This document shows, one piece after another, positions 1 to 64,000 of a stretch of 64,000 bases of DNA. Position numbers and translations under genes: made by a program. Source of the stretch: Adlercreutzia sp. ZJ473 (GTDB taxonomy: Bacteria; Actinomycetota; Coriobacteriia; Coriobacteriales; Eggerthellaceae); the NCBI RefSeq assembly GCF_013185065.1, contig NZ_JAAVTO010000005.1, positions 1-64,000 of the forward strand. The letters run 5' to 3'. The notes under the pieces are model-generated. The model ran no database searches, was not told the DNA's origin, and saw only the letters and a list, made by a program, of their open reading frames with translations. The stretch's first letter is position 1. Each line of letters opens with the position of its first letter.

Positions 1-741
1 ATTTGGATTTTTTTGCTCTTGGATGCGGCCAACCGTGCCGAATGTCATCGACCCTTCACGCAGCCCCAGCTCTTTTCTTTTGGCGGCTCTGCAATCATCC
101 GAATAAGAAAAACGCTTTAAATCGATAGCGTTTGAAAAAGTCGTGTATTTGTTAGAAGCCACAGCACGCTTGCCGAATCTCGCCAAGCCTGCTTTTAGAG
201 AGCACCCAAACATGTGATCCGCGATAAATCTAGTTGGATAAGAAAAGACACTCCACATAATCTTATGGAGAGAAAGCCCCTCTGAAGCCAGATGAGAATG
301 TGCGATTGCGTGACAGCCAAATTTTTTTGCTATAGCCAAGTAAACAGCCGCACTGCTTCCGATATGACCATGAACAACGCGGTATTCAGGATGTTCCGAA
401 AAGAATTGAATACATTGTCTACGATAGCTGGCAATATTGAATCCATCTAGCTTTTCTATGGAATAGATTTTGCCGCCCAAGTCACGAATCTCGTCATCGA
501 AATAGCATTTCTCTTTCGTATGAACCAAAAAATCAAACTGAACCAGGGAGCGATCAATCGATCTATAAAGATTCATAATCATCGATTCCGCTCCCGCGCC
601 ATTCATAGACCCAATTACCTGGAGAACCCGAATAGGCCCGTTGTTATCTCCACTGCCACGGTATAAGCTAACTGCATCTTCCATTTTGCTTGAAACTTCG
701 TTACAAACAGCCTTTTCAGGCACGCCATTCAGCTCTACCAT
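1..741 (-). CDS. Glycosyltransferase, GT4-like (partial, runs off left edge)
   Basis: An open frame continues without a stop to base 1, giving about 247 codons. The N-terminal Rossmann strand reads RVLQVIGSMNGAGAESMIMN, the classic start of EpsF-like GT4 retaining glycosyltransferases, followed by an HGHIGSSA donor-domain stretch. The last visible residues, GTVGRIQEQKNP, are the start of the second GT-B domain, so roughly the C-terminal third is missing. The start is either ATG at 741, overlapping the upstream LicD stop by 26 bases and implying coupling, or ATG at 684. It probably transfers a sugar to a lipid-linked capsule repeat unit on the cytoplasmic face. The region is visibly AT-richer than most of the window. 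Confidence 0.85.
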   Translation of the reverse strand, partial: MVELNGVPEKAVCNEVSSKMEDAVSLYRGSGDNNGPIRVLQVIGSMNGAGAESMIMNLYRSIDRSLVQFDFLVHTKEKCYFDDEIRDLGGKIYSIEKLDGFNIASYRRQCIQFFSEHPEYRVVHGHIGSSAAVYLAIAKKFGCHAIAHSHLASEGLSLHKIMWSVFSYPTRFIADHMFGCSLKAGLARFGKRAVASNKYTTFSNAIDLKRFSYSDDCRAAKRKELGLREGSMTFGTVGRIQEQKNPN

Positions 742-1522
742 GAGACGGCTCTTCTCTCTTTATTGGCGTTCTCCAGTTTTGTCCATATACCTGACATAAA
801 TAACCCTCGGGATTCTTTACGGTAAAGTAAGCCTTCCCGGAATAACCAACCAAATCACCATCGCAACAGTTTGGTTCTTTAAGCTCTTTTTCAAGAGAAT
901 AAACTGAGGAAAAATTAACCAAGTATTCGGCTTCGCTGAAATCTACCGTATGCTCTATTTTCCAAAGCAATTTGCGATATCTCGACATCGGCGCAAGCCT
1001 GGCAAAACCGCCAAACACTTTGCGAAGCAACAACCCTCCACCCGAAAGAGTTGTGTTTTTAGAATCAAAGTGATATCCGATCTTTTCCAGCTTTCTTACC
1101 ACTCGATGCAAACCGTACAACTTTTTTGCATTATCTGCCCGAACGCCATCCAATGGAAAAATATCTAAGAAGACACCATAATCTTCAGGGCACACCAAAT
1201 CAGGTTCAGAAAACTGCGTTCTGGTGCTCACAAATTTCCCCACGCCATACCATGCATAATCCGGTGCATTTACATCAAGAAGCTTGCAGTCAACAGATGC
1301 GGGCGTCAGAGCGATCAGTCTATCAAAATCAGGACGAGGCATATACAAATCAATATCGTCATCCCATGGAATAGGGCCGTCATGGCGTATAGCCCCAAGC
1401 ACAGCACCATACGCAAGATAGTATCGCAGTCCGTATTGATGGCATATGGAAACAAACTCATTCAGGAGTCTGATCTCTTCGCTCTGTATTTGCCCCAAAG
1501 AGAGGGTTTTTGTCTTATCCAC
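716..1522 (-). CDS. LicD family phosphotransferase/nucleotidyltransferase-fold protein
   Basis: 268 residues from a GTG start. The LicD core is clear: YYLAYGAVLGAIRH followed by PWDDDIDLYMPR, the GxLLGAxRH and DDD motifs that bind metal and nucleotide in this fold. LicD proteins transfer phosphocholine or other phospho-substituents onto surface polysaccharides. It starts four bases after the stop of a second LicD gene, so the two are a tandem paralogous pair, probably co-translated. AT-rich composition, unlike the sugar-transferase genes upstream, suggests the module was acquired horizontally. The exact substituent cannot be read from sequence. Confidence 0.88.
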   Translation of the reverse strand: MDKTKTLSLGQIQSEEIRLLNEFVSICHQYGLRYYLAYGAVLGAIRHDGPIPWDDDIDLYMPRPDFDRLIALTPASVDCKLLDVNAPDYAWYGVGKFVSTRTQFSEPDLVCPEDYGVFLDIFPLDGVRADNAKKLYGLHRVVRKLEKIGYHFDSKNTTLSGGGLLLRKVFGGFARLAPMSRYRKLLWKIEHTVDFSEAEYLVNFSSVYSLEKELKEPNCCDGDLVGYSGKAYFTVKNPEGYLCQVYGQNWRTPIKREEPSHGRAEWRA

Positions 1523-1526
1523 ACAA

Positions 1527-2342
1527 TCACCGATGCTTTATCCAATAGTATTCTCCGTGATCCTGTCGAGGACGCTCAACGGGCACAGACCAATTCTTGC
1601 CATACACTCTCTCTAAATATTGTTCTGAATCAAACAGCACAGGAAACGACCGTCCTTCGAAATCTACGAATCGTCGATGGCGCATACCGTTTATCGGCGT
1701 GCACTCCTTTTCATATCCATAAGCCGAAAACATATTTGCGATCTGTTGAGTTCCTTTTTTCGGACAAGCTGTCGCAAATCGGTAGATAAGCTTGTCATAT
1801 GATCGCTCAGGAATAATACGTCCGGCAATCCCAGCAACGCGCCTCAAACCTTTATGAGAAACCCATTCGCAATTCTCAAAATCAATAACGTAAGCACTAT
1901 TCCTGACACCACGCAAAAAACGGCAAACTTGGTAGTGAAGCCTAGAGCGAACTCCGTCCAATGGAAAAACATCTATGAAAACGCCACCGTCACAATTTGA
2001 CTTTTTCATAGACCGATCAACCAGGGACGTCCTCTCGCTGACAATCTTCACCCAAAGACAGCCATTACCCCCCTCCACCAATCTACATTCATTCATCCGT
2101 GGAGCCAGCGTAATTAATCTGTCATATTCAGGTCGCGTCATAACAATATCGATATCATCATCCCAAGGAATAAAACCAGCGTGTCTTACTGCCCCTAGCA
2201 AAGTTCCATAAGCAAGCGAATACGTTAAGCCGCTAGAAGCGCATACGTCGTCGAACTCGCACAGCATCCTGTATGCTTCAGTCTGAATTTCTTGCAACGT
2301 AAGCTGGCGTAAAACATTTCCGCAATCTTGATCTGCTTCCAT
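1527..2342 (-). CDS. LicD family protein (second copy)
   Basis: 271 residues. ATG at 2342 is preferred over a TTG twelve bases upstream because AAGGG lies just before it. LicD motifs are YSLAYGTLLGAVRH and PWDDDIDIVMTRPEYDRL, with the conserved aspartates intact. It is only moderately similar to the following LicD gene, so it is unlikely to be a very recent duplication. It probably decorates capsule or teichoic-type polymer with a phospho-group. It is the first intact gene after the insertion element in the minus-strand capsule arm, so its expression may now depend on read-through from, or a promoter near, the element. Confidence 0.88.
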   Translation of the reverse strand: MEADQDCGNVLRQLTLQEIQTEAYRMLCEFDDVCASSGLTYSLAYGTLLGAVRHAGFIPWDDDIDIVMTRPEYDRLITLAPRMNECRLVEGGNGCLWVKIVSERTSLVDRSMKKSNCDGGVFIDVFPLDGVRSRLHYQVCRFLRGVRNSAYVIDFENCEWVSHKGLRRVAGIAGRIIPERSYDKLIYRFATACPKKGTQQIANMFSAYGYEKECTPINGMRHRRFVDFEGRSFPVLFDSEQYLERVYGKNWSVPVERPRQDHGEYYWIKHR

Positions 2343-2498
2343 AATGCCCTTCAATCCACCCGCAATCCTCTAGAAGTCATCGATTTAGTTTTGTGGCCTT
2401 CCTGAATCTGGTGTTGTTTTGTCAATTTCTGTCCCCGTTTCGGGTCCAGCAACACGACTCTTATGGAGAATTGTGTTGCCCACCTGCCCTGACCTGGG
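2343..2498. other. Gene-free strip between licD and the insertion element
   Basis: About 155 bases of mixed composition. Read on the minus strand, no frame resembles the missing part of the interrupted glycosyltransferase, so the rest of that gene was lost and not merely displaced. I see no promoter I can defend. Confidence 0.5.
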
Positions 2499-2684
2499 GT
2501 ATTGCGATTTCATGCGGCAACTTTCATGCTTGTCTCGAGCTTCCGAGTAAACCTACCGACAACTATTTCCGATAGCGCGGATGCCGAAGCGTATCGGAAG
2601 CGGGAATAAGGAGGGCGCAGGGCGCCGACACCGCCCCACACCCCCATTGCGGCATCTGCGTCATCGGAGGATTGGAGAACTCCC

Positions 2685-2990
2685 GTGAACAGCAGAGAGG
2701 CCAACAGGAAAAGAAGGCTCGCATATACAGAGGGCCTGCTGCCCGACGCATACGCAAGCGAGTGCGTAAAGCCCGACGGAGATGTGCTTTCTGCACATGA
2801 AGTCGAACTCGCCGCACTTGAAAGAATCAAGCAAAACGAACACAGCGCATGGGACGTACTGTGCGTTGAGGCACTCTCAGAGAAGTGCTTCTCGCGCGGA
2901 TGTGCCTTTAATGATGGTGCAATTGAAGACTGCCCCGGGTGGTGCAGGTTTGCCATCTTAGGATTTGAAGGCTGGGTGATGGCCTCATGA
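2685..2990 (+). CDS. Small ORF translationally coupled to the transposase
   Basis: 101 residues from GTG, with GGAGG about 14 bases upstream. Its TGA overlaps the transposase ATG as ATGA, the usual sign of translational coupling. The protein is basic at the N terminus and has a Cys/Trp-containing C-terminal half (EDCPGWCRFAILGFEGW). I do not recognise a family. Because it lies between the proposed left end and the transposase, it is either an accessory protein of the element or a leader ORF setting transposase translation. Confidence 0.55.
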   Translation: MNSREANRKRRLAYTEGLLPDAYASECVKPDGDVLSAHEVELAALERIKQNEHSAWDVLCVEALSEKCFSRGCAFNDGAIEDCPGWCRFAILGFEGWVMAS

Positions 2991-4324
2991 GCAGGATACG
3001 CCCAGCAGATGTTGGCCTGCCGAACAGCGTCCGCGTCGACAAGGCAGGTCCGAACGCCGACTTTACCGACCTCCACGTCACTATCGATGCCCCCGATCTT
3101 GCATGCCCTGGGTGCGGGCGCACCATGACGGGACACGGCAGCTATGCCAAACGCATGGCGCACGTCGTGGGCGAGACGCCCTGCGCATTGACTGTCAAGG
3201 TCAAAAGGCTCAGGTGCAGAAGATGCGGGGCCACGAAAAGCGCCGACGTCCCCTTCGCTTCTGCCGTAAGCCCCGCCATCACCGATGCGCTCGAGGAACA
3301 CGTCATCAATCTTTTGAGGAGAAGGCAAACCATCACCGAGGTGGCATGTGTCCGCGACGTCTCGCACGACACGGTGCGCCTTGTCGTAAACGGCGTGCAT
3401 ATCAAAAAGCCAGCACTTCCCTGCATAATGCTCATAGACGAGATACACGCCATGAGCTACCGGGAATCCGACACGGGAAAGCAGGTTTGTGCGTTTTGGG
3501 CCTGCGCCTACGACGGTGCCACAGGATATCTGATCGATGTCATTGAAGGTAGAGACGCAGATGATATGGATCAGTGGTTCAAGCAGTTCGGACTCGATGA
3601 GCGCAAACACGTCGCCTTCTTCTGCTCGGACATGCACGACGCCTGCCTGAACGCAGCAAAGAAGTGGCGTAGGCTCGCATGCATAGGAGTTGACCGGTTC
3701 CATGTCGCAAAGACTGGTGTTTCCTGCATGGATGATGCCCGGTGTCGTCTGCAGAAGGGCGCGAGCAACGGAGCCGACATTAAGAGACGTCACCGAAAGC
3801 TTGCGGCCAACCGGGGAAAGAGAAGACGTGAGCACAAAGACGCGCCGTGGATCGAGGTCGAGAAGAAGACGATATGCGGCATGCTCGCCATTTGCGATAC
3901 CAAGCACTCTCACCTCAGGCAGGCCTACCTGACACTTCAGCTCTACTACATATGGCAAGACCATCACTGGACCGACAGATGCGAATGCGAGAAGGCTCTT
4001 GACAGCTGGATTAGCAAGGCAAGCGCGCTCGAGGTGCCTGAGATGAGGAGATTTGCCAAAACCGTCGCCAGGTACAAGCGCTACCTGGTAACGGCAACGA
4101 TAAGTCATATCAACACGGCACGGGCAGAGTCGACCAACGACAAGATCAAGGAGCTCAAACGCAAAAGCCGCGGGTTCGGCACCTTCAAGGAGACCAGAAG
4201 ACGACTGCTCTTGGCCTTCGGTGCACCGAATGCTGTTGAGGGCGCCACTGCCTACACAAGGAGGAAGAAGGCTCAAGCCGCTGCCTTTGTCTCCAAATCT
4301 TCCAAGCGCAAGAAGAAGCGCTAG
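2987..4324 (+). CDS. ISL3 family transposase
   Basis: 445 residues. An N-terminal zinc ribbon has Cys pairs at about residues 40/43 (CPGCG) and 77/80 (CRRCG), the zf-ISL3 signature. A helix-turn-helix segment follows (TEVACVRDVSHDTVRLVV), then a DDE domain with LIDEIHAM, a GVDRFHVAK block and a late RAESTNDKIK glutamate. Length fits a full ISL3 transposase and the frame is intact, so the element may be active. It reads opposite to the capsule arm in which it sits. Confidence 0.93.
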   Translation: MSRIRPADVGLPNSVRVDKAGPNADFTDLHVTIDAPDLACPGCGRTMTGHGSYAKRMAHVVGETPCALTVKVKRLRCRRCGATKSADVPFASAVSPAITDALEEHVINLLRRRQTITEVACVRDVSHDTVRLVVNGVHIKKPALPCIMLIDEIHAMSYRESDTGKQVCAFWACAYDGATGYLIDVIEGRDADDMDQWFKQFGLDERKHVAFFCSDMHDACLNAAKKWRRLACIGVDRFHVAKTGVSCMDDARCRLQKGASNGADIKRRHRKLAANRGKRRREHKDAPWIEVEKKTICGMLAICDTKHSHLRQAYLTLQLYYIWQDHHWTDRCECEKALDSWISKASALEVPEMRRFAKTVARYKRYLVTATISHINTARAESTNDKIKELKRKSRGFGTFKETRRRLLLAFGAPNAVEGATAYTRRKKAQAAAFVSKSSKRKKKR

Positions 4325-4395
4325 GGGCTGAGTGTGACGCACTTGCCTGTGCCCGGAAGCCCACCTGAGCTCAAGGTCGCATGATGTCGTTTTCC

Positions 4396-4603
4396 TGGTT
4401 GGCGCGCCCGCCTTCCCGAAGTCCACAAGTTTGACGCTTGAGGGCAGACCGCCGACACCCTCCGACGCGTCTCCGCAGAGCACGTCGACCCTCCAGCCGA
4501 GAGCGGACAAGCCTGCGACGAGATTGGACATTACACGCTGCACGCCACCCATCCCTCCGAGGGGCATGAGCACAGTTATCTTGGATTCGCGAATCGCGCC
4601 CAT
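4396..4603 (-). pseudogene. Glycosyltransferase N-terminal fragment cut by the insertion element
   Basis: ATG at 4603 opens a frame reading ITVLMPLGGMGGVQRVMSNL, an unmistakable GT4 N-terminal strand and loop, and continues to FGKAGAPT at the element boundary after about 69 codons. Beyond that the frame runs antisense through the transposase. The start follows the upstream glycosyltransferase stop by four bases, as expected for an operon. The remaining ~300 codons are not found on the other side of the element. The loss removes one sugar-transfer step, so the polysaccharide made today probably differs from the ancestral one. Confidence 0.85.
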
Positions 4604-4607
4604 GGCG

Positions 4608-5762
4608 TCAGCTTGCGACCCTCGCGTACACAAGGGCGGTCTCTCTGATGGCCGCGCCAAGCTCGAAGCGTCGCACGGACGAGAGGGCGCCCTCGGCGAG
4701 GCGCGGCCCAAGACTTGGGTCTCCCATAAGCTCGGAGACCGCGGAGGCGATGGCCTCAGGCGTCGCCTCAGACAGCAGCAGCCCGTTCTCCCGGTCGACC
4801 AACAGGTCGGGGTCGACGCCGCGGATGGAGCTCGCCACCACGGGCAGGCCGCTCGCCATGGCCTCCATAACCGAGACGGGCAGCCCCTCGTGAACGGAGG
4901 GGAACACCAGGCAGTCGCATGCGGCCATGATGCCGGCCATGTCGTCGCGGAAGCCCAGAAGCGAGATGCGATCCGAGACGCCAAGCTCCCTCGCCTGCTC
5001 TAGCAGGCTCTCGCGCTCGGAGCCCTCCCCGCATACCACCAAGCGAACCGCCCCTGGCAGCAAGGGAAGCGCCTCCACTATGGCACGCTGGTTCTTGCGT
5101 GGGATGAGGTCGCCCACCGACAGGATCGCGAAGTTGTCATCGCCGATTCCGAGCTCACTGCGCTTGGGCCCGCGCGGCTTCGCCGCCGCGAACCGGGAGA
5201 GGTCCACGCCGACCCCGGGCACGTACTCCACCCTGCAGCGCGCGAAGCGCTCGGCACGCTCGTGGTCCTCGCGGTTGATGGTCACGAGCACGTCGGTGAA
5301 GTGGCTCATGAGCCTCTCGACCGGGTACCAGAGGAGCCAGTTGGCCAGGGGAGCCCCGTCGTAGAAGTGGAAGCCGTGCGCGGTGTAGACGACCCTCGTG
5401 CCGGTTCGGCGCGCGTCGCGGGCCGCGAGCCTCGTCAAGACTCCGCCCACGGGGGTATGGGCGTGCACGAGGTCGAAGCGCTCTCGGGAGAAGAGCTCGC
5501 ACAATTGCCCATAGGCAACGAAGGTCTGCTTAGAGAACGGGCTGCGCGCGAAGTCCACGTTAACGAAGCGGTCGCAGTACGGTATCTCGCAGACACCGTC
5601 CGGGTAGTCGTTTCTGGCCGCCACCCAGGTCTCCCAGCCCTGCTCCTTGAACCACTTGAGGTAGGGGATGTGGAACTTCGCTATGTGCCCTCGCACGAGC
5701 GTCGCGCTGAACAGCACCCTCCCGCGGCCGGGGAAGCCGGCGAGCCTCGCGGCGTCGCTCAC
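4608..5762 (-). CDS. Glycosyltransferase family 4 (EpsD/CapM-like)
   Basis: 384 residues from a GTG that overlaps the upstream sugar-transferase stop as GTGA. The open frame extends further upstream, but that part is antisense-type low-complexity translation. Landmarks are HAHTPVGG and YTAHGFHFYDGAP in the acceptor domain, ILSVGDLIPRKNQ at the domain boundary, and the GT4 donor signature PSVHEGLPVSVMEAMASGLP with the EX7E glutamates. It should add the second sugar to the lipid-linked repeat unit. Coupled to the initiating transferase, so the two act in sequence. Confidence 0.93.
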   Translation of the reverse strand: MSDAARLAGFPGRGRVLFSATLVRGHIAKFHIPYLKWFKEQGWETWVAARNDYPDGVCEIPYCDRFVNVDFARSPFSKQTFVAYGQLCELFSRERFDLVHAHTPVGGVLTRLAARDARRTGTRVVYTAHGFHFYDGAPLANWLLWYPVERLMSHFTDVLVTINREDHERAERFARCRVEYVPGVGVDLSRFAAAKPRGPKRSELGIGDDNFAILSVGDLIPRKNQRAIVEALPLLPGAVRLVVCGEGSERESLLEQARELGVSDRISLLGFRDDMAGIMAACDCLVFPSVHEGLPVSVMEAMASGLPVVASSIRGVDPDLLVDRENGLLLSEATPEAIASAVSELMGDPSLGPRLAEGALSSVRRFELGAAIRETALVYARVAS

Positions 5763-6526
5763 CTCGCACCCCTCCCCGTGCCGAGGACGCCGAGGGTGCG
5801 CAGGACGAGCCCGAGGTCGAGCGCGAGGCTCCTCTTCTCGATGTACTCCAGGTCGAGCACCACCTTCTCCCTCGGCAGCAGGTCGTAGCCGCCGCTCACC
5901 TGCGCGAGGCCGGAGAGGCCCGGGCGCACCTTCGTGCGGTAGCGCCAGCCCACGATCCTCTCCTCGAACGCCTCGCAGAAGGCGGGGCGCTCCGGGCGCG
6001 GGCCTATGAGGGACATGTCGCCCCTGACGACGTTCCAGAACTGCGGGACCTCGTCGACGCGGTGGTCGCGCATCCAGCGGCCGAAGGGCGTGACGCGCGG
6101 GTCGCCGTCGGCCGCCCAGCGGGCGCCTAGCGCCTCGGCGTCGGCGTACATGGAGCGGAACTTGTACACCCGGAACACCCTTCCGCCCCGGCCGTCGCGC
6201 TCCTGCGCGTAGATCGCGGGCCCCGGGGACTCCGACTTTATCCTGAGCGCCACCGCCGCCATGGGGAGCGCGAGCACTATGAGCGCCAGCCCGCACGCGC
6301 ACACGTCGAACGCGCGCTTCACGGCTCGGTACCCCAGGCCGCCCGCGACATGCGGCTCCTCGAGCACGACCACGTCATCGCCCGGCAGGAGCCTCCTAAG
6401 CACGTCGGCGGGGATGCCCCCCTCGCGCAGGCCCGGCTCGTGCCTGCCGGCCGCGTCGGCCTCAGCCGCGGCCCTGCGCTCCTCGGGCGTGACGCAGCCC
6501 TCCGCGACCTGCGCGGCGACGCTCAT
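5759..6526 (-). CDS. Undecaprenyl-phosphate sugar-1-phosphate transferase (initiating glycosyltransferase)
   Basis: 255 residues of the bacterial sugar transferase family (WbaP/CpsE C-terminal type). A membrane segment at about 75-95 (FDVCACGLALIVLALPMAAV) precedes the catalytic core: GPAIYAQERDGRGGRVFRVYKF as a gapped family motif, the VDEVPQFWNVVRGDMSLIGP block and PRPE. It moves a sugar phosphate from a UDP-sugar onto undecaprenyl phosphate at the inner membrane face, the first step of capsule assembly. A ~70-residue hydrophilic N-terminal extension precedes the membrane segment; its role is unknown. Confidence 0.92.
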   Translation of the reverse strand: MSVAAQVAEGCVTPEERRAAAEADAAGRHEPGLREGGIPADVLRRLLPGDDVVVLEEPHVAGGLGYRAVKRAFDVCACGLALIVLALPMAAVALRIKSESPGPAIYAQERDGRGGRVFRVYKFRSMYADAEALGARWAADGDPRVTPFGRWMRDHRVDEVPQFWNVVRGDMSLIGPRPERPAFCEAFEERIVGWRYRTKVRPGLSGLAQVSGGYDLLPREKVVLDLEYIEKRSLALDLGLVLRTLGVLGTGRGAR

Positions 6527-6910
6527 GAGCAGGCCCCCGCTTCCTGCCGGACATGTTGCCGGACATGTCGGGTCTGCTGGGTCAATTGACCCAGCGAGCC
6601 ATCCGGACGCGGGGCGCGGGGCGCGCCCGAGGCGGCTCGATGTACCGAATCAGGGACAGAAGCGCGCCCGCAGGCCGCACCGCGCCCGCAGGCCGCGCCG
6701 CCCTCGCCATCGCCCCCCAACTTCCTGAAATCGGCCTTTTCGGAAGTCACGGCGCGCGAGAAAGCGCAAACCGACCCGCGCGGCCCGCGCCTGACCGGCT
6801 GGCGGCTGTTCGCAGACGCCAGCTCCATGTGCAGGCCCACGCAGACCTCCGTCCGCCAAGCCGATCGGCCCAGCGCCGCTTCACCCAGCGCCGCTTCAGC
6901 TATCTCGTTT
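6527..6910 (-). promoter_or_regulatory. 384-base untranslated gap between loaP and the sugar transferase
   Basis: No convincing gene. A 135-codon frame spans it and ends in an ATGA overlap with the sugar transferase, but its composition is low-complexity and it resembles no known family. The segment holds repeats and a palindrome next to the sugar-transferase start. LoaP-type antiterminators act on RNA structures in leaders of long biosynthetic operons, so this is the natural place for such a site; that is inference. Confidence 0.5.
6545..6595. repeat. Tandem 12-mer pair plus 20-bp perfect palindrome
   Basis: TGCCGGACATGT occurs twice head to tail (6545-6556, 6557-6568). It is followed by a perfect 20-bp palindrome, GCTGGGTCAATTGACCCAGC, at 6576-6595. 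The block lies 19-69 bases upstream of the sugar-transferase start codon in its transcribed leader. It could be a protein operator or an RNA hairpin. Confidence 0.9.
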
Positions 6911-7423
6911 TCAGGCTCTTTTTCTGACAATCTCTAAGCCGACTTTTGTCGTTATGGCTCTTCCGAACATCTGGATCTCCAGATACGCCAGCCGTTTGTG
7001 GCGGTTGATCTTCTTGATCCAGCCGGCGTGGTTCATGAGCGGGCCCTTGAGAATGACGACCTCGTCGCCCTCTATGATTCCCTCGGACATGCCGATCACG
7101 CGATCGTTCTTCGTGGTGAAAGCGCTAATCCATGCGATATCGTCCGCTTGCAGCGGGATGAACGCGTCGTCGTTGCCCAGAAGGCGCGTGAACGCCGGCA
7201 CGCGACGCAGCTCGTACTCAACCTGCTCCACGCAGTCGGTCACCACGATCAGATAGCCCGGGAACAGAGGCTTCTCGCAGCTCTGCCATTCGCCGCGGAA
7301 CCTCACCATCGTCAGGTAGCGCGGAACGAAGCACTCCTGCACCAAGCTGTTGCTTACCAGCTGGCTGATCAGGCCGCATACGGCGTCTTCCCGCCCAGCA
7401 TACGTCTGCACCACGTACCACAT
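6911..7423 (-). CDS. loaP: NusG-family antiterminator, LoaP/RfaH-like
   Basis: 170 residues from ATG at 7423, with AAGAAGGA about 10 bases upstream; a longer upstream frame is ignored. The NGN domain is clear (MWYVVQTYAGRED, then KPLFPGYLIV), and a KOW domain follows (GDEVVILKGPLMNHAGWIKKIN). NusG paralogs at the head of polysaccharide operons (RfaH, UpxY, LoaP) bind RNA polymerase and suppress termination in long operons. First gene of the minus-strand capsule arm, which supports that role. It is not the housekeeping NusG, which normally sits beside secE and rplK. Confidence 0.85.
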   Translation of the reverse strand: MWYVVQTYAGREDAVCGLISQLVSNSLVQECFVPRYLTMVRFRGEWQSCEKPLFPGYLIVVTDCVEQVEYELRRVPAFTRLLGNDDAFIPLQADDIAWISAFTTKNDRVIGMSEGIIEGDEVVILKGPLMNHAGWIKKINRHKRLAYLEIQMFGRAITTKVGLEIVRKRA

Positions 7424-8169
7424 AACGCGCACGTCCTTCTTCAGACATGGCTTCGCCCTCAAAGCGCAGAAAACCACAGCCTGCCATGCTCCTGCCCACA
7501 CGCCGAATGCCGCGAAAACGCGCATGCTGCGCATGCCGCCCAAGGCGGTCTTGCAGGAAGACATGACAAAGCTTTGGCCTCGCTGGGCCTCGCCATTGCA
7601 ATAACGCTATTCACCGAACGATGCGCGCACGCGGCGTCGCTCCGCTCTCATGTCCACTCGCAACCACCGCCCGTAAAAAAGCTGTCGCTCCCGTGGTTCT
7701 CGAATCCAGCCACGAAACGACAGCCCAACCTGCTCATACGGCCAACGCAAAAGCCCCTGAGCCGAAGCTTCGCGCAGACTTGCGCGAGCAGCGGATAGTT
7801 GCAGAAAAAAGTATAGCAGGGGGAGAATTTTCGCCCATAATCGTTTGTTACACTAATGAAGTCTTTCGATACAGACAGGCACGCGAGAGCATGAAACAGG
7901 CTCTGGCGCATCGTGCTTTGAGGCAATATGGGAGGGCCCTCCCGCGTGCCCGAAAGCGTCCGAGAGCGTCCGCCTCGCATGCCCGAGAGCGTCCGGAAGC
8001 ACCCGAAAGAGTTCGCCCGATCTCCTCTCGCAAGCAGCTCAGCAGGGAAAACGATGCGTAACTGACGCCTTTTCTGCAACGAACGAACCGCCTGCCCCTT
8101 TGCTTTCGCTCTATAATGGATACGCTTGTATTAAAAGCACAGTTATCGGCTCAAGTAAGCGAGGTACCC
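7424..8169. other. Divergent intergenic region between the two capsule arms
   Basis: About 745 bases with no gene I can support. Around 7945-8010 a short motif close to CGAGAGCGTCCG recurs three times. The loaP-proximal part is AT-richer around 7790-7870 and probably contains its promoter. The plus-strand arm has a TATAAT at 8112-8117. Confidence 0.5.
8112..8117 (+). promoter_or_regulatory. Probable -10 box (TATAAT) for the surface-protein/sortase arm
   Basis: A consensus TATAAT lies 52 bases before the surface-protein start codon. No good -35 hexamer is visible at 16-18 bases, so strength cannot be judged. Confidence 0.55.
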
Positions 8170-8802
8170 ATGAAGAAGAAGATAACATCTGTCTTGTGTG
8201 CCGCCATGCTGATGTTGGCTCTGCCGACGCTGGCATGGGCGGCACCCAGCCCGTACAACTCCGGTACGGTGAACAGCACCGACGGCACACAGACGTCGGT
8301 CAACGTGAGCTGCAAGGGCGGCGAGGTTAAAGTTACCCCGGAGCAGGCTGGCACGACGGCGTCGAACTATAAGGAGGGCGCTGTCAAGGACGCCCTGGTC
8401 ACCACCTTTGAGATCACGGCTGTGGGCAACGCTGACGTCTCCGATCTGAACGTCACCGTCAGCGTTGGCAAGCAGTACGCCAACATGATTGCTCGCGTTT
8501 ACATCCAGCACGGCAACGACATCAACAATGCCACTAGCACCGATTACAAGGAGGTCAAGGTTGCCGCTGACGGCACCGTCTCCTTCACGATGGACGGCCT
8601 CTCTTGGGTGACCATCGCCATTGCAGAAGGCCAGACTCCTGCGGGCACTGCCACTGGCAGCGCCACCACTGGCAGTGCTGCTTCTGCTGACAAGGCTCCG
8701 CAGACTGGCGTTGACTTCACAGGCACTGCGGGCGCTGCCATTGTCATGACGGCTGCCGCTGGCTGCGTCGCTGTGGCCCTCCGCAAGAAGGTCACCGAGT
8801 AG
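8170..8802 (+). CDS. Sortase-anchored surface protein with APQTG sorting signal
   Basis: 210 residues. ATG at 8170 is chosen because it opens a signal peptide (MKKKITSVLCAAMLMLALPT, cleavage after AWA near residue 24) and has GCGAGG upstream. The C terminus has the full cell-wall sorting architecture: APQTG at 176-180, hydrophobic segment at about 183-203, and basic tail RKKVTE. A Gly/Ala/Thr spacer (AGTATGSATTGSAASA) precedes it. The mature ~150-residue domain is beta-rich-looking and unrecognised. It is probably anchored by the class B-like sortase encoded next. Codon usage is simple and regular, as in an abundant protein. Confidence 0.85.
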   Translation: MKKKITSVLCAAMLMLALPTLAWAAPSPYNSGTVNSTDGTQTSVNVSCKGGEVKVTPEQAGTTASNYKEGAVKDALVTTFEITAVGNADVSDLNVTVSVGKQYANMIARVYIQHGNDINNATSTDYKEVKVAADGTVSFTMDGLSWVTIAIAEGQTPAGTATGSATTGSAASADKAPQTGVDFTGTAGAAIVMTAAAGCVAVALRKKVTE

Positions 8803-8860
8803 CGCATCTGCTACCATCTGCATCACGTCTCTGGCTTGAGCCGAGATGTCTGGTAGACCC

Positions 8861-8896
8861 AAGAAGGGACCTGCGAACAACAGGTCCCTTCTTTTC
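8861..8896 (+). terminator. Rho-independent terminator after the surface-protein gene
   Basis: A 13-bp perfect stem (AAGAAGGGACCTG, 8861-8873, pairing with 8881-8893) closes a 7-base loop and runs into a short T-tract. It should separate surface-protein transcript levels from the sortase gene downstream. Confidence 0.88.
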
Positions 8897-8922
8897 TCAC
8901 GATCTACGGGTCTCAGCCGAGC

Positions 8923-8975
8923 CTGATGAACGAAGGACCCCCGCAACCCCGCTTGGGGAGTCCTTCGTTCATCAG
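8923..8975. repeat. 16-bp inverted repeat upstream of the sortase
   Basis: CTGATGAACGAAGGAC (8923-8938) is repeated exactly inverted at 8960-8975. A CCCC/GGGG pair lies inside the 21-base loop. There is no T-tract on the plus side. It starts 26 bases after the preceding terminator and may be a second attenuator or a protein-binding site. Confidence 0.8.
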
Positions 8976-9027
8976 AGGGAGCATTGAACAGATCTGCCGA
9001 TCACATAACAAGGAAGCGCACGCATAC

Positions 9028-9921
9028 ATGACCCAAAACGACAACATGAGGAACGTCGGAGCGAAAAGTCCCGCGGGCAAGCCGGGCAAGGTTGCGACGT
9101 CAGATGACTTCTCTCCGCGCCACATGAAGAAGGGGCCTGCCCTTGGCAAGAAACGCTCGATAACCGTTCTCGCCGTGGTGCTCGTGGTGCTCATTGTCGG
9201 CGTCCTCGCGTGCGTAGGCTATATGGCGTGGCAGAAGTCCGAGCTGGACCGTTCCGCGCAGGAGATCAACGCGCAGCCCGTACCTGAGACCCCTGCGCAA
9301 ACTACCTCGACTGACGACCGCATGGAGAACCCGATCGACTTCGCGTCCCTTAAAGTCGAGAACCCTGACATCTACGCATGGATCTACATTCCCAACACCA
9401 ACATCAACCTGCCCGTCCTGCAGCATCTTACCGATGACAACTTCTACCTCGACCACAACGTCAACGGTGACTACGCCGTCGAGGGGGCCATCTACTCGCA
9501 GTCGCTGAACGCAACGGACTTCTCCGACCCCGTAACGCTGCTGTACGGGCACAACCTGCTGAACAACACCATGTTCACGCAGCTTCACTACTTCGAGAAC
9601 GCCGACTTCTTCAACGAGAACGAACTCATGTACCTCTACACGCCGGGACACATCCTGACGTATCGCATCATCTCCGCATACCAGTACGACGACCGCCATA
9701 TCTTGAACTCGTTCAATTTCTCAGACCCTGCCGTCACCCAAAGCTACTTCGACTACGTAGCCAATCCCGACGCGCTCATTTGCAACGTGCGGCCTGACGT
9801 GAAGCTGGACGCCTCAACGGACAAGATCGTGCAATTGAGCACCTGCGTTAGCGGGTCGTCGTCCTCAAATCGCCGGTACATCGTGAGCGGGGTGTTGACT
9901 GATGACCAAGCAACCTTCTAG
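9028..9921 (+). CDS. Sortase, class B-like
   Basis: 297 residues from ATG at 9028, with AAGGAAG upstream. Type II membrane topology: basic N terminus, membrane anchor at about 44-67, then the sortase barrel. FASLKVENPDIYAWIYIPNT and NLPVLQ are typical of class B sortases. Catalytic residues are His175 (YGHN), Cys273 (LSTC) and Arg282 or Arg283 (NRRYIVSG). It cleaves a sorting motif and transfers the protein to a wall nucleophile outside the cell. The neighbouring APQTG protein is the obvious substrate. The stop lies inside the next gene (20-base overlap), linking it to the LCP protein. Confidence 0.92.
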   Translation: MTQNDNMRNVGAKSPAGKPGKVATSDDFSPRHMKKGPALGKKRSITVLAVVLVVLIVGVLACVGYMAWQKSELDRSAQEINAQPVPETPAQTTSTDDRMENPIDFASLKVENPDIYAWIYIPNTNINLPVLQHLTDDNFYLDHNVNGDYAVEGAIYSQSLNATDFSDPVTLLYGHNLLNNTMFTQLHYFENADFFNENELMYLYTPGHILTYRIISAYQYDDRHILNSFNFSDPAVTQSYFDYVANPDALICNVRPDVKLDASTDKIVQLSTCVSGSSSSNRRYIVSGVLTDDQATF

Positions 9922-11116
9922 CGCTCCCCACGGGGCGCCTCAGGGGCGCCAGGACACCCGAGCACCTCAGGGCTCTCAGGTGCCTCAAGGGTCCCGAAGC
10001 GCAGCCGCTGCCTCGCGCGCCCAGAAGGCTTCTGCCTTATCCGCAGCTGCAGGCACCTCCTCAAGCCCCCTGCAGGAGGAGGTGCTCATTCGCAAGCGGA
10101 AGAAGCGCCATGCGCGCCGCAACAAGCACCTGCGCATCGCCCTCATCGTGGTGGCCGTGGTCGTCGCGCTCGTCGGCGCCAGCGCCTTCGGCGCGTGGAG
10201 CCTGATGAAGTCCGGCGAGAAGAACCTCCGCCAGCAGGCGACCGACATCCAGACGGCGGACAACGCCGTGACGTATGACGAGGGCAAGACCATCGAGCGC
10301 AACGGCCATACCTACAAGCTCAACGAGAACATGGTCTCCATCTGCGTCATCGGATACGACCGTCGCCAGTCTGACCAGACGGGACACGCGGGACAGGCCG
10401 ACGTCATCATGGTGCTGGCGCTTGACACCGCAACCGGCAAGACAACCGCCATCGGCGTTCCTCGCGACAGCATGGTCGAGGTGGGCGAGTACGTGGGCGA
10501 GGCGTTCCTCGGCATGGATACCATGCAGGTGTGCCTTGCGTACAGCTACGGCAACAACGACGTCACCAGCTGCGAGTACACCACCGCCATCGTGCAGCGC
10601 GTGCTGTACAACATGCCCATCTCCTACTATTACGCGCTCGACATGAGCGGCGTGAGCGTCATGGCCGACGCGATCGGCGGCGTAGCGCTCACCCCCCTGC
10701 AGTCGATTCCCGACACGAGCATCGAGAAGGACGTGCCCACCGTGCTCTTCGGCGACAACGCCCTGAAGTACATCATGTGGCGCGACCACTCGAACCTCAA
10801 CTCGTCGCTTGACCGCCAGGCACGCCAAGTCCAGTTCTTGGAGGCGTACGCCTCGCAGGCGCTCACGGCAGCAAAGGGCGACGTGGGAGTGCTGCTCGAC
10901 CTGTTCAACACGGCCGCGGCCTACTCAACCACCAACTTGGGGGCCAGCGAGTTCAGCTATCTCGCAAGCTGTTTGGTGTCAAACGGCATCACCGAGCTCG
11001 AAGTCGTGTCGCTCCAGGGCGAGATGACCCAGGGCGAGAAATACGCCGAGTTCATCCTTGACAAGGACGCTGTGTACCAGACCGTGCTCGACGTATACTA
11101 CACGCAAGTTGACTAA
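9902..11116 (+). CDS. LytR-CpsA-Psr (LCP) family polymer ligase
   Basis: 404 residues. A ~75-residue Pro/Gln/Ser- and Arg/Lys-rich cytoplasmic tail precedes a membrane segment at 78-100 and an extracellular LCP domain with GQADVIMVLALD, TTAIGVPRDSMV and DRQARQVQFLEA, matching the family phosphate- and metal-binding positions. LCP enzymes move undecaprenyl-linked glycopolymers onto peptidoglycan. It lies in the capsule control operon, overlapping sortase and preceding the chain-length gene, so it is the likely capsule-attaching enzyme. Confidence 0.93.
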   Translation: MTKQPSSAPHGAPQGRQDTRAPQGSQVPQGSRSAAAASRAQKASALSAAAGTSSSPLQEEVLIRKRKKRHARRNKHLRIALIVVAVVVALVGASAFGAWSLMKSGEKNLRQQATDIQTADNAVTYDEGKTIERNGHTYKLNENMVSICVIGYDRRQSDQTGHAGQADVIMVLALDTATGKTTAIGVPRDSMVEVGEYVGEAFLGMDTMQVCLAYSYGNNDVTSCEYTTAIVQRVLYNMPISYYYALDMSGVSVMADAIGGVALTPLQSIPDTSIEKDVPTVLFGDNALKYIMWRDHSNLNSSLDRQARQVQFLEAYASQALTAAKGDVGVLLDLFNTAAAYSTTNLGASEFSYLASCLVSNGITELEVVSLQGEMTQGEKYAEFILDKDAVYQTVLDVYYTQVD

Positions 11117-11152
11117 AGACTGCAAGTTGACTAGGAATGAGGAGAGACGTTT

Positions 11153-11818
11153 ATGACCCTGCTTGAGCTACTGCAGCTTTTACGCAAGAAATGGTATCTT
11201 GTGGTGATTTTCCCCCTCGTGTTCGCCGGATTGGCGGCCGGATACTGCTGGGGGTTCATGTCGAATGACTACACATCGGACGTGTCGCTGTACGTTTTGG
11301 CGAAGAACGAAGCTGGTGAAACCTCGAGCGGCGTCTCCTCTTCCGACATGACCGCCAGCCAGCAGCTTGCAAACGACATCGCCGTGCTGGCCGAGACCAA
11401 TCGCGTGACTGAGGCGACCGCCAAAGCTCTGGGCATGGAGGACCTCGACGACTTCGAGGTCGAGGTGAGCTCGGCTACCACCAACCGCGTCATCACGCTG
11501 AGCGTCACGGGCAAGAAGCCCGAGTCCGCAGCGCTCGTAGCCGACGAGCTGGCCAAGCAGGTGTCCACCGCTGCCGTGGAGGTCATGGACGTGCGCGCCG
11601 TCAACATCGTCGACCAGGCGCAAGTCCCCCTGACGCCCTCGGGCCCCAATCGCATCATGTACACCGCCGTCGCCTTCCTGGCCGGCCTGTTCGTCGCCAT
11701 CGCGCTTATCGTGCTCCTCGACCTGCTTGACACCACCGTCAAGTCCGACGAGGAAATGGAAGAGCTGTTCGGCTTGCCCGTGCTCGGCAACATGCCCACC
11801 GTGAAGAAGGGGAAGTAA
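11153..11818 (+). CDS. Capsule chain-length determinant / BY-kinase activator (Wzz, CpsC/YveK type)
   Basis: 221 residues. Two membrane segments frame an extracellular domain: about residues 15-33 (WYLVVIFPLVFAGLAAGY) and about 165-190. The Wzz PxxP-type motif is seen as QAQVPLTPSGPNR just before the second segment. The cytoplasmic C terminus (DLLDTTVKSDEEMEELFGLP) is the kinase-activating tail of CpsC proteins. It works with the kinase encoded immediately downstream to control polymer length. A strong GAGGAGAG ribosome site precedes it. Confidence 0.93.
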   Translation: MTLLELLQLLRKKWYLVVIFPLVFAGLAAGYCWGFMSNDYTSDVSLYVLAKNEAGETSSGVSSSDMTASQQLANDIAVLAETNRVTEATAKALGMEDLDDFEVEVSSATTNRVITLSVTGKKPESAALVADELAKQVSTAAVEVMDVRAVNIVDQAQVPLTPSGPNRIMYTAVAFLAGLFVAIALIVLLDLLDTTVKSDEEMEELFGLPVLGNMPTVKKGK

Positions 11819-12916
11819 ATGGGCAAGAAGAATCACAAGAAGCTCGGCCAGTTCGAGATATCGGGGCTGCGCAACGCCTCGCAGACGCTTTTGGCCAACA
11901 TCCGCTTTGCCTCGGTTGACGAGCGCGTGAAGACCCTCGTGATCACCTCGTCGACGCCTGACGAGGGAAAGACCACCGTCTCCTCGAACCTCGCCCTGGC
12001 CATCGCCTCGGCGGGCCACAAGGTGCTCATCGTCGAGACCGACATGAGGCGGCGCTGCCTCGCCTCCATGCTCGACCTGCATCCGCGCAACGGCATCTAC
12101 GCCGTGCTGTCGGGCGACGCCCAGCTGGATGACGTGATCGTCCCCACGAAGTACGACAACCTGTACTTCATGGACGCCGAGCCCAACATCCCCAGCCCTC
12201 CGGACCTGCTGTCCACGAAGCGCTTCTCCGCGCTGGTGGACAAGCTGCGCGAGACCTACGACTTCGTCATCTTCGACGCTCCCCCGCTCGGCGCGTTCGT
12301 TGACGCGGCGCTCATCAGCAACCTGGTTGACGGCACCATCCTGGTCGTGCGCGAGCGTCGTGCGAAGAGGACGGCCATCGCGAACTCCATCCAGCAGCTG
12401 CAGGCGGCGAACGCGCGCATCCTCGGCGCCGTCATGACGTTCACGAGCGAGACCAACTCGGATTACTACTACGCCTACTACAACGAGCAGGGCGAGCGCG
12501 TCAAGAAGAACGACTCCAAGGCTTCTGCCCTCAAGGCCACGCATGACCTGATTGATGACGACATCGACGCCTGGGCGCGTCGCGCGGGCGTTGAGACCAC
12601 CCACGAGGGCCGCGAGGCTCGCGAGCGCCGTGAGCGCGCCCGCGAGCAGCGTGCCGCCGAGCAACGCGAGGCGCGTGAGGCTCGCGAGGTGCGCAATGCC
12701 GGCAACGTCGGGCGCGTCGGCGGCGGCAACGGACGGCCGCAGAACAACAACCCGCGATCCAACAACCCGCGGGCAAACGCCGGCATCGGAGCGGGCTCCT
12801 ACGGCTACGCAGGCAGGGGAAGCGCGCCCTCGGGCGGCAACCCGTTCACGCCGGGCGCCTTCAAGCCCGCCGCCCCTGACGGGAAGCAGCCGCGCCACAA
12901 GAGCAGGCGCATCTAG
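11819..12916 (+). CDS. BY-type tyrosine kinase, CpsD/CapB-like, with long basic tail
   Basis: 365 residues, starting directly after the Wzz stop. P-loop: STPDEGKTT (45-53); Walker A-prime: VLIVETDMR (69-77); Walker B: FVIFDAPP (149-156). A tyrosine cluster at 216-221 (YYYAYY) is the autophosphorylation site, normally at the extreme C terminus. Here ~140 further residues follow: a charged helical run rich in Arg/Glu (EARERRERAREQRAAEQREA) and an Asn/Pro/Gly/Arg-rich low-complexity end. That extension is unusual for CpsD. The kinase phosphorylates itself and probably Wzz partners at the membrane. Confidence 0.93.
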   Translation: MGKKNHKKLGQFEISGLRNASQTLLANIRFASVDERVKTLVITSSTPDEGKTTVSSNLALAIASAGHKVLIVETDMRRRCLASMLDLHPRNGIYAVLSGDAQLDDVIVPTKYDNLYFMDAEPNIPSPPDLLSTKRFSALVDKLRETYDFVIFDAPPLGAFVDAALISNLVDGTILVVRERRAKRTAIANSIQQLQAANARILGAVMTFTSETNSDYYYAYYNEQGERVKKNDSKASALKATHDLIDDDIDAWARRAGVETTHEGREARERRERAREQRAAEQREAREAREVRNAGNVGRVGGGNGRPQNNNPRSNNPRANAGIGAGSYGYAGRGSAPSGGNPFTPGAFKPAAPDGKQPRHKSRRI

Positions 12917-12951
12917 CGGGCTGAGCGGATGGACTTACGGACAGGCCTGCC

Positions 12952-13584
12952 ATGTTTGACGTTCACTGCCATATCATCCCTGACGTAGACGACGGCTCGC
13001 GCGACATGCGCGAGTCCGTCGCCATGCTCAAGGAGGCCCGCGCCTCGGGCATCGACCGCATCGTCTGCACGCCGCACTGCCGCTCCTCGAAGTTCAACTA
13101 CGAGCGCATCGTGGACCACTTCGAGGCGCTCTATGCCCAAGCAGAGCAGATGGGAATCCAGCTTGACCTGGGATTCGAGGTGTACTGGGAGAAGCTCGCC
13201 GAGCTCGGCCTAGACACCGCCTCCGCCCTGTGCTTCGAGAACACCAACCTCATGCTGCTCGAGTTCTCCTGCGGCTCGCTTCCGGCAAGCTGGCAGCGCA
13301 TCGTCTACGAGCTGCAAGGAGCCGGCATCCAGCTGATCATCGCGCATCCGGAGCGCTACCGACCCGTCCAGCGCAACATCGAGATCGCCTACGAGATGAA
13401 GGAGATGGGCTGCCTTCTGCAGCTGTCCGGCAACTTCGTGGAAGGCGGATGGCGCAGCCAGCGGCGCAAGACAGCCCTCGAGCTCCTCAAGAACAACCTG
13501 GTGGACTACATCGCCTCGGACGCCCATTGTCCCGAGGACTACGAGAGCTACCGCAAGGCGCTGCAGATCGCCCAGAAGTACTAG
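12952..13584 (+). CDS. PHP-fold tyrosine-protein phosphatase, CpsB/YwqE-like
   Basis: 210 residues. The PHP metal ligands are present: HCH at 5-7, CTPH at about 49-52, the mid-protein EFSCGSLP block, IIAHPERY and the C-terminal ASDAH. CpsB enzymes dephosphorylate the tyrosine cluster of CpsD kinases, completing the length-control cycle with the two preceding genes. Last gene of the plus-strand capsule arm. The ribosome site is weak (ACAGG). Confidence 0.92.
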   Translation: MFDVHCHIIPDVDDGSRDMRESVAMLKEARASGIDRIVCTPHCRSSKFNYERIVDHFEALYAQAEQMGIQLDLGFEVYWEKLAELGLDTASALCFENTNLMLLEFSCGSLPASWQRIVYELQGAGIQLIIAHPERYRPVQRNIEIAYEMKEMGCLLQLSGNFVEGGWRSQRRKTALELLKNNLVDYIASDAHCPEDYESYRKALQIAQKY

Positions 13585-13649
13585 CGAATGCCTGCGATTA
13601 GCGGGTACCTGGCGGACGCCGAGCGCAGGCGCGCCTGGCGAGCGCGGCC

Positions 13650-13886
13650 TTACAGCTTGGCGCCGCAGTTCCAGCAGACCTCCGCGTCAGCCGGGCACGT
13701 GCTCGCGCACTTCGGGCACGTCACGTGCGCCCGCGGCATGCTGTCTTCCGGCTCAGGCGCGCCCTTGAACGTCACGCCCGGCCAGTCGCTGCGCGTGGTC
13801 GACTCGATCACGTCGAGACCCGATATGTGCAGCGCGCCGTCCTCGTCAAACGCGCCGTTGTCTGCCTTGATCTTCGATGCGGTCAT
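13650..13886 (-). CDS. Small zinc-ribbon protein
   Basis: 78 residues from ATG at 13886, with GAGG six bases upstream; the frame extends further but without a better start. The C terminus carries two CxxC pairs, CPKCASTCPADAEVCWNCGA, a zinc-ribbon typical of short regulatory or nucleic-acid-linked proteins. The N-terminal half (DGALHISGLDVIESTTRSDW) is unrecognised. It is convergent with the capsule arm. Function unknown. Confidence 0.7.
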   Translation of the reverse strand: MTASKIKADNGAFDEDGALHISGLDVIESTTRSDWPGVTFKGAPEPEDSMPRAHVTCPKCASTCPADAEVCWNCGAKL

Positions 13887-14195
13887 AATCGCCTCGCTTT
13901 CCTGCGCCCCTTCGCGCGTCTCATGTCGTTCCCCTGCGATCCTTCGCGTTCTTCGCGTCGTGCTCACGGCCCTTCGCGCTCCCTCGCGCTCTTCGCGTCA
14001 CGCTCGCGGCCCTTCGCAATCTCGCGGCCCCTCGCGCGTCTCATGTCGTGCCCTATCGCGTCGCCCTCATTAAAGCATGCTCATACTCCTGTTCCACGAT
14101 ACTCCCGCAAATCTGCAGACCCCCTGGTCGTGACATTGGTTTTCCCATCGGTTACCATAAGCGAACCGTCTCGAAACCGCAGGTAAGGAAACGCC

Positions 14196-14798
14196 ATGAA
14201 CTTCCACGTCGCCAGCTTCAAAGCCGCCTACGGAACCTCCGCCCAGCTGCCCGCCTCGGCACGGCCCGAGGTGTCGTTCGCGGGGCGCTCGAACGTGGGC
14301 AAGTCGTCGCTGCTCAACAAGCTGATGTACCGCAAGAACCTGGCGAAGGTGTCGCAGACGCCCGGCAAGACGGCCACCATCAACTTCTACGACGTGGACG
14401 GCTACGACTTCGTGGACCTGCCCGGATACGGCTACGCGAAGGTGGCGAAGTCCGAGATCCACCGCTGGTCGGAGCTGATCGAGGGCTACTTCAACCAGGA
14501 CCGCGCCTTCGCGCTCGTGGCCTCGCTCATCGACATCCGCCACGATCCCAGCGCGCTCGACCGCAACATGGTGGAGTTCCTGAAGTCCGCCGAGCTGCCG
14601 TTCGCCGTCGTGCTCACCAAAGCCGACAAGCTCTCCCGCCAGCAGCAGATGAAGCAGCGCGCCGCCATCAAGAAGGCGCTCGACCTGCCGAAGGGCACGC
14701 CGATGGTGGTGACGTCGTCGGAGAAGGGCGACGGCATCGACGAGCTGCGCGCGCTCATCACGAGCGCCATCAAGGAGTGCGAGGAGACGAGCTTCTGA
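14196..14798 (+). CDS. engB: Ribosome biogenesis GTPase EngB/YsxC
   Basis: 200 residues, the usual length. G1: GRSNVGKSS; G2 region: TPGKTATINF; G3: DLPGYGYAK; G4: TKADKL; then SSEKGDGIDEL. EngB acts in late 50S subunit assembly and is widely essential. AGGTAAGGA precedes the ATG. A purine salvage gene follows about 145 bases downstream; the two could share a transcript. Confidence 0.96.
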   Translation: MNFHVASFKAAYGTSAQLPASARPEVSFAGRSNVGKSSLLNKLMYRKNLAKVSQTPGKTATINFYDVDGYDFVDLPGYGYAKVAKSEIHRWSELIEGYFNQDRAFALVASLIDIRHDPSALDRNMVEFLKSAELPFAVVLTKADKLSRQQQMKQRAAIKKALDLPKGTPMVVTSSEKGDGIDELRALITSAIKECEETSF

Positions 14799-14942
14799 GG
14801 AAACGTGCGAAGGGCGCGTCATCAGGCGCCTGGCAGCGGCCGGCGCCCGCCCGCGCGTTCCTTCGCAAAGCACAGGGAAACCGCGCGTCCGCGCCCTCGT
14901 CAGGCGCCGACCGCTTGAAGACAGGAAAGGTAGAACCACCCC

Positions 14943-15539
14943 ATGACCACCACCGCAGCCGCCCCCGCGGCCACCGCCCCTGAAACCACCGCCTCCGCGG
15001 CCTCCACAGCCGACTTCGACTTCGAGAGCCTCATCATCAGCATCCCCGACCACCCCGAGCCGGGCGTCGTGTTCAAGGACATCACGCCGCTTCTGGCCGA
15101 CGCGGAGGGGTTCGCTGCCGTCGTCGACGCGATCGCCGGACATTTCGCCGACCGCGGCATCACCAAGGTGGTGTGCGCCGAGGCGCGCGGCTTCATGGTG
15201 GGCGCGCCCGTGGCCCGTGCGCTGGGGGCCGGGTTCGTACCCGCGCGCAAGCCGGGCAAGCTGCCGCGCGAGTCGCTCTGCGAGGCGTTCGAGCTGGAGT
15301 ACGGCACCGACGAGCTGCACATCCACACCGACGCGCTGACCGCCGACGACGTGGTGCTCATCGTGGACGACCTCGTGGCCACGGGCGGCACCGCCAACGC
15401 TCAGGTGCGCCTCATCGAGCGCTTCGGCGCCCAGCTCGCGGGGATGGGCTTTCTGATGGAGCTCGCGTTCCTCAACCCGCGCGAGACCATCGCCACCGCC
15501 ACCGACGTCGAGGTGTTCTCCCTCGTCAAAGTGCAGTAG
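14943..15539 (+). CDS. apt: Adenine phosphoribosyltransferase
   Basis: 198 residues; an Ala/Thr-rich N-terminal extension of ~25 residues precedes the enzyme. Landmarks are IPDHPEPGVVFKDITPLL, EARGFMVGAPVA, RKPGKLP and the PRPP loop VLIVDDLVATGGTA. It makes AMP from adenine and PRPP in the cytoplasm. Convergent with IMP dehydrogenase, so two purine genes face each other across a shared terminator. GAAAGG provides the ribosome site. Confidence 0.96.
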   Translation: MTTTAAAPAATAPETTASAASTADFDFESLIISIPDHPEPGVVFKDITPLLADAEGFAAVVDAIAGHFADRGITKVVCAEARGFMVGAPVARALGAGFVPARKPGKLPRESLCEAFELEYGTDELHIHTDALTADDVVLIVDDLVATGGTANAQVRLIERFGAQLAGMGFLMELAFLNPRETIATATDVEVFSLVKVQ

Positions 15540-15567
15540 GTCGCGCAAACAGCGCGGAAGCGCAAAA

Positions 15568-15622
15568 GGGCCCCGCCATCTGCTGCAAGCTCGCGCAGGT
15601 GGCGGGGCCCCTCGCTCTTTTC
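15568..15622. terminator. Bidirectional terminator between apt and guaB
   Basis: An 11-bp perfect stem (GGGCCCCGCCA, 15568-15578, with 15600-15610) is preceded by AAAA and followed by a T-rich run to about 15622, so it can stop transcription from both convergent genes. Confidence 0.85.
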
Positions 15623-15639
15623 TTCGCTCTTTCTTCTAT

Positions 15640-17163
15640 CTATCGGATGGAGACGTTGCTCGCGTAGGTGTTCTTGTCCTTCAGCACCACGTCGTGCGCG
15701 CCGCCCTCGACGATGGAGGTGGAGGACACCACGGTGAGCTTGGCCTTCTCCTGCAGCTCGGGGATGGTGAGCGCGCCGCAGTTGCACATGGTCGCGCGCA
15801 CCTTGTACAGCGTGAGCGCCACGTTGTCCTTCAGCGGGCCGGCGTAGGGCACGTACGAGTCCACGCCCTCCTCGAAGGCCAGCGACTTCTTGCCGCCGAG
15901 GTCGTAGCGGCCCCAGTTGCGGGCGCGCGCCGAGCCCTCGCCCCAGTACTCCTTCATGTAGGTGCCGTTGATCATCACCTTGTTCGACGGGCTCTCGTCG
16001 AAGCGGGCGAAGTAGCGGCCGAGCATCACGAAGTCGGAGCCCATGGCCAGCGCCAGCGAGATGTGGTGGTCGTACACGATGCCGCCGTCGGAGCAGATGG
16101 GCACGTAGACGCCCGTCTCCTTGAAGTACTCGTCGCGCGCCTTCGCCACCTCGATGACCGCCGTGGCCTGGCCGCGGCCGATGCCCTTCGTCTCGCGCGT
16201 GATGCAGATGGAGCCGCCGCCGATGCCGATCTTGATGAAGTCGGCGCCCGCCTCGGCGAGGAAGCGGAAGCCCTCGGCGTCCACCACGTTGCCCGCGCCG
16301 ATCTTGAGGTCGTCGCCGTAGTGCTCGCGCACCCACTCGATGGTCATCTTCTGCCAGTCGGAGTAGCCCTCGGAGCTGTCGATGCACACCACGTCGACGC
16401 CGGCCTCCACGAGCGCCGGGATGCGCTCGGCGTAGTCGCGCGAGTTGATGCCCGCGCCCACCATGTAGCGCTTGTGGGAGTCGAGCATCTCGTTGGGGTT
16501 GGACTTGTGGGAGTCGTAGTCCTTGCGGAACACGAGCGCCACCAGGTGGTCGGCGTCGTCCACGATGGGCAGGGAGTTCAGCTTGTGGTCCCAGATGATG
16601 TCGTTGGCCACCTTCAGCGTGGTGTCCGCCGGCGCCACGATGAGCTTCTCGCGCGGGGTCATGAAGTCGACCACCTTCTCGTCGAGGCTCATGCGGCTCA
16701 GGCGGTAGTCGCGCTCGGTCACGATGCCGAGGAGCTTGCCGTGCGCCGTGCCGTCATCGGTCACGGGCATGGTGGAGTGGCCGTAGAGGTCGCGCAGCTC
16801 GACCACCTCGGCGAGCGTCATGTCGGGCGAGAGGTTGGCGTCGGAGGTGACGAAGCCGGCCTTGTAGTCCTTCACGCGCTTGACCATGGCCGCCTCGTCC
16901 TCGATGGACTGGTTGCCGTAGATGAACGACAGGCCGCCCTCGGTTGCCAGCGCCACGGCCATGCGGTCGTCGGACACCGCCGCCATGATGGCCGACACCA
17001 TGGGGATGTTGAGCGACATGGGGCATTCCTCTTCGCCCTTGCGGTACTTCACCAAAGGCGTTTTGAGGCTGACGGCAGTCGGCACGCAGCTGGAGGGCGT
17101 GTGCCCGGGAACCAGCAGATACTCGTTGAACGTGCGCGATGGCTCATCGTAGTAGTAGGCCAT
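15640..17163 (-). CDS. guaB: IMP dehydrogenase, Tritrichomonas-like type
   Basis: 507 residues. TIM barrel interrupted by a CBS pair at about 105-220. The catalytic loop reads [20 protein letters not shown] with Cys320 as nucleophile. The mobile flap [18 protein letters not shown] carries the Arg-Tyr pair at 419-420. From memory of the family, the opening ([17 protein letters not shown]), the [10 protein letters not shown] loop and the WGEGS flap match the divergent IMPDH studied in Tritrichomonas foetus, not the usual bacterial form. It makes XMP from IMP, committing to GMP. Single gene with its own promoter and ~150-base leader. Confidence 0.95.
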
Positions 17164-17604
17164 GTCTGTGTGCTCCTTCTCTCATTCAGACGCGTTGACT
17201 CTCTCCCCCTTCGCGCGCGATGCGGCACGTCCCGCAGCGCCGATGCGCCTGCGCTTGCGCTGGCTCGCCGGCTCGCGAGCGTGCCGATACGCGGATGCGC
17301 GCGAATCAGAATGATTGCCCATTATAAAAGCCTGACCAGCGCAATTCCACCGAGAATAGCGAAGTTTTCGAGAGCATCCGCAAACGGCACACGGGTATGC
17401 GGCGCCTCGCACACGGGTGGCGGGCAGCGGGCGGAGCGGAAGCGGAAGCGCCCGCCCCGCGCCTGGTGAGAGGCGCGGGCGCAGGGCGGGCGGATGAGGG
17501 AGTGAGGAAGTGCGGCGAGCGTGGGCGAAGGGCGGGCGCGGGCGAGGTGCGCCAGCGAGCGAGGTGCGCGGGCGACATGCACGCAGCGCCTCGCGGACGG
17601 CCAG
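17164..17604. promoter_or_regulatory. guaB leader and promoter region
   Basis: On the minus strand a TATAAT box (plus-strand ATTATA at 17321-17326) lies about 160 bases before the guaB start; only a weak -35 is seen. The rest, toward the DUF2148 gene, is GC-rich with no gene I can support. Confidence 0.55.
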
Positions 17605-18129
17605 CTACTTGCGGTCGAAGAAGGGGCTCTTCGAGGAGATGCTCACCACGATGCCGTACACCTGGCGCACGTCCTCGCCGAGCATCCCCAGGCGCTGCGC
17701 GGCGAGGCCCGCCGAGAACATGACGCGCGTGTCGACGCGGTGGTCCGTCGCCGTCGCGCAGGCGGACCCGAGCGCGATCCCCACGTCCACGCTGTTGATG
17801 GCGCACGGCACGCCCTGCGAGCGCCCCTCGCAGGTGGCGAAGCCGCAGTGCCCGCAGTTGAGCCCCTGCGCCTGCTCGCGCGTGCCGACGAGCACCACGC
17901 ACTCGCTCGCGCGCACGTTGCCCGCGTCGCGCAGGAAGAACTTGAAGCCCGTCTCCTCCGACACGCGCTCCATCTCCTGCGCGAGGCGCTCGGCGTCGTC
18001 GCCGTCGACCACGGCGCACTCCACGATGTCGACGCCCTTGCCCTTCGGTGCCGTGCGCGCCGCCACCATCATCTTCTGCGCGATGTCGACCGCCTGCGCG
18101 TGCCGCAGGTCGCGTTCGTTCATGATCAT
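17605..18129 (-). CDS. DUF2148 ferredoxin-domain protein
   Basis: 174 residues from ATG at 18129, with GAGGAG upstream; the longer upstream frame crosses a parS site and is not used. A four-cysteine cluster motif, GLNCGHCGFATCEG followed by GVPC about nine residues on, is the PF09918-type Fe-S domain. These small cytoplasmic proteins are common in strict anaerobes, and their role is not established. Flanked by guaB and an M18 aminopeptidase, neither of which suggests a pathway. Confidence 0.85.
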   Translation of the reverse strand: MIMNERDLRHAQAVDIAQKMMVAARTAPKGKGVDIVECAVVDGDDAERLAQEMERVSEETGFKFFLRDAGNVRASECVVLVGTREQAQGLNCGHCGFATCEGRSQGVPCAINSVDVGIALGSACATATDHRVDTRVMFSAGLAAQRLGMLGEDVRQVYGIVVSISSKSPFFDRK

Positions 18130-18200
18130 GGGATTCTCCTCGTCTCTCGGAAGCTCGTTTTTTCTCTCTCCCCTTCCTTCCTCCCGTTTTCTTCTGGCGT

Positions 18201-18226
18201 GTTTTGCGAAACACGTTTCGCAAAAC
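18201..18226. repeat. Inverted repeat beside parS site 1
   Basis: GTTTTGCGAAA (18201-18211) is repeated exactly inverted at 18216-18226 around CACG. It ends nine bases before the parS palindrome. The arm TTTCGCAAAAC recurs exactly at 36860-36870, in the repeat array next to the third parS site. Confidence 0.85.
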
Positions 18227-18234
18227 CGCCCGAG

Positions 18235-18250
18235 TGTTTCACGTGAAACA
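18235..18250. other. parS-like ParB-binding site 1
   Basis: TGTTTCACGTGAAACA, identical to the Bacillus subtilis parS consensus as I know it. The palindrome extends perfectly to 22 bp (18232-18253). It is intergenic, upstream of the DUF2148 gene. Confidence 0.92.
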
Positions 18251-18397
18251 CTCAGGGCAGTCGCGCGCAAGCTCATGCGCGGAGGCCGCGCGAAGCACGC
18301 GGATCAACACGCGAGGGGAGCAGGGTCGCACGCGGATCAACACGCGGAATTGCGCGCGAGGGGGAGGCGGGGTCGCACGCGGAGCGCGCGGACTGCG

Positions 18398-19963
18398 CTA
18401 CGCGTTCAGGAGGAACGCCTCGTAGCCACGGCGCGCCTCGTAGATGTCGGCCTTGCTGGTGACCTCCCACGGCGCGTGCATCGAGAGCACCGGCACGCCC
18501 GAGTCAATGACGTCCATGCCGAAGCGCGCGGGGATGTACGCGATGGTGCCGCCGCCGCCCGCGTCGACTTTGCCCAGCTCAGCGGTCTGGAAGCTCACCT
18601 GCGCATCGTCCATCACGCGGCGGACGCGCGCCACGTACTCGGCGCTCGCGTCGTTCGAGCCGCTCTTGCCGCGCGCGCCCGTGTACTTGTTGAACACGAG
18701 GCCGCGGCCGAGGAACGCGGCGTTCTTCGCCTCGAACACGCTCGCGTAGGCCGGGTCGAGGCCCGCGCTCACGTCGGACGAGAGCATGCGCGAGTTCGCC
18801 AGCGCGCGACGCAGAGGCAGCGTGCCGCCCTCGCCGACGAGCTCCATGACCTCGGCGATGGCGTTCTCGAAGAGCATCGACTCCATGCCGGTGGCGCCCA
18901 CGCTGCCGATCTCCTCCTTGTCGACCAGGACGGTCACGGCCGTGCGGCGCGGGACGGGCGCGCCGTCGGCGGCCAGCGCCAGCTGCGCCACGAGCGACGT
19001 GTAGGCGCACACGCGGTCGTCCTGCCCGTAGCCGATGACCATGCTGCGGTCGAATCCCAGCTCGCGCGCGCGGCCGGCGGGGACCACCTCGAGCTCGGCG
19101 GAGAGGAAGTCCTCCTCGGAGATGCCGTACTTCTCCTCGAGCAGCTTGAGCGCGAGCGCCTTCACCGGCTCCTTGACCTCCTCTCCCTGGTCGTTCGTAA
19201 CGTCAGCGAGGGTTTCCGTGGTGCCCGAGATTGACGGGCTGGCGGGGGCGAAGCCTACTTCGGTAGGCGAGCCTCCGTCAGCGTGGCAAGATTGGGTGCC
19301 ACGGGAAGCCGCAGCGTCGACTTGTCCGCTCGTCCCGTCAGGGCGAGCGGAACAGCAGAGCGGCCGGTTCCCCACGAGCAGGTCGAGGTCCTCCCCCTCC
19401 ACGATCTTGTTGCCGTTCTTCTCCATCTGCGCGCGGCCGAGGTGCGGCAAAAGGTCGGTCACGCAGAACACCGGGTCGCCCTCGCCCTCGCCGATCACCA
19501 CGTCGACCACCGTGCCGTCGGTCTTCGCCACCACGCCGTGCAGCGCGAGCGGCAGCGCCACCCACTGGTAGTTCTTGATGCCGCCGTAGTAGTGCGTGTC
19601 GAGCAGGGCGAACCCGTCCTTCTCGTACAGCGGGTTCTGCTTGAGGTCGAGCCGCGGCGAGTCGATGTGCGCGCCCAGGATGTTCATGCCGTCCTGCAGG
19701 GGCTCGGAGCCCACGTGCACGAGCACGATCGCCTTGCCGTGTGCGTGCGTCCACACCTTGTCGCCCGACTTGAGCGCAAGCCCGTTCTCCACGCATGCGT
19801 CGAGGCTGCGGTACCCCGCCTTCCCCGCCAGCTTCACCATCTCCTGAGCGCACTCGCGCTCGGTCTTGCACTTCGAGATGAAGTCGATGTAGTCGGCCGC
19901 CAGCGCGTCAACCTCGGCCAGCGCCGCCTCGTCGTACTTCTTCCACGCCACCCCACGTTCCAT
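18398..19963 (-). CDS. M18 family aminopeptidase
   Basis: 521 residues. Zinc-site regions are visible: ILGAHIDSPRLDLK, VDKEEIGSVGATG and the C-terminal VPVLSMHAPWEV. These enzymes remove acidic or other N-terminal residues from cytosolic peptides as large dodecamers. GGAAGGA precedes the ATG. Between LLVGNRP and EEVKEPVKALALKLLEEKYG, where family members have a short linker, there is an extra segment of roughly 55 residues rich in Ser/Gly/Ala/Thr, encoded by DNA with three hairpins. It keeps frame, so the enzyme is probably intact with a surface loop. Confidence 0.93.
   Translation of the reverse strand: MERGVAWKKYDEAALAEVDALAADYIDFISKCKTERECAQEMVKLAGKAGYRSLDACVENGLALKSGDKVWTHAHGKAIVLVHVGSEPLQDGMNILGAHIDSPRLDLKQNPLYEKDGFALLDTHYYGGIKNYQWVALPLALHGVVAKTDGTVVDVVIGEGEGDPVFCVTDLLPHLGRAQMEKNGNKIVEGEDLDLLVGNRPLCCSARPDGTSGQVDAAASRGTQSCHADGGSPTEVGFAPASPSISGTTETLADVTNDQGEEVKEPVKALALKLLEEKYGISEEDFLSAELEVVPAGRARELGFDRSMVIGYGQDDRVCAYTSLVAQLALAADGAPVPRRTAVTVLVDKEEIGSVGATGMESMLFENAIAEVMELVGEGGTLPLRRALANSRMLSSDVSAGLDPAYASVFEAKNAAFLGRGLVFNKYTGARGKSGSNDASAEYVARVRRVMDDAQVSFQTAELGKVDAGGGGTIAYIPARFGMDVIDSGVPVLSMHAPWEVTSKADIYEARRGYEAFLLNA
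19195..19365. repeat. In-frame palindromic DNA insert inside the M18 aminopeptidase gene
   Basis: About 170 bases holding three hairpins: GCCTAC/GTAGGC (19253-19268, inside a larger TGACGG/CCGTCA stem), GTGGCA/TGCCAC (19283-19302) and TCCGCTCG/CGAGCGGA (19325-19351). It coincides with the extra protein segment. The limits are set by where aminopeptidase similarity resumes and are approximate. Confidence 0.7.
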
Positions 19964-20109
19964 GGATCCACGTTCCTTCCCGAAGGCGCGCCCGCCTCGC
20001 GCGGGTGCGGCCCTCGCAGCCGGCTTTCGCGGCTGATCAGTTGCCCGTCATGTCTCGCCGCCCATTATACGGCGTACGGCGGTTTCGCGCGAGCAGGTCA
20101 CCGTACGGA

Positions 20110-20125
20110 TGTTTCACGTGAAACA
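20110..20125. other. parS-like ParB-binding site 2
   Basis: TGTTTCACGTGAAACA again, perfect over 16 bp and symmetric over 18 bp (20109-20126). Intergenic, 1.86 kb from site 1. Confidence 0.92.
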
Positions 20126-20150
20126 TTTGCGCGCGCAGAGCGTTCCGCCC

Positions 20151-20206
20151 GCTTCCGCCGATTCCCGTCGGCTTCCACCTGCTTCCGCCGATTCCCGTCG
20201 GCTTCC
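20151..20206. repeat. 26-bp direct repeat, period 30
   Basis: The 26 bases at 20151-20176 recur exactly at 20181-20206, built from a smaller GCTTCCGCC-like unit; two TTTTGCC copies follow. It begins 25 bases after parS site 2. Confidence 0.88.
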
Positions 20207-20448
20207 GCCAGTTTTGCCGGTTTTGCCAACTTCGTTGAGCTCTCGCCAGACCGCCGTCGACTTCCCGTCAAACGTCGGCCAGCCCCAAGGCGCTTGTCGA
20301 GCATCCGATGGAAGTTATCCGCGGTTTACGTCCTTTTCTTGTCGTGGAATATCGCCGCGCGCGCTGGCACCCTGAGCGCGGCGCTTCTATAATGTGCGGG
20401 ATCCATCAACGGGGCATCACCCCAGGAGACGAGGAAAAGGAGCTTTAC

Positions 20449-21057
20449 ATGAAGGTTCGCGCGAACATCCCCACCGCCGACAACTCCACCAACTTCAACA
20501 TCGTGGCTGACAGCACCACCACCGTGGGCACCACGCTCGAGAACCTGAAGGCCGCCGTGTGCGGCGAGACGGGCGCTTCCGCGAAGTACGCCGCCTGCGC
20601 CGTCGCTGCGCGCGAGCAGGGCTATGACCAGATCGCCCGCCTGTTCGAGGCCACTTCCGCCGCCGAGCAGGTGCACATCGGCCTCGAGGCCGCCGTCATC
20701 AAGGGCATGGAGCCCGACTACGAGCGCCCCGCCGCGCCGGCTGCCGAGGGCGCTGCCACCGACCTCAACCTGATCGCGGGCGCCATGGGCGAGATCTACG
20801 AGACCTCCGACATGTACCCGGCGTTCATCGCGAAGGCCGTCGAGGAGGGCGAGAAGAAGGCCGTGCAGGTGTTCACCCGCGCCAAGCTCGCCGAGTCCGT
20901 GCACGCCGAGCTGTACCTGCAGGCGTACAACGACATCGACGCCGCCGATGACGACGCATACTACCTGTGCCCCGTGTGCGGCTACATCCACAAGGGCGAC
21001 GACTTCGACAAGTGCCCCATCTGCCTCTGCCCGAAGGACAAGTTCAAGGCTTTCTAG
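20449..21057 (+). CDS. Rubrerythrin
   Basis: 202 residues. Ferritin-like di-iron domain with AAEQVHIGLEA and ESVHAELYLQ metal-binding helices. A C-terminal rubredoxin-like centre follows: CPVCGYIHKGDDF plus CPICLCP. Rubrerythrins reduce hydrogen peroxide in anaerobes, which suits this lifestyle. AAAGGAG ribosome site, its own TATAAT box and a terminator immediately after: a single-gene unit. The ~55-base leader is unremarkable. Confidence 0.93.
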   Translation: MKVRANIPTADNSTNFNIVADSTTTVGTTLENLKAAVCGETGASAKYAACAVAAREQGYDQIARLFEATSAAEQVHIGLEAAVIKGMEPDYERPAAPAAEGAATDLNLIAGAMGEIYETSDMYPAFIAKAVEEGEKKAVQVFTRAKLAESVHAELYLQAYNDIDAADDDAYYLCPVCGYIHKGDDFDKCPICLCPKDKFKAF

Positions 21058-21096
21058 CAGTTTGTTCCGTCGTTGCTGACGCAACAACGTGCGTGG

Positions 21097-21129
21097 GAGA
21101 AGGACTGCTGCGGCGGTCCTTCCTTTTTT
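21097..21129 (+). terminator. Rho-independent terminator after rubrerythrin
   Basis: GAAGGAC (21099-21105) pairs with GTCCTTC (21116-21122), with further GC pairs inside, followed by CTTTTTT. Confidence 0.88.
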
Positions 21130-21153
21130 CGGCTGCCGCCCCAGGTCAGTTTG

Positions 21154-21684
21154 CTATCCCCAGGTCAGGATGGGCTTCCCGCCAAGGGACTCCACGCGGG
21201 CCCCCAGGATGCGCCCCTCGCTCACCTGCACCTTCGCTATGCTGCGGGGAGAGCCCCCGCGCGGGAGGGAGGCCGAGCCGGGACAGATGAGCAGGCTGGC
21301 GGGACGCGCCTCGGGGCCTGTCTCGAGCTTCGGCACGTGCGTGTGGCCGTGCACGAGCACCTGCGGGATGGGGTCGCCCGGCGCCAGCGCGCTCGACCCC
21401 GCGTACGTGATGCGCACGTCCTGCGGGTAGTGCGCCACCAAGAAGCGCACGCCGTCGATCACGGGGCGCGCGAAGCGCGTGACCGCGCTGCCGTACTCGG
21501 GAAAGTCGTTGTTGCCGAGGACGGCGGTCACCGGCGCGATGCACTCGAGCTCGCGCAGGATGGACGGCCCGCAGATGTCGCCCGCATGGATGATGTGGTC
21601 GCAGTCAGACAGCGTCGCGAAGGCGCGCGCGTCAAGCGCGCCGTGCGTGTCAGATATGATGCCCACCCATGTCATGGCGTCCAT
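21154..21684 (-). CDS. YfcE/MJ0936-type metallophosphoesterase
   Basis: 176 residues; start ATG at 21684 or nine bases later, neither with a strong ribosome site. Metal motifs in order: IISDTHG, HAGDI, VLGNNDFP, and HGHTHVPKL near the C terminus. Family members hydrolyse phosphodiesters in vitro; physiological substrates are mostly unknown. It faces the rubrerythrin terminator. A longer upstream frame exists but adds only Arg/Cys-rich translation of GC-rich spacer. Confidence 0.88.
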   Translation of the reverse strand: MDAMTWVGIISDTHGALDARAFATLSDCDHIIHAGDICGPSILRELECIAPVTAVLGNNDFPEYGSAVTRFARPVIDGVRFLVAHYPQDVRITYAGSSALAPGDPIPQVLVHGHTHVPKLETGPEARPASLLICPGSASLPRGGSPRSIAKVQVSEGRILGARVESLGGKPILTWG

Positions 21685-22157
21685 GATAGCATGCGCCGCA
21701 CAGCGGGAAGGGAGCGCGCGGCCAAACGCCTTCGCGCAACACGAGCGCCACACGACGCAGGCAGCTCATCGCGGAACGCAGGCACCTTGCCAAGCGCCGA
21801 AGCGCCTTCGCGCCCTGTACGGCATGCCGAGCGCCATCGCGCCTTGCGCAACGCGCGGCCAGACGCCTTCGCGCAACGCCCCGGCCAACAGCCGTCAACG
21901 GCCCGGTAACCGTGCGGCGCTCCCGCACTCGCAGGGCGCGCGAGCTGGCATACTTCTCATCGCGGAATGGAAACGAAGCAAGGGTCACCTTGCTTTCCCA
22001 TCCTTTCCTTCTTCTCTCTCCTTAGGCGCTGGCCTCATCCACCAGCGCCGCCCGAGAGCCGCCCTCCCCGGCGACCTCGGGCCGATGCCGCCGCCAACGG
22101 CATCACTCCTCCTTTTAGGGAAGGCGGCCCCACCCCCTGGCCGCCTTCCCGCATGCT
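21685..22157. other. Gene-free spacer with hairpins
   Basis: Imperfect repetitive CGCC/TTCGCG sequence, then two strong inverted repeats: GGCGCTGG/CCAGCGCC near 22025-22050 and a 12-bp stem GGGAAGGCGGCC (22118-22129 with 22139-22150). Neither has a T-tract. No coding frame I can support. Confidence 0.5.
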
Positions 22158-22383
22158 TGCAGAAAAAATCCGGCATTTTGGCAGAAATCTTCAGATATTT
22201 GTCGATTTCTGTGACATGGAGCCCATCTGAAGTTGCCACTCTGCTCATTACGAAAAGATATCGCAGCTGCGATCAGGTACTTTGCACGATAGAATAATAT
22301 CGCAAGTGCGAAAGCTGCCCTCAGCGGGCAGCTGATCGACAAATATCTGAAGATTTCTGCCAAAATCACCTAGAAAATCTGCA
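22158..22383. repeat. 226-bp palindromic MITE-like element with twin operator motifs
   Basis: Arms of 49 bases (22158-22206 and 22335-22383) are inverted copies: the inner 31 bases match perfectly, then 12 mismatched bases, then TGCAGA matches again. The interior is AT-richer than its surroundings. It contains ATATCGCAGCTGCGA (22258-22272) and ATATCGCAAGTGCGA (22297-22311), two operator-like inverted motifs 39 bases apart, and a GCTGCCC/GGGCAGC hairpin. No transposase. Confidence 0.85.
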
Positions 22384-22536
22384 CGGCACGCGGAGCATGC
22401 AAAACACGAGGCGCGCTCATACGACGACAGAGCGCTGGCGCAGCGGCACGTGCTCGTTCGGCACACCAGGACTCGTTGGCGCAGCGACATGCCGAGACGT
22501 CCAGCGCAGCAACGCCAGGGTGCAGCACCCCCGCCC

Positions 22537-23124
22537 TTACAGCTCGATGCCGTCCTCGGCGAGCAGCTGCGCGATCTGCGCGCGGGCCTTCCCCATCTCC
22601 TTGTCAATGTCGACGCCCTCGGCGTCGAGCCCGTCGGCCACCACGTAGCGCACCTCGGGGATGCCGAACATCTCGGCGAGGGCGCAGATGTAGTCATAGC
22701 CGAGGTTGCGCGTAAGGCGGCTGCCCGCCGTGGTGAGGTAGGTGATGCGGCGCGCCTGGCACAGGCCCTCGTAGCGCGCGTCGGGCGTGAAGTGGAACGT
22801 GACGTTGTCCACGCTCACGTGCTCGATGTAGGTCTTGAGCGCGGCGGGGAAGGTGAGGTCCCAGTACGGCGCGCCGATGACGATGTCATCGGCCTCGGCG
22901 AACTGGTGGGCCAGGTCGAACACGTCGTCATCATACACGCCGCGGCGCTGCAGCTGCGAGCGGAACGCCACCTTCTGCGCCGACAGCGACGTCAGGTGCA
23001 GCTGCTCCAGGTTGACCTCGCGCACCACCGTGCCTGTGCGCTTGACCGCGCCCAGATACGCGCGGCACAGCTGCAGCGTGCGCGACTGCTCGCCGCGAAT
23101 GCAGGCGTTCACAAACAGAACCAT
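22537..23124 (-). CDS. Flavodoxin-fold NAD(P)H-dependent oxidoreductase
   Basis: 195 residues from ATG at 23124, with GAGGGGG upstream. The opening LFVNACIRGEQSRTLQL is the phosphate loop of the NQO/AcpD (PF02525) FMN fold. IVIGAPYWDLTFPAALKTYI and LTTAGSRL are the other flavin-contact loops. Such enzymes reduce quinones, azo or nitro compounds with NAD(P)H in the cytoplasm. Single gene; no partner nearby. Substrate unknown. Confidence 0.85.
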   Translation of the reverse strand: MVLFVNACIRGEQSRTLQLCRAYLGAVKRTGTVVREVNLEQLHLTSLSAQKVAFRSQLQRRGVYDDDVFDLAHQFAEADDIVIGAPYWDLTFPAALKTYIEHVSVDNVTFHFTPDARYEGLCQARRITYLTTAGSRLTRNLGYDYICALAEMFGIPEVRYVVADGLDAEGVDIDKEMGKARAQIAQLLAEDGIEL

Positions 23125-23474
23125 CTTGAGATCCCCCTCGTCCCTTCGCTCACGCGTTGCCGCGCTGCCTCGCCCAAAGCCGCATGGCAGGCTAATTGGG
23201 TGAGCGCCCATGGTACGCCCCTGCGCGGGGAAAGGAGGGGCGCGCTGCCGCGCCTCATGTCAGCGGGCGCTCCGGCTTCGCCAACGGCAAAAGAAGGAGT
23301 ACGAAAAGAAGAATATCGACAGCATGAGGCGATCAACGCCTGTCGGCCAGCATGCGCCCGAGCGCTTGCGACAATGCATGAACTTCGCCAGCGGCGCCCC
23401 GCGCAGCTATCACGGTACCGTCAGCGACGCCCCGCGCAGCTCTCGCGCTTCGCCAGCGGCATCCCGCCCGAGCC
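23125..23474. other. Spacer with short imperfect repeats
   Basis: No gene. Between 23390 and 23470 near-copies of CGCCAGCGGCGCCCCGCGCAG recur two to three times. I see no promoter or terminator that I can defend. Confidence 0.45.
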
Positions 23475-23765
23475 CTACTCGGTGCGCGCGAGCACCTCGA
23501 GCGCTGACGCGTACCCGCCGGTGCCGTAGCTCAGGCACTTCGAGACGCGGGCGATGGTGGTGGCGGAGGCGCCCGTGGCCTCCTCGATGACCGCGTACGA
23601 CTTGCCCGCCGACAGCAGGCGCGCCACGGCCAAGCGCTGGGACGTCTCGCGGATCTCGCGGATGGTGAACAAGTCCTCGAGCAGCGCGAAGATGGTGTCC
23701 TCGTCGTCAAGCGCGGACAGCACGCGCAGCAGGTCGTCCACTTCCCTCGTTCTGATCTCGCTCAT
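23475..23765 (-). CDS. TrpR-like YerC/YecD family DNA-binding protein
   Basis: 96 residues from ATG at 23765, with GAGAGGCG upstream. The TrpR fold is evident: EIRETSQRLAVARLLSAGKSYAVIEE as a gapped helix-turn-helix, then TGASATTIARVSKCLSYG, the recognition-helix pattern of the family. YerC/YecD proteins are presumed transcriptional repressors of unknown ligand. It follows citramalate synthase on the same strand with a 56-base gap, so it may be the last gene of that transcript. Confidence 0.88.
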   Translation of the reverse strand: MSEIRTREVDDLLRVLSALDDEDTIFALLEDLFTIREIRETSQRLAVARLLSAGKSYAVIEEATGASATTIARVSKCLSYGTGGYASALEVLARTE

Positions 23766-23821
23766 TCGCCTCTCGCCTTCTTCACCTTCATCTTTTATGG
23801 CAGACCTCGTGCTGTATAAAG

Positions 23822-25405
23822 TCAGCAAAGACGCAACAACCCGTACTCGATGGACTCGACCAGCGCGTTCCACGACGCCTCGATCACGTTCTCCGACACG
23901 CCCACGGTTCCGTAGCTCCCGCGGCCGTCGGCTGTTGTGATGGTAACACGAGTGATGGCGCCCGTGCCCTGGCTTTCGTCGAGCAGGCGCACCTTGTAGT
24001 CCACGAGTTCCATGCTGCTCACCTCGGGATAGCATTCGCTGATGGCCATGCGCAGCGCGTTGTCGAGGGCGCCGACCGGGCCGACGCCCTCGCCCGTGGC
24101 CACGATGCGCTTGTCCCCCACGTGGATCTTCACGGTGGCCTCCGAGGTGGCGTCCTTCGCGAGGGCGCCGGTGTCCTCGCGGTCATCGATGATCACGCGA
24201 AGGCTCTCGAGCGTGAACGCCGGCTGGTACGTGCCCAAATGCCGACGCAGCAGAAGGGCGAGCGAGCCGTCGGCCACCTCGTAGGTGTAGCCGCGCGCCT
24301 CGCGCTCCTTGATGTCATCAAGGATGGCCTGCACGTCGACGCCTGCGTCGATCAGGTCGATGCCGAGCATGGCCGCCTTCTGCACGAGCGACGCCTTGCC
24401 CGCCAGCTCGCTCACGAGCATGCGTGCGCCGTTGCCCACGGCCTCGGGGCGCTCGTGCTCGTACGCCTCGGGGAAGCGCGCGATGGCGCTGGCGTGCAGG
24501 CCGCCCTTGTGGGCGAACGCCGACGTGCCCGTGTAGGGATGGTGCGCGGGCACCGACACGTTGCACAGCTCCGCCACGTACTGCGCCAGGCTCGTGAGGT
24601 TGCGCAGGCTGCCCGCGCCCACGCAGGTGACGCCGCACTTGAGCTCGAGGTTCGCGATCACCGTGAGCAGGTCGGTGTTGCCCACGCGCTCGCCGATGCC
24701 GTTCACGGTGCCCTGCACCGTCGACGCGCCGGCGCGCACGGCCGCGAGCGTGTTGGCCACCGCGCAGCCCGAGTCGTTGTGGCAGTGGATGCCGAACGCC
24801 TGGCCGGGGAAGGCGGCGACCACCTCGGACACGACGCGCTCGACGTCGAAGGGAAGCGCGCCGCCGTTCGTCTCGCACAAGTCGATCGAGTCGGCGCCGG
24901 CCTCGTGCGCCGCGCGCAGGCACGCCAGTGCGTAGTCGGCGTTGGCCGCGTAGCCGTCGAAGAAGTGCTCGGCGTCGAACACCACGCGCCGGCCCGCCGC
25001 CTTCAGGTGCGCCACCGAGTCGGCGATCATGCGCAGGTTCTCCTCGAGCGTGGTCTGCAGCGCGCGCGTGACCTGGGCGTCCCACGTCTTGCCCACGATG
25101 GTGACCACCGGGGCGCCGCACGCCAGCAGATCGGCCAGCCCCTGGTCCTCCGCGGCGGGCACGCCCTTCTTGCACGTGCTGCCGAACGCCGCGATCTTCG
25201 CGTGGGCGAGCGGCATGGCGCGCACGGCCTCGAAGAAGGCGATGTCCTTGGGGTTGGAGGCGGGGAAGCCGCCTTCGACGTAGTCGATGCCGAACGCGTC
25301 GAGCCGGCGCACGATGCGCAGCTTGTCCTCGAGCGACAGCGTGATGCCCTCGCACTGCTCGCCGTCGCGCAGCGTGGAATCGTAAGTGTAGACGCGCTTG
25401 TCCAC
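23822..25405 (-). CDS. cimA: (R)-citramalate synthase
   Basis: 527 residues from GTG at 25405 with GGGGAGG upstream. HMGL-type barrel: [14 protein letters not shown] at the start (catalytic DxTLRDGEQ), [11 protein letters not shown], and [14 protein letters not shown] with the metal-binding HxH. A LeuA-type regulatory dimer domain fills the last ~130 residues. CimA condenses pyruvate and acetyl-CoA, giving isoleucine precursors without threonine deaminase. The length and [13 protein letters not shown] favour CimA over LeuA. Confidence 0.9.
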
Positions 25406-25503
25406 GGTACCTCCCCTTCGCGTCTGGGCGCGGCGCGTGCGGGCTGCACGCGAGCTCGCAAGCCCGCAAGCCGTGCGCGCGAGCTGTGTTGCGCATGGAC
25501 CCG

Positions 25504-25554
25504 CACGCGCCCGCAAGCCGCACGCACCCGCGAGCCGCACGCACCCGCGAGCCG
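25504..25554. repeat. 17-bp tandem repeat, three copies
   Basis: CACGCACCCGCGAGCCG occurs at 25521-25537 and 25538-25554 exactly, and at 25504-25520 with two changes. Confidence 0.88.
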
Positions 25555-25682
25555 CGCTGCACGCGAGCCGCGCCCCGTTTGGATCAGATCATCTTACCGC
25601 AAACGAGGCGCGCCGGCAGGATCGAAAAGAGGAGGCGAAGGGAAGGGATGCGGGCGCCGCGTCGCGGCAGGGGCGAGGACCG

Positions 25683-25790
25683 GCCGCGCCATGCCAGCCG
25701 GAGACGCAGCGGCCATGCCGGCCGGAGACGCGGCGCCTGCGGTGCCGGCCGGAGACGCAGCGCTTGCGATGCTGGCCGAGGACATGAGGC
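25683..25790. repeat. Imperfect ~24-bp repeats (GCCGGCCGGAGACGC core)
   Basis: A unit close to ATGCCGGCCGGAGACGCAGC recurs three to four times with base changes and one 3-base expansion. Confidence 0.75.
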
Positions 25791-25987
25791 GCTGACAGCC
25801 TTCCTGCACGTCAACGCACGGGAAAAGGGCTTTCGCCAAGGCGCCAGTTGTGACACAATCATGCCCTGAAGCATCATGCCGCACACCACGCCCGATCAGC
25901 GGGAACGCGACGCCCAATCGACAGGCGCGCCGCGCCCGGCCGACAGGGGCGCGACGCGCGGAACCCAAGCACGCAAGGAGCGTCCCC

Positions 25988-28069
25988 ATGCTCAACTTCT
26001 TCCATAGGAAAGACCCCCGCGACTCCGACGCCGCCTCCGGCAGCGGGACCGCCCCCGACGCCGCCTCCGGCAGCGACGCCGAGCCCGAAGCCGCGCCCGA
26101 AACGAGGCGGACCCCCCAGGAAGTGCTCGCCGCATTCAAGGAGGCCCCCTTGCCCGACGCCATCGACGGGCTGCTGTTCCGCGTGTCGATGGCCGCGCCG
26201 GGCGAGGACGACGTCACCTCGTTCGAGCGCTACGCCGCGCGCCTGCTCGCCGAGGCCGGCGCGGCCAACCTGCGCCCCATCGCCGTCGAGCACCCGATCG
26301 AGCTGCGGCACCTCTCGCTCACCGGGCTCTACTGGATCAGCTTCGACGCCAGCTCCATGACGCCCGAGCAGCGCGCCTGCGTGCTGCGGGTGGAGTCGGC
26401 CCTGAACCGCCTCATCCTCGTCAGGCAGACCGTGCGGGCGGAGGCTCGCACCATCTTCCACCCCGAGTCGGCCTATGCGCAGTGGGACTGGCAGAACATC
26501 CGCTCCATCACGCGCTTCGCCGAGACGCGCCTGGCCGAGGCCGAGAAGGAGAACGAGCTGCTCACCATAAGCGGCGCGACCGGCGCGCGCGGCGGCAACT
26601 GGGACGTGAGCACGCGCTTCGCCCGCTCCTGCGAGTCGCTCATGCTGCCCTACCGCCTCGAGTACCGCTTCGACGTCGACACGACGTCGGGCGCGGTGGT
26701 GGCCGACGTCACGCTGCCCTGCCCCGACCAGATGCCGCGTTCGCGGTGGGTGGAGAGCGCGGGCGCGTGGCAGGACTGCGCGAGCCAGCAGCCCGCCGCC
26801 GCGGCCGCCTACGCGCTGCGCCTGGCGACGGTCATCGCCGCAGCCGCCTTCGGCTCGAGCGTGGGCATCACGCGCGTGCTCATCAACGGGCACGAGAGAG
26901 GCCTGGACAGCGATGCGGTCCTCTCGCTCGAGTTCGACCGCATGGCCTTCGTGATGGGCGTCATGCCCTCCGTCAAGGAGGGCGCGATGGCCGCGCCAGG
27001 CACCGAGTGTGACCCTGCCACGCTGTTCGGCCTGATCAAGCCTGCGAAGTTCGCCATATCGCCCGACGCGTCCGGGCACAACCTCCCCGTCGAGCCCCTC
27101 GCCGCGAACCTCCCCGAGCGCCGCATCCCCCTCGCGGAGGACACGCGCGCGCTGCCGCCCGAGCTGGCCGAGACGCTGCACGCCGACCGCGTGTGCGACC
27201 TCGACGTGCTGAGCGAGCAGGACCTCGCCATGCGCGAGCGCTTCGAGGCCGCCATGGCCGACCGCGACGACTCACCGCTTCTGGCCACCGCGCAGCTCGA
27301 GGACATCGTGCAGAAGGGCGACGAGCTCACCGCAGCGAACCTCGCCGCCCTGCGCGAGGAGAACCCCGAGGCCGCCGCAGCCGGCAAGGTGGCGCCGCTG
27401 TACTGCGAGGGCCTGTTCGCACGCTACCTCGTGGGGCTCGGCGCCGAGCCGGGCATGCGCTACGCCCGCGCCTCCGACATGGCGCACGCGGCCCGCACGG
27501 CGCTCTCGCACCTCTACACCGACATGGGCGACACAGACGGCGGCATCGCGCAGGCGAAGGCGTGCGTCGAGATGGCGCCGTCGGGCCCGTCGGCCTACCA
27601 GGACCTCATCACCGCCTACGTGGAGGCCGACCGCTACGACCTCGTGATCGACGTGGCGAAGCAGGCGCTGCGCTACGCCGTGATCGACGACAGCGTGTTC
27701 TACCTGTACTACCGGCTGGCCTACGCGTTCTGGCAGACGGGTCGGCGCGAGGAGGCCGCGGCGTGCTACAGCCGCGTGCCGCGCGCGTCGAGCATGGGCG
27801 AGCCCGCCGCGCGCGAGCTGTCCGACCTGCTGCGCGAGATGGGAGACCGCGACCCGATGGACAGCTCCGAGGCAGGCGCCGTCCTGCGCACCGCGGGCGT
27901 CCCGATCGCGCCGACCGACGAGGCCGTCGAGCTGATGGCGGAGGCCCTGGTGAGCCTGTGCGACGCCGGCCTGCCGCTCGCCGCCGCCCCCATGGCGCGG
28001 GTCATCGGGCACATCAAGCGCAACGACATCATCAGCTCCGTGGCTGCGTCCCTGAAGGAGGGAGCATAG
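25988..28069 (+). CDS. Large TPR-containing protein of unknown function
   Basis: 693 residues from ATG at 25988, with AAGGAG upstream. An acidic Ser/Ala/Gly linker with two near-repeats (DAASGSGTAPDAASGSDAEP) occupies residues ~15-40. A middle region of unknown fold follows (to ~440), then helical repeats with tetratricopeptide character at about 500-600 (DGGIAQAKACVEMAPSGPSA, YVEADRYDLVIDVAKQALRY, YAFWQTGRREEAAACYSRVP). No signal peptide or membrane segment, so cytoplasmic. I do not recognise the N-terminal domain. TPRs suggest a protein-protein scaffold. Confidence 0.85.
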   Translation: MLNFFHRKDPRDSDAASGSGTAPDAASGSDAEPEAAPETRRTPQEVLAAFKEAPLPDAIDGLLFRVSMAAPGEDDVTSFERYAARLLAEAGAANLRPIAVEHPIELRHLSLTGLYWISFDASSMTPEQRACVLRVESALNRLILVRQTVRAEARTIFHPESAYAQWDWQNIRSITRFAETRLAEAEKENELLTISGATGARGGNWDVSTRFARSCESLMLPYRLEYRFDVDTTSGAVVADVTLPCPDQMPRSRWVESAGAWQDCASQQPAAAAAYALRLATVIAAAAFGSSVGITRVLINGHERGLDSDAVLSLEFDRMAFVMGVMPSVKEGAMAAPGTECDPATLFGLIKPAKFAISPDASGHNLPVEPLAANLPERRIPLAEDTRALPPELAETLHADRVCDLDVLSEQDLAMRERFEAAMADRDDSPLLATAQLEDIVQKGDELTAANLAALREENPEAAAAGKVAPLYCEGLFARYLVGLGAEPGMRYARASDMAHAARTALSHLYTDMGDTDGGIAQAKACVEMAPSGPSAYQDLITAYVEADRYDLVIDVAKQALRYAVIDDSVFYLYYRLAYAFWQTGRREEAAACYSRVPRASSMGEPAARELSDLLREMGDRDPMDSSEAGAVLRTAGVPIAPTDEAVELMAEALVSLCDAGLPLAAAPMARVIGHIKRNDIISSVAASLKEGA

Positions 28070-28136
28070 CGGAGCCGCGGCAAATCACCGAACACCGACA
28101 ACGGCCTGCGCGCACGCCCGCCCGAACCGGCGGCTC

Positions 28137-30227
28137 CTACGCGTAGAACAGGATCTCGTTGTAGGTGGGCACGGGCCAGAACTCGCGCTCCACGATGATC
28201 TCCATGTTGTCCACGGCGGCGCGCAGGTCGTCCATCACGGGGATGATCTCGTGCGCGTTCATGTCCGCGCGCTCCTGTTGGTCGGCGATCTCAAGCGACG
28301 CGTAGTGCAGCTCGTGCAGCTTGTTGAGGTGCTTGCTGATCTCGGCCGAGCCCTCGACGAGCGCGCGCAGCTTCGCCTCCTGGCTCGACAGGTCAGCGTC
28401 GGGCATCGCCGTGCGCACCTCGGTGATGTGGCGCGCCACCTCGGCGGCGAACTTGTTGACAGCCGGCAGGTAGTCGCGGCGGGTCAGGCGCTTCATCGTG
28501 CGGATCTCGATGTTCATCACCTTGTTGTACTTCTCGAGCTTCACCTCGTAGCGGCTGCGCACCTCGGTCTCGGAGAGGATGCCGAACTCGCTGAACAGGT
28601 CGATCGACTTCTGGCTCACGAGGCACGGCAGCGCGTCGGCCGTGGTGTGGTTGTTCGCCAGACCGCGGCGGGCGGCCTCGACCGGCCACTCGTCGGAGTA
28701 GCCGTCGCCGTTGAAGATGATGCGCTGGTGGTCGCGCAGCGTCTGCTTGATGTAGTCGATGGCGGCCGCCTCGAGCTCCTCGCCCGACTTGCCCTCCATG
28801 ACGTCGGCGAACTCCTTGAGCGACTTCGCCATGGCGGCGTTCAGCACCATGTTGCAGTCGGAGAGGTTCTGCGTCGAGCCGGGCATGCGGAACTCGAACT
28901 TGTTGCCCGTGAAGGCGAAGGGGCTCGTGCGGTTGCGGTCGGTGTTGTCCTTGAGGAAGTTCGGCAGCACGTCGACGCCGAGGTCCATGGCCACGCGCTC
29001 GGCCGAGGTGTAGTCGTGCTCGTCGATGAGCGCGTCCACCACGGCGCCCAGCTCGTCGCCGAGGAACATGGACACGATGGCCGGTGGCGCCTCGTTCGCG
29101 CCGAGGCGGTGGTCGTTGCCCGCGCTCGCGGCCGACATGCGCAGAAGCTCCTGGTACTCGTCGACGGCCTGGATGACGCCGGTCAGAAAGACCAGGAAGC
29201 GCAGGTTCTCGATGGGGTTCTCGCCCGGGTCGAGCAGGTTCTTCTTGCCCGCCGAGATGGACCAGTTGTTGTGCTTGCCGGATCCGTTGATGTTCTCGAA
29301 CGGCTTCTCATGCTGCAGGCACACCAGGCCGTAGTGGCTGGCCAGAAGGCGCATCTTCTCCATGGTGAGCAGGTTCTCGTCGATGGCGCGGTTCGTGTTG
29401 GCGAAGATGGGCGCCAGCTCGTGCTGCGCGGGGGCCACCTCGTTGTGCTTCGTCTTCGCCGGCACGCCGAGCTTCCACAGCTCGTCGTCGAGCTCCTTCA
29501 TGAACTCGTTGACCGTGGGGCGGATGGCGCCGAAGTAGTGCTCCTCGAGCTCCTGGCCCTTGCACGGCGGGTAGCCGAAGAGCGTGCGGCCGGTGAGCAC
29601 CAGGTCAAGGCGCTGCTCGTAGTCCTTCTCGGAGATCAGGAAGTACTCTTGCTCGGCGCCGAGCGTGGTGGTCACGCGCGCCGGGTACTCGCCGAACAGC
29701 GCGAGCACGCGCTTGGCCTGCTCCTCGAGGGCCTTCATGGAGCGCAGGAGCGGCGTCTTCTTGTCGAGCGCCTCGCCGGTGTAGGAGCAGAACGCCGTGG
29801 GGATGCAGAGCACCTCGTCCTTGATGAACGCGTAGGACGTGGGGTCCCACGCCGTGTAGCCGCGGGCCTCGAAGGTGGCGCGCAGGCCGCCCGAGGGGAA
29901 CGAGGACGCGTCGGGCTCGCCCTGGATGAGCTCCTTGCCCGAGAAGCTCATGATGGCGCGGCCGTCTCCGCAGGGGTCGATGAAGCCGTCGTGCTTCTCG
30001 GACGTGATGCCCGTCAGCGGCTGGAACCAGTGCGTGTAGTGCGTGGCGCCCTGCTCGATGGCCCATTCTTTCATGGCGTGGGCGACGACGTTCGCGACCT
30101 CGATGTCAAGCGGCGCGCCGTCTCTGATCGTTTTCATGAGCTGCTTGTAGGTGGCCGATGGGAGGCGCTCCTGCATCGTGTGCTCGTTGAAGACCATTGA
30201 GCCGTAGATCTCTGATACCCTTGCCAT
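28137..30227 (-). CDS. glnN: Glutamine synthetase type III
   Basis: 696 residues, the length of GSIII, far longer than GSI. ATG at 30227 with GAGGAG upstream; a GTG 18 bases earlier is in frame. Typical GSIII stretches are [46 protein letters not shown], and [12 protein letters not shown]. It makes glutamine from glutamate, ammonia and ATP, as a dodecamer of stacked hexamers in characterised members. Monocistronic, with no PII or Amt gene beside it. Confidence 0.95.
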
Positions 30228-30498
30228 AAAAGTGTCGCTCCTCACTTGCGCTCAAGCGGATGTCTCATGCACGGCGCCGACCTCGCAAAACGTCGACGAC
30301 GCATGGAGATACGATACCATGCCCGCGCCGAAAAACCCTCGGTAACTTACCCTCATCAAACTACTGGCCGAATGTTTCGGGAAGTTTTCAGGCGGGAGAA
30401 GCATATGTAACGAAAGCGGGCGCGAGGAGCGATGGCGCGGGAGCGGGGGCGGGGCACGGACAAGCGAGGCGGGCTGAGGCGGGCGAGCGGGCAGGCTC

Positions 30499-30543
30499 TT
30501 GCGAAGGCAAAGCAATCTCCCTATACTGTATTACATGTAATAC
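30499..30543 (+). promoter_or_regulatory. Promoter and palindromic operator of the toxin-antitoxin pair
   Basis: TTGCGA (30499-30504), a 17-base spacer and TATACT (30522-30527) form a good sigma-70-type promoter. The perfect 16-bp palindrome GTATTACATGTAATAC (30528-30543) follows at once, covering the start site. This is the usual layout of autorepressed type II modules. Confidence 0.82.
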
Positions 30544-30564
30544 CATCCTGTTGGAGGAGGGATC

Positions 30565-30849
30565 ATGGAGTCAGTGCTCACCGTTCGCCTTGACGCGGAG
30601 ACGAAGGAGCGCGGCACGCGCGTCATGAGGCGCTACGGCCTCACTCCCTCGCAATCGGTCAGGGAGCTCTTCGCATACGCCGTCCGAAACGACGCCCTCC
30701 CCTTCGAGAGCGCGCCGAAGCCCTCGCGCGAGGAAGCTGCCCGGCGCATCGCCGCATTCGACGCATGCCACACGAAAGAACCGCTCGGCCTTTCCGACGA
30801 GGAGCTTCGCGACCTGCGGTTGAGGGAGCGCTATGGACTTGATGATTGA
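30565..30849 (+). CDS. RelB/DinJ-family antitoxin
   Basis: 94 residues, with GGAGGAGG upstream. The N-terminal ribbon-helix-helix reads LTVRLDAETKERGTRVMRRY and GLTPSQSVRELFAYAV, typical of RelB/DinJ. The C-terminal half is charged and probably unfolded until it binds toxin. It overlaps the downstream PIN gene by 17 bases, ensuring antitoxin is made first. The palindrome upstream is its likely operator. RelB proteins usually partner RelE/YafQ toxins, not PIN proteins. Confidence 0.87.
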   Translation: MESVLTVRLDAETKERGTRVMRRYGLTPSQSVRELFAYAVRNDALPFESAPKPSREEAARRIAAFDACHTKEPLGLSDEELRDLRLRERYGLDD

Positions 30850-31276
30850 CGTCAACGTCATCCTCGACCACATCGGGAGACGCGAGCCGTTCTACGAGCT
30901 CTCGCGCCGCGTGTGTCTGCTCGGCATAACGGGCGAGGCGAATACGTACATCTCAGCTAACATGGCAACCGACGTCTACTACCTGCTGCGCAAGGACTAC
31001 GGCAGCTCCGAGGCGCAGCGCATGATCGAGGAGGACCTGTCGTTCCTGCAGATCGTGGGGATCACGCCCGAAGACGTGAAGGAGGCCCTTGCGCAGAAGT
31101 GGAGCGACTTCGAAGACTGTCTCGTCGCGCGCTGCGCCAGCAAAGTCGGCGCCGACTACATCATCACGCGCAACGTGAAGGACTTCGCCCGCTCCTCCAT
31201 AAGGGCCCTCACGCCCGAGCAGCTCTTCGCCGAGCTCGAGGCCCGCGGAATCATATACGAGGAAGTGCCCTGGTAA
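30833..31276 (+). CDS. PIN-domain ribonuclease toxin
   Basis: 147 residues. PIN acidic residues are in place: LMIDVNVILDHIG at the N terminus, the central SANMATDVYYLL, and DFEDCLVARCASKVGADYII with ITRNVKDF at the end. PIN toxins of the VapC type cut tRNA or rRNA. The start lies inside the antitoxin gene. The family is close to the PIN proteins annotated beside RHH antitoxins in gut Firmicutes and Coriobacteria. Target unknown. Confidence 0.88.
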   Translation: MDLMIDVNVILDHIGRREPFYELSRRVCLLGITGEANTYISANMATDVYYLLRKDYGSSEAQRMIEEDLSFLQIVGITPEDVKEALAQKWSDFEDCLVARCASKVGADYIITRNVKDFARSSIRALTPEQLFAELEARGIIYEEVPW

Positions 31277-31332
31277 CAAGCGCGGACGAGCACGTAAGAC
31301 ACAGAGTGCAGGAACGTACGCCTTCACCGCGC

Positions 31333-31368
31333 AAAAGGAAACGGCCCGCCAGGTTGCTGGCGAGCCGT
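31333..31368 (-). terminator. Terminator after rpsI
   Basis: On the minus strand a 12-bp stem (31357-31368 with 31341-31352, one G-T pair) is followed by TTTCCTTTT. It closes the L13-S9 operon. Confidence 0.85.
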
Positions 31369-31397
31369 CTGCTGCAAAGCGTATGCCGCTGCGTAAA

Positions 31398-31790
31398 CTA
31401 GCGCTTGCTGAACTGCGGGCGCTTGCGAGCCTTCTTAAGGCCCGGCTTCTTGCGCTCGACCACGCGGGCGTCACGCGTCAGGAAACCGGCCTTCTTCAGC
31501 TCGGCGCGGTAGTCGCCGGCCTCGAGCAGCGCGCGGGAGATGCCGTGGCGCAGCGCGCCGGCCTGGCCCGAGATGCCGCCGCCGTTGATGCGGGCGATCA
31601 CGTCGAAGTGACCCTGGGTGTCAGTCACCTTGAAGGGGGTCTTCGCGTAGTTGAGCAGAGCATCACGGCCGAAGTACTCGTCGCCCGAGCGACCGTTGAT
31701 CGTCACCTTGCCGGTGCCGGGAACGAGACGCACGCGAGCGACTGCGTTCTTACGACGGCCCGTGCCGTAGTACAGAGCTTCATTCGCCAT
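31398..31790 (-). CDS. rpsI: Ribosomal protein S9
   Basis: 130 residues, the normal length. [21 protein letters not shown] at the N terminus and the [18 protein letters not shown] tail, which reaches toward the P-site tRNA in the 30S subunit, identify S9. It starts two bases after the L13 stop, the universal rplM-rpsI arrangement. Highly expressed housekeeping gene. Confidence 0.98.
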
Positions 31791-31792
31791 GA

Positions 31793-32227
31793 TTAACCCT
31801 CCATCTCAATCTTGCGGGGCTGCTGCGCAGCATGGGGATGCTCCGCACCAGCGTAAACCTTCAGCTTCTTGCCCATGGCACGACCCAGCGTGTTCTTCGG
31901 CAGCATGCCCTTGACGGCATGCTCGATCACGCGCTCGGGGTGCTTCGCCATGGCCTCCGCGAAGGTCTCGGACTTGAGCCCGCCGGGATAACCGCTGTGA
32001 CGATAGTAGGTCTTCTGCGCAGCCTTGGTGCCCGTCAGGCGGATTTTGTCCGCGTTGACGATGATCACGAAGTCGCCCGTGTCAACATGGGGGGTGTACT
32101 GCGGCTTGTGCTTGCCCTTCAGGATGTGAGCGGCCTTGGCAGCCACGCGACCGAGAACCTGGTCCTCCGCGTCGATGACGACCCACTCGCGCTCAACCTC
32201 ACCGGGCTTCGCATAATACGTCTTCAC
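31793..32227 (-). CDS. rplM: Ribosomal protein L13
   Basis: 144 residues. Diagnostic stretches are [52 protein letters not shown] and [20 protein letters not shown]. It is an early-assembling 50S protein. GGAGG lies upstream. Its transcript has a ~210-base leader with complementary GCAAAAG/CTTTTG stretches, which could hold an autoregulatory L13 site. Confidence 0.98.
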
Positions 32228-32442
32228 TTAAGTTCCTCCAATAAATGCTTGTCCTACATGGCGTTTCACCGCCATTGCTTGCGCGCTGGCGCGCCTTGCA
32301 GGATGTGTTTGTTTTCAAAAGTGCAGGTTGCCTTGGCGCTGGTTTCCTACGCCAGCACGCGGGGTGTGGGCCTGGACTCCCTCTTTCCGCGCTCCGCAGC
32401 ACGCTCTGCGTTTACGGGGCTTTTGAAAGCGAACTTTTGCAT

Positions 32443-32470
32443 TGTATATACGCGCGCGTGAGAAAGTCAA
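32443..32470 (-). promoter_or_regulatory. rplM-rpsI promoter
   Basis: Minus-strand TTGACT (32470-32465) and TATACA (32448-32443) with a 16-base spacer, the best sigma-70-type match in this region, about 215 bases before the L13 start. Confidence 0.8.
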
Positions 32471-32518
32471 CGAGAAATGCGGAAAAGCCGCGAGAATACC
32501 CGATGGAGGCTGAGGTGG

Positions 32519-32630
32519 CGGGGAGTTGGGCGGGGGCTGGGCGGGAGTTGGGCGGGACGTTGGGCGGGAGCTGGGCGGGAGCCGGGCGAGAGTTGGGTGG
32601 GACGGGGCGGGGGTTGGGCGGGGCGGTGCG
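32519..32630 (+). repeat. G-rich 11-bp tandem array (GGGAGTTGGGC)
   Basis: About ten degenerate copies of an 11-base unit, each with two runs of three or more G, run head to tail on the plus strand. G-run spacing is suited to G-quadruplex formation. It lies just upstream of the rplM promoter. The ~780 bases between rplM and the ZIP gene hold no gene; apart from this array and the promoter I see a GGGAGG-like purine stretch near 32810 only. Confidence 0.88.
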
Positions 32631-33007
32631 GAAGCGGCGAAGGGGGCAGGTCCGCGCCGGGCAAGCTGCTAGGTTGATGCCGGGTCGACGTTGGACCAGC
32701 TGCCGGGCCCGGCGTAGGGTTAGCCTTGGCTAACGCTTATGCTGTTTCCGAATTCGGAATCGCCCCGCTGCTTTTTTCTCTATCATAGTGAGCCGTACGA
32801 AACTTTTGGGAGGATTACGCCTCGCGCGACATGCGTGAGACAGCACGGCGCGGACGGACGCAACGCGAGCAGACGGCGCAGGCAGGCACGGCCCGCGAAG
32901 AGCGCGCACGTCCTGCGCGGCGCAGGCGAACGCGACTGCAAGCGACGTCGCGCCCGCGCAGACGGCAACGCGGCACGCAGCGCACGAGGCGAGGAGGAGC
33001 TTTCGCA

Positions 33008-33874
33008 ATGGAGATGATGGACCCGTTCTGGTTCGTGACGCTGGTCACGTTGCTGTCGGGCGCAGGCGGAACCGGCGTCGGCGGCGTGGTCGGCGCGCTG
33101 TGCAAGAGCGACTCGAACCGCACCATCAGCCTGCTTCTGGCGTTCGCAGGCGGCGTGATGACCGCCATGGTGTGCTTCGACCTGCTCGCCGAGTCAGTCG
33201 AGGCCGCAGGCGAGGTGCTCGATCCGGGCGTGCTGCTGGTGATCGCCTCCGTGGTGGCGGGCGTGGGCGTGGTGTACGGGCTGAACTACGTGATCGACCG
33301 GCGGACGCACGACGAGGTGCCCCACGTGGCCTCCGCCGAGCACCCCAAGACGCACGACGACATCGACGAGCTCATCCACGCCGACCACTGGGCCGAGCAC
33401 AAGCGCAACAACGACTCGCGCGCGAGCCTCATGGTGGCGGGCGTGGTGATGGCCTGCGCCATCGCGCTGCACAACGTGCCCGAGGGCATGACCATCGGCG
33501 CGAGCTTCGCCATATCGGACAACCTCATGCTCGGCACGGGCATGGTCATGGCCGTGCTCATCGGCCTGCACAACATCCCCGAGGGCATGGCCGTGAGCGT
33601 GCCCCTGATCTCGGGCGGCATGGGACGCGCGCGCGCCGTGGCGCTCACGGCGGCCTGCGGCCTGCCCACGCTGCTGGGCGCGTGGCTGGGCCTGTGGCTC
33701 GGCGACGTGGGGCCCTTCGGCCTGGCCGCCAGCCTCGGGTTCGCCTCGGGCGCCATGCTCTACGTGGTGTTCGGCGAGATCATCCCCCAGTCGGTGCTGA
33801 TGTACCGCAGCAAGGCCCCGGCGTTCGCCGTCATCGTGGGCCTCATGCTGGGGCTGCTCATCATCTTCGCCTAG
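33008..33874 (+). CDS. ZIP-family metal transporter
   Basis: 288 residues from ATG at 33008 with GAGGAGG upstream; the Arg-rich upstream frame is not used. Eight membrane segments in the ZIP pattern. Signature helices carry HNVPEGMTIGASFA and LHNIPEGMAVSVPL, the paired metal-binding HNxPEG motifs. A His/Asp-rich cytoplasmic loop sits between segments three and four (THDDIDELIHADHWAEHKRN). It probably imports zinc, iron or manganese. No metalloregulator is next to it. Confidence 0.93.
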   Translation: MEMMDPFWFVTLVTLLSGAGGTGVGGVVGALCKSDSNRTISLLLAFAGGVMTAMVCFDLLAESVEAAGEVLDPGVLLVIASVVAGVGVVYGLNYVIDRRTHDEVPHVASAEHPKTHDDIDELIHADHWAEHKRNNDSRASLMVAGVVMACAIALHNVPEGMTIGASFAISDNLMLGTGMVMAVLIGLHNIPEGMAVSVPLISGGMGRARAVALTAACGLPTLLGAWLGLWLGDVGPFGLAASLGFASGAMLYVVFGEIIPQSVLMYRSKAPAFAVIVGLMLGLLIIFA

Positions 33875-33878
33875 TTAG

Positions 33879-35159
33879 CTAGACGGCGGCGAGCGCCTGG
33901 TCGAGGTCGGCGATCAGGTCCTCGGCGGCCTCGATGCCGCACGACAGGCGAACCAGGTCGGGCGAGATGCCGGCCGCCGCCAGCTCCTCGTCGTTCATCT
34001 GACGGTGCGTGGTGTTGGCCGGGTGCAGCACGCAGGTGCGCGCGTCGGCCACGTGCGTGGCGATCTGCGCGAGCTTGAGATTCGCCATGAACGTCTCGGC
34101 CGCCGCGCGCCCGCCGGCCACGCCGAAGCTCACCACGCCGCACGCGCCCTCGGGCAGGTACTTCCGCACGCGCTCGTACTCGGCGTCGCCCTCGAGGCCG
34201 GGGTAGCGCACCCAGGCCACCTTCGGATGCGCGGCCAGGTGCCGCGCCACCGCCAGGCCGTTCTTCGCATGCTGCGCCATGCGCAGGTGCAGGCTCTCGA
34301 GGCCCATGTTGATGAGGAACGCGTTCTGGGGCGCCTGGATGGAGCCCAAGTCGCGCATGATCTGGGCCGTCGCCTTCGTGATGTAGGCGCCCGCAAGCCC
34401 GAAGCGCTCGGTGTACACCACGCCGTGGTAGCTCTCGTCGGGCTGCGTGAGGCCGGGGAACTTGTCCGCGTGCGCCGTCCAGTCGAACTTCCCCGAGTCC
34501 ACGATCACGCCGCCGACGGTGGCGCCGTGGCCGTCCATGTACTTGGTGGTGGAGTGCGTGACGATGTCGGCGCCCCACTCGATGGGGCGGCACAGAATCG
34601 GCGTGGGGAACGTGTTGTCCACGATCAGCGGCACGCCGTGCGCGTGCGCGGCGGCGGCGAAGCGCTCGATGTCGAGCACCGTGAGCGCCGGGTTCGCGAT
34701 GGTCTCGCCGAACACGCACTTCGTGTTGGGCCGAAACGCCGCCTCGAGCTCAGCGTCCGTGCAGTTGGGGTCCACGAACGTGCACTCCACGCCCATGCGG
34801 CGCATCGTGTGCGCGAGCAGGTTGTACGTGCCGCCGTAGATGGACGCCGACGACACCACGTGGTCGCCCGCGCCCGCGATGTTGAACACCGCGAAGAAGT
34901 TCGCCGCCTGGCCCGACGAGGTGAGCATGGCCGCCGCGCCGCCCTCGAGCTCGGCGATCTTGGCCGCCACGTAGTCGTTCGTGGGGTTCGCCAGGCGCGT
35001 GTAGAAGTAGCCGGACTCCTCCAGGTCGAAGAGCTTGCCCATGTGCTCGCTCGTGTCGTACTTCCACGTGGTGTTCTGGTAGATGGGGATCTGGCGCGGC
35101 TCGGCGTTGCCCGGGCGGTAGCCGCCCTGCACGCAGGTGGTGCTGATCGACTGGGTCAT
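33879..35159 (-). CDS. metY: O-acetylhomoserine sulfhydrylase
   Basis: 426 residues. Cys/Met-metabolism PLP enzyme: YTRLANPTNDYVAAKIAELE, SSGQAANFFAVF, VDNTFPTPILCRPIEWGADI as gapped landmarks, and the PLP lysine in THSTTKYMDGHG. Length and the VQGGYRPG opening fit MetY over MetB. It makes homocysteine from O-acetylhomoserine and sulfide. Divergent from metA, which makes its substrate, over a 270-base shared control region. AAGGAG ribosome site. Confidence 0.92.
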   Translation of the reverse strand: MTQSISTTCVQGGYRPGNAEPRQIPIYQNTTWKYDTSEHMGKLFDLEESGYFYTRLANPTNDYVAAKIAELEGGAAAMLTSSGQAANFFAVFNIAGAGDHVVSSASIYGGTYNLLAHTMRRMGVECTFVDPNCTDAELEAAFRPNTKCVFGETIANPALTVLDIERFAAAAHAHGVPLIVDNTFPTPILCRPIEWGADIVTHSTTKYMDGHGATVGGVIVDSGKFDWTAHADKFPGLTQPDESYHGVVYTERFGLAGAYITKATAQIMRDLGSIQAPQNAFLINMGLESLHLRMAQHAKNGLAVARHLAAHPKVAWVRYPGLEGDAEYERVRKYLPEGACGVVSFGVAGGRAAAETFMANLKLAQIATHVADARTCVLHPANTTHRQMNDEELAAAGISPDLVRLSCGIEAAEDLIADLDQALAAV

Positions 35160-35431
35160 GGGGATGCTCCTTCGGCTTGGGTTAGCCCGTCGCGCGTCGC
35201 GGCGCGGCGCGTGCTGCGCGCAGGGCGCGCACGCTGCGCTGCGTCGTGGCGCACAACGGCATCGAATGCGATGATTTGCCTATTATAGTTTTGCAACCGA
35301 TAGTCCGATGCGCGTTTTCTTCGATAGCCAGTTGCAAGATCTTCGTATTGCGCGCAGCCGAACACATGGCGCCGCCGCGCACGCAGTTCCTTTATAGTGG
35401 ACGGAACGTACCGTCTGAAAGGATTTCTGCC
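35160..35431. promoter_or_regulatory. Shared metY/metA control region
   Basis: Divergent -10 boxes: TATAAT on the minus strand (35287-35282) for metY and TATAGT on the plus strand (35393-35398) for metA. An inverted pair TTGCAAC/GTTGCAA at 35291-35297 and 35331-35337, with CGATAG copies beside it, may be a regulator site. I do not see a SAM riboswitch. Confidence 0.65.
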
Positions 35432-36364
35432 ATGCCCATCCGCATTCCCGACTCACTGCCCGCAACCGCCGCGCTCGAGAGCGAGAACATCTTCGTCATG
35501 ACGGAGTACCGGGCCATGCACCAGGACATCCGCCCGCTGAAGCTGCTGCTTCTGAACCTCATGCCCACCAAGATCACCACCGAGACGCAGATCCTGCGCA
35601 AGCTGTCGAACACGCCGCTGCAGATCGAGGTGGAGCTTCTGCAGACCGCCAGCCACGACGCGAAGAACGTGGCGGCCGAGCACCTCGAGACGTTCTACAC
35701 CACCTTCGAAGAGGTGCGCGACCGCCACTTCGACGGCCTCATCATCACGGGCGCGCCGGTCGAGCTGCTCGACTTCGAGGACGTGGACTACTGGGAGGAG
35801 CTCTGCGCCATCATGGAGTGGTCGAAGACCAACGTGCATTCCACGCTGCACATCTGCTGGGGCGCGCAGGCCGGCATCTACTACCACTACGGCGTGCCCA
35901 AGCACGAGCTGTCGCGGAAGGTGTTCGGCGTGTTCGAGCACGACGTGGTCAAGCGCACCTCCCCGCTCATGCGCGGGTTCGACGACGTCTTCCAGGCGCC
36001 GCACTCCCGCTACACCGAGGTGCACGCGGCCGACATCGAGGCGCACCCCGAGCTGGAGCTGGTCGCCGTGTCGGACGAGGCCGGCGTCTATATCGCGAAG
36101 TCGACGGACTCGTCGAACTTCTTCGTGTTCGGGCACCCCGAGTACGACCGCGGCACGCTCAAGGCCGAGTACGACCGCGACGTGGCGCGCGGCCTCGACA
36201 TCGCGCTGCCCGCGCACTACTACCCGAACGACGACCCCACCGCCACGCCGCGCTCCACCTGGCGCGCCCACGCCCAGCTGCTCTACACCAACTGGCTGAA
36301 CTACTACGTGTACCAGACGACGCCCTACGACATCAACCTGACCGGCAAGCACGAAGAGGGGTAG
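35432..36364 (+). CDS. metA: Homoserine O-acetyltransferase (MetA fold)
   Basis: 310 residues from ATG at 35432, with AAAGG upstream. Catalytic Cys142 is in ICWGAQAG, and the His/Glu of the triad are in [16 protein letters not shown]. Residue 111 is Glu (TGAPVE); published work on MetA shows that Glu at 111 selects acetyl-CoA and Gly selects succinyl-CoA. So it should make O-acetylhomoserine, matching MetY next door. The frame opens upstream, but the [11 protein letters not shown] start is standard for the family. Confidence 0.94.
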
Positions 36365-36552
36365 CGCGCATCCGCGGGGCGGCGAAGGGCGCGAAGGGCG
36401 GTTGCGGACGCTGGTCGCATTCGTCGCAGCGAGCGCCCCGCGCGGACGCATCGTTTGCAGTTGCGCTCGATCTTGCATAAGCGCATGCAAGCGCACCTCG
36501 CAGATACGCGCACCTGCCTGCGAGGTGCGCGGGGCGGAGGCAACGTGTAGAA

Positions 36553-36568
36553 TGTTTCACGTGAAACA
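36553..36568. other. parS-like ParB-binding site 3
   Basis: TGTTTCACGTGAAACA, identical to sites 1 and 2. It lies 31 bases before a small gene and directly after a TAGAAT that could be its -10 box, so ParB binding could also influence that gene. Confidence 0.92.
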
Positions 36569-36599
36569 CTCGTTCTGCCGTCAAGGAGGAAGATTCGCG

Positions 36600-36773
36600 A
36601 TGCCAAGCAGCGAGCCGCACGTGCGCGTGGTGTACAAGCCGGTCGTCCCGCGTGACGCTGATGCGCCCGATCCCTTCCTGCGTGCGGAAAACGAGGACGA
36701 CGACGGTTACGATCCCTACTCCGACCGCCCCGCCGAGCGCGAGCCCCTCTTCGAAGCGAACCCCTGGGACTAG
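36600..36773 (+). CDS. Small acidic protein of unknown function
   Basis: 57 residues, with AAGGAGG, a consensus ribosome site, at ideal distance. Many Asp/Glu/Pro residues (LRAENEDDDGYDPYSDRPAE) and no membrane or cysteine motif; probably disordered. It sits between parS site 3 and a repeat array. I do not recognise the family; the strong ribosome site is the main reason to call it a gene. Confidence 0.65.
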   Translation: MPSSEPHVRVVYKPVVPRDADAPDPFLRAENEDDDGYDPYSDRPAEREPLFEANPWD

Positions 36774-36798
36774 CCGCCACGCGCAACCGCCGCCGATT

Positions 36799-37019
36799 AT
36801 CGAAACGCGTTCCGCCACGCACTTTCGCAACGCAACTTTGTGGCATTTCTCACAACGTGTTTCGCAAAACAGCTTCCCGAAGTGTCTTTTCCAACGCGTT
36901 TTACGAAACGCGCTTTCGCCGCACGCTTTCGCAACGTGTTACGCGACGTGTTTTCGCCGCCACGTTTCTCAAAACGCACTTTCGCCGCTGCGTTTTACGA
37001 AACGCATTCCGCAAAACGT
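36799..37019. repeat. Degenerate short-repeat array (TTTCGCAAAACGC-like)
   Basis: About fourteen head-to-tail copies of a 12-16 base unit near TTTCGCAAAACGC, with variants such as TTTTACGAAACGC and TTTCGCCGCACGC. It fills the gap between the 57-residue gene and the HAD gene. One copy (36860-36870) matches the repeat arm beside parS site 1 exactly. Confidence 0.85.
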
Positions 37020-37063
37020 CCCCCAAGGACCCCAGGGACCCCCAGGGGTTCCCTGGGAGTCCC

Positions 37064-37732
37064 TTACGAGTCCCCGAGGAGCATGTCGACGGTTACCTCG
37101 ACGAGGGACTCTGCGAACAGGTCGGCTTCCCTCCTCAGGTCATCCCTGGTTGCGGACAAGTCGCAGTCGTGGACGCCGAGCGTGCGGTAGCCGGCCGCAT
37201 TGAGCGTCCTGATGGCGTAGATCGCGTCCTCCACGCCCCAGGTCTGCTCTCGCGTGGTGCCGAGCGCCTCGCGCGCGCGGTCGTACACCGCGGGCTCGCG
37301 CTTCGAGGCCCCCACGTCGTCAACTGACACCACCGCCCGCAGATACGGCGTGAACCCCGCTGAGCGCAGCCCCGCGTCGAGCAGCGGCTTGGGCGAGGAG
37401 GACGCCACCGCCAGGGGCACGCCGCGCGCGTCAAGGGCGCGCACGAGCTCGAGCGCGCCCGGCTTCGCCATCGCGCGGTTCTCGTAGTAGTCGCGCATGA
37501 TCTCGTCGATCATCCGCTCGACGTCGGCGCCTGACTCCCCCAGCCCGAACTTGCCGTGCAGATACGCGCCGCACTCGGGAATGGTCATGGTGGTGAGGAC
37601 GTCGGTGTCCTCCTTCGCGAGCTCCGCGCCCGCGCGCTCAGCCAGACTTGACTCCAGCTCCCGCCATGCCGCCATCGAGTCAAGCAACGTCCCATCACAG
37701 TCGAAAACAACGCCCACGCGCTTCTCCTGCAT
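37064..37732 (-). CDS. HAD-superfamily phosphatase (beta-phosphoglucomutase-like)
   Basis: 222 residues from ATG at 37732 with AAGGAG upstream. Motif I FDCDGTLLDS holds the nucleophile Asp; motif II is VASSSP; motif III Lys falls in ASKREPAVYDRA; motif IV is GVEDAIYAI. A helical cap lies between I and II. Probably a sugar-phosphate or similar phosphatase/mutase. The substrate cannot be assigned. Confidence 0.88.
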   Translation of the reverse strand: MQEKRVGVVFDCDGTLLDSMAAWRELESSLAERAGAELAKEDTDVLTTMTIPECGAYLHGKFGLGESGADVERMIDEIMRDYYENRAMAKPGALELVRALDARGVPLAVASSSPKPLLDAGLRSAGFTPYLRAVVSVDDVGASKREPAVYDRAREALGTTREQTWGVEDAIYAIRTLNAAGYRTLGVHDCDLSATRDDLRREADLFAESLVEVTVDMLLGDS

Positions 37733-37800
37733 CAATGCACTCCTTCTCCGCCTCTTAGGCACGTTTGACAAACCACCCTGCGTTCTGCATCTATGAGTAA

Positions 37801-37827
37801 AGAAGGGGGCCTCTTCGACCCCCTTCG
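37801..37827 (-). terminator. Terminator between hom and the HAD gene
   Basis: GAAGGGGG/CCCCCTTC stem (37803-37810 with 37820-37827) followed on the minus strand by TTTACTC, a short T-tract. Imperfect ~18-base CTGCCCGCCGAAAGCC-like repeats lie between it and hom. Confidence 0.65.
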
Positions 37828-37976
37828 AAACTCCCATCAAACTCGGCTGCCCGCCGGAACCCCGTCGCCTGCCGAGGCTGCCCGCCGAAAGCCGGCTGCC
37901 TGCCGAAGCCTCGTCACCTGCCGAAATCCGACCCGCCCCGCCGTCACGCCAACGAGGCAGGCCCGGGCGAAGCTCG

Positions 37977-39260
37977 CTACTCCTCGACGCGAATGAGCGA
38001 CGGCTCGGCGTGCAGGACGTCGTCGAGGCCGCGGATCTCCTCGATGACCTCGCGAATCGCACGCTCTTTGGCCGTGTGCGTCACGTAGACGATCTCGACT
38101 GTGCCGCCGTTCTTCTGGCCGCGCTGCACCACCGAGTGCACGCTCACGCCGTGGTTGGCGAACACGCCCGCCATGGCCGCCAGAACGCCCGGGCGGTCCG
38201 ACACGGTGAAGCGGATGTAGTACTTCATCGAGAGCTCTTCGATCGGCAGGATGGGCAGCTCGTCGGTGCAGGTGCATCCCACGATGGGGTCGATGCCCTG
38301 CTGCATGTGGCGCGCCACCTCGAGCACGTCGCCCATGACCGCGCTCGCCGCCGCGCCCGCGCCGGCGCCCTCGCCGAAGAACATCGTCTCGCCCACGAAG
38401 TCGCCCGTCACGTAGATGGCGTTGAACACGCCGTTCACCTTCGCCAGCTGGTGGTCGACCGGGATCATGGTGGGATGGACGCGCACGTCGATGCCGCCCT
38501 CGGTGCGGTGCGCGATGGCCAGCAGCTTCACCACGTAGCCCATGTCGCGCGCCGTCTCGAGATCGACGGGCGTGATGTTGGTGATGCCGCGCGTGTACAC
38601 GTCGTCCATGGTCACGCGCGAGTTGAACGCGATGGACGCCAGGATGGCGATCTTGGCGGCGGCGTCGAACCCGTCGACGTCGGCTGACGGGTTCGCCTCG
38701 GCGAAGCCCTTCGCCTGCGCCTCGGCGAGCACGGCGTCGTAGTCCATGCCGTCCTCGTCCATGCGCGTGAGCATGTAGTTGGTGGTGCCGTTCACGATGC
38801 CCATGACCGAGCTGATCTCGTTGGCGATCAGCGAGTGCTTCAGCGGCCCGATGATGGGAATGCCGCCGCCCACGCTGGCCTCGAAGGCGATCTCGCGGTT
38901 CTTGGCCGCGGCCGTCTCCATGATCTCCTTGCCGCAGGTGGCCATGAGCGCCTTGTTGGCCGTGACCACGTTCTTGCCGGCGCCCAGCGCGTCGAGCACC
39001 ACCGTGCGCGCGAACGTGGTGCCGCCGATCAACTCGATGACCAGGTCGATGTCGGGATCGTCGATGATGTCGCGGAAGTTGTCCGTGAACAGGTGCCCCA
39101 CGCCGTGCGCCTCGGCCTCGGACGGGTCGAGCGAGCACACGCGCGCCAGCTCGATGTCGATGCCGTAGTGGCGCAGAAACGCGTCCTTGTGCTTCAAGAT
39201 GATGTCGATGCAGCCGCCGCCCACCGTGCCGGTGCCCACCAAGCCAATTCTAACCGCCAT
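37977..39260 (-). CDS. hom: Homoserine dehydrogenase
   Basis: 427 residues, single-function length. NAD(P) loop GLVGTGTVGGG at the N terminus. Catalytic region includes NGTTNYMLTRM, DVDGFDAAAKIAILASIAF and GEGAGAGAAASAVMGD. A C-terminal ACT domain (FTVSDRPGVLAAMAGVFANH) is the usual threonine-feedback site. It reduces aspartate semialdehyde to homoserine for Met and Thr. It follows lysA by 65 bases on the same strand, an arrangement known from actinobacteria. Confidence 0.95.
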   Translation of the reverse strand: MAVRIGLVGTGTVGGGCIDIILKHKDAFLRHYGIDIELARVCSLDPSEAEAHGVGHLFTDNFRDIIDDPDIDLVIELIGGTTFARTVVLDALGAGKNVVTANKALMATCGKEIMETAAAKNREIAFEASVGGGIPIIGPLKHSLIANEISSVMGIVNGTTNYMLTRMDEDGMDYDAVLAEAQAKGFAEANPSADVDGFDAAAKIAILASIAFNSRVTMDDVYTRGITNITPVDLETARDMGYVVKLLAIAHRTEGGIDVRVHPTMIPVDHQLAKVNGVFNAIYVTGDFVGETMFFGEGAGAGAAASAVMGDVLEVARHMQQGIDPIVGCTCTDELPILPIEELSMKYYIRFTVSDRPGVLAAMAGVFANHGVSVHSVVQRGQKNGGTVEIVYVTHTAKERAIREVIEEIRGLDDVLHAEPSLIRVEE

Positions 39261-39325
39261 GTCGTGCTCTCTCCTTCGTTCTGCCGCGAAGCGCGAATCC
39301 CTCGGACCTGCAGGTCTCGCTGAAC

Positions 39326-40681
39326 CTACAGGTCTCGCTGATAGAGATCATTATACGTTTCGCGGCGAGTCACCACGCGCGCGACGCCGTCTTTTACGAA
39401 CACCACGGCCGGGCGAGGCTGCCCGTTGTAGTTCGAGGCCATGGTGGCGCAGTACGCGCCCGTGCCGAACACGCACACGACGTCCCCCAGGTCAGGGTGC
39501 TGCAGCGGCATGTCGACCACCACCGCGTCGCCGCTCTCGCAGTGCTTGCCGCACAGCGTGACGATCTCGGTGCGCGGCTGGCCCGCCTTGTTCGCGATGG
39601 TCGGCTCGTAGTCGGCGTGGTAGAGCGCCGTGCGGATGTTGTCGGACATGCCGCCGTCGACCGCCACGTATTTGCGGATGCCCGGCAGCGTCTTGAGGAT
39701 GCCCACGGTGTAGAGCGTCACGCCCGGCGTGGCCACCAGGCTGCGGCCCGGCTCCACCATCAGGCGCGGCAGCGGCAGGCCGTGCTGCCCGCACAGCTCG
39801 CGCACGGCGGAGCAGGTCACCTCGGCGAAGTCCTCGATGGAGGACGGCCGGTCGTCGGCGGTGTAGGCGACGCCCAAGCCGCCGCCCAGGTCGAGCTCCT
39901 CGATGACGTGGCCGTACTCGTCGCGGATGCGCGCCATGAACTCCACCATGACGGCCGCCGCCTCGCGGAACGAGTGCAGCGCGAAGATCTGCGAGCCGAT
40001 GTGGCAGTGCAGGCCGGCCAGGCGCACGTTCGTCGTCTCAAGCGCCGTGCCCACGCAGGTGAACGCGAAGTCATCGCGCATGTTGAAGCCGAACTTGGAG
40101 TCCTCGCAGCCCGTGCGGATGTACTCGTGCGTGTCGGCCTCCACGCCCGGCGTGATGCGCAGGTAGATGTCCTGCACTTTGCCGAGGCGCCCGGCGATCT
40201 CGCTCACGCGCGCCAGCTCGATGCGGCTGTCCACCACGATGCGGCCGACGCCGGCGGAGATGGCCTCCTCGAGCTCCTGGGGCGTCTTGTTGTTGCCGTG
40301 CACGAACACGCGCTCTGCGGGGAAGCCCACGCTCAGCGCGCATGCCAGCTCGCCGCCGCCCGACACGTCGAGGCACATGCCCTCGGCGTTCGCCAGGCGC
40401 ACGACCTCCTTGTTCAGAAACGCCTTCGACGCGTAGATGATGTCGGAGTCCTCGTAGCGGGCACGGAAGGCGTCGCGGTAGGACTCCATGCGGCTCACGA
40501 GGTCGGCCTCGTCGAACACGTAGAGCGCCGTGCCCTGCTCGCGCGCGAGCTCGACCATGTCCACGCCGCCGATGAACAGGTGGTCGTCGCGCACCTCCGC
40601 AGTCATCGGCAGCACCGCGCCGAGGTCCATGGTGGTGCGGTTGTCGGGCTGTTTCGTCAGGTCAGAGGCGGGCAGAGACAT
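39326..40681 (-). CDS. lysA: Diaminopimelate decarboxylase
   Basis: 451 residues from ATG at 40681, with GAAAGGA upstream. Alanine-racemase-type barrel with PLP Lys86 in IIYASKAFLNKEV; GLHCHIGSQIF, LDLGGGLGVAYT and VEPGRSLV are PLP phosphate contacts, and GKHCESGD carries the active-site Cys of the C-terminal barrel. It makes L-lysine from meso-DAP. With hom it forms an aspartate-family operon. Confidence 0.95.
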   Translation of the reverse strand: MSLPASDLTKQPDNRTTMDLGAVLPMTAEVRDDHLFIGGVDMVELAREQGTALYVFDEADLVSRMESYRDAFRARYEDSDIIYASKAFLNKEVVRLANAEGMCLDVSGGGELACALSVGFPAERVFVHGNNKTPQELEEAISAGVGRIVVDSRIELARVSEIAGRLGKVQDIYLRITPGVEADTHEYIRTGCEDSKFGFNMRDDFAFTCVGTALETTNVRLAGLHCHIGSQIFALHSFREAAAVMVEFMARIRDEYGHVIEELDLGGGLGVAYTADDRPSSIEDFAEVTCSAVRELCGQHGLPLPRLMVEPGRSLVATPGVTLYTVGILKTLPGIRKYVAVDGGMSDNIRTALYHADYEPTIANKAGQPRTEIVTLCGKHCESGDAVVVDMPLQHPDLGDVVCVFGTGAYCATMASNYNGQPRPAVVFVKDGVARVVTRRETYNDLYQRDL

Positions 40682-40972
40682 AGCGGGTCCTTTCGTGGGC
40701 CGACTTTCGGCGCCGCAGGGCGCGCAAAGCCGACAGTCTAGCATCGAGCGTGTGAAGTCCACACAGTATACCGTGACGAACAAAGGCGCGTTTTTCCATC
40801 AGGTAAATTGTCGGGAAAATATCCGCCGCCATTGTCAAGGAGGTGACAGGCGCGAGGGGCAGGCGCCGGGGGCCGGGCCAGAGGGCGCGCAGAAGGCAGG
40901 CGCCGGGAGCCGCGCCGAACTTGAAGCCCTAACCTGCATAAACTCCCAGCCCTCGCCCCGCTCAAAGTCCCC

Positions 40973-40978
40973 TATAAT
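40973..40978 (+). promoter_or_regulatory. -10 box (TATAAT) for the MoaE-like gene
   Basis: Consensus TATAAT within CCCCTATAATGGGG, 38 bases before the start codon. The flanking C and G runs make a small inverted repeat. Confidence 0.6.
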
Positions 40979-41015
40979 GGGGCGGAACTATTATCTTTAG
41001 CGAAGGGAGATTCCC

Positions 41016-41411
41016 ATGGCAAAGCAGGAACCGTCAATCGACCAGTGGCTCGCGGAGGCGAAGGCCGACCCGAAGGCGGCGCAGTGCGGCATGTTCCTCA
41101 CGCACAACGGCGTGGTGCGCGTGACGCCGAAGGCGCAGGTGCGCGAAGGCGTCGAGGGCCTCGGCGAGGTGGCGCAGGTCGAGTTCTCCTACGACGCCGC
41201 CGGCCTTGAGGCCGCCGTCAACGAAGCGCTCACCTGGGACGGCGTGTACTACGTCCGCGTCTGGCTGAACGAGGGCACCTGCAAGGTGGGCGACTCGCTC
41301 ATGTACGTGCTCATCGGCGCCGACATCCGCCCGCGCTGCATCGACGCGCTGCAGAAGCTCGTCGGGAAGATCAAGAACGAGCTCGTGGTGGAGAAGGAGA
41401 TCTACGCCTAA
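41016..41411 (+). CDS. MoaE-like molybdopterin synthase subunit
   Basis: 131 residues, with AAGGGAG upstream. The C-terminal half (VRVWLNEGTCKVGDSLMYVLIGADIRP as separate strands, then KIKNELVVEKEIYA) follows the MoaE pattern in which a GxLxVGD strand precedes a helix. The N-terminal half aligns less well. If MoaE, it would accept sulfur from MoaD to make molybdopterin, useful for the oxidoreductases 4-12 kb away. No moaD is adjacent, so the call is tentative. Confidence 0.55.
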   Translation: MAKQEPSIDQWLAEAKADPKAAQCGMFLTHNGVVRVTPKAQVREGVEGLGEVAQVEFSYDAAGLEAAVNEALTWDGVYYVRVWLNEGTCKVGDSLMYVLIGADIRPRCIDALQKLVGKIKNELVVEKEIYA

Positions 41412-41560
41412 GGCGTGCAGCGCAAGCGCCTGCGCCGCACGCATAGCCGCACCTGCGTCAGGCGCGCGACTCGATAGGCTGCGCGCCTTTGCGTTGCTCG
41501 CTCTTTCCTGCAGAATGACGAGCGGAGCCTGCAACGCTCCGACGAGAAGAAAGACCCCTC

Positions 41561-42382
41561 ATGCTCACCGAGAACATGACCCAGGCCTACCTGGACCGCA
41601 TCGGATTCACCGATCCCGTCCGCGCCGACTGCGCCGCGCTCGACGCGCTCGTCTGCCGGCACCAGCGCAGCGTGCCCTTCGAGACGGTCACGCTGCACCG
41701 CCGCGGCGCCGTGCCCGACCTAGAAGTCGACGCCCTCTTCGGCAAGATAGTCGCCCGCCGCCTCGGCGGATACTGCTTCGAGCTGAACAAGCTGTTCGAG
41801 GAGCTGCTGCGCGCGCTCGGGTTCGACGCGCGACCCGTGCTCTGCCGCTCGGTGCGAGGACGCGACGCGCGCATGCCCATCAACCACCGCGGCCTCGCCG
41901 TACGCCTCGACGACGGTGACTTCTTCGTTGACGTGGGCTTCGGCGGCCCCATGCCCGCCGGCGCGCTCCTGCTGGAGCACGACGTGGAGCAGCGCGTCGC
42001 TGGCGAGCTCTACACGCCTCGCCGCATCGACAGCACCTGGTGGACGGTCGAGCGCGTCACGCGCGCTGCACGCGACCTGTATGACGACGAAGCGCCCGAG
42101 CGGCGCCAGGTGGAGCTCGAGCTGTGCACCGCCGCCGTCGAGGACATCGACTTCAACGCACTCAACCTGCTCTGCGCGCAGCCGGGCACGCTCTTCCGCG
42201 ACCACGAGATAGCGAACCTGCGTACCGCGGACGGCTACCTCGGCCTCAAGGACGGCGTGCTCACCAAGCGCGCCAGCGGCCGGAAGGAAGTCGCCGAGCT
42301 GCCCGACCGCGCCGCCGTCGACGAGGCCCTCATCACCCTCTTCGGGATGAAGACCATCCGCAGCTGGCCCGCCGAAGCGTAG
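41561..42382 (+). CDS. Arylamine N-acetyltransferase
   Basis: 273 residues. The Cys-His-Asp triad is clear: Cys72 in RRLGGYCFELN, His109 in INHRGLAV, Asp124 in FVDVGFGGP. QRSVPFETVTLH is the family start motif. NATs move acetyl from acetyl-CoA to aromatic amines and hydrazines; gut bacterial members acetylate drugs such as 5-aminosalicylate. A weak AGAAAG site precedes ATG at 41561; ATG at 41576 is an alternative. Single gene. Confidence 0.94.
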   Translation: MLTENMTQAYLDRIGFTDPVRADCAALDALVCRHQRSVPFETVTLHRRGAVPDLEVDALFGKIVARRLGGYCFELNKLFEELLRALGFDARPVLCRSVRGRDARMPINHRGLAVRLDDGDFFVDVGFGGPMPAGALLLEHDVEQRVAGELYTPRRIDSTWWTVERVTRAARDLYDDEAPERRQVELELCTAAVEDIDFNALNLLCAQPGTLFRDHEIANLRTADGYLGLKDGVLTKRASGRKEVAELPDRAAVDEALITLFGMKTIRSWPAEA

Positions 42383-42412
42383 GAAGGCAGCCCGCCGAAA
42401 GCGAACAGCGCA

Positions 42413-42707
42413 TCAAGATCCTCGGAGAAGCCGGTGCACAGCATGCGCGCACTCTGCAGCGATGCCGTCAAGGTCCTGGACGGTCGGCTGGCTGGCAAGC
42501 GGCAGGGCGGGCACGTATTCAAGCGCGCCGAAGTCGTCTTCGCAGCCAAGCGCAATGGATACGCGAATGAGCGACTCGAGGGATATCTGGTGCGTCTGCT
42601 CGAACCGCTCCAAAGAGCGAGTGGGGGACGCACGCACGCGTCCCCCACCCAACGTAAAGCGAGCCTCGCTAACTTCTCGCGAGCGCTTGAAGCTGGCGAG
42701 ATAGTCG
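42413..42707 (-). pseudogene. Decayed XRE-type regulator fragment
   Basis: The frame reads LERFEQTHQISLESLIRVSI followed by ALGCEDDFGALEY, the second half of a short HipB/XRE DNA-binding domain as found in many gut-bacterial antitoxins. The first helices are replaced by a glycine/arginine-rich stretch encoded by an 11-bp perfect hairpin (GTGGGGGACGC, 42621-42631 with 42638-42648), and no start codon is credible. It runs up to the stop of the MBL-fold gene. Probably non-functional. Confidence 0.6.
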
Positions 42708-43604
42708 CTAGCCGCAACAGTCAGCAGGCAAAACGCCCCGCCAGGGCAGCCGGCCGACCAGAGCGCCCAATTTGCGAAGCTGATACACCTTAAGCCCTTC
42801 CTTGGGCTCGTCGTACGGCATGCGATCAGCGCGATAGGAGTCGTGCGGCAGAATCACCTTGGAGATGTCGTCGCCGACGATGGCCATTATCTCGTCGTAC
42901 GCTTTCATGGCGCCGTAGGGCGCCGCATTGCCCATGGCCGGCGGCAGGTAGAAGGGCTTCTCCTCAACACCGAGGATGTTGCCCTGACGCGTCGCCACAT
43001 CCCCGGCGTCGACATAAGGGCCGTCGGGCGTGCGGATGACCACCAGCTGGTCAGCAAACGAGTGGGCGCTGCTCGTCTTGATGACGTCGATTCCCGGCAG
43101 CAGATCAGCCACATCCCCGTCAAGCAGGGTCAGGCGCCCCTCTGCCTCGAGGGCACGCGCGCGCTTGAGGTCCTCCGCGTCGACGGACATGAACATCAAC
43201 AGGGCCTTCTTGGGATCGGACGCGATGTCCTCCCACGCCTCCAGGTCATCGCGCTGCAGGTAAAACTGTGCGTTCGGATACACCTCGAGAGCGCCCATGT
43301 GGTCGAAATGGCTATGAGTCAAAACAACGTCGTCTATGTCATCAGGCGTCAAGCCCACCGTCGCCAGCATTTCCTGCGGACTGTGGCAGTAGTCCAGGAA
43401 ATTCTTGGCCAAGCCCTGCTTGACCGGGTCGTCTAGGTCCATACCCGTGTCGACGAGGATGTTCTTGCCGCCACCCTGCAGAAGCGCGATGGCAAAGACG
43501 TTGTAATCCCTGTTCGACGTGTATTGATTGCTGTACTGCATGGTCTCGGGAATAGCGCCTGAACCGTACTCGAAGATCGTTATCTTGTAGTCGACATGTC
43601 CCAT
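42708..43604 (-). CDS. MBL-fold hydrolase, AHL-lactonase-like
   Basis: 298 residues. Metal-binding HSHFDH at 97-102, preceded by LVDTGMD, with the later His in SSAHSFADQ and Asp in VDAGDVA. It resembles the N-acyl homoserine lactonase family in layout, but this fold also hydrolyses many other esters and lactones. It is the last gene of the transhydroxylase operon, so a role on an aromatic or lactone intermediate is more likely than quorum quenching. The C-terminal ~20 residues may be altered by the decayed gene downstream. Confidence 0.83.
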   Translation of the reverse strand: MGHVDYKITIFEYGSGAIPETMQYSNQYTSNRDYNVFAIALLQGGGKNILVDTGMDLDDPVKQGLAKNFLDYCHSPQEMLATVGLTPDDIDDVVLTHSHFDHMGALEVYPNAQFYLQRDDLEAWEDIASDPKKALLMFMSVDAEDLKRARALEAEGRLTLLDGDVADLLPGIDVIKTSSAHSFADQLVVIRTPDGPYVDAGDVATRQGNILGVEEKPFYLPPAMGNAAPYGAMKAYDEIMAIVGDDISKVILPHDSYRADRMPYDEPKEGLKVYQLRKLGALVGRLPWRGVLPADCCG

Positions 43605-43637
43605 GATGCCACTCCTTTGCCGTCTCTCAATTACCCG

Positions 43638-44933
43638 CTAGTTTTTCCAGAGCTTGTGTCCGAAGCGGATCGCGATGAACGCCGCAGGGATGACGAGCAC
43701 GGCGGCAGCGACCCAGATGATGAGCCCCGACAGATAGGTTCCCGACGTGTCGAGGATCGTGCCAACGATAGGATTCGTGACTGCGAGACCCAGCGCGCGC
43801 AACGAGCTGCTGATCGAGTAGAGCGTGTCGAAGTCCTTCAGGCCGAACGCATCGTCGGTGATGAGCGCCGGCATGTTGAGGGTGACCGTAATGCCCGTGC
43901 CGGTGATGAAGCCAGCAGCGTAGATGACGAGGTCGCTGTGAACGTAGAGCGCCGCAATGTAGACGCAGAGGCCGATCGCCGACAGGCCGAACCCGAAGGC
44001 GTTGCCCGCACCCGCGCCGAACTTATCCTTGATGGCGCCGGCAATGGGCTTGCCGATGATCTGGCCGACTGCTGCAGCCGACATGGTGAACCCGGCGACC
44101 ACAGCGCCGTAGCCGGCAGACTGGACGAGGGTGTTGACGTTGGTGTTGAAGGCACTCAGGACGCCGATGAGCAGCATGGTAACCGTCAAGAAGGCGAACG
44201 CAGGGGTCTTGATGGCCTCACGCCACGCAACACCGGGCAGATGGAGCTCCTCAGCCTTGCTCTTCTTCTCGCTCTCCTTCTCAAGAAGCTTCTTGACGTC
44301 TTCCTCTGTCGCACCCTGAGGAAGGATGCCAAGCGGAATAGGGGAAAGACGAACAACGAAGATGCCCACGGCACTCAGGGAGATCGCAAGCAGAGCGCCC
44401 ATGCTGAGAGCAGCAGCCTGCCAGCCGCTGTTGATGATGATATCGGTGATGAACGGGCTCAGGATGAAGCTGCCCACGCCAGAGAAGGCCAGGGCAAGTG
44501 ACGTCCAGAGGCCGATGTTCTTGTAGAACCAGTTCTTGATGAGCACCGGGATGATGAACAGAGAGCACAGCGGGTACAAGCTGTTCAGCGCAGCTGTCGC
44601 GTAGTACATCGGCATGGACGGGAACAACGCAAACAAGATCCAAGAACCGCCGCAGGCTACTGCGCCGATCACGATCAGACAGCTGGCACCCAGCTTCTTC
44701 AGCATGGCACCGCTGAACAGCAGCACCGGAATGGAGAAGAGGAGCTGAACGGTATAGTAAGACAGAAGCGGTGCTGCCGTTTCCGACAAACCCCAGGTGA
44801 TAAGCGGTTTTACAAAAGTGCTCACCATCATTGACGGAACATAGAAGCCAATTGCCTGCATCAGGCAGCAGCATACGAGCACAGCCCAAGGACGCGTGCT
44901 CTTTCTGAAGGCGATAGCGGAATTCCCACTCAT
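43638..44933 (-). CDS. MFS transporter, OFA-like
   Basis: 431 residues with twelve predicted membrane segments. The opening PWAVLVCCCLMQAIGFYVPS and loop SWILFALFPSMPMYYATAAL resemble the oxalate/formate antiporter (OFA) branch. A charged central loop (VKKLLEKESEKKSKAEELHL) separates the halves. Between the Fe-S subunit and the MBL hydrolase genes, so it probably imports the aromatic substrate or exports the product of the oxidoreductase. Less GC-rich than the core genes. Confidence 0.85.
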   Translation of the reverse strand: MSGNSAIAFRKSTRPWAVLVCCCLMQAIGFYVPSMMVSTFVKPLITWGLSETAAPLLSYYTVQLLFSIPVLLFSGAMLKKLGASCLIVIGAVACGGSWILFALFPSMPMYYATAALNSLYPLCSLFIIPVLIKNWFYKNIGLWTSLALAFSGVGSFILSPFITDIIINSGWQAAALSMGALLAISLSAVGIFVVRLSPIPLGILPQGATEEDVKKLLEKESEKKSKAEELHLPGVAWREAIKTPAFAFLTVTMLLIGVLSAFNTNVNTLVQSAGYGAVVAGFTMSAAAVGQIIGKPIAGAIKDKFGAGAGNAFGFGLSAIGLCVYIAALYVHSDLVIYAAGFITGTGITVTLNMPALITDDAFGLKDFDTLYSISSSLRALGLAVTNPIVGTILDTSGTYLSGLIIWVAAAVLVIPAAFIAIRFGHKLWKN

Positions 44934-45064
44934 GATTATTAAATCCCCTCTGTGTTTTAACTTGGAAGGCGCAGCCGCCGAAGGCTTTGGAGGCGCCTCC
45001 GGCGACCGCGCCGTGAAGCATGCGAAGCAACTTCCTCAGCTAGGGCTGGCAAGTTGACCTCGAG

Positions 45065-45871
45065 CTATACGGCGAACATCTCAATGACGCCGACGTTTTG
45101 GTCCTTGTCGACCGTTGAAGTCTCGATCACCCTCGTGGTATAGCCTTCCTTCGAGACGAAGACGCTGTACTCATTCGGCTCGATCTGGTGGAACCAGAAG
45201 CCTCCGAACTCGTCGGTCTCGGTCTCAAGCAGCTCCCCGGTCTTCTTGTTCTGGAGCTGAACCTTGGCTCCGATGACGACCTCGTCGGCCTGCAGGTCAA
45301 CGGCGATGCCGCCCACAAATCGCTTGGGCAGGTTCGCATAGACCATGCGCGGCTTGGTGTCGGCGTCCGGCAGAATCTGCTCACACCCCTCGCTGGCAAG
45401 CTCCTCCTGGTCCACATAGGTAAGGGCGCCGGGGCCGCAAACCTCAACGCATCGCGGAGCCTCCCAACCCTCGTCGAGCAGGTGAGCGCAGCCCGTGCAC
45501 TTCTGGGGAAGGTTCAGCTCGGCGTTCCAGTACACCGCGCCATAGGGGCAGGCGTCGACCAGGTCCTTCATGCCTTCAGCCTTTGCCGGGTCGATGATGA
45601 CCAGACCGTCCTCCCGGCGGTACACCGCCTCAGGAGCCTTCGCCATCAGCACGCAGTCCTCGCAGTGCTGGCACATGTGAACGATGTAAGACACGCGCAC
45701 CTTCGGGACCGAGCCGCGCTCGCGCTCCTCGACGCGGCACCAAAAAGAGCCGGTATCAGGCTGAGCTTTTGCGTAGGGCATCCAGTCGTTGCCGCAATGC
45801 TCATCTTTGCAGGCTATCTGACAGTTGTAGCAACCGTTGCAGCGGTTGGCATCAAATTTAATGACTTTCAT
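45065..45871 (-). CDS. Fe-S subunit of transhydroxylase-like molybdoenzyme, with beta-barrel C-terminal domain
   Basis: 268 residues from ATG at 45871, with GAGGAGAGG upstream. Ferredoxin-type cysteine groups: CNGCYNCQIAC, CQHCEDC, CPYGAVY and CTGCAHLLDE with CVEVC, enough for three 4Fe-4S clusters. The last ~75 residues are a transthyretin/Cna-B-like beta domain (AVDLQADEVVIGAKVQLQNK, then ETDEFGGFWFHQIEPNEYSV). That combination and length match the small subunit of Pelobacter pyrogallol-phloroglucinol transhydroxylase. It passes electrons to or stabilises the bis-MGD subunit. No signal peptide: cytoplasmic. Confidence 0.87.
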   Translation of the reverse strand: MKVIKFDANRCNGCYNCQIACKDEHCGNDWMPYAKAQPDTGSFWCRVEERERGSVPKVRVSYIVHMCQHCEDCVLMAKAPEAVYRREDGLVIIDPAKAEGMKDLVDACPYGAVYWNAELNLPQKCTGCAHLLDEGWEAPRCVEVCGPGALTYVDQEELASEGCEQILPDADTKPRMVYANLPKRFVGGIAVDLQADEVVIGAKVQLQNKKTGELLETETDEFGGFWFHQIEPNEYSVFVSKEGYTTRVIETSTVDKDQNVGVIEMFAV

Positions 45872-45890
45872 CTCGTCCTCTCCTCTGCCG

Positions 45891-48511
45891 TTAGTCAAGG
45901 TTGAAACGCGACTCGGCGATCAATCCCGTATCGGGGTCATACGGACGGTTGAACTGCTCGGGATACTGAGCCGCCAGAGCGAACACATCCACCTTCTCGC
46001 AACCAACCAAGTAACCGCTCGTCACCTCACCCGCGCAGTTCTTGGAGGTCACCGCGCTCGGGGCAATGAGGTTGTTGGCGCCGCCGCGGTCAAGGCCGCC
46101 ATAGCCGGGGACGATGGTGTCAGTACGAGCGCCATGGTCCTGGTAGACGACACCCGGCATGATGCGCTCGGTCACGTACACGCCGCCGAGCACGCTGCCG
46201 CGCTCGTTGAACAGGCGCGCGACATCGCCGGTCTTGACGCCCATCCGAGCAGCATCGACAGGGTTGATCCAGATGGGCTCGTACTTGTACCCGTCGGGGC
46301 CGGTGATCTTGCAGGTCTGGATCTCGCGGAACCAGGTCACATCGTCGAACTGGGCGTGGATGCGCCAGTGCGGGTGGTTGCTCACCAGCAGGAACGGATA
46401 TTCCTTAGCGCGCTCAGACGTGATGCGGTCCTGATGCTCGGGGCTCTCGTCAACCCAGCGAGGGATGGGGCCGCGTTCCACGTCATCGGGGAACACCTGG
46501 GCCAACGCCGTCGAGTAGTACTCAAGATACCCCGAAGGCGTCGAAAGCGGGAACCAAGCCGGCGCGTTGTAAAACCCGATGAGGCCGGCGGGCTCCTCCT
46601 CCCAGTTCTCGCGCGTGGGGATCACGTAAGACTGGACGTCCTTGAACTCCTCGAAGGTCATCTTCTCCGAAGCGATGTTGCTCTCGAAGCCGAGCTTGAG
46701 CCACTCGTCGTCCGAGCGATCATTCTCGGAATACTTGTTGTAGATGTCCTCGAACGCCGGCTCGTTGCCAAAGCGCTCATCGAGCCGCTTGGCAACCATC
46801 TTCACAAAGTGCATGTCCGAGACCGCCTCGCCACGCGGTGCGATGGCGTTTTCCTCATAGAACACGACGTTGTAAGCGCCGTTGTCGCCGTCAGTCGCGA
46901 TGTCGGTATCCTCGAACTTGGTAGTGATGGGCAGCAGCATGTCGGCGAAGTTGCAGTCGTTCTCCATCCAGATGTGCTGGATCATGTAGAACTCGATGTT
47001 GGCGCTGCGCACGGCATCCTGGAAGTTGTTGCCACCGTTCCAGCACGTCGTCCAGCAAGGAGCGTCAGACCAGATCATCTTGACGCCGGCGTCACCCGGC
47101 TGCGGGAACTGGAAGGGCCCGTGAACTGGTCATCGCGAGGGAGGCCGCATGCCAGATGGCTGTACCACTCGATGGGCTCGCCCTTCAGACCCTGGGGCAC
47201 CATGGTCTTGGGGATCTGGTTTTCGCGCCAGATGTCCTCGCGGCCGCGATAGGCGCCGCCAACGTTCGGGATTTCCTCGCCACCGGGGAAGATGTTGACT
47301 TCCTTGGAGCTGAACAGCGCGAAGTCCGTGAAGAGGATCTGGTTGCAGCCAGGCTGCCCCAAACCCTGCATGCCCAGCAGGGCGACTTCGAGGCGAGCCG
47401 GCTCATGGGAGAACGCTGCGCGGATATAGCTGCCGCCGTTGCAGTGCCCGATAGACACGCGGTGCTTGGCCCAATAGCGCGCAAGCGCCTTGATGGTGTA
47501 GGATGGAACGCCGCAGCGAGCCTCTGCCCACTTGGGCGTCTTGGGAATGCCGTCTTCGCCGCCCATGACGTAGAAAGCCCAGTTCTCGAAGCCGATCGCA
47601 TGGGTGCGCAGATACTCCTCGTCATAGGTGCCCTCGGTCAGCCACACGTAGGCGATGGCCAGCTGCATGGCGGCGTCGGTGTTCGGAAGAACCGGAATCC
47701 ACTTGTCGGCATGGGCCGCGTTGGAGTAGTTGCAGTCGGGAGCGATATGGATCTGCTTTACGCCGCACTCGGTGAAGAAGTACTCGAGGCGCACCGGCAT
47801 CTGGCTGCCCCAGCCGTTGGGCGTCGTCTCGGGATCGCCGCCCCACATGAGCAGCGCGTCCGAATGCTCGGCGACGTCCTTCGCCAAGTTGGTCTGCTTG
47901 CACGTATTGCCGAAGGGATCCATGCCCCAGATGTGCTTGGCGCCCCAGTACCAGCCCTCCCAGCTGTCCGCCTGACGGCACTGGAAGGCGTAGTCACCCT
48001 TCCCGATCTGAGAGAGAAGACGGGTCTGGCATCCGTGAGTGCCGTGAAGGATCTTCGCCTCACCGTGCCCATCGGCCTGGGCGTAGATGGAGGAGACGCC
48101 GTACTCCGTTACGATGCGGTGGATCTCGTCCGTGATGATCTCGAGGGCCTCATCCCAGGAGATGCGCTCGTACCCGCTCACGCCACGGGTTTCCGGATGA
48201 CGATCGCCCTTCGGGTCCCAGTCCACGCGCTTCATCGGGTACAGGATGCGGTTCTTCGAGTAGATGCGCTTCTTGTACGCGAGCTGGATGGGCGTCAGCG
48301 TCGTCTTGGTGCCAGGCTCAAGCACCTTGTCGCCCACCTTGATCTGCCACGGATGCAGGCAGTCCATGGGACCCGTGCTGTCGAAGCGATACGGACGGAT
48401 GCGCGTGACCTTGCTCTTGTCCGCGGGAACGTCAACGTCGCAAATGTTCGACACGAGGCCGGTTGCGCAGAAGCCTATTCCCTTGTGGACAGTCTTTTCA
48501 GATGTGCTCAA
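45891..48511 (-). pseudogene. Transhydroxylase-like bis-MGD catalytic subunit, frameshifted
   Basis: Two frames together cover the whole enzyme. The first (48511-47075, TTG start with GGGAGAG upstream) runs from SISWDEAL-type MGD contacts through QADSWEGWYWGAKHIWGM and QTNLAKD to PRDDQFTGP, then goes out of frame. The second (to 45891) resumes as FQFPQPGDAGVKMIWSD. Adding one C to the GGCCC near 47118-47122 restores a ~873-residue protein, close to the 875 of Pelobacter transhydroxylase. DSWEGW includes the conserved active-site Asp. A real mutation would silence the operon's enzyme; a sequencing slip is equally possible. Confidence 0.85.
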
Positions 48512-48532
48512 TGTTCTCTCTCCCTTCCTGGG

Positions 48533-48754
48533 CTACTCGGCGTCCGCCTGGGCTGTCGTGTCCTTCTCGTTGAAGCTCTTGTCATCGATGAAGTAGTTGC
48601 CCACGTCGCTGATGTCAGAGGAGCCCTCGTAGCCAGGCACCCCTTGAGGCGGCGGCGGAGGCGTCAGCCCAGCCATCACCGACCATTTCCTGCCCTTGGG
48701 GTTTCTCGGCGGCAGCTTCTCGCGTTGAGCGCCGAATACTGACTCGTCAACCAT
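48533..48754 (-). CDS. Small protein preceding the transhydroxylase genes
   Basis: 73 residues from ATG at 48754, with GTGAGG upstream. A basic N terminus (REKLPPRNPKGRKWSVMAG), a run of five prolines and an acidic tail (DDKSFNEKDTTAQADAE). No motif I recognise and no membrane segment. It is the first gene after the LysR terminator and lies 21 bases before the catalytic subunit, so it may be an operon-specific accessory or leader protein. Confidence 0.6.
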   Translation of the reverse strand: MVDESVFGAQREKLPPRNPKGRKWSVMAGLTPPPPPQGVPGYEGSSDISDVGNYFIDDKSFNEKDTTAQADAE

Positions 48755-48842
48755 AGAATCCTCACTCCCATCTCGTCTCTCGTGCAGGGAATCCTGCTTC
48801 GCCCTTGAGGTTAGTTGCCGCAAAACCGCAGGGTAAGGGGGC

Positions 48843-48877
48843 AAAAAAAACGACCTGCGTCTAAAAGCGCAGGTCGT
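48843..48877 (-). terminator. Strong terminator after the LysR gene
   Basis: Minus-strand 10-bp perfect stem (ACGACCTGCG pair, 48868-48877 with 48850-48859) followed by eight T residues. It isolates the regulator from the operon it probably controls. Confidence 0.93.
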
Positions 48878-48905
48878 GGGGGAATGAGGTATTCTATTTT
48901 GGAAG

Positions 48906-49826
48906 CTAGACGTCGCGTCGCTTCTTGGCAGCGCTAAAGAGGCGCTTCAATTCGAAGAGGTTGCGCCTCATCGTGCGCGACTCCTCTGCCTCCTTGAGCC
49001 ACATGAACTGAACGGGGATGACGTAGCCCGACTGCGTCTCCTCAACCACCTCGATAAAGCGGATTCTGTCACCGTAGATGGAGCGGTTGTGCTCGAGGAC
49101 GAGGGCCACCCCCGTGTTGTTCATCACGCTCATCAGCACCGTGTCAACGTCGACGAGCTGCATGCCGTTGCGATAGTTCGGAAGAGCGCCGAACACCTCC
49201 TCGAGGTGCTTGGTGATGGTCACCCTGCTGCGAGATTCGGGACGCAGAAACACCTCTCCCTCCAAGTCGCACAGCTTGACCCTGTCATGCCTCGAAAGCG
49301 GATTCTTCTTGCTCACGGCAAGCAGCATGCGCTCCTCTTTGAGGGTAACGGCATTGCACAGAGGTGCCAGGTCTTCGTCCACGTCGATGGTGATGGCAGC
49401 GTCTATCTCCCGCGCCTTCAGCAGCTCCTTGATCTGAGCGTCCGACAGGGAAAGGAGCTTTACCTCAAACGGCACGCCGCCGCGTTTCAGCGCCGTACCC
49501 AGGTCCATGAGGATCTGCTGCGACGCATCATGGTAATAGCCTAAGGTCACCGTCTCGGACGACCCTCTTTTTATCGCATCGATCCGTGCGACGGCGCTCT
49601 TGTACTCGGCGACGATCCTTCGAACGTCATTGGCGAACGCCTTCCCGGCCTTCGTGAACTCGAGGGGAACCGATGGCCTTTTGATGAGCTCGATGCCGAG
49701 CTCATCCTCCATGGAAGCTATGTGCTTGCTCAGAGCAGATTGGGACACGTGGCATTGCTTTGCTGCGTCCGTGAAGCTGCCTGCTTCCACCAACTGCAGA
49801 TACTCTTGCATATGCTCGGTGCGCAC
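48906..49826 (-). CDS. LysR-family transcriptional regulator
   Basis: 306 residues. N-terminal winged helix: HMQEYLQLVEAGSFTDAAKQ and CHVSQSALSKHIASMEDELG. A periplasmic-binding-like effector domain follows. It lies immediately upstream of and co-oriented with the transhydroxylase-like operon; LysR-type genes beside catechol dehydroxylases control induction by substrate in Eggerthella, so the same is inferred here. It could instead serve the DmsABC-like genes upstream. Confidence 0.9.
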   Translation of the reverse strand: MRTEHMQEYLQLVEAGSFTDAAKQCHVSQSALSKHIASMEDELGIELIKRPSVPLEFTKAGKAFANDVRRIVAEYKSAVARIDAIKRGSSETVTLGYYHDASQQILMDLGTALKRGGVPFEVKLLSLSDAQIKELLKAREIDAAITIDVDEDLAPLCNAVTLKEERMLLAVSKKNPLSRHDRVKLCDLEGEVFLRPESRSRVTITKHLEEVFGALPNYRNGMQLVDVDTVLMSVMNNTGVALVLEHNRSIYGDRIRFIEVVEETQSGYVIPVQFMWLKEAEESRTMRRNLFELKRLFSAAKKRRDV

Positions 49827-50009
49827 TTTATCCCCCTCGCTCCAAGGAAAAGCAGCGGCGCTCCCCCTGAAATCGCCTCATGATCGAGGCGCGATTACCT
49901 TTCGGAAATCAACTTCCATCACATAATAAAACCATCATCTCGACAGCGTCAAACCCCTCCAAACGGAAGCACGCCTGTGCCACCATGCCCGGCCTCGCCC
50001 TGACTCGGA

Positions 50010-50921
50010 CTACTTGCGCAGCTTGGCCGCCCAGCGAACCTGGACGGGAAGCTCGTAGAACAGGTTGCGATGCTGCGCGTGAACACACAGCTGGCCAGCG
50101 GCCGCAGCGGCGGCAAGCGCCGCGACGACGACGCCGTGCACCCCGACGCCCGCCAGCGCAACGGCCGCCGCGAAGACGACGCAGCAGGCGCCCTCCGCAG
50201 CCCAGAGCCTCCGGACGCAAGGCCACAGATGCGCATAGCGCGCCAACGTGAGCGAAACCCGCTCGTCAGATCGGGGAGCGATCGCCTGAAGCCGTCTCCT
50301 GCGCGCGCGATGCGACCACACGTCAACCGCCAACCCGCCTAGGCTGACGGCCACGAACGCGCAGGAAGCCGCAAGGGGCATCGGGTCACCGCCCGCCAAC
50401 GCGAAAGACGCCGCGGGGCCCGCGCCCAACGCGCAGGCCCACAGCTCGGCCAGGCCCTCGGAGCCGCACCATGCCGGACGCGGAGAGACCCTGTACGCCA
50501 GCGCCACCACGACGAGCAGCGCCGCGCCTGCCGCCACCGCAAGGAGGTTCGCCGCCACCGCAAGCACCGTGCGCCCTAAGGCGCACGCCGCAAGCCACGC
50601 CAAGAGCAGCGCCCAGAAGACGCTTACGGCGGCGATCTCGCGAGAGAGCCATGACGACCTCAGATTGGCAAGCGAGCGAGGGGCGCGCAAGGGCTTGGCC
50701 AGATGCGCGACGGAAGCCGCCATGCCGATGCTCGTCAGGACCCAGGCGAGGGCAGCCAAAGCGCCCAGCCCCGCCAGGTCAAACGCGCCCCCCTCTGCAA
50801 GCGCGCTGGCGCCCATCCCCGCGAGAGCGCACAGGCACACGCCCTCGGCTGCCGGCACCAGCGTCGTGAACGCGATGAGCGGCAGCTCGCTTCGCCTCTC
50901 CTCCCTCAGGATGACGGACAA
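50010..50921 (-). CDS. DmsC-like membrane anchor subunit
   Basis: 303 residues from a TTG start directly after the Fe-S subunit gene. Eight hydrophobic segments; ELPLIAFTTLVPAAEG at the N terminus, the SIGMAASVAHLAKPLRAPRS loop and the C-terminal NLFYELPVQVRW match DmsC. It oxidises menaquinol and anchors the complex. The gene is very GC- and Ala-rich. Last gene of the three-gene unit. Confidence 0.87.
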   Translation of the reverse strand: MSVILREERRSELPLIAFTTLVPAAEGVCLCALAGMGASALAEGGAFDLAGLGALAALAWVLTSIGMAASVAHLAKPLRAPRSLANLRSSWLSREIAAVSVFWALLLAWLAACALGRTVLAVAANLLAVAAGAALLVVVALAYRVSPRPAWCGSEGLAELWACALGAGPAASFALAGGDPMPLAASCAFVAVSLGGLAVDVWSHRARRRRLQAIAPRSDERVSLTLARYAHLWPCVRRLWAAEGACCVVFAAAVALAGVGVHGVVVAALAAAAAAGQLCVHAQHRNLFYELPVQVRWAAKLRK

Positions 50922-50929
50922 CGCTGCCC

Positions 50930-51457
50930 CTACAGAAGACGCTTCGCCGCGCTCATGCGCCGCGCCGCCGTCTCGCGCGGCGCGTTGACGCCGCCCTCAA
51001 CCGGCTCGAGCGTGATGGCCCCGCCGCAGCACGTCTGCACGCACGCGGGCTTCTTGCCCTCGCGGAGGCGATCGATGCACATGTCGCACTTCACCATGAG
51101 GCCGTCTCGGTCGAACTGCGGCGCACCGAACTCGCAAGCCCAAGAGCAGTAGCGGCAGCCGAGGCACTTCGCGTGGTCCACCAGAACAGCGCCGAACTCA
51201 TGGTCGCGGTAGATGGCGCCCGCCGGGCACACGCTCATGCAGGCGGCATCGCCGCAGTGCATGCAGGCCATGCTCACATACTGAACGGGAGCAGACCCGT
51301 CCTCGCTCTCAAGCGTGACCACCTGGCGGAAGCGCGGACCGCTCGCACCGGGCTCCTCTTGCGCATGAGGGCGCAGGCCGTGGGCAGACTTGCACGCAAC
51401 CTCGCACGCGAAGCACTGCGCGCACCTCTTTACGTTGAAATGGAACGCATGCTGCAT
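50930..51457 (-). CDS. DmsB-like four-cluster Fe-S subunit
   Basis: 175 residues from ATG at 51457, with GTGAGG upstream. Four cysteine groups: CAQCFACEVAC, CMHCGDAACMSVCP, CLGCRYCSWAC and CDMCIDRLREGKKPACVQTC. This is the DmsB/NrfC pattern carrying electrons from the anchor to the molybdenum subunit. It begins two bases after the catalytic gene ends. Confidence 0.92.
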   Translation of the reverse strand: MQHAFHFNVKRCAQCFACEVACKSAHGLRPHAQEEPGASGPRFRQVVTLESEDGSAPVQYVSMACMHCGDAACMSVCPAGAIYRDHEFGAVLVDHAKCLGCRYCSWACEFGAPQFDRDGLMVKCDMCIDRLREGKKPACVQTCCGGAITLEPVEGGVNAPRETAARRMSAAKRLL

Positions 51458-51459
51458 GT

Positions 51460-53658
51460 CTACCTCACCGTGCCTTTCGCATCTGCCTCGTCCGCGCCGA
51501 TCTTGTCCACGCGGCCCAGGCACATGGTGTAGTTTGCCTGGCTCGAGATGGGGTCGAGCTCGTCGTCGATCCCCAGCTCGTTGTAGTTCTGCTCGGCCCA
51601 ACCTCCCGGGACGTACAGCCAACCGGGCTTCAGCACACTCGTCAGCTCCGCCTTGATGCGAATGGAGCCGCGCGGGGAGGACACCTCCACCAGCTCGCCG
51701 TCTTCGATCCCCTGCTCGCGCGCCCATGCGCCGTTGATCCACAGGTACGCCTCAGGCTGCATCTCGCGCAGCCAGGGGATGGTGCGGCGCTGCTCATGCA
51801 CGTACATGGGGCCGCTGCGGCCGGTAAACACCACGCAGGGGTAGTCCCGGGCCACGTCGGGCCTGGCGCGCGGCGACTCAACCGGCTCGATCCAGCTCGG
51901 CAGCGGGTCGAACCCGTTGGCTTCCAAAACCTCGCCGTAGATGTTGGCCTTGCCTCCCGGCGCGCGGAACCCCGCCGTCTTGAACTTCTCGTACTCGATG
52001 TCCGCGAAGGCTATGCCGCTGGGGTTTTTCCGCAGCTGCTCTGCGGTTATGCCCGACGGGCGCAGATCGGCGTCAATGTAGTAGTCGATGTCCTCGGTCG
52101 GGAACTCCTCCTCGAACCCCAAGGCGCGCCCCAGCTTGATCATGATCTGCGTATCGGGCAGGGCCTCGCCCACCTGGACGCACTTCTGGCGGAAGGTCAG
52201 GATGGGCAGCCACACGTCGGACTTGAACCACTCGGGCTCAGTGCGCTCGAGATAGGTGGCGGCGGGCAGAACCAAGTCGGCGAGCTGGGCCGTCTCGCAC
52301 AGGTACGGGTCGATGGCGCAGATGAAGTCGACGTTCGCCATGGCCGCGCGCGTCACGCCCGGCTGCGGCTGGGTCACCATGATGTTGGCGCCTTGGAAGA
52401 CGGCCACCTTCAGCTGCCCCTCGCGCATCAGCCGGTACATATCGGGCGTCGGAATGAGCCCCTGGCCGCTGAACAGCAGCGGCCAGCTGGAGTCCGGGTG
52501 GTTGTAGGGCGGCACGTGGAACATCTTGGTGGGGTGCGTGGGCTCGAAGCCCTCGACCATGTGGTCGATCAGGGTGAAGTTAGGGTCACGATCAGGGCTT
52601 TTGGGCGTGAACACGTCGCAGCCGACGCGATCGAGGTGCCCCGTGATGATGCGCAGGATGCACAGGGCGCGCGTGGTCTGGGAGACGTTGACGCGTCCCT
52701 CCAGGCCGTGCCCGGAGACGATGCCCGCGCGCTTGGTGGTGGCGTACTCCACGGCAAGCGCCTCGATGTCCGCGGCGGGAACGCCGGTGATGTCCTCAGC
52801 CCACTGCGGCGTGTAGGGAACGCCCTGGTTGTTCTCCCCGCGCACATGAGCCGAGAGGCGCTTGAGGCCCGGGTCGTTCGTGTAGGCGTCGACGAACTCA
52901 CTGTCCCACAGGCCGCGGTCGACGATGACGTAGATCATGGCGAGCATCAGGGCGAGGTCGGTGCCAGGCTCGGGCTGCAGGAGCACGTCTGCCGTGGCGC
53001 CGAGGTGGAAGCGAAGCGGGTCGATGCACACCAGGCGCGCGCCGCGCTCGTGCGCGTCGTAGATCTTGCGCAACGAAGGCGCCACGCTGAACGCAGGCTG
53101 CTTGCCCCAGAAGATCAGCAGGTCGGCATTGTCGTAGTCGCAGTGCGAAGGCATGCCGCCGTAAGTCGTCCCCTCCATGACGGCGCGCGGGACAAAGCAC
53201 TCCGAGGCTCCCATGCCCACGTCGGTGCCCACCGCATGGGCGACGCGCTGGGTCATGTCGTAGGTGAAGCCCCAGCCCGGCGCCTGGCCGCGGATGAACC
53301 CCACCGAGCGAGGCCCCTGCTCCTCGAGGGCCGCCTTGATCTTGCCGGCCAGCTCGGCGATAGCGTCATCCCAGCTCACGCGCTTCCACTTTCCCTCACC
53401 GCGCTCGCCCGCCCGGCGAACCGGGTACATGAGGCGTCGCGGGTCATGCGCGATCTGCGGCCCCGCCTGGCCCTTGGCGCACAGCGCGCCCCCTGTGCGG
53501 GGATCGCCGGGGACGCCCTCCACCTGCACGACGCGATTGTTCTCCACCTTGACCATGATCGGGCAGCAGTTGTGGCAACCGCCGCATACCGATCGAATGA
53601 CCTTGCCCTCGCAAGCGTCTGCCGCCTGTCGCCCGCTCGCCTTCTGCGCTCGCCGCAT
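51460..53658 (-). CDS. DmsA-like molybdopterin oxidoreductase catalytic subunit
   Basis: 732 residues, with GGGAGG upstream. The N-terminal Fe-S motif is CGGCHNCCPIMVKV with GALCAKG; MGD-binding segments follow, and the end has the MopB C-terminal barrel (VEVSSPRGSIRIKAELT). GASECFVPR is the likely molybdenum-ligand region. No twin-arginine signal: residues 1-25 are hydrophilic, so the enzyme is probably cytoplasmic-facing, unlike exported DmsA. It should reduce or oxidise an unknown substrate coupled to menaquinone. Confidence 0.92.
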   Translation of the reverse strand: MRRAQKASGRQAADACEGKVIRSVCGGCHNCCPIMVKVENNRVVQVEGVPGDPRTGGALCAKGQAGPQIAHDPRRLMYPVRRAGERGEGKWKRVSWDDAIAELAGKIKAALEEQGPRSVGFIRGQAPGWGFTYDMTQRVAHAVGTDVGMGASECFVPRAVMEGTTYGGMPSHCDYDNADLLIFWGKQPAFSVAPSLRKIYDAHERGARLVCIDPLRFHLGATADVLLQPEPGTDLALMLAMIYVIVDRGLWDSEFVDAYTNDPGLKRLSAHVRGENNQGVPYTPQWAEDITGVPAADIEALAVEYATTKRAGIVSGHGLEGRVNVSQTTRALCILRIITGHLDRVGCDVFTPKSPDRDPNFTLIDHMVEGFEPTHPTKMFHVPPYNHPDSSWPLLFSGQGLIPTPDMYRLMREGQLKVAVFQGANIMVTQPQPGVTRAAMANVDFICAIDPYLCETAQLADLVLPAATYLERTEPEWFKSDVWLPILTFRQKCVQVGEALPDTQIMIKLGRALGFEEEFPTEDIDYYIDADLRPSGITAEQLRKNPSGIAFADIEYEKFKTAGFRAPGGKANIYGEVLEANGFDPLPSWIEPVESPRARPDVARDYPCVVFTGRSGPMYVHEQRRTIPWLREMQPEAYLWINGAWAREQGIEDGELVEVSSPRGSIRIKAELTSVLKPGWLYVPGGWAEQNYNELGIDDELDPISSQANYTMCLGRVDKIGADEADAKGTVR

Positions 53659-53678
53659 AGCAGCCTCCCTCCCTCGCT

Positions 53679-53905
53679 AATCCAGAAGCGCCTGGACCTC
53701 TTCGCGCGTGTACGTGTCGCCGTGCCCGCCGTAGAACACGGCGGAAGAATCCCAGCAAACCGTCCTCGAGGGAGAGCGTGCGCCCTATCTCGAACAGGTA
53801 GCGCTCTTCGGCAAGCAGCGCGTACCAGTAGGCGATGTCGTACTTGGAGGCGAAAACAGCCCGTCCATCAGGCTCTCCGCCCTCGAAAGGTCACAAGCTT
53901 CAGCT
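53679..53905 (-). pseudogene. Remnant of a gene upstream of dmsA
   Basis: Protein-like text is spread over three frames: LSRAESLMDGLF, then SKYDIAYWYALLAEERYLFE, then DSSAVFYGGHGDTYTREEVQ ending in a stop at 53679. Two frame changes and no start show a decayed C-terminal fragment. Its place before a DmsABC set would suit a TorD-type maturation chaperone, but the residues do not prove it. From here to 54120 there is no intact gene. Confidence 0.55.
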
Positions 53906-54120
53906 AGGGCAAAGTATAACCCTCCGCGCCCATGCCTACGAACAGAACAAGCTGCACCTCCGTGTCTGGCGTGCTCTCTTCGCCAGCTCAGCTTACTTCG
54001 CGAAATACTCCGGCATCGCTGCGACCTTCGCCTCCCCGTGCGGAAGCAGCACGCCATGCGCTAAACTCTTCACATCGGCAGATACGCTGGAAGCTGGATC
54101 AGGAGGAAAGGGAGCAAGGC

Positions 54121-55281
54121 ATGACGTTCGACGTGAGCAAGATAAGCCCGCTGGGATTCGGGTGCATGCGCTTTGAGGGGCGCGAGACGAACACCGTCGA
54201 CATCGACCGCACCGCGAAGATGATCGACCGCTACCTAGAGGCAGGCGGCAACTACTTCGACACCGCCTGGGCCTACCCCAACAGCGAGGTCACGCTGCGC
54301 GAGGCGCTCGTGAAGCGCCATCCGCGCGACTCGTTCTTCCTCACGTCGAAGTGCGTCACGTGGACCCACTGCGCCTGCGAGGAGGACCTCGAGCGCCAGC
54401 TCCAGGAGACGCTCGAGAACTTGGACGTGGAGTACCTCGACATGTACCTCATGCACAACCTCGGCGGCAGGCGCACCGCGACGTTCGAGCAGTTCAACGC
54501 ATGGGAGTTCGTGAAGCGCGCGAGGGAGCGCGGGCTGGCGCGCCACATCGGCTTCTCGGCTCACTGCACGCCCGAGGAGCTTGAGCAGCTCATCGCCGAC
54601 TATCCCGAGGCCGAGATGGTCCAGCTGCAGGTGAACTACAACGACTGGGACAGCCCGTCGTTCCGCGAGCGCGAGTGCGTGGAGGTGGCACGCCGGCACG
54701 GCAAGCCCGTCGTGGCCATGGAGCCGGTCAAGGGCGGCCTTCTGGCGAACCCGCCGCGCGCGGTGCGCGAGATCCTCGACGCCGAGATGCCGAACGACTC
54801 CTACGCCACCGCCGCGCTGCGCTTCGCCGCCAGCGCCGAGGGCGTCTTCTGCACGCTCTCGGGCATGAACACGCTCGAGCAGGTGGAGGACAACTGCCGC
54901 GCGTTCGAGAACTTCCAGCCGCTGACCGCGGCCGAGCACGCGGCCATCAAGCGCGCGCAGGAGGCGATGCGCTCGAGCGGCATCGTGCCCTGCACCGGCT
55001 GCGACTACTGCGCGAAGGTGTGCCCCGCGGGCATCGGCATCTCCGGCTCGCTCACGGTGCTCAACCACTTCATCAACTACGGCGACCCCGCCGAGGCGCA
55101 CTACCAGCTCGGCTTCGTCGTGCGGTTCAACGGCGGCAAGAAGCTGCCGAGCGAGTGCCTCCGCTGCGGCGCCTGCGAGGAGGCCTGCCCCCAGGGCATC
55201 AACATCCTCGAGTGCTTCGACCGCATCGAGCAGGAGATCACGTCCCACGCCCCCGCCGCGAAGGTGCTGATGAAGCCGTAA
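54121..55281 (+). CDS. Aldo/keto reductase with C-terminal ferredoxin domain
   Basis: 386 residues from ATG at 54121 with AGGAGGAAAGGGAG upstream. AKR barrel: LGFGCMRFEG, FDTAWAY with the catalytic Asp/Tyr, then LDMYLMHNLG and EPVKGGLL. The last ~90 residues add two CxxCxxC groups, CTGCDYCAKVCP and CLRCGACEEACP, for two 4Fe-4S clusters. This fused form is common in anaerobes, where the electron donor may be ferredoxin-linked; its substrate is unknown. Single gene. Confidence 0.92.
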   Translation: MTFDVSKISPLGFGCMRFEGRETNTVDIDRTAKMIDRYLEAGGNYFDTAWAYPNSEVTLREALVKRHPRDSFFLTSKCVTWTHCACEEDLERQLQETLENLDVEYLDMYLMHNLGGRRTATFEQFNAWEFVKRARERGLARHIGFSAHCTPEELEQLIADYPEAEMVQLQVNYNDWDSPSFRERECVEVARRHGKPVVAMEPVKGGLLANPPRAVREILDAEMPNDSYATAALRFAASAEGVFCTLSGMNTLEQVEDNCRAFENFQPLTAAEHAAIKRAQEAMRSSGIVPCTGCDYCAKVCPAGIGISGSLTVLNHFINYGDPAEAHYQLGFVVRFNGGKKLPSECLRCGACEEACPQGINILECFDRIEQEITSHAPAAKVLMKP

Positions 55282-55429
55282 GGCCGCTCGCCGAGCGGCA
55301 GCGCGGAGCCGTAAGGCGCTTGGGGCTCACGTGGGACTTAATGTGGGGCTTGCGCTCGTCATCATGCGGGCGCAAGCCCCGCGCATCACCCGAACAAGGT
55401 TGCGCCACTCACTCAAATTGGCGTGCGCA

Positions 55430-55503
55430 TCACTCACTTAACTCTTCGTTCTTCACTCAACTTGGTCACTTAACTTCGAGTGATCAGCGGCGAAGGGCTG
55501 AGA
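55430..55503. repeat. 74-bp direct repeat, copy A (3' end of the AlbA_2 gene)
   Basis: Aligns without gaps to 57240-57313, with about eight mismatches (~89% identical). The copy covers the last ~17 codons and stop of the AlbA_2 gene and ~23 bases beyond. It contains TCACTCAA at 55453-55460. Confidence 0.9.
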
Positions 55504-57033
55504 GCTCAAGAGGTATTTCCTGTTCTTGCTTGTCTGGGGAGCGGTAGCTATCACAGCTCCTTCCTCGACAAGCGCCTTGACGTAGCCCCTCGTGTTTTCG
55601 GGCTGCCTGCCAAGCGCTTCGGCAATCTCGCGTATGCCCCGAGGCTCGTCTGAGTCGAGAACGGCAAGAATGCGCTGACGCCACTCCGCGCGCGACCATC
55701 GGGGCTGTCGGGCCTGCTCGTGCGAGACGACATAATACGCAATCTCGCTAGGCCCTTGCCCACCTTCGGCAATTCCAGCATCGCCCCTTGCGAGAACGAC
55801 CTTGAAGCTGTCTAAGCCTGCGACAAACCGAGGCTCCGCGAGCGTACGAGACGCCATGGCGCTCTTCATGAGGGGAATGCCGCTCCCGTTCCCTTCAGCA
55901 GACATGCCGCTGCCACCTGGGAGAGGCATCAGCGACATAAGCTTCATGAGAGCAGCGTTGCGGCAGGCGGAAATGCCGTCGCCGATGTTCTCCAGGGTCT
56001 TTCCGCCCCAGAGGCCACCCGGGTTGGTCACCTCAACCCTGTCGGGGTAGATGTCGACCGAAACCGCCTGCCCTACGAAGTACTCCCCGTACTCACGGTG
56101 AACGACGGCGTTGACGAGCGCCTCGCGCAGCACCTCCTCGGGTATCTCGAGCTCGTCAACGCGCCCAACGCCCCGCACGACCGAGCGCGTCCTGAGGTTC
56201 TTCGCGATGGCCCGATAGGCATCTTCTACCACCTCCCCCGCAGGGCCTTCGCATATCACGCGATCAAGAAATCGCATCGGCGCGGCTGGATCGGACTTCT
56301 GCGCCCCTGGATGAACGGCAACGTCCACGACAAGCTTGGGGAAGAACTGCTGGGGGTAGCTTCCGCATACGAGAAGGCCCGCAAGACATACGTCGCCCTT
56401 TTCGCTGGTGATGCCGAGGCGTGCCATCTTGGCATCCCTCGTCTTCGCGCCGCGCAGCGCCCGCGAATCCTTTTCGCGGTCAAGCAGGTCGTTGACGAGC
56501 TTTGACGACAGGTCGTCTCCGGTTGCCGCCTCAACTGGCTGCCTGTCGGCGCGCGAGGGCTTGAGGAAGTTCGTGAGGGAGTAGATCTCCGTGGGCGAAA
56601 GCCTGATGTCCTTGTCGTCTACGCGCTTGTAGCTTCCGCCTACGAAGCCCCTTCCGACTATATAGCAGGGCTTCTTGTCCGCTTCGAGCTCCTCGATCTC
56701 AATCGCAAGCACGGGGGATCCTTCGAACGCAAACCTATGGAGGTGGTAGGCAGGGGGCTGGGCAACGCGAGTGCCGCTCAGATCGCCGTCGCCCATGCCG
56801 GCGACGAACTGGTCGAGAACCTTGTCTATGGCGAAGCTCTTTGCAGGCTTGAAGCTGTTGCTTTCGTCGAGGCCGAGAAGGATGAGGCCCCCGGCAGTGT
56901 TTGCGAAAGCGCTCACAGACTCCCACACATCCCGGGAAAGCTGTTGGGCACTTGCCTTTACTTCAACGAACTCGTCATCGGTGTGTTGGGCGCGAAGCCT
57001 TTCGACTATGGGATTCAAATCCTGCTCTTGCAT
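55453..57033 (-). CDS. AlbA_2/ATPase-domain putative transcriptional regulator
   Basis: 526 residues from ATG at 57033, with GCGAGG upstream. The N-terminal Schlafen-type AlbA_2 domain reads EFVEVKASAQQLSRDVWESV and SAFANTAGGLILLGLDE. A GHKL-type C-terminal ATPase part follows (VLREALVNAVVHREYGEYFV, VTNPGGLWGG). The last ~70 residues form a winged helix (RGIREIAEALGRQPENTRGYV). The family is usually called ATP-dependent helicase-like or regulator, with roles in regulation or defence. Its upstream region is dense in TCACTCAA octamers. Confidence 0.88.
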   Translation of the reverse strand: MQEQDLNPIVERLRAQHTDDEFVEVKASAQQLSRDVWESVSAFANTAGGLILLGLDESNSFKPAKSFAIDKVLDQFVAGMGDGDLSGTRVAQPPAYHLHRFAFEGSPVLAIEIEELEADKKPCYIVGRGFVGGSYKRVDDKDIRLSPTEIYSLTNFLKPSRADRQPVEAATGDDLSSKLVNDLLDREKDSRALRGAKTRDAKMARLGITSEKGDVCLAGLLVCGSYPQQFFPKLVVDVAVHPGAQKSDPAAPMRFLDRVICEGPAGEVVEDAYRAIAKNLRTRSVVRGVGRVDELEIPEEVLREALVNAVVHREYGEYFVGQAVSVDIYPDRVEVTNPGGLWGGKTLENIGDGISACRNAALMKLMSLMPLPGGSGMSAEGNGSGIPLMKSAMASRTLAEPRFVAGLDSFKVVLARGDAGIAEGGQGPSEIAYYVVSHEQARQPRWSRAEWRQRILAVLDSDEPRGIREIAEALGRQPENTRGYVKALVEEGAVIATAPQTSKNRKYLLSSQPFAADHSKLSDQVE

Positions 57034-57082
57034 CAAGCACCTCGCTTCAATGCTCGTAGGGACAGCGGAAGTTCACGAACGC

Positions 57083-57293
57083 TCACTCAATGATACACTT
57101 TTTCACTCAATTTGTTTGCTTGTTGAGTGAAAATTTGAGTGATAAAAGCCCTGCGTATCGCTGAATGTCCTGCTACAACTCGCACAGCAGGGTAAAAGCC
57201 CGCTACGTCACTCATGCACACCGCGCATCTGGCAAATGATCACTCACTTAACTTTCCGTTCTTCACTCAACTCGATCACTCAACTTTGAGTGA
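57083..57293. promoter_or_regulatory. Cluster of TCACTCAA octamers upstream of the AlbA_2 gene
   Basis: TCACTCAA at 57083, 57103, 57263 and 57276 and its inverse TTGAGTGA at 57123, 57135 and 57286. The first three starts are 20 bases apart. The pair at 57276-57293 is almost a continuous palindrome. The layout is that of a multi-site operator. Confidence 0.85.
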
Positions 57294-57313
57294 TCGGCGG
57301 CGAAGGACTGAGA
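57240..57313. repeat. 74-bp direct repeat, copy B
   Basis: Partner of 55430-55503. Here it does not encode a continuous C terminus and abuts the end of the NnrE-like gene, so it looks like the tail of a lost second AlbA_2 gene. Confidence 0.88.
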
Positions 57314-57316
57314 ACC

Positions 57317-58195
57317 TTATACATCGCATCCGAGCGAGGCGAGGAAGAGCCTGCCCGCCTGAGCTCTCCCGCGTGCCGTGAGCAGGCCCGGCTTTGCGGC
57401 GAGCATGGTCACCGTGATGTCAGCTTGCACGCAGCTGTCCGCCGGCTCCCCCGTCTGCGCGTTCAGGCCGCTGGGCACGTCGACCGCGATCACCCGCGCG
57501 CCCATGTCGCAGCGAATACAGTTGACGGCGTTGATCCAGGTCGCATAAGGCTCGCGCACCTCGAGATGAGAAAAGCCCGTGCCGAGGATGGCGTCGACGA
57601 CGACGTCTGCTTGGGAAAGAAGCGCGTCAAGCTGCGCGGTGTCAGGGTTGACGGCGACCGCGAATCGCGGCGCATCGGCGCCCGTGCATGCGTCATGCGC
57701 AGCCGCGTGCGCCGGCTCGGCCTGCACCTGGTCAGCAGGCGTCTTCGTCACCAACGTGACGTCCATGCCGCGGCCCGCCAGGAGCGAGGCAGCCACCCAG
57801 CCGTCTCCGCCGTTGTTGCCACTCCCCGCCAACACCACGACCGAGGAAGGCCCCGAGGCGGCCTCATCAAGGGCAACGGCCTCCGACTCTGCGGTAGCCT
57901 CATCAAGCGCAACCGAAGGCTGCATTGCAGCAATCTCATCGAGAGCAGCGGCCTCAAGCCCTGCGACAGCCTCATCATAAGCAGCGACCTCCAGCTCCGC
58001 AGCAGCCTTTGTGCGCACGGCTCCGATGGCCTCCACTTCAGCGCACACGGCCTCGGCAACTGCCGCGCCTGCGCGCTTCATAAGCTCGTAAAGCGACGCC
58101 CCTTCCGCGGCGATGCGCCGCTCAAGCTCCACCACCTGGCCAACATCAAGAACCGGCAGCCCCGCCGCATCGTCCCAAGCTATCATCGTATCCAC
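57317..58195 (-). CDS. NAD(P)H-hydrate epimerase-like (YjeF N domain) with repeat insert
   Basis: 292 residues from GTG at 58195 with GGGAGG upstream; ATG at 58186 is the alternative. YjeF_N landmarks: ASLYELMKRAGAAVAEAV, VVVLAGSGNNGGDGWVAASL, VVDAILGTGF and VIAVDVPSGLNAQTG. NnrE epimerises damaged R-NAD(P)HX. Between the first helix and the GNNGGDG loop there is an extra ~55-residue Ala/Glu/Asp run built from ALDEA-containing repeats (VALDEATAESEAVALDEAAS). The ADP-dependent dehydratase domain often fused at the C terminus is absent. Confidence 0.87.
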   Translation of the reverse strand: MDTMIAWDDAAGLPVLDVGQVVELERRIAAEGASLYELMKRAGAAVAEAVCAEVEAIGAVRTKAAAELEVAAYDEAVAGLEAAALDEIAAMQPSVALDEATAESEAVALDEAASGPSSVVVLAGSGNNGGDGWVAASLLAGRGMDVTLVTKTPADQVQAEPAHAAAHDACTGADAPRFAVAVNPDTAQLDALLSQADVVVDAILGTGFSHLEVREPYATWINAVNCIRCDMGARVIAVDVPSGLNAQTGEPADSCVQADITVTMLAAKPGLLTARGRAQAGRLFLASLGCDV

Positions 58196-58247
58196 AGCTC
58201 TTCGCCTCCCAAATCGCCCCAAGAAACAACAGGCTCCGTCAATCGTC

Positions 58248-58703
58248 TTAAGCCCTCACGCGCGCAATCTTGTCATCGGGCCCCACCTCGTCGTTCAGCC
58301 TTCTCAACGTAGACACGGCAATGCGTCGTTGCCCCGTCTTCTGCTTTTTGCCGCATACCTCCCACGCAGGTGCCCCAGGGCCGTTGTAGACCTCTTCGAA
58401 ACTGCCGTCCTTGAAAATCTTTAGGACGATGAGAAAGTCCGGGCAGTCGCTTATGGCCACGCTATCGCCCTGCGTAGCTTTGATCTGCACGAGACGACCG
58501 TCCGAGTCGACAGGCAGCACCCTGGCATCATGCACAGGATGTGACGCCTCGAAGAGCTTAAGTCCGTACTCTTCCGCAGCAATCACCTCGCCGATGCTGC
58601 CAACCATGTGCCCGTCCGGCGTGAAGTGCCGCCTCGGGTACATATCTTCCAGTTCGGCCGTGAGCTTATAAAGCTCGCAAATTTTAGCTTGAAGATCAGT
58701 CAT
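58248..58703 (-). CDS. DUF6998-like protein, possible nuclease fold
   Basis: 151 residues from ATG at 58703 with CGGAGG upstream. Motif order GSIGEVIAAEEYGLKL, then HDARVLPVDSDGRLVQIKAT with the QIK triad resembles the E...D...QxK arrangement of PD-(D/E)XK nucleases. Such proteins occur beside restriction and other defence genes. Neighbours are a GIY-YIG protein and the AlbA_2 regulator. Activity is inferred only from the motif layout. Confidence 0.65.
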   Translation of the reverse strand: MTDLQAKICELYKLTAELEDMYPRRHFTPDGHMVGSIGEVIAAEEYGLKLFEASHPVHDARVLPVDSDGRLVQIKATQGDSVAISDCPDFLIVLKIFKDGSFEEVYNGPGAPAWEVCGKKQKTGQRRIAVSTLRRLNDEVGPDDKIARVRA

Positions 58704-58789
58704 GGTTTTCAACCTCCGTTTTCTGGCTCAACCGAAGCTGTTTTGCATTTTCAAGCAAAATAGAAGAGAGCTGACCCAAAGTCATTGCT

Positions 58790-59482
58790 TTACGCCCTGA
58801 GCGAATCGATGAACGTTCCTTCCTTAGTCTTCCACGTTACCCAGCCGTTGCAGGATGCGCCGATGATGAAAGAACCTGCCGTGGAAGGAGAGTCGAAAAC
58901 CACATCGGAGATGACTATGCCATGTACATCAACATTCGCACATCGTGCCGCACGAACGCTAGAAGCCAATCCTGCTCCTTCAGCAAGACTGATGCGCTGG
59001 CCCTTCTTTATGATAAAGCGTCCCTCCTCAACCACCATCTCTGCCTTGAGCTCCTTGCCCCCATCTTTCTTCAATTTGCGCGCCATACAGTAGATGCCGT
59101 CGGGGATAAGCTGCGCATTCACGTGCTCCTTGCGCTCAGCGGTGGCCTTTGCGAAGGTCTCTTCCTTGGATTCGCGTTGAATGGGAGGGAACACCTGAAC
59201 ACCTTCAAAAGAAGACAACAATTGAATGACCAGGTCAACGTCAATAGCGAACAGCTCTGAGTTGTACACACGCGAACGGGAGAATATGTCGTCCAGAAGG
59301 CTTTCCTTTTCGTCGTAGTTCTCAACCTCAATGGCGAACTCGCGCTTGAGCCCCGCAATATTGTTGTAACCGTTGCGCTCTAGTTGATACATGCGGCTCT
59401 CGAACGCCTTCGTTTGAGTCTTGCCAATCTTAACCAGACCGGGCACAACTGTGCTCATGACATATATTACTCCCCGGGCCAT
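58790..59482 (-). CDS. GIY-YIG/T5orf172-type nuclease-domain protein with DUF4357 tail
   Basis: 230 residues from ATG at 59482. The N terminus MARGVIYVMSTVVPGLVKIG followed by KTQTKAFESRMYQLERNGY is the GIY-YIG-derived T5orf172 domain. The C-terminal ~60 residues (GRFIIKKGQRISLAEGAGLA through NGWVTWKTKEGTFIDSLRA) match the DUF4357 pattern in which a small strand-rich domain closes the protein. Such proteins are found in phage and defence contexts. It is divergent from the UvrA-like gene. Confidence 0.82.
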   Translation of the reverse strand: MARGVIYVMSTVVPGLVKIGKTQTKAFESRMYQLERNGYNNIAGLKREFAIEVENYDEKESLLDDIFSRSRVYNSELFAIDVDLVIQLLSSFEGVQVFPPIQRESKEETFAKATAERKEHVNAQLIPDGIYCMARKLKKDGGKELKAEMVVEEGRFIIKKGQRISLAEGAGLASSVRAARCANVDVHGIVISDVVFDSPSTAGSFIIGASCNGWVTWKTKEGTFIDSLRA

Positions 59483-59619
59483 AAGCCACCCCGCTTCCAT
59501 CTCGCAACTCAAACTCGTCCATCATCAGGATAGCCCAACAAAGCATCGCTCGGACAATGCACTTCCCAAAGAGCTCTGCCGTATGTCACAAACAAGCCTG
59601 ATCACCTCTTCGCCACCTC

Positions 59620-59674
59620 TTTCACTTCCGTTAGCACGACGTTAACGGAAGTGAAATCAATTTCACTTCCGTTA
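59620..59674. promoter_or_regulatory. Triple 14-bp operator upstream of the UvrA-like gene
   Basis: TTTCACTTCCGTTA at 59620-59633 and 59661-59674, and its exact inverse at 59643-59656. Two nested inverted pairs result. They end 21 bases before the start codon, where a repressor would block transcription. Confidence 0.9.
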
Positions 59675-59695
59675 GAACAGCAAAAGAGACGGATA

Positions 59696-62392
59696 ATGAA
59701 GAAGAAACAGGGCTCGGACCAGGATGAGGAGCGGAGGAACGTGCAGCAGCGAATGCAAGGGGGAGAGCGAGTGCGGAGGCAAGCTCAGAGTCAGAACCAG
59801 GAGCAGACGCCCGTGCAGCAGCAATCGCAGCCACGCCCGCAGCCACACTCACGCCCGCACTCGCAAGCAACCCCCGGCGGCGCCCCCGCCAGGATAGAGG
59901 TGCGCGGCGGGCGGGTGCACAACCTCAAGAACGTCGACGTCGACGTGCCGCTCAACAAGATCGTCGGGATCGCCGGCGTCTCCGGCTCGGGCAAGTCCTC
60001 CCTGGCGCTCGGGATCCTCTACGCGGAGGGCTCCCGCCGCTACCTGGAGTCCCTGTCGACCTACACGCGCAGGCGCATGACGCAGGCAGAGAAGGCGCAG
60101 GTGGACGAGGTGCTGCACGTCCCGGCGGCCCTGGCGCTCAGGCAGCGCCCCGGCGTGCCCGGCATCCGCAGCACATTCGGGACGGGCACGGAGCTGCTGA
60201 ACAGCCTGCGCCTGATGTTCTCCCGCCTCGCCTCGCACCGCTGCCCGAACGGCCACTACGCCGAGCCCTCCCTGAACGTCGCCGCCGACCTCCCGATCAC
60301 CTGCCCCGCCTGCGGCGAGCGCTTTCTCGCGCCGAGCGCGGAGGAGCTGGCCTTCAACAGCCAGGGCGCGTGCGCGCGCTGCGACGGGACGGGCATCGTC
60401 CGCGCCGTCGACGAGTCGACGCTGGTGCCCGACGAGTCCCTCTCCATCGACGAGGGCGCGGTGGCGCCCTGGCAGACGCTCATGTGGTCGCTGATGAAGG
60501 ACATCGCCCGCGAGATGGGCGTCCGCACCGACGTGCCGTTCCGGGAGCTGACGAGGAAGGAGCGCGACATCGTCTTCCACGGCCCCGCGGTCAAGAAGAA
60601 CATCATCTACCAGAACAAGACGAGCGGCGCCGCCGGCGACATGGACTTCACCTACTTCAACGCCACCTACACCGTGGAGAACGCCTTGTCGAAGGTGAAG
60701 AACGAGAAGGGCATGAAGCGCGTCGAGAAGTTCCTGAAGCAGGGCGTCTGCCCCGACTGCAAAGGCACGCGCCTCTCCGACGCGGCACGCGCGCCCCGGC
60801 TTCGCGGCGTCTCGCTTGCGCAAGCCTGCGCGATGACGCTCTCCGACCTCGCGCAGTGGGTGGCCGGCGTCCCGGCCTCGCTGCCGAAGGAGATGCGCCC
60901 GATGGCCCAGAGCATCTGCGCGTCGTTCGACACCGCCGCGAAGCGCCTCGTTGACCTGGGACTCTCCTATCTCACGCTCGACCGCGCCGCCTCGACGCTC
61001 TCCACCGGCGAGCGGCAGCGCATGCAGCTGGCCCGCGCGGTGCGGAACCGCACGACCGGCGTCCTCTACGTCCTCGACGAGCCGTCCATCGGCCTGCACC
61101 CCTCCAACCTGGAGGGGCTGACCGGCGTCATGCGGGACCTGATCGCCGACGGCAACACCGTCGTGCTGGTGGACCACGACGTCAACGTGCTCTCCGAGGC
61201 CGACTGGCTCATCGAGCTCGGCCCCGACGCCGGCGCGAGCGGCGGCACCATCATCGCGCAGGGGCCCCTGCAGGACGTGGCGCGCGACCCCCGCTCGCGG
61301 ATCGGCGGCTTCCTCACGGGCGAGGCGTCCGTCAACGTCAGGGAGCGCGCCGCAGCCGGCGAGATGTTCTCCCTCGGGACCATCCGCCTGTCAACCTCCG
61401 CGATCCACACGGTGAAGCCCCTGGAGGTGGACTTCCCGAAGGGGCGGCTCGTCGCGGTGACTGGCGTGTCCGGCTCGGGGAAGACGACGCTGATCCTGGA
61501 GAGCCTGATCCCGGCGCTGGAGGCGTCCATCCGGGGCGCCCAGCTCCCCGAGCACGTGAGGGCCCTCGCCGCCGACGGCATCGCCCACGTCAAGCTGATC
61601 GACGCCACGCCCATCGGGATCAACGTGCGCTCCACCGTCGCCACCTACGCCAACGTGCACGACGAGCTGCGCAAGGTCTATGCCAGGACGCCGGACGCGA
61701 AGGCGCGGGGGTGCAAGGCGGGCGACTTCTCCTACAACACGGGGAAGCTGCGCTGCCCCGTGTGCGACGGGACGGGCTCCATCAACCTCGACGTCCAGTT
61801 TTTGCCGGACGTCGAGATCCCCTGCCCGGACTGCGACGGCTCGCGCTACGCGAAGGGCGCGAGCCTCATCCGACGCGTGCCGAAGGGCGGAGGACGCGCG
61901 CACTCGCTCCCCGAGCTCATGGACATGAGCGTGGACGAGGCGCTCGACGCCTGCGCCGACCTCCCGCTTGTCGCGCGAAGGCTGGGCGTGCTCAAGGAGC
62001 TGGGGTTGGGGTATCTGACCTTGGGAGAGGAGACGCCGAGCCTCTCGGGCGGCGAGGCGCAGCGCCTGAAGCTCGCCAGCGAGATGGGGAGGGGCCAGTC
62101 CGACACGGTGTTCGTGTTCGACGAGCCCACCATCGGCCTCCACCCGCTCGACGTCGAGACGCTGCTCCACGTGTTCGAGCGGCTGATCGAGCGCGGGGCG
62201 ACCGTCATCGTCATCGAGCACGACCTGGACGTCATCCGAAACGCGGACTACGTCATCGACATGGGGCCGGGCGGCGGCGCCCACGGCGGCGAGATCGTCG
62301 CAGCCGACACGCCGGAAGGGCTCTGCGCCTGCGAGGCCAGCAAGACGGGGGCGTACCTGAAGCGGACGTATCCTGAGCGAAAGGAGCGCTAG
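59696..62392 (+). CDS. UvrA-like ABC ATPase (class II, UvrA2/DrrC type)
   Basis: 898 residues from ATG at 59696. Two ABC units: P-loops GVSGSGKSS and GVSGSGKTT, signatures LSTGERQRMQLARA and LSGGEAQRLKLASE. Zinc-type Cys pairs are CPACGERF, CARCDGTG, CPDCKGTR, CPVCDGTG and CPDCDGSR. It is ~50 residues shorter than housekeeping UvrA, once a Gln-rich ~75-residue N-terminal extension is discounted, which fits the UvrA2 branch lacking most of the UvrB-binding insert. Such paralogs are linked to drug or DNA-damage tolerance. Coupled to a DNA glycosylase gene. Confidence 0.9.
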   Translation: MKKKQGSDQDEERRNVQQRMQGGERVRRQAQSQNQEQTPVQQQSQPRPQPHSRPHSQATPGGAPARIEVRGGRVHNLKNVDVDVPLNKIVGIAGVSGSGKSSLALGILYAEGSRRYLESLSTYTRRRMTQAEKAQVDEVLHVPAALALRQRPGVPGIRSTFGTGTELLNSLRLMFSRLASHRCPNGHYAEPSLNVAADLPITCPACGERFLAPSAEELAFNSQGACARCDGTGIVRAVDESTLVPDESLSIDEGAVAPWQTLMWSLMKDIAREMGVRTDVPFRELTRKERDIVFHGPAVKKNIIYQNKTSGAAGDMDFTYFNATYTVENALSKVKNEKGMKRVEKFLKQGVCPDCKGTRLSDAARAPRLRGVSLAQACAMTLSDLAQWVAGVPASLPKEMRPMAQSICASFDTAAKRLVDLGLSYLTLDRAASTLSTGERQRMQLARAVRNRTTGVLYVLDEPSIGLHPSNLEGLTGVMRDLIADGNTVVLVDHDVNVLSEADWLIELGPDAGASGGTIIAQGPLQDVARDPRSRIGGFLTGEASVNVRERAAAGEMFSLGTIRLSTSAIHTVKPLEVDFPKGRLVAVTGVSGSGKTTLILESLIPALEASIRGAQLPEHVRALAADGIAHVKLIDATPIGINVRSTVATYANVHDELRKVYARTPDAKARGCKAGDFSYNTGKLRCPVCDGTGSINLDVQFLPDVEIPCPDCDGSRYAKGASLIRRVPKGGGRAHSLPELMDMSVDEALDACADLPLVARRLGVLKELGLGYLTLGEETPSLSGGEAQRLKLASEMGRGQSDTVFVFDEPTIGLHPLDVETLLHVFERLIERGATVIVIEHDLDVIRNADYVIDMGPGGGAHGGEIVAADTPEGLCACEASKTGAYLKRTYPERKER

Positions 62393-62393
62393 C

Positions 62394-63224
62394 ATGCGAA
62401 CGAGCGAAGATGCAAGCTGGGAGCTGATCGGCTCGCTCATCGCCGCGGAGTCAAGCGGCAAGAGCCCGCGGCTGTTCTCCTCGCGCCGGACGCTGTTCGG
62501 CATCCCCTCAGCGCTCGACGAGGAGCTGGCGAAGCTCGACCAGGAGGTTGCAAGGCGGGCTGGCGCGTCCGAGCAAGCCGGCGCGTCCAAGCCGGGCGAG
62601 GCGCCCGAACGAGTGGGCGAAGCGCCCAAACCGGTGAGTGAAGCGACGGCCTCCCCCGCACCCGAACCAGCTGGCGTACCCAAGCCGGGCGGGGCGCCCA
62701 AGCCAGCCGGCACGCCCCGGCAAACGCAGCAGCACGTGGTCCACCCCCTGGCGCCCGTGTTCGACGAGCGCTCACGCGTGCTCATCTTGGGCACGATGCC
62801 CTCGCCGAAGTCGCGCGAGACCGGCTTCTACTACAACCACCCGCAGAACCGCTTCTGGAAGGTGATGGCCGCCCTCTTCGACGAGCCGATTCCCGCCGCC
62901 AACCAGGAGAAGAAGGAGCTCGTGCTCGCACACGGCGTCGCGCTGTGGGACGTGCTGGCCGAGTGCACCATCAGGGGGGCCAGCGACGGCACCATCGCCG
63001 AGTGCGTGCCGAACGACATCGCGTGGCTGATCGGGCAGGCGCCCGTCGAGGCCGTGTTCTGCACCGGCGCGAAGGCCGCTGAGCTCTACAAGAAATACTG
63101 CGAGCCCTCCACGCGCATGCCCTGCACGCGGCTGCCCTCCACGAGCCCCGCGAACGCCGCGACCTCCCTCGACCAGCTCATCGAAGCCTACCGGCAGATC
63201 CTCCCCTTCTGCGTCCAAGCGTAA
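62394..63224 (+). CDS. Hypoxanthine-DNA glycosylase (UDG superfamily) with N-terminal extension
   Basis: 276 residues, AAGGAG upstream, starting one base after the UvrA-like stop. The catalytic domain occupies the C-terminal ~160 residues: RVLILGTMPSPKSRETGFYY and NHPQNRFWKVMAALF are the HDG-family signature, with ALWDVLAECTIRGASDGTI later. It removes hypoxanthine from DNA. Residues 1-45 are an extra unrecognised segment, joined by a ~65-residue Pro/Ala/Gly linker with EAPKPV/GAPKPA repeats. The pairing with UvrA suggests a damage-response operon. Confidence 0.88.
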   Translation: MRTSEDASWELIGSLIAAESSGKSPRLFSSRRTLFGIPSALDEELAKLDQEVARRAGASEQAGASKPGEAPERVGEAPKPVSEATASPAPEPAGVPKPGGAPKPAGTPRQTQQHVVHPLAPVFDERSRVLILGTMPSPKSRETGFYYNHPQNRFWKVMAALFDEPIPAANQEKKELVLAHGVALWDVLAECTIRGASDGTIAECVPNDIAWLIGQAPVEAVFCTGAKAAELYKKYCEPSTRMPCTRLPSTSPANAATSLDQLIEAYRQILPFCVQA

Positions 63225-63403
63225 GCGAGGCAGCGCGCGACTCTGGCAGGGACGACGAGCCCACCCCATGAGGCGATCCCCTCCTCTTCGCTTCCGTCCT
63301 CAGCGTCCTCCGCGAACAGGCGGTCATCACAATGGAGCCTGCGCGTTTTAGTGTTGAGGACACACGCCGTCTGCCCGCCAAGGCCGGATGCCGCTTCCGA
63401 GAG

Positions 63404-64000
63404 CTAACCTTCCGCGCGCCTGCTGTCCCCCGTCTTGTAGTCGACCTCGACACCGTCCTGCACGTTCGGGATGTAGACCTTGAAGCAGACGCCCTCGCCG
63501 CCGTCCTCGACGGAGAGCGCCTCCATGAGCACCCCGCGCGCGACCAGCTCGCCGCCTCGGAAGTCAGGGGTCACGCGGTAGCAGACGTGACCGCCCGTGG
63601 CGTCCACGTGCCCAGAGACCTGCTGCTCGAAGCGGGTCATCGTCTCGTTGAGCTGGCGCGTCCCCGCGATCAGGTTTCGCTCGTTCGCGTTCTCGGCGCC
63701 GAGGCTCCAGGCTATCAGGTGGCTGCGGTTGAAGAGGGCCCCGTTGCTGGCGGCTATCAGCTCGGGGTAGAACGCCTGCTTCCACCCGCTCGGGCGTATC
63801 GAGGATATGCTTCCGCGCTCCTCGCCCTCAGCTGGGGCGGTCTCCTCGCCGACGATGGCCTCGGCGACACCGCACCGCCCGAGCGCGTCCAGCTCGCTGT
63901 AGCGCTCGTACCCGAACGCCTCGCCTTCGACTGTGGAGAAGTCGGGTGTCTCGTCGTAGGCGTAGTAGGTGCCGTCCGCGCTGATCTGCGGGTCAGAGCC
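63404..64000 (-). CDS. DNA/RNA non-specific endonuclease, EndA/NucA-like (partial, runs off right edge)
   Basis: 199 codons are visible, open to base 64000. The catalytic region reads NGALFNRSHLIAWSLGAENA with the His of the beta-beta-alpha-metal motif, followed by NLIAGTRQLNETM, and ends in YIPNVQDGVEVDYKTGDSRR. This matches secreted DNA-entry nucleases of streptococcal type. The N terminus, where a signal peptide would lie, is outside the window. No gene lies between it and the glycosylase (63225-63403). Confidence 0.87.
   Translation of the reverse strand, partial: GSDPQISADGTYYAYDETPDFSTVEGEAFGYERYSELDALGRCGVAEAIVGEETAPAEGEERGSISSIRPSGWKQAFYPELIAASNGALFNRSHLIAWSLGAENANERNLIAGTRQLNETMTRFEQQVSGHVDATGGHVCYRVTPDFRGGELVARGVLMEALSVEDGGEGVCFKVYIPNVQDGVEVDYKTGDSRRAEG

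Follow-up and report, generated by a model that had tools for sequence, protein, structure and literature searches.

The element lies at positions 22156 to 22385 of the window, by which we mean the whole stretch of 64,000 nucleotides of Adlercreutzia sp. ZJ473 DNA that was analysed. Its parts are as follows:

22156..22385, no strand: whole element, outer motif to outer motif, 230 bp
22156..22166, + strand: left outer motif, C[GT]TGCAGATTT, here CTTGCAGAAAA; its TGC is invariant in 54 of 54 half-elements, at a fixed distance from the arm
22175..22206, + strand: left arm, ATTTTGGCAGAAATCTTCAGATATTTGTCGAT
22207..22334, no strand: core or spacer, free in sequence and locked in length, inverted at the orthologous locus of Adlercreutzia sp. 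ZJ176
22262..22271, no strand: first CGCA-NN-TGCG dyad, specific to this copy, the motif singled out in a preliminary description
22270..22285, - strand: central motif, a degenerate copy, GCAAAGTACCTGATCG, in the register of the family, 61 and 67 bp from the inner arm ends
22301..22310, no strand: second CGCA-NN-TGCG dyad, specific to this copy
22335..22366, - strand: right arm, inverted
22375..22385, - strand: right outer motif, CGTGCAGATTT

The arms are 32 nt each, 100% complementary and separated by 128 nt. Beyond them lie a non-matching patch and then matching outer ends of the C[G/T]TGCA type (CTTGCAGAAAA and CGTGCAGATTT), and an alignment of 54 half-elements identified this outer motif as a component of the family. 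The palindrome with perfect arms, and with matching ends past a mismatch patch, had been reported in the preliminary description; it is real, with arms of 32 bp and the earlier end points within about 2 bp of ours. The sequence ATATCGCA-NN-TGCGA, which had been said to occur twice, does so exactly (22258-22272 and 22297-22311), and its two dyads lie in and beside the centre of the element. A comparison of the window with Rfam gave no match. Just left of the element, at 22118-22150, there is a separate perfect hairpin of 12 bp (GGGAAGGCGGCC/GGCCGCCTTCCC).

Copies, spacing and core inversion in Adlercreutzia

A genome search with the element found 15 loci in the window's genome (G000), and hence at least 15 scattered copies, together with 12 loci with these arms in Adlercreutzia sp. 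ZJ176 (G002), while the search of a third genome of the genus (G001) gave no match to window-type arms. This copy number is far beyond chance and bears out the earlier view of a dispersed, MITE-like palindrome, as opposed to a single-copy sequence fixed in place. The arms are common to all copies, and the cores are unrelated among the copies of one genome. With zero indels, the 54 aligned half-elements follow the consensus C[GT]TGCAGATTT-n8-(A/G)TTTTGGCAGAAATCTTCAGATnTTTGTC.

The spacing of these parts follows the DNA helix. Total inter-arm lengths are quantised at 170/171, 181 or 192/193 bp, and nearly every core contains a version of CAAAACMSCAGGTC, which lies 50, 61, 71 or 82 bp from one arm and 46, 56 or 67 bp from the other. 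Both the arm-to-arm and the arm-to-centre distances keep to a helical phase of 10.5 bp (p 8e-7 and about 1e-6, respectively, with R 0.97-0.99 in Rayleigh tests at 10.5 bp). An independent test on the commonest arm type of another genus, g5 (G006, G051, G130 and G131), gave the same 10.5-bp phase (p 5e-7), and most of the some 60 motif copies in that genus lie at the middle of inverted repeats whose gaps are phased.

We compared 11 orthologous loci between the window's genome and Adlercreutzia sp. ZJ176. Core length is equal in 10 of the 11 pairs and exactly 10 bp apart in the other one, at a core divergence of 16%. Gaps per substitution come to 0.014 in cores as compared to 0.099 in flanks, a roughly sevenfold deficit in cores, and just 2 of 21 flanks agree in length. 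The locked length and the rarity of gaps are the picture expected of free spacers between helically phased sites. Transitions and transversions number 180:33 in cores and 253:82 in flanks, and the transition excess of the cores is compatible with the near-neutral drift of a spacer. A structured RNA was rejected, as core folds had mixed z-scores and no consistent strand, and homogenisation of the two arms within one copy was not significant (p 0.06).

Three of the 11 pairs differ in the orientation of the core with respect to its flanks (window/L103, L068/L113 and L072/L114). About 4 of 14 comparable orthologous pairs are inverted in genus g5, two of them judged from one flank alone, which brings the inverted cores to 7 of about 25 orthologous pairs, mostly among the more diverged ones. 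Such inversions, and the layout of a short segment between long inverted repeats, would fit an inverton, that is, a switch in which a site-specific recombinase flips the core and toggles a neighbouring gene. We consider this quite improbable, because inversion stays well under the 50% of rapid switching and falls mostly in diverged pairs, the orientation of the centre relative to genes is mixed, convergent placements exist (8 convergent, 7 divergent and 37 tandem in genus g5), and the protein adjoining the elements has no recombinase domain. A phase-variable promoter was rejected on the mixed orientation, the low share of inversion and the convergent placements. The invertible promoters of Bacteroidales also have inverted repeats, of about 30 bp, and the short segment between them occurs in both orientations (e.g. 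PMC8748976), but inversion here is slow, the centre is phased, and there is neither a promoter logic nor an adjacent recombinase.

The preliminary description had further taken the two internal motifs to define a mobile regulatory cassette carrying operators. The two dyads match exactly, and the orthologue retains them as CGCANNTGCG in the same places despite 18% core divergence; however, they are missing from the other members of the family bar one single occurrence, and the closest start codon downstream lies about 470 bp off. Moreover, the asymmetric centre is oriented both ways relative to the neighbouring gene, and genus g5 elements also occupy convergent intergenic regions. What is conserved are the arms, the centre and the helical spacing. 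The dispersed palindrome of the first reading stands; its cassette is extremely unlikely, and the data lend no support to a regulatory role. The dyads of the window (22262-22271 and 22301-22310) are 39 bp apart and fully conserved in the orthologous inverted core, and they could be a local operator.

Several loci have a history of their own. At three loci (L127, L128 and L129) that have the element in the window's genome, G001 carries other palindromic repeats, of the GAAGCCC..GAGGCATTTCGCC / CGAGAAGCGC type, and L128 additionally has an element of this class whose arms read TTTTTGGCACAGATTGACG. In Adlercreutzia sp. ZJ176, two copies (L106:3700-4600 and L107:3740-4640) both lie inside another dispersed repeat, GTGTCATCCTGAGCGGAGC...GAGTCGAAGGATC, and this pair is a segmental duplication; a clean transposition of the L106 copy was rejected, since the duplication includes the flanks. 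For copy L064 of the window's genome, a decayed left end is still present in Adlercreutzia sp. ZJ176, and an exact empty site was rejected on this account. Because that left end was kept, the copy was lost in Adlercreutzia sp. ZJ176 and not gained in the window's genome.

Sister elements in the Coriobacteriales and their mobility

Sister elements occur throughout the Coriobacteriales, an order of gut actinobacteria. The central motif is present in 104 of the 138 genomes of the family, with a reversed-pattern control of nearly nil, and its contexts across the order are very different, with lineage-specific inverted arms around one common centre. Across the taxonomic class as a whole, the motif falls chiefly within this order; at least one clear case lies beyond it (L207, with 32-bp arms). 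The number of copies is low and variable among related genomes. At some orthologous loci in sister species the element is kept, with different, species-typical arms on both sides (e.g., L485 and L513).

A nearly identical stretch that includes the motif and codes for a protein of 320 aa (MAEPHDRKPILTIEQQIEHLKQ..., resembling Abi by eye) is found at L211, L212, L213, L215, L222 and L229; it is present in many genomes of two other families and looks like a recent horizontal spread. In G151, eight copies (L175, L178, L181, L190, L193, L195, L197 and L199) have arms on one side only, and on the right they have a conserved hairpin (AACCAGACATATGTCTGGTT) and then CACTGGGGGATTATTCA. Other orders of the class have GCAAAACCGCAGGTCA as single exact copies (L200-L206), which lack inverted arms and in some cases lie near terminators; these armless copies point to a possible role of the central motif that is older and separate.

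An element with other arms (CGAGAAACACGCGATCTGATACCG) but the same centre lies in frame within iorA of both the window's genome and Adlercreutzia sp. ZJ176, while iorA of G001 is without this stretch. Nearly the same arms are found at an intergenic locus of the window's genome (L233, on C30). At least one arm type has thus moved, because the in-frame copy is missing from G001 and near-identical arms are present elsewhere. By eye, no target duplication was recognised at the copy ends, and there was no clean empty site for comparison. Spread by phages was rejected, as neither the arm pattern nor the partner protein described below had a match in viral contigs.

One insertion in frame, together with a palindromic, intergenic and multi-copy element of no coding capacity, would also fit the ordinary kind of MITE family that belongs to a DDE transposase and has an IHF-like host-factor site in its middle, as in the Correia elements of Neisseria. 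Helical phasing of short ends is also known to aid synapsis. We regard such a family as very unlikely nonetheless: the cores are not common to the copies, many arm types surround one centre, length is still locked in old copies, no target duplication was recognised, and no transposase with these arms was present in the collection scanned. In a search for an autonomous element with matching ends, the arm pattern gave only paired short elements in the genome contigs, those of Adlercreutzia sp. ZJ176.

A partner protein family beside the elements

A recurrent unnamed protein emerged from the comparison of open reading frames near the central motif. Its profile has matches in 110 of the 199 genomes of the class, almost all of the same order, often with many copies per genome. 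In four genomes, 7 motif copies have the gene at a distance of up to 600 bp, where 0.20 would be expected (Poisson p 2e-9). When 30 loci were picked by the protein alone, elements were found at 10 of them (reversed-sequence control, 0), and a further 15 genes fetched regardless of motif position had elements at 3. A recognisable element is therefore near 13 of 45 unselected partner genes, and none is near the other 32, which counts against the reading proposed below.

In three genera (G001, G006 and G321) a partner gene lies between two elements, and three paralogues in G006 each adjoin a different arm type (L534, L536 and L538). The window genome's own copy, C55:9749-10558, adjoins element L071, and in Adlercreutzia sp. 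ZJ176 a partner protein of 332 aa is encoded next to the element (L121:4607-5602). Arm similarity tracks protein identity (Mantel r 0.51, p 2e-4), and judging from these associations the partner protein probably recognises the elements beside its gene.

Six residues, D227, W230, E238, Y239, H245 and D254, are invariant in all 26 partner members. A Pfam scan of these 26 proteins gave nuclease-type matches only, with no Y1 transposase and no recombinase domain. MTES_1575 and DUF559 both match below their curated cut-offs, and the family profile has a weak match (E 0.001) with PDB 3r3p, a mobile intron protein which we take to be the Vsr-like EDxHD homing endonuclease I-Bth0305I. These sub-threshold and weak matches hint at a homing-endonuclease-like domain of the Vsr/EDxHD type. 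The weak match with 3r3p concerns the C-terminal domain of the partner, which has invariant acidic and histidine residues. In contrast to that enzyme, the partner is not borne by an intron or intein, is multi-copy per genome, is associated with dozens of paired sites, and has its own N-terminal region without a known domain. A structure model built from one partner sequence was unusable (pLDDT 31).

Comparison with known systems and proposed mechanism

The closest parallel is the REPIN-RAYT system. There, two inverted repeats enclose a short segment, and such pairs are scattered mainly between genes and are passed on vertically over long periods; a genome has several types, and every type goes with a partner gene of its own, located near the repeats or between them (Bertels and Rainey 2011, PMC3116915). 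The present elements likewise consist of two inverted repeats, are dispersed and mostly extragenic, and have a cognate gene that adjoins or is flanked by the repeats, one per type, as was found for 13 of the 45 unselected genes. They differ in several features. In place of the GTAG/CGTC tetranucleotide by a small palindrome, the arm consensus has no such tag; the arms are 28-49 bp and one centre motif serves all types; the spacing is locked to the DNA helix and the cores are not common to the copies. Among the 26 partner proteins, the protein beside the elements appears Vsr/EDxHD-like and is not a HUH/Y1 tyrosine transposase. Because of this protein, the system is not a member of REPIN-RAYT, although it would work in a similar way.

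Two further groups of palindromic elements share some of these features. Correia elements, or NEMIS, of Neisseria are palindromes of 100-155 bp with terminal inverted repeats, of which some lie in frame in genes and the long form has an internal IHF site and binds IHF in vitro (PMC2229807). They resemble the present class in their palindromic form, terminal repeats and in-frame copies; however, Correia copies share their interior, whereas here only arms, centre and spacing are common, and the elements come with a gene for a partner protein. The palindromic elements of Rickettsia (105-146 bp) also lie in frame inside protein genes (PMC2229807), as the iorA copy does here, but neither a phased centre nor a partner protein is described for them. 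No description of elements like the present ones was found in the published literature with the terms tried.

Taken together, we think it fairly likely that the element of the window belongs to a class of paired inverted repeats found across the Coriobacteriales, which would be a REPIN-RAYT-like system with a different protein. The two inverted arms would be the recognition sites of a lineage-specific protein, each standing on a set face of the helix with respect to a central site that is probably one of bending or looping. With fixed faces, the DNA could fold and bring both arms into one complex, made up of the partner on the inverted arms and a bending protein at the centre. Rare nicking or cutting at this complex would lead to occasional inversion and to dispersal. 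RAYTs are thought to act in such a way for REPINs (PMC3116915).

The main tension is that old copies are still constrained, something that an element of purely selfish nature would have no need of. A role in looping maintained by the host is therefore the strongest rival, in which the arms bind a chromosome-organising or regulatory protein and are looped around the central bend, with the copies of use to the host where they lie and mobility being ancient or incidental. The copies kept at orthologous positions, their locked length and conserved arms fit this role, as do the species-typical arms on both sides at the same loci, as if they followed a changing trans-acting protein. Yet there is no promoter bias in genus g5, copy number is low and variable among relatives, one copy lies inside a coding gene, and the several arm types of a genome each have their own partner gene. 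We judge host-maintained sites to be unlikely, with more to be said for them than for a switch or a MITE family.

Long recognition sites are typical of homing enzymes. Within the REPIN-RAYT-like reading, we tentatively propose, as a possibility on the doubtful side, that this is a separate category of bacterial repeat system, in which homing-endonuclease-like proteins have dozens of long paired sites per genome, act in a phased complex of three sites (arm, centre, arm), and co-evolve fast with the arms, possibly driven by the protein itself through cleavage-driven arm conversion. Such fast co-evolution, if true, would explain the different arms at the same loci in sister species.

Going by this comparison, systems made up of an element and its partner, as in REPINs, appear to have more than one origin, the present one with a Vsr/homing-type nuclease, and to preserve a precise helical geometry for long periods. 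The partner family has no name, is multi-copy and is present in most sampled Coriobacteriales genomes, that is, in gut Eggerthellaceae and their relatives; the elements therefore give these genes a testable function, and the several pairs of paralogue and arm type within one genome are ready-made tests of specificity. As for the centre, candidates for the protein that binds it are HU and a 97-aa protein with an S13-like H2TH domain (PF22525, like mycobacterial IHF), whose gene directly adjoins one of the elements (L073:4357-4650).
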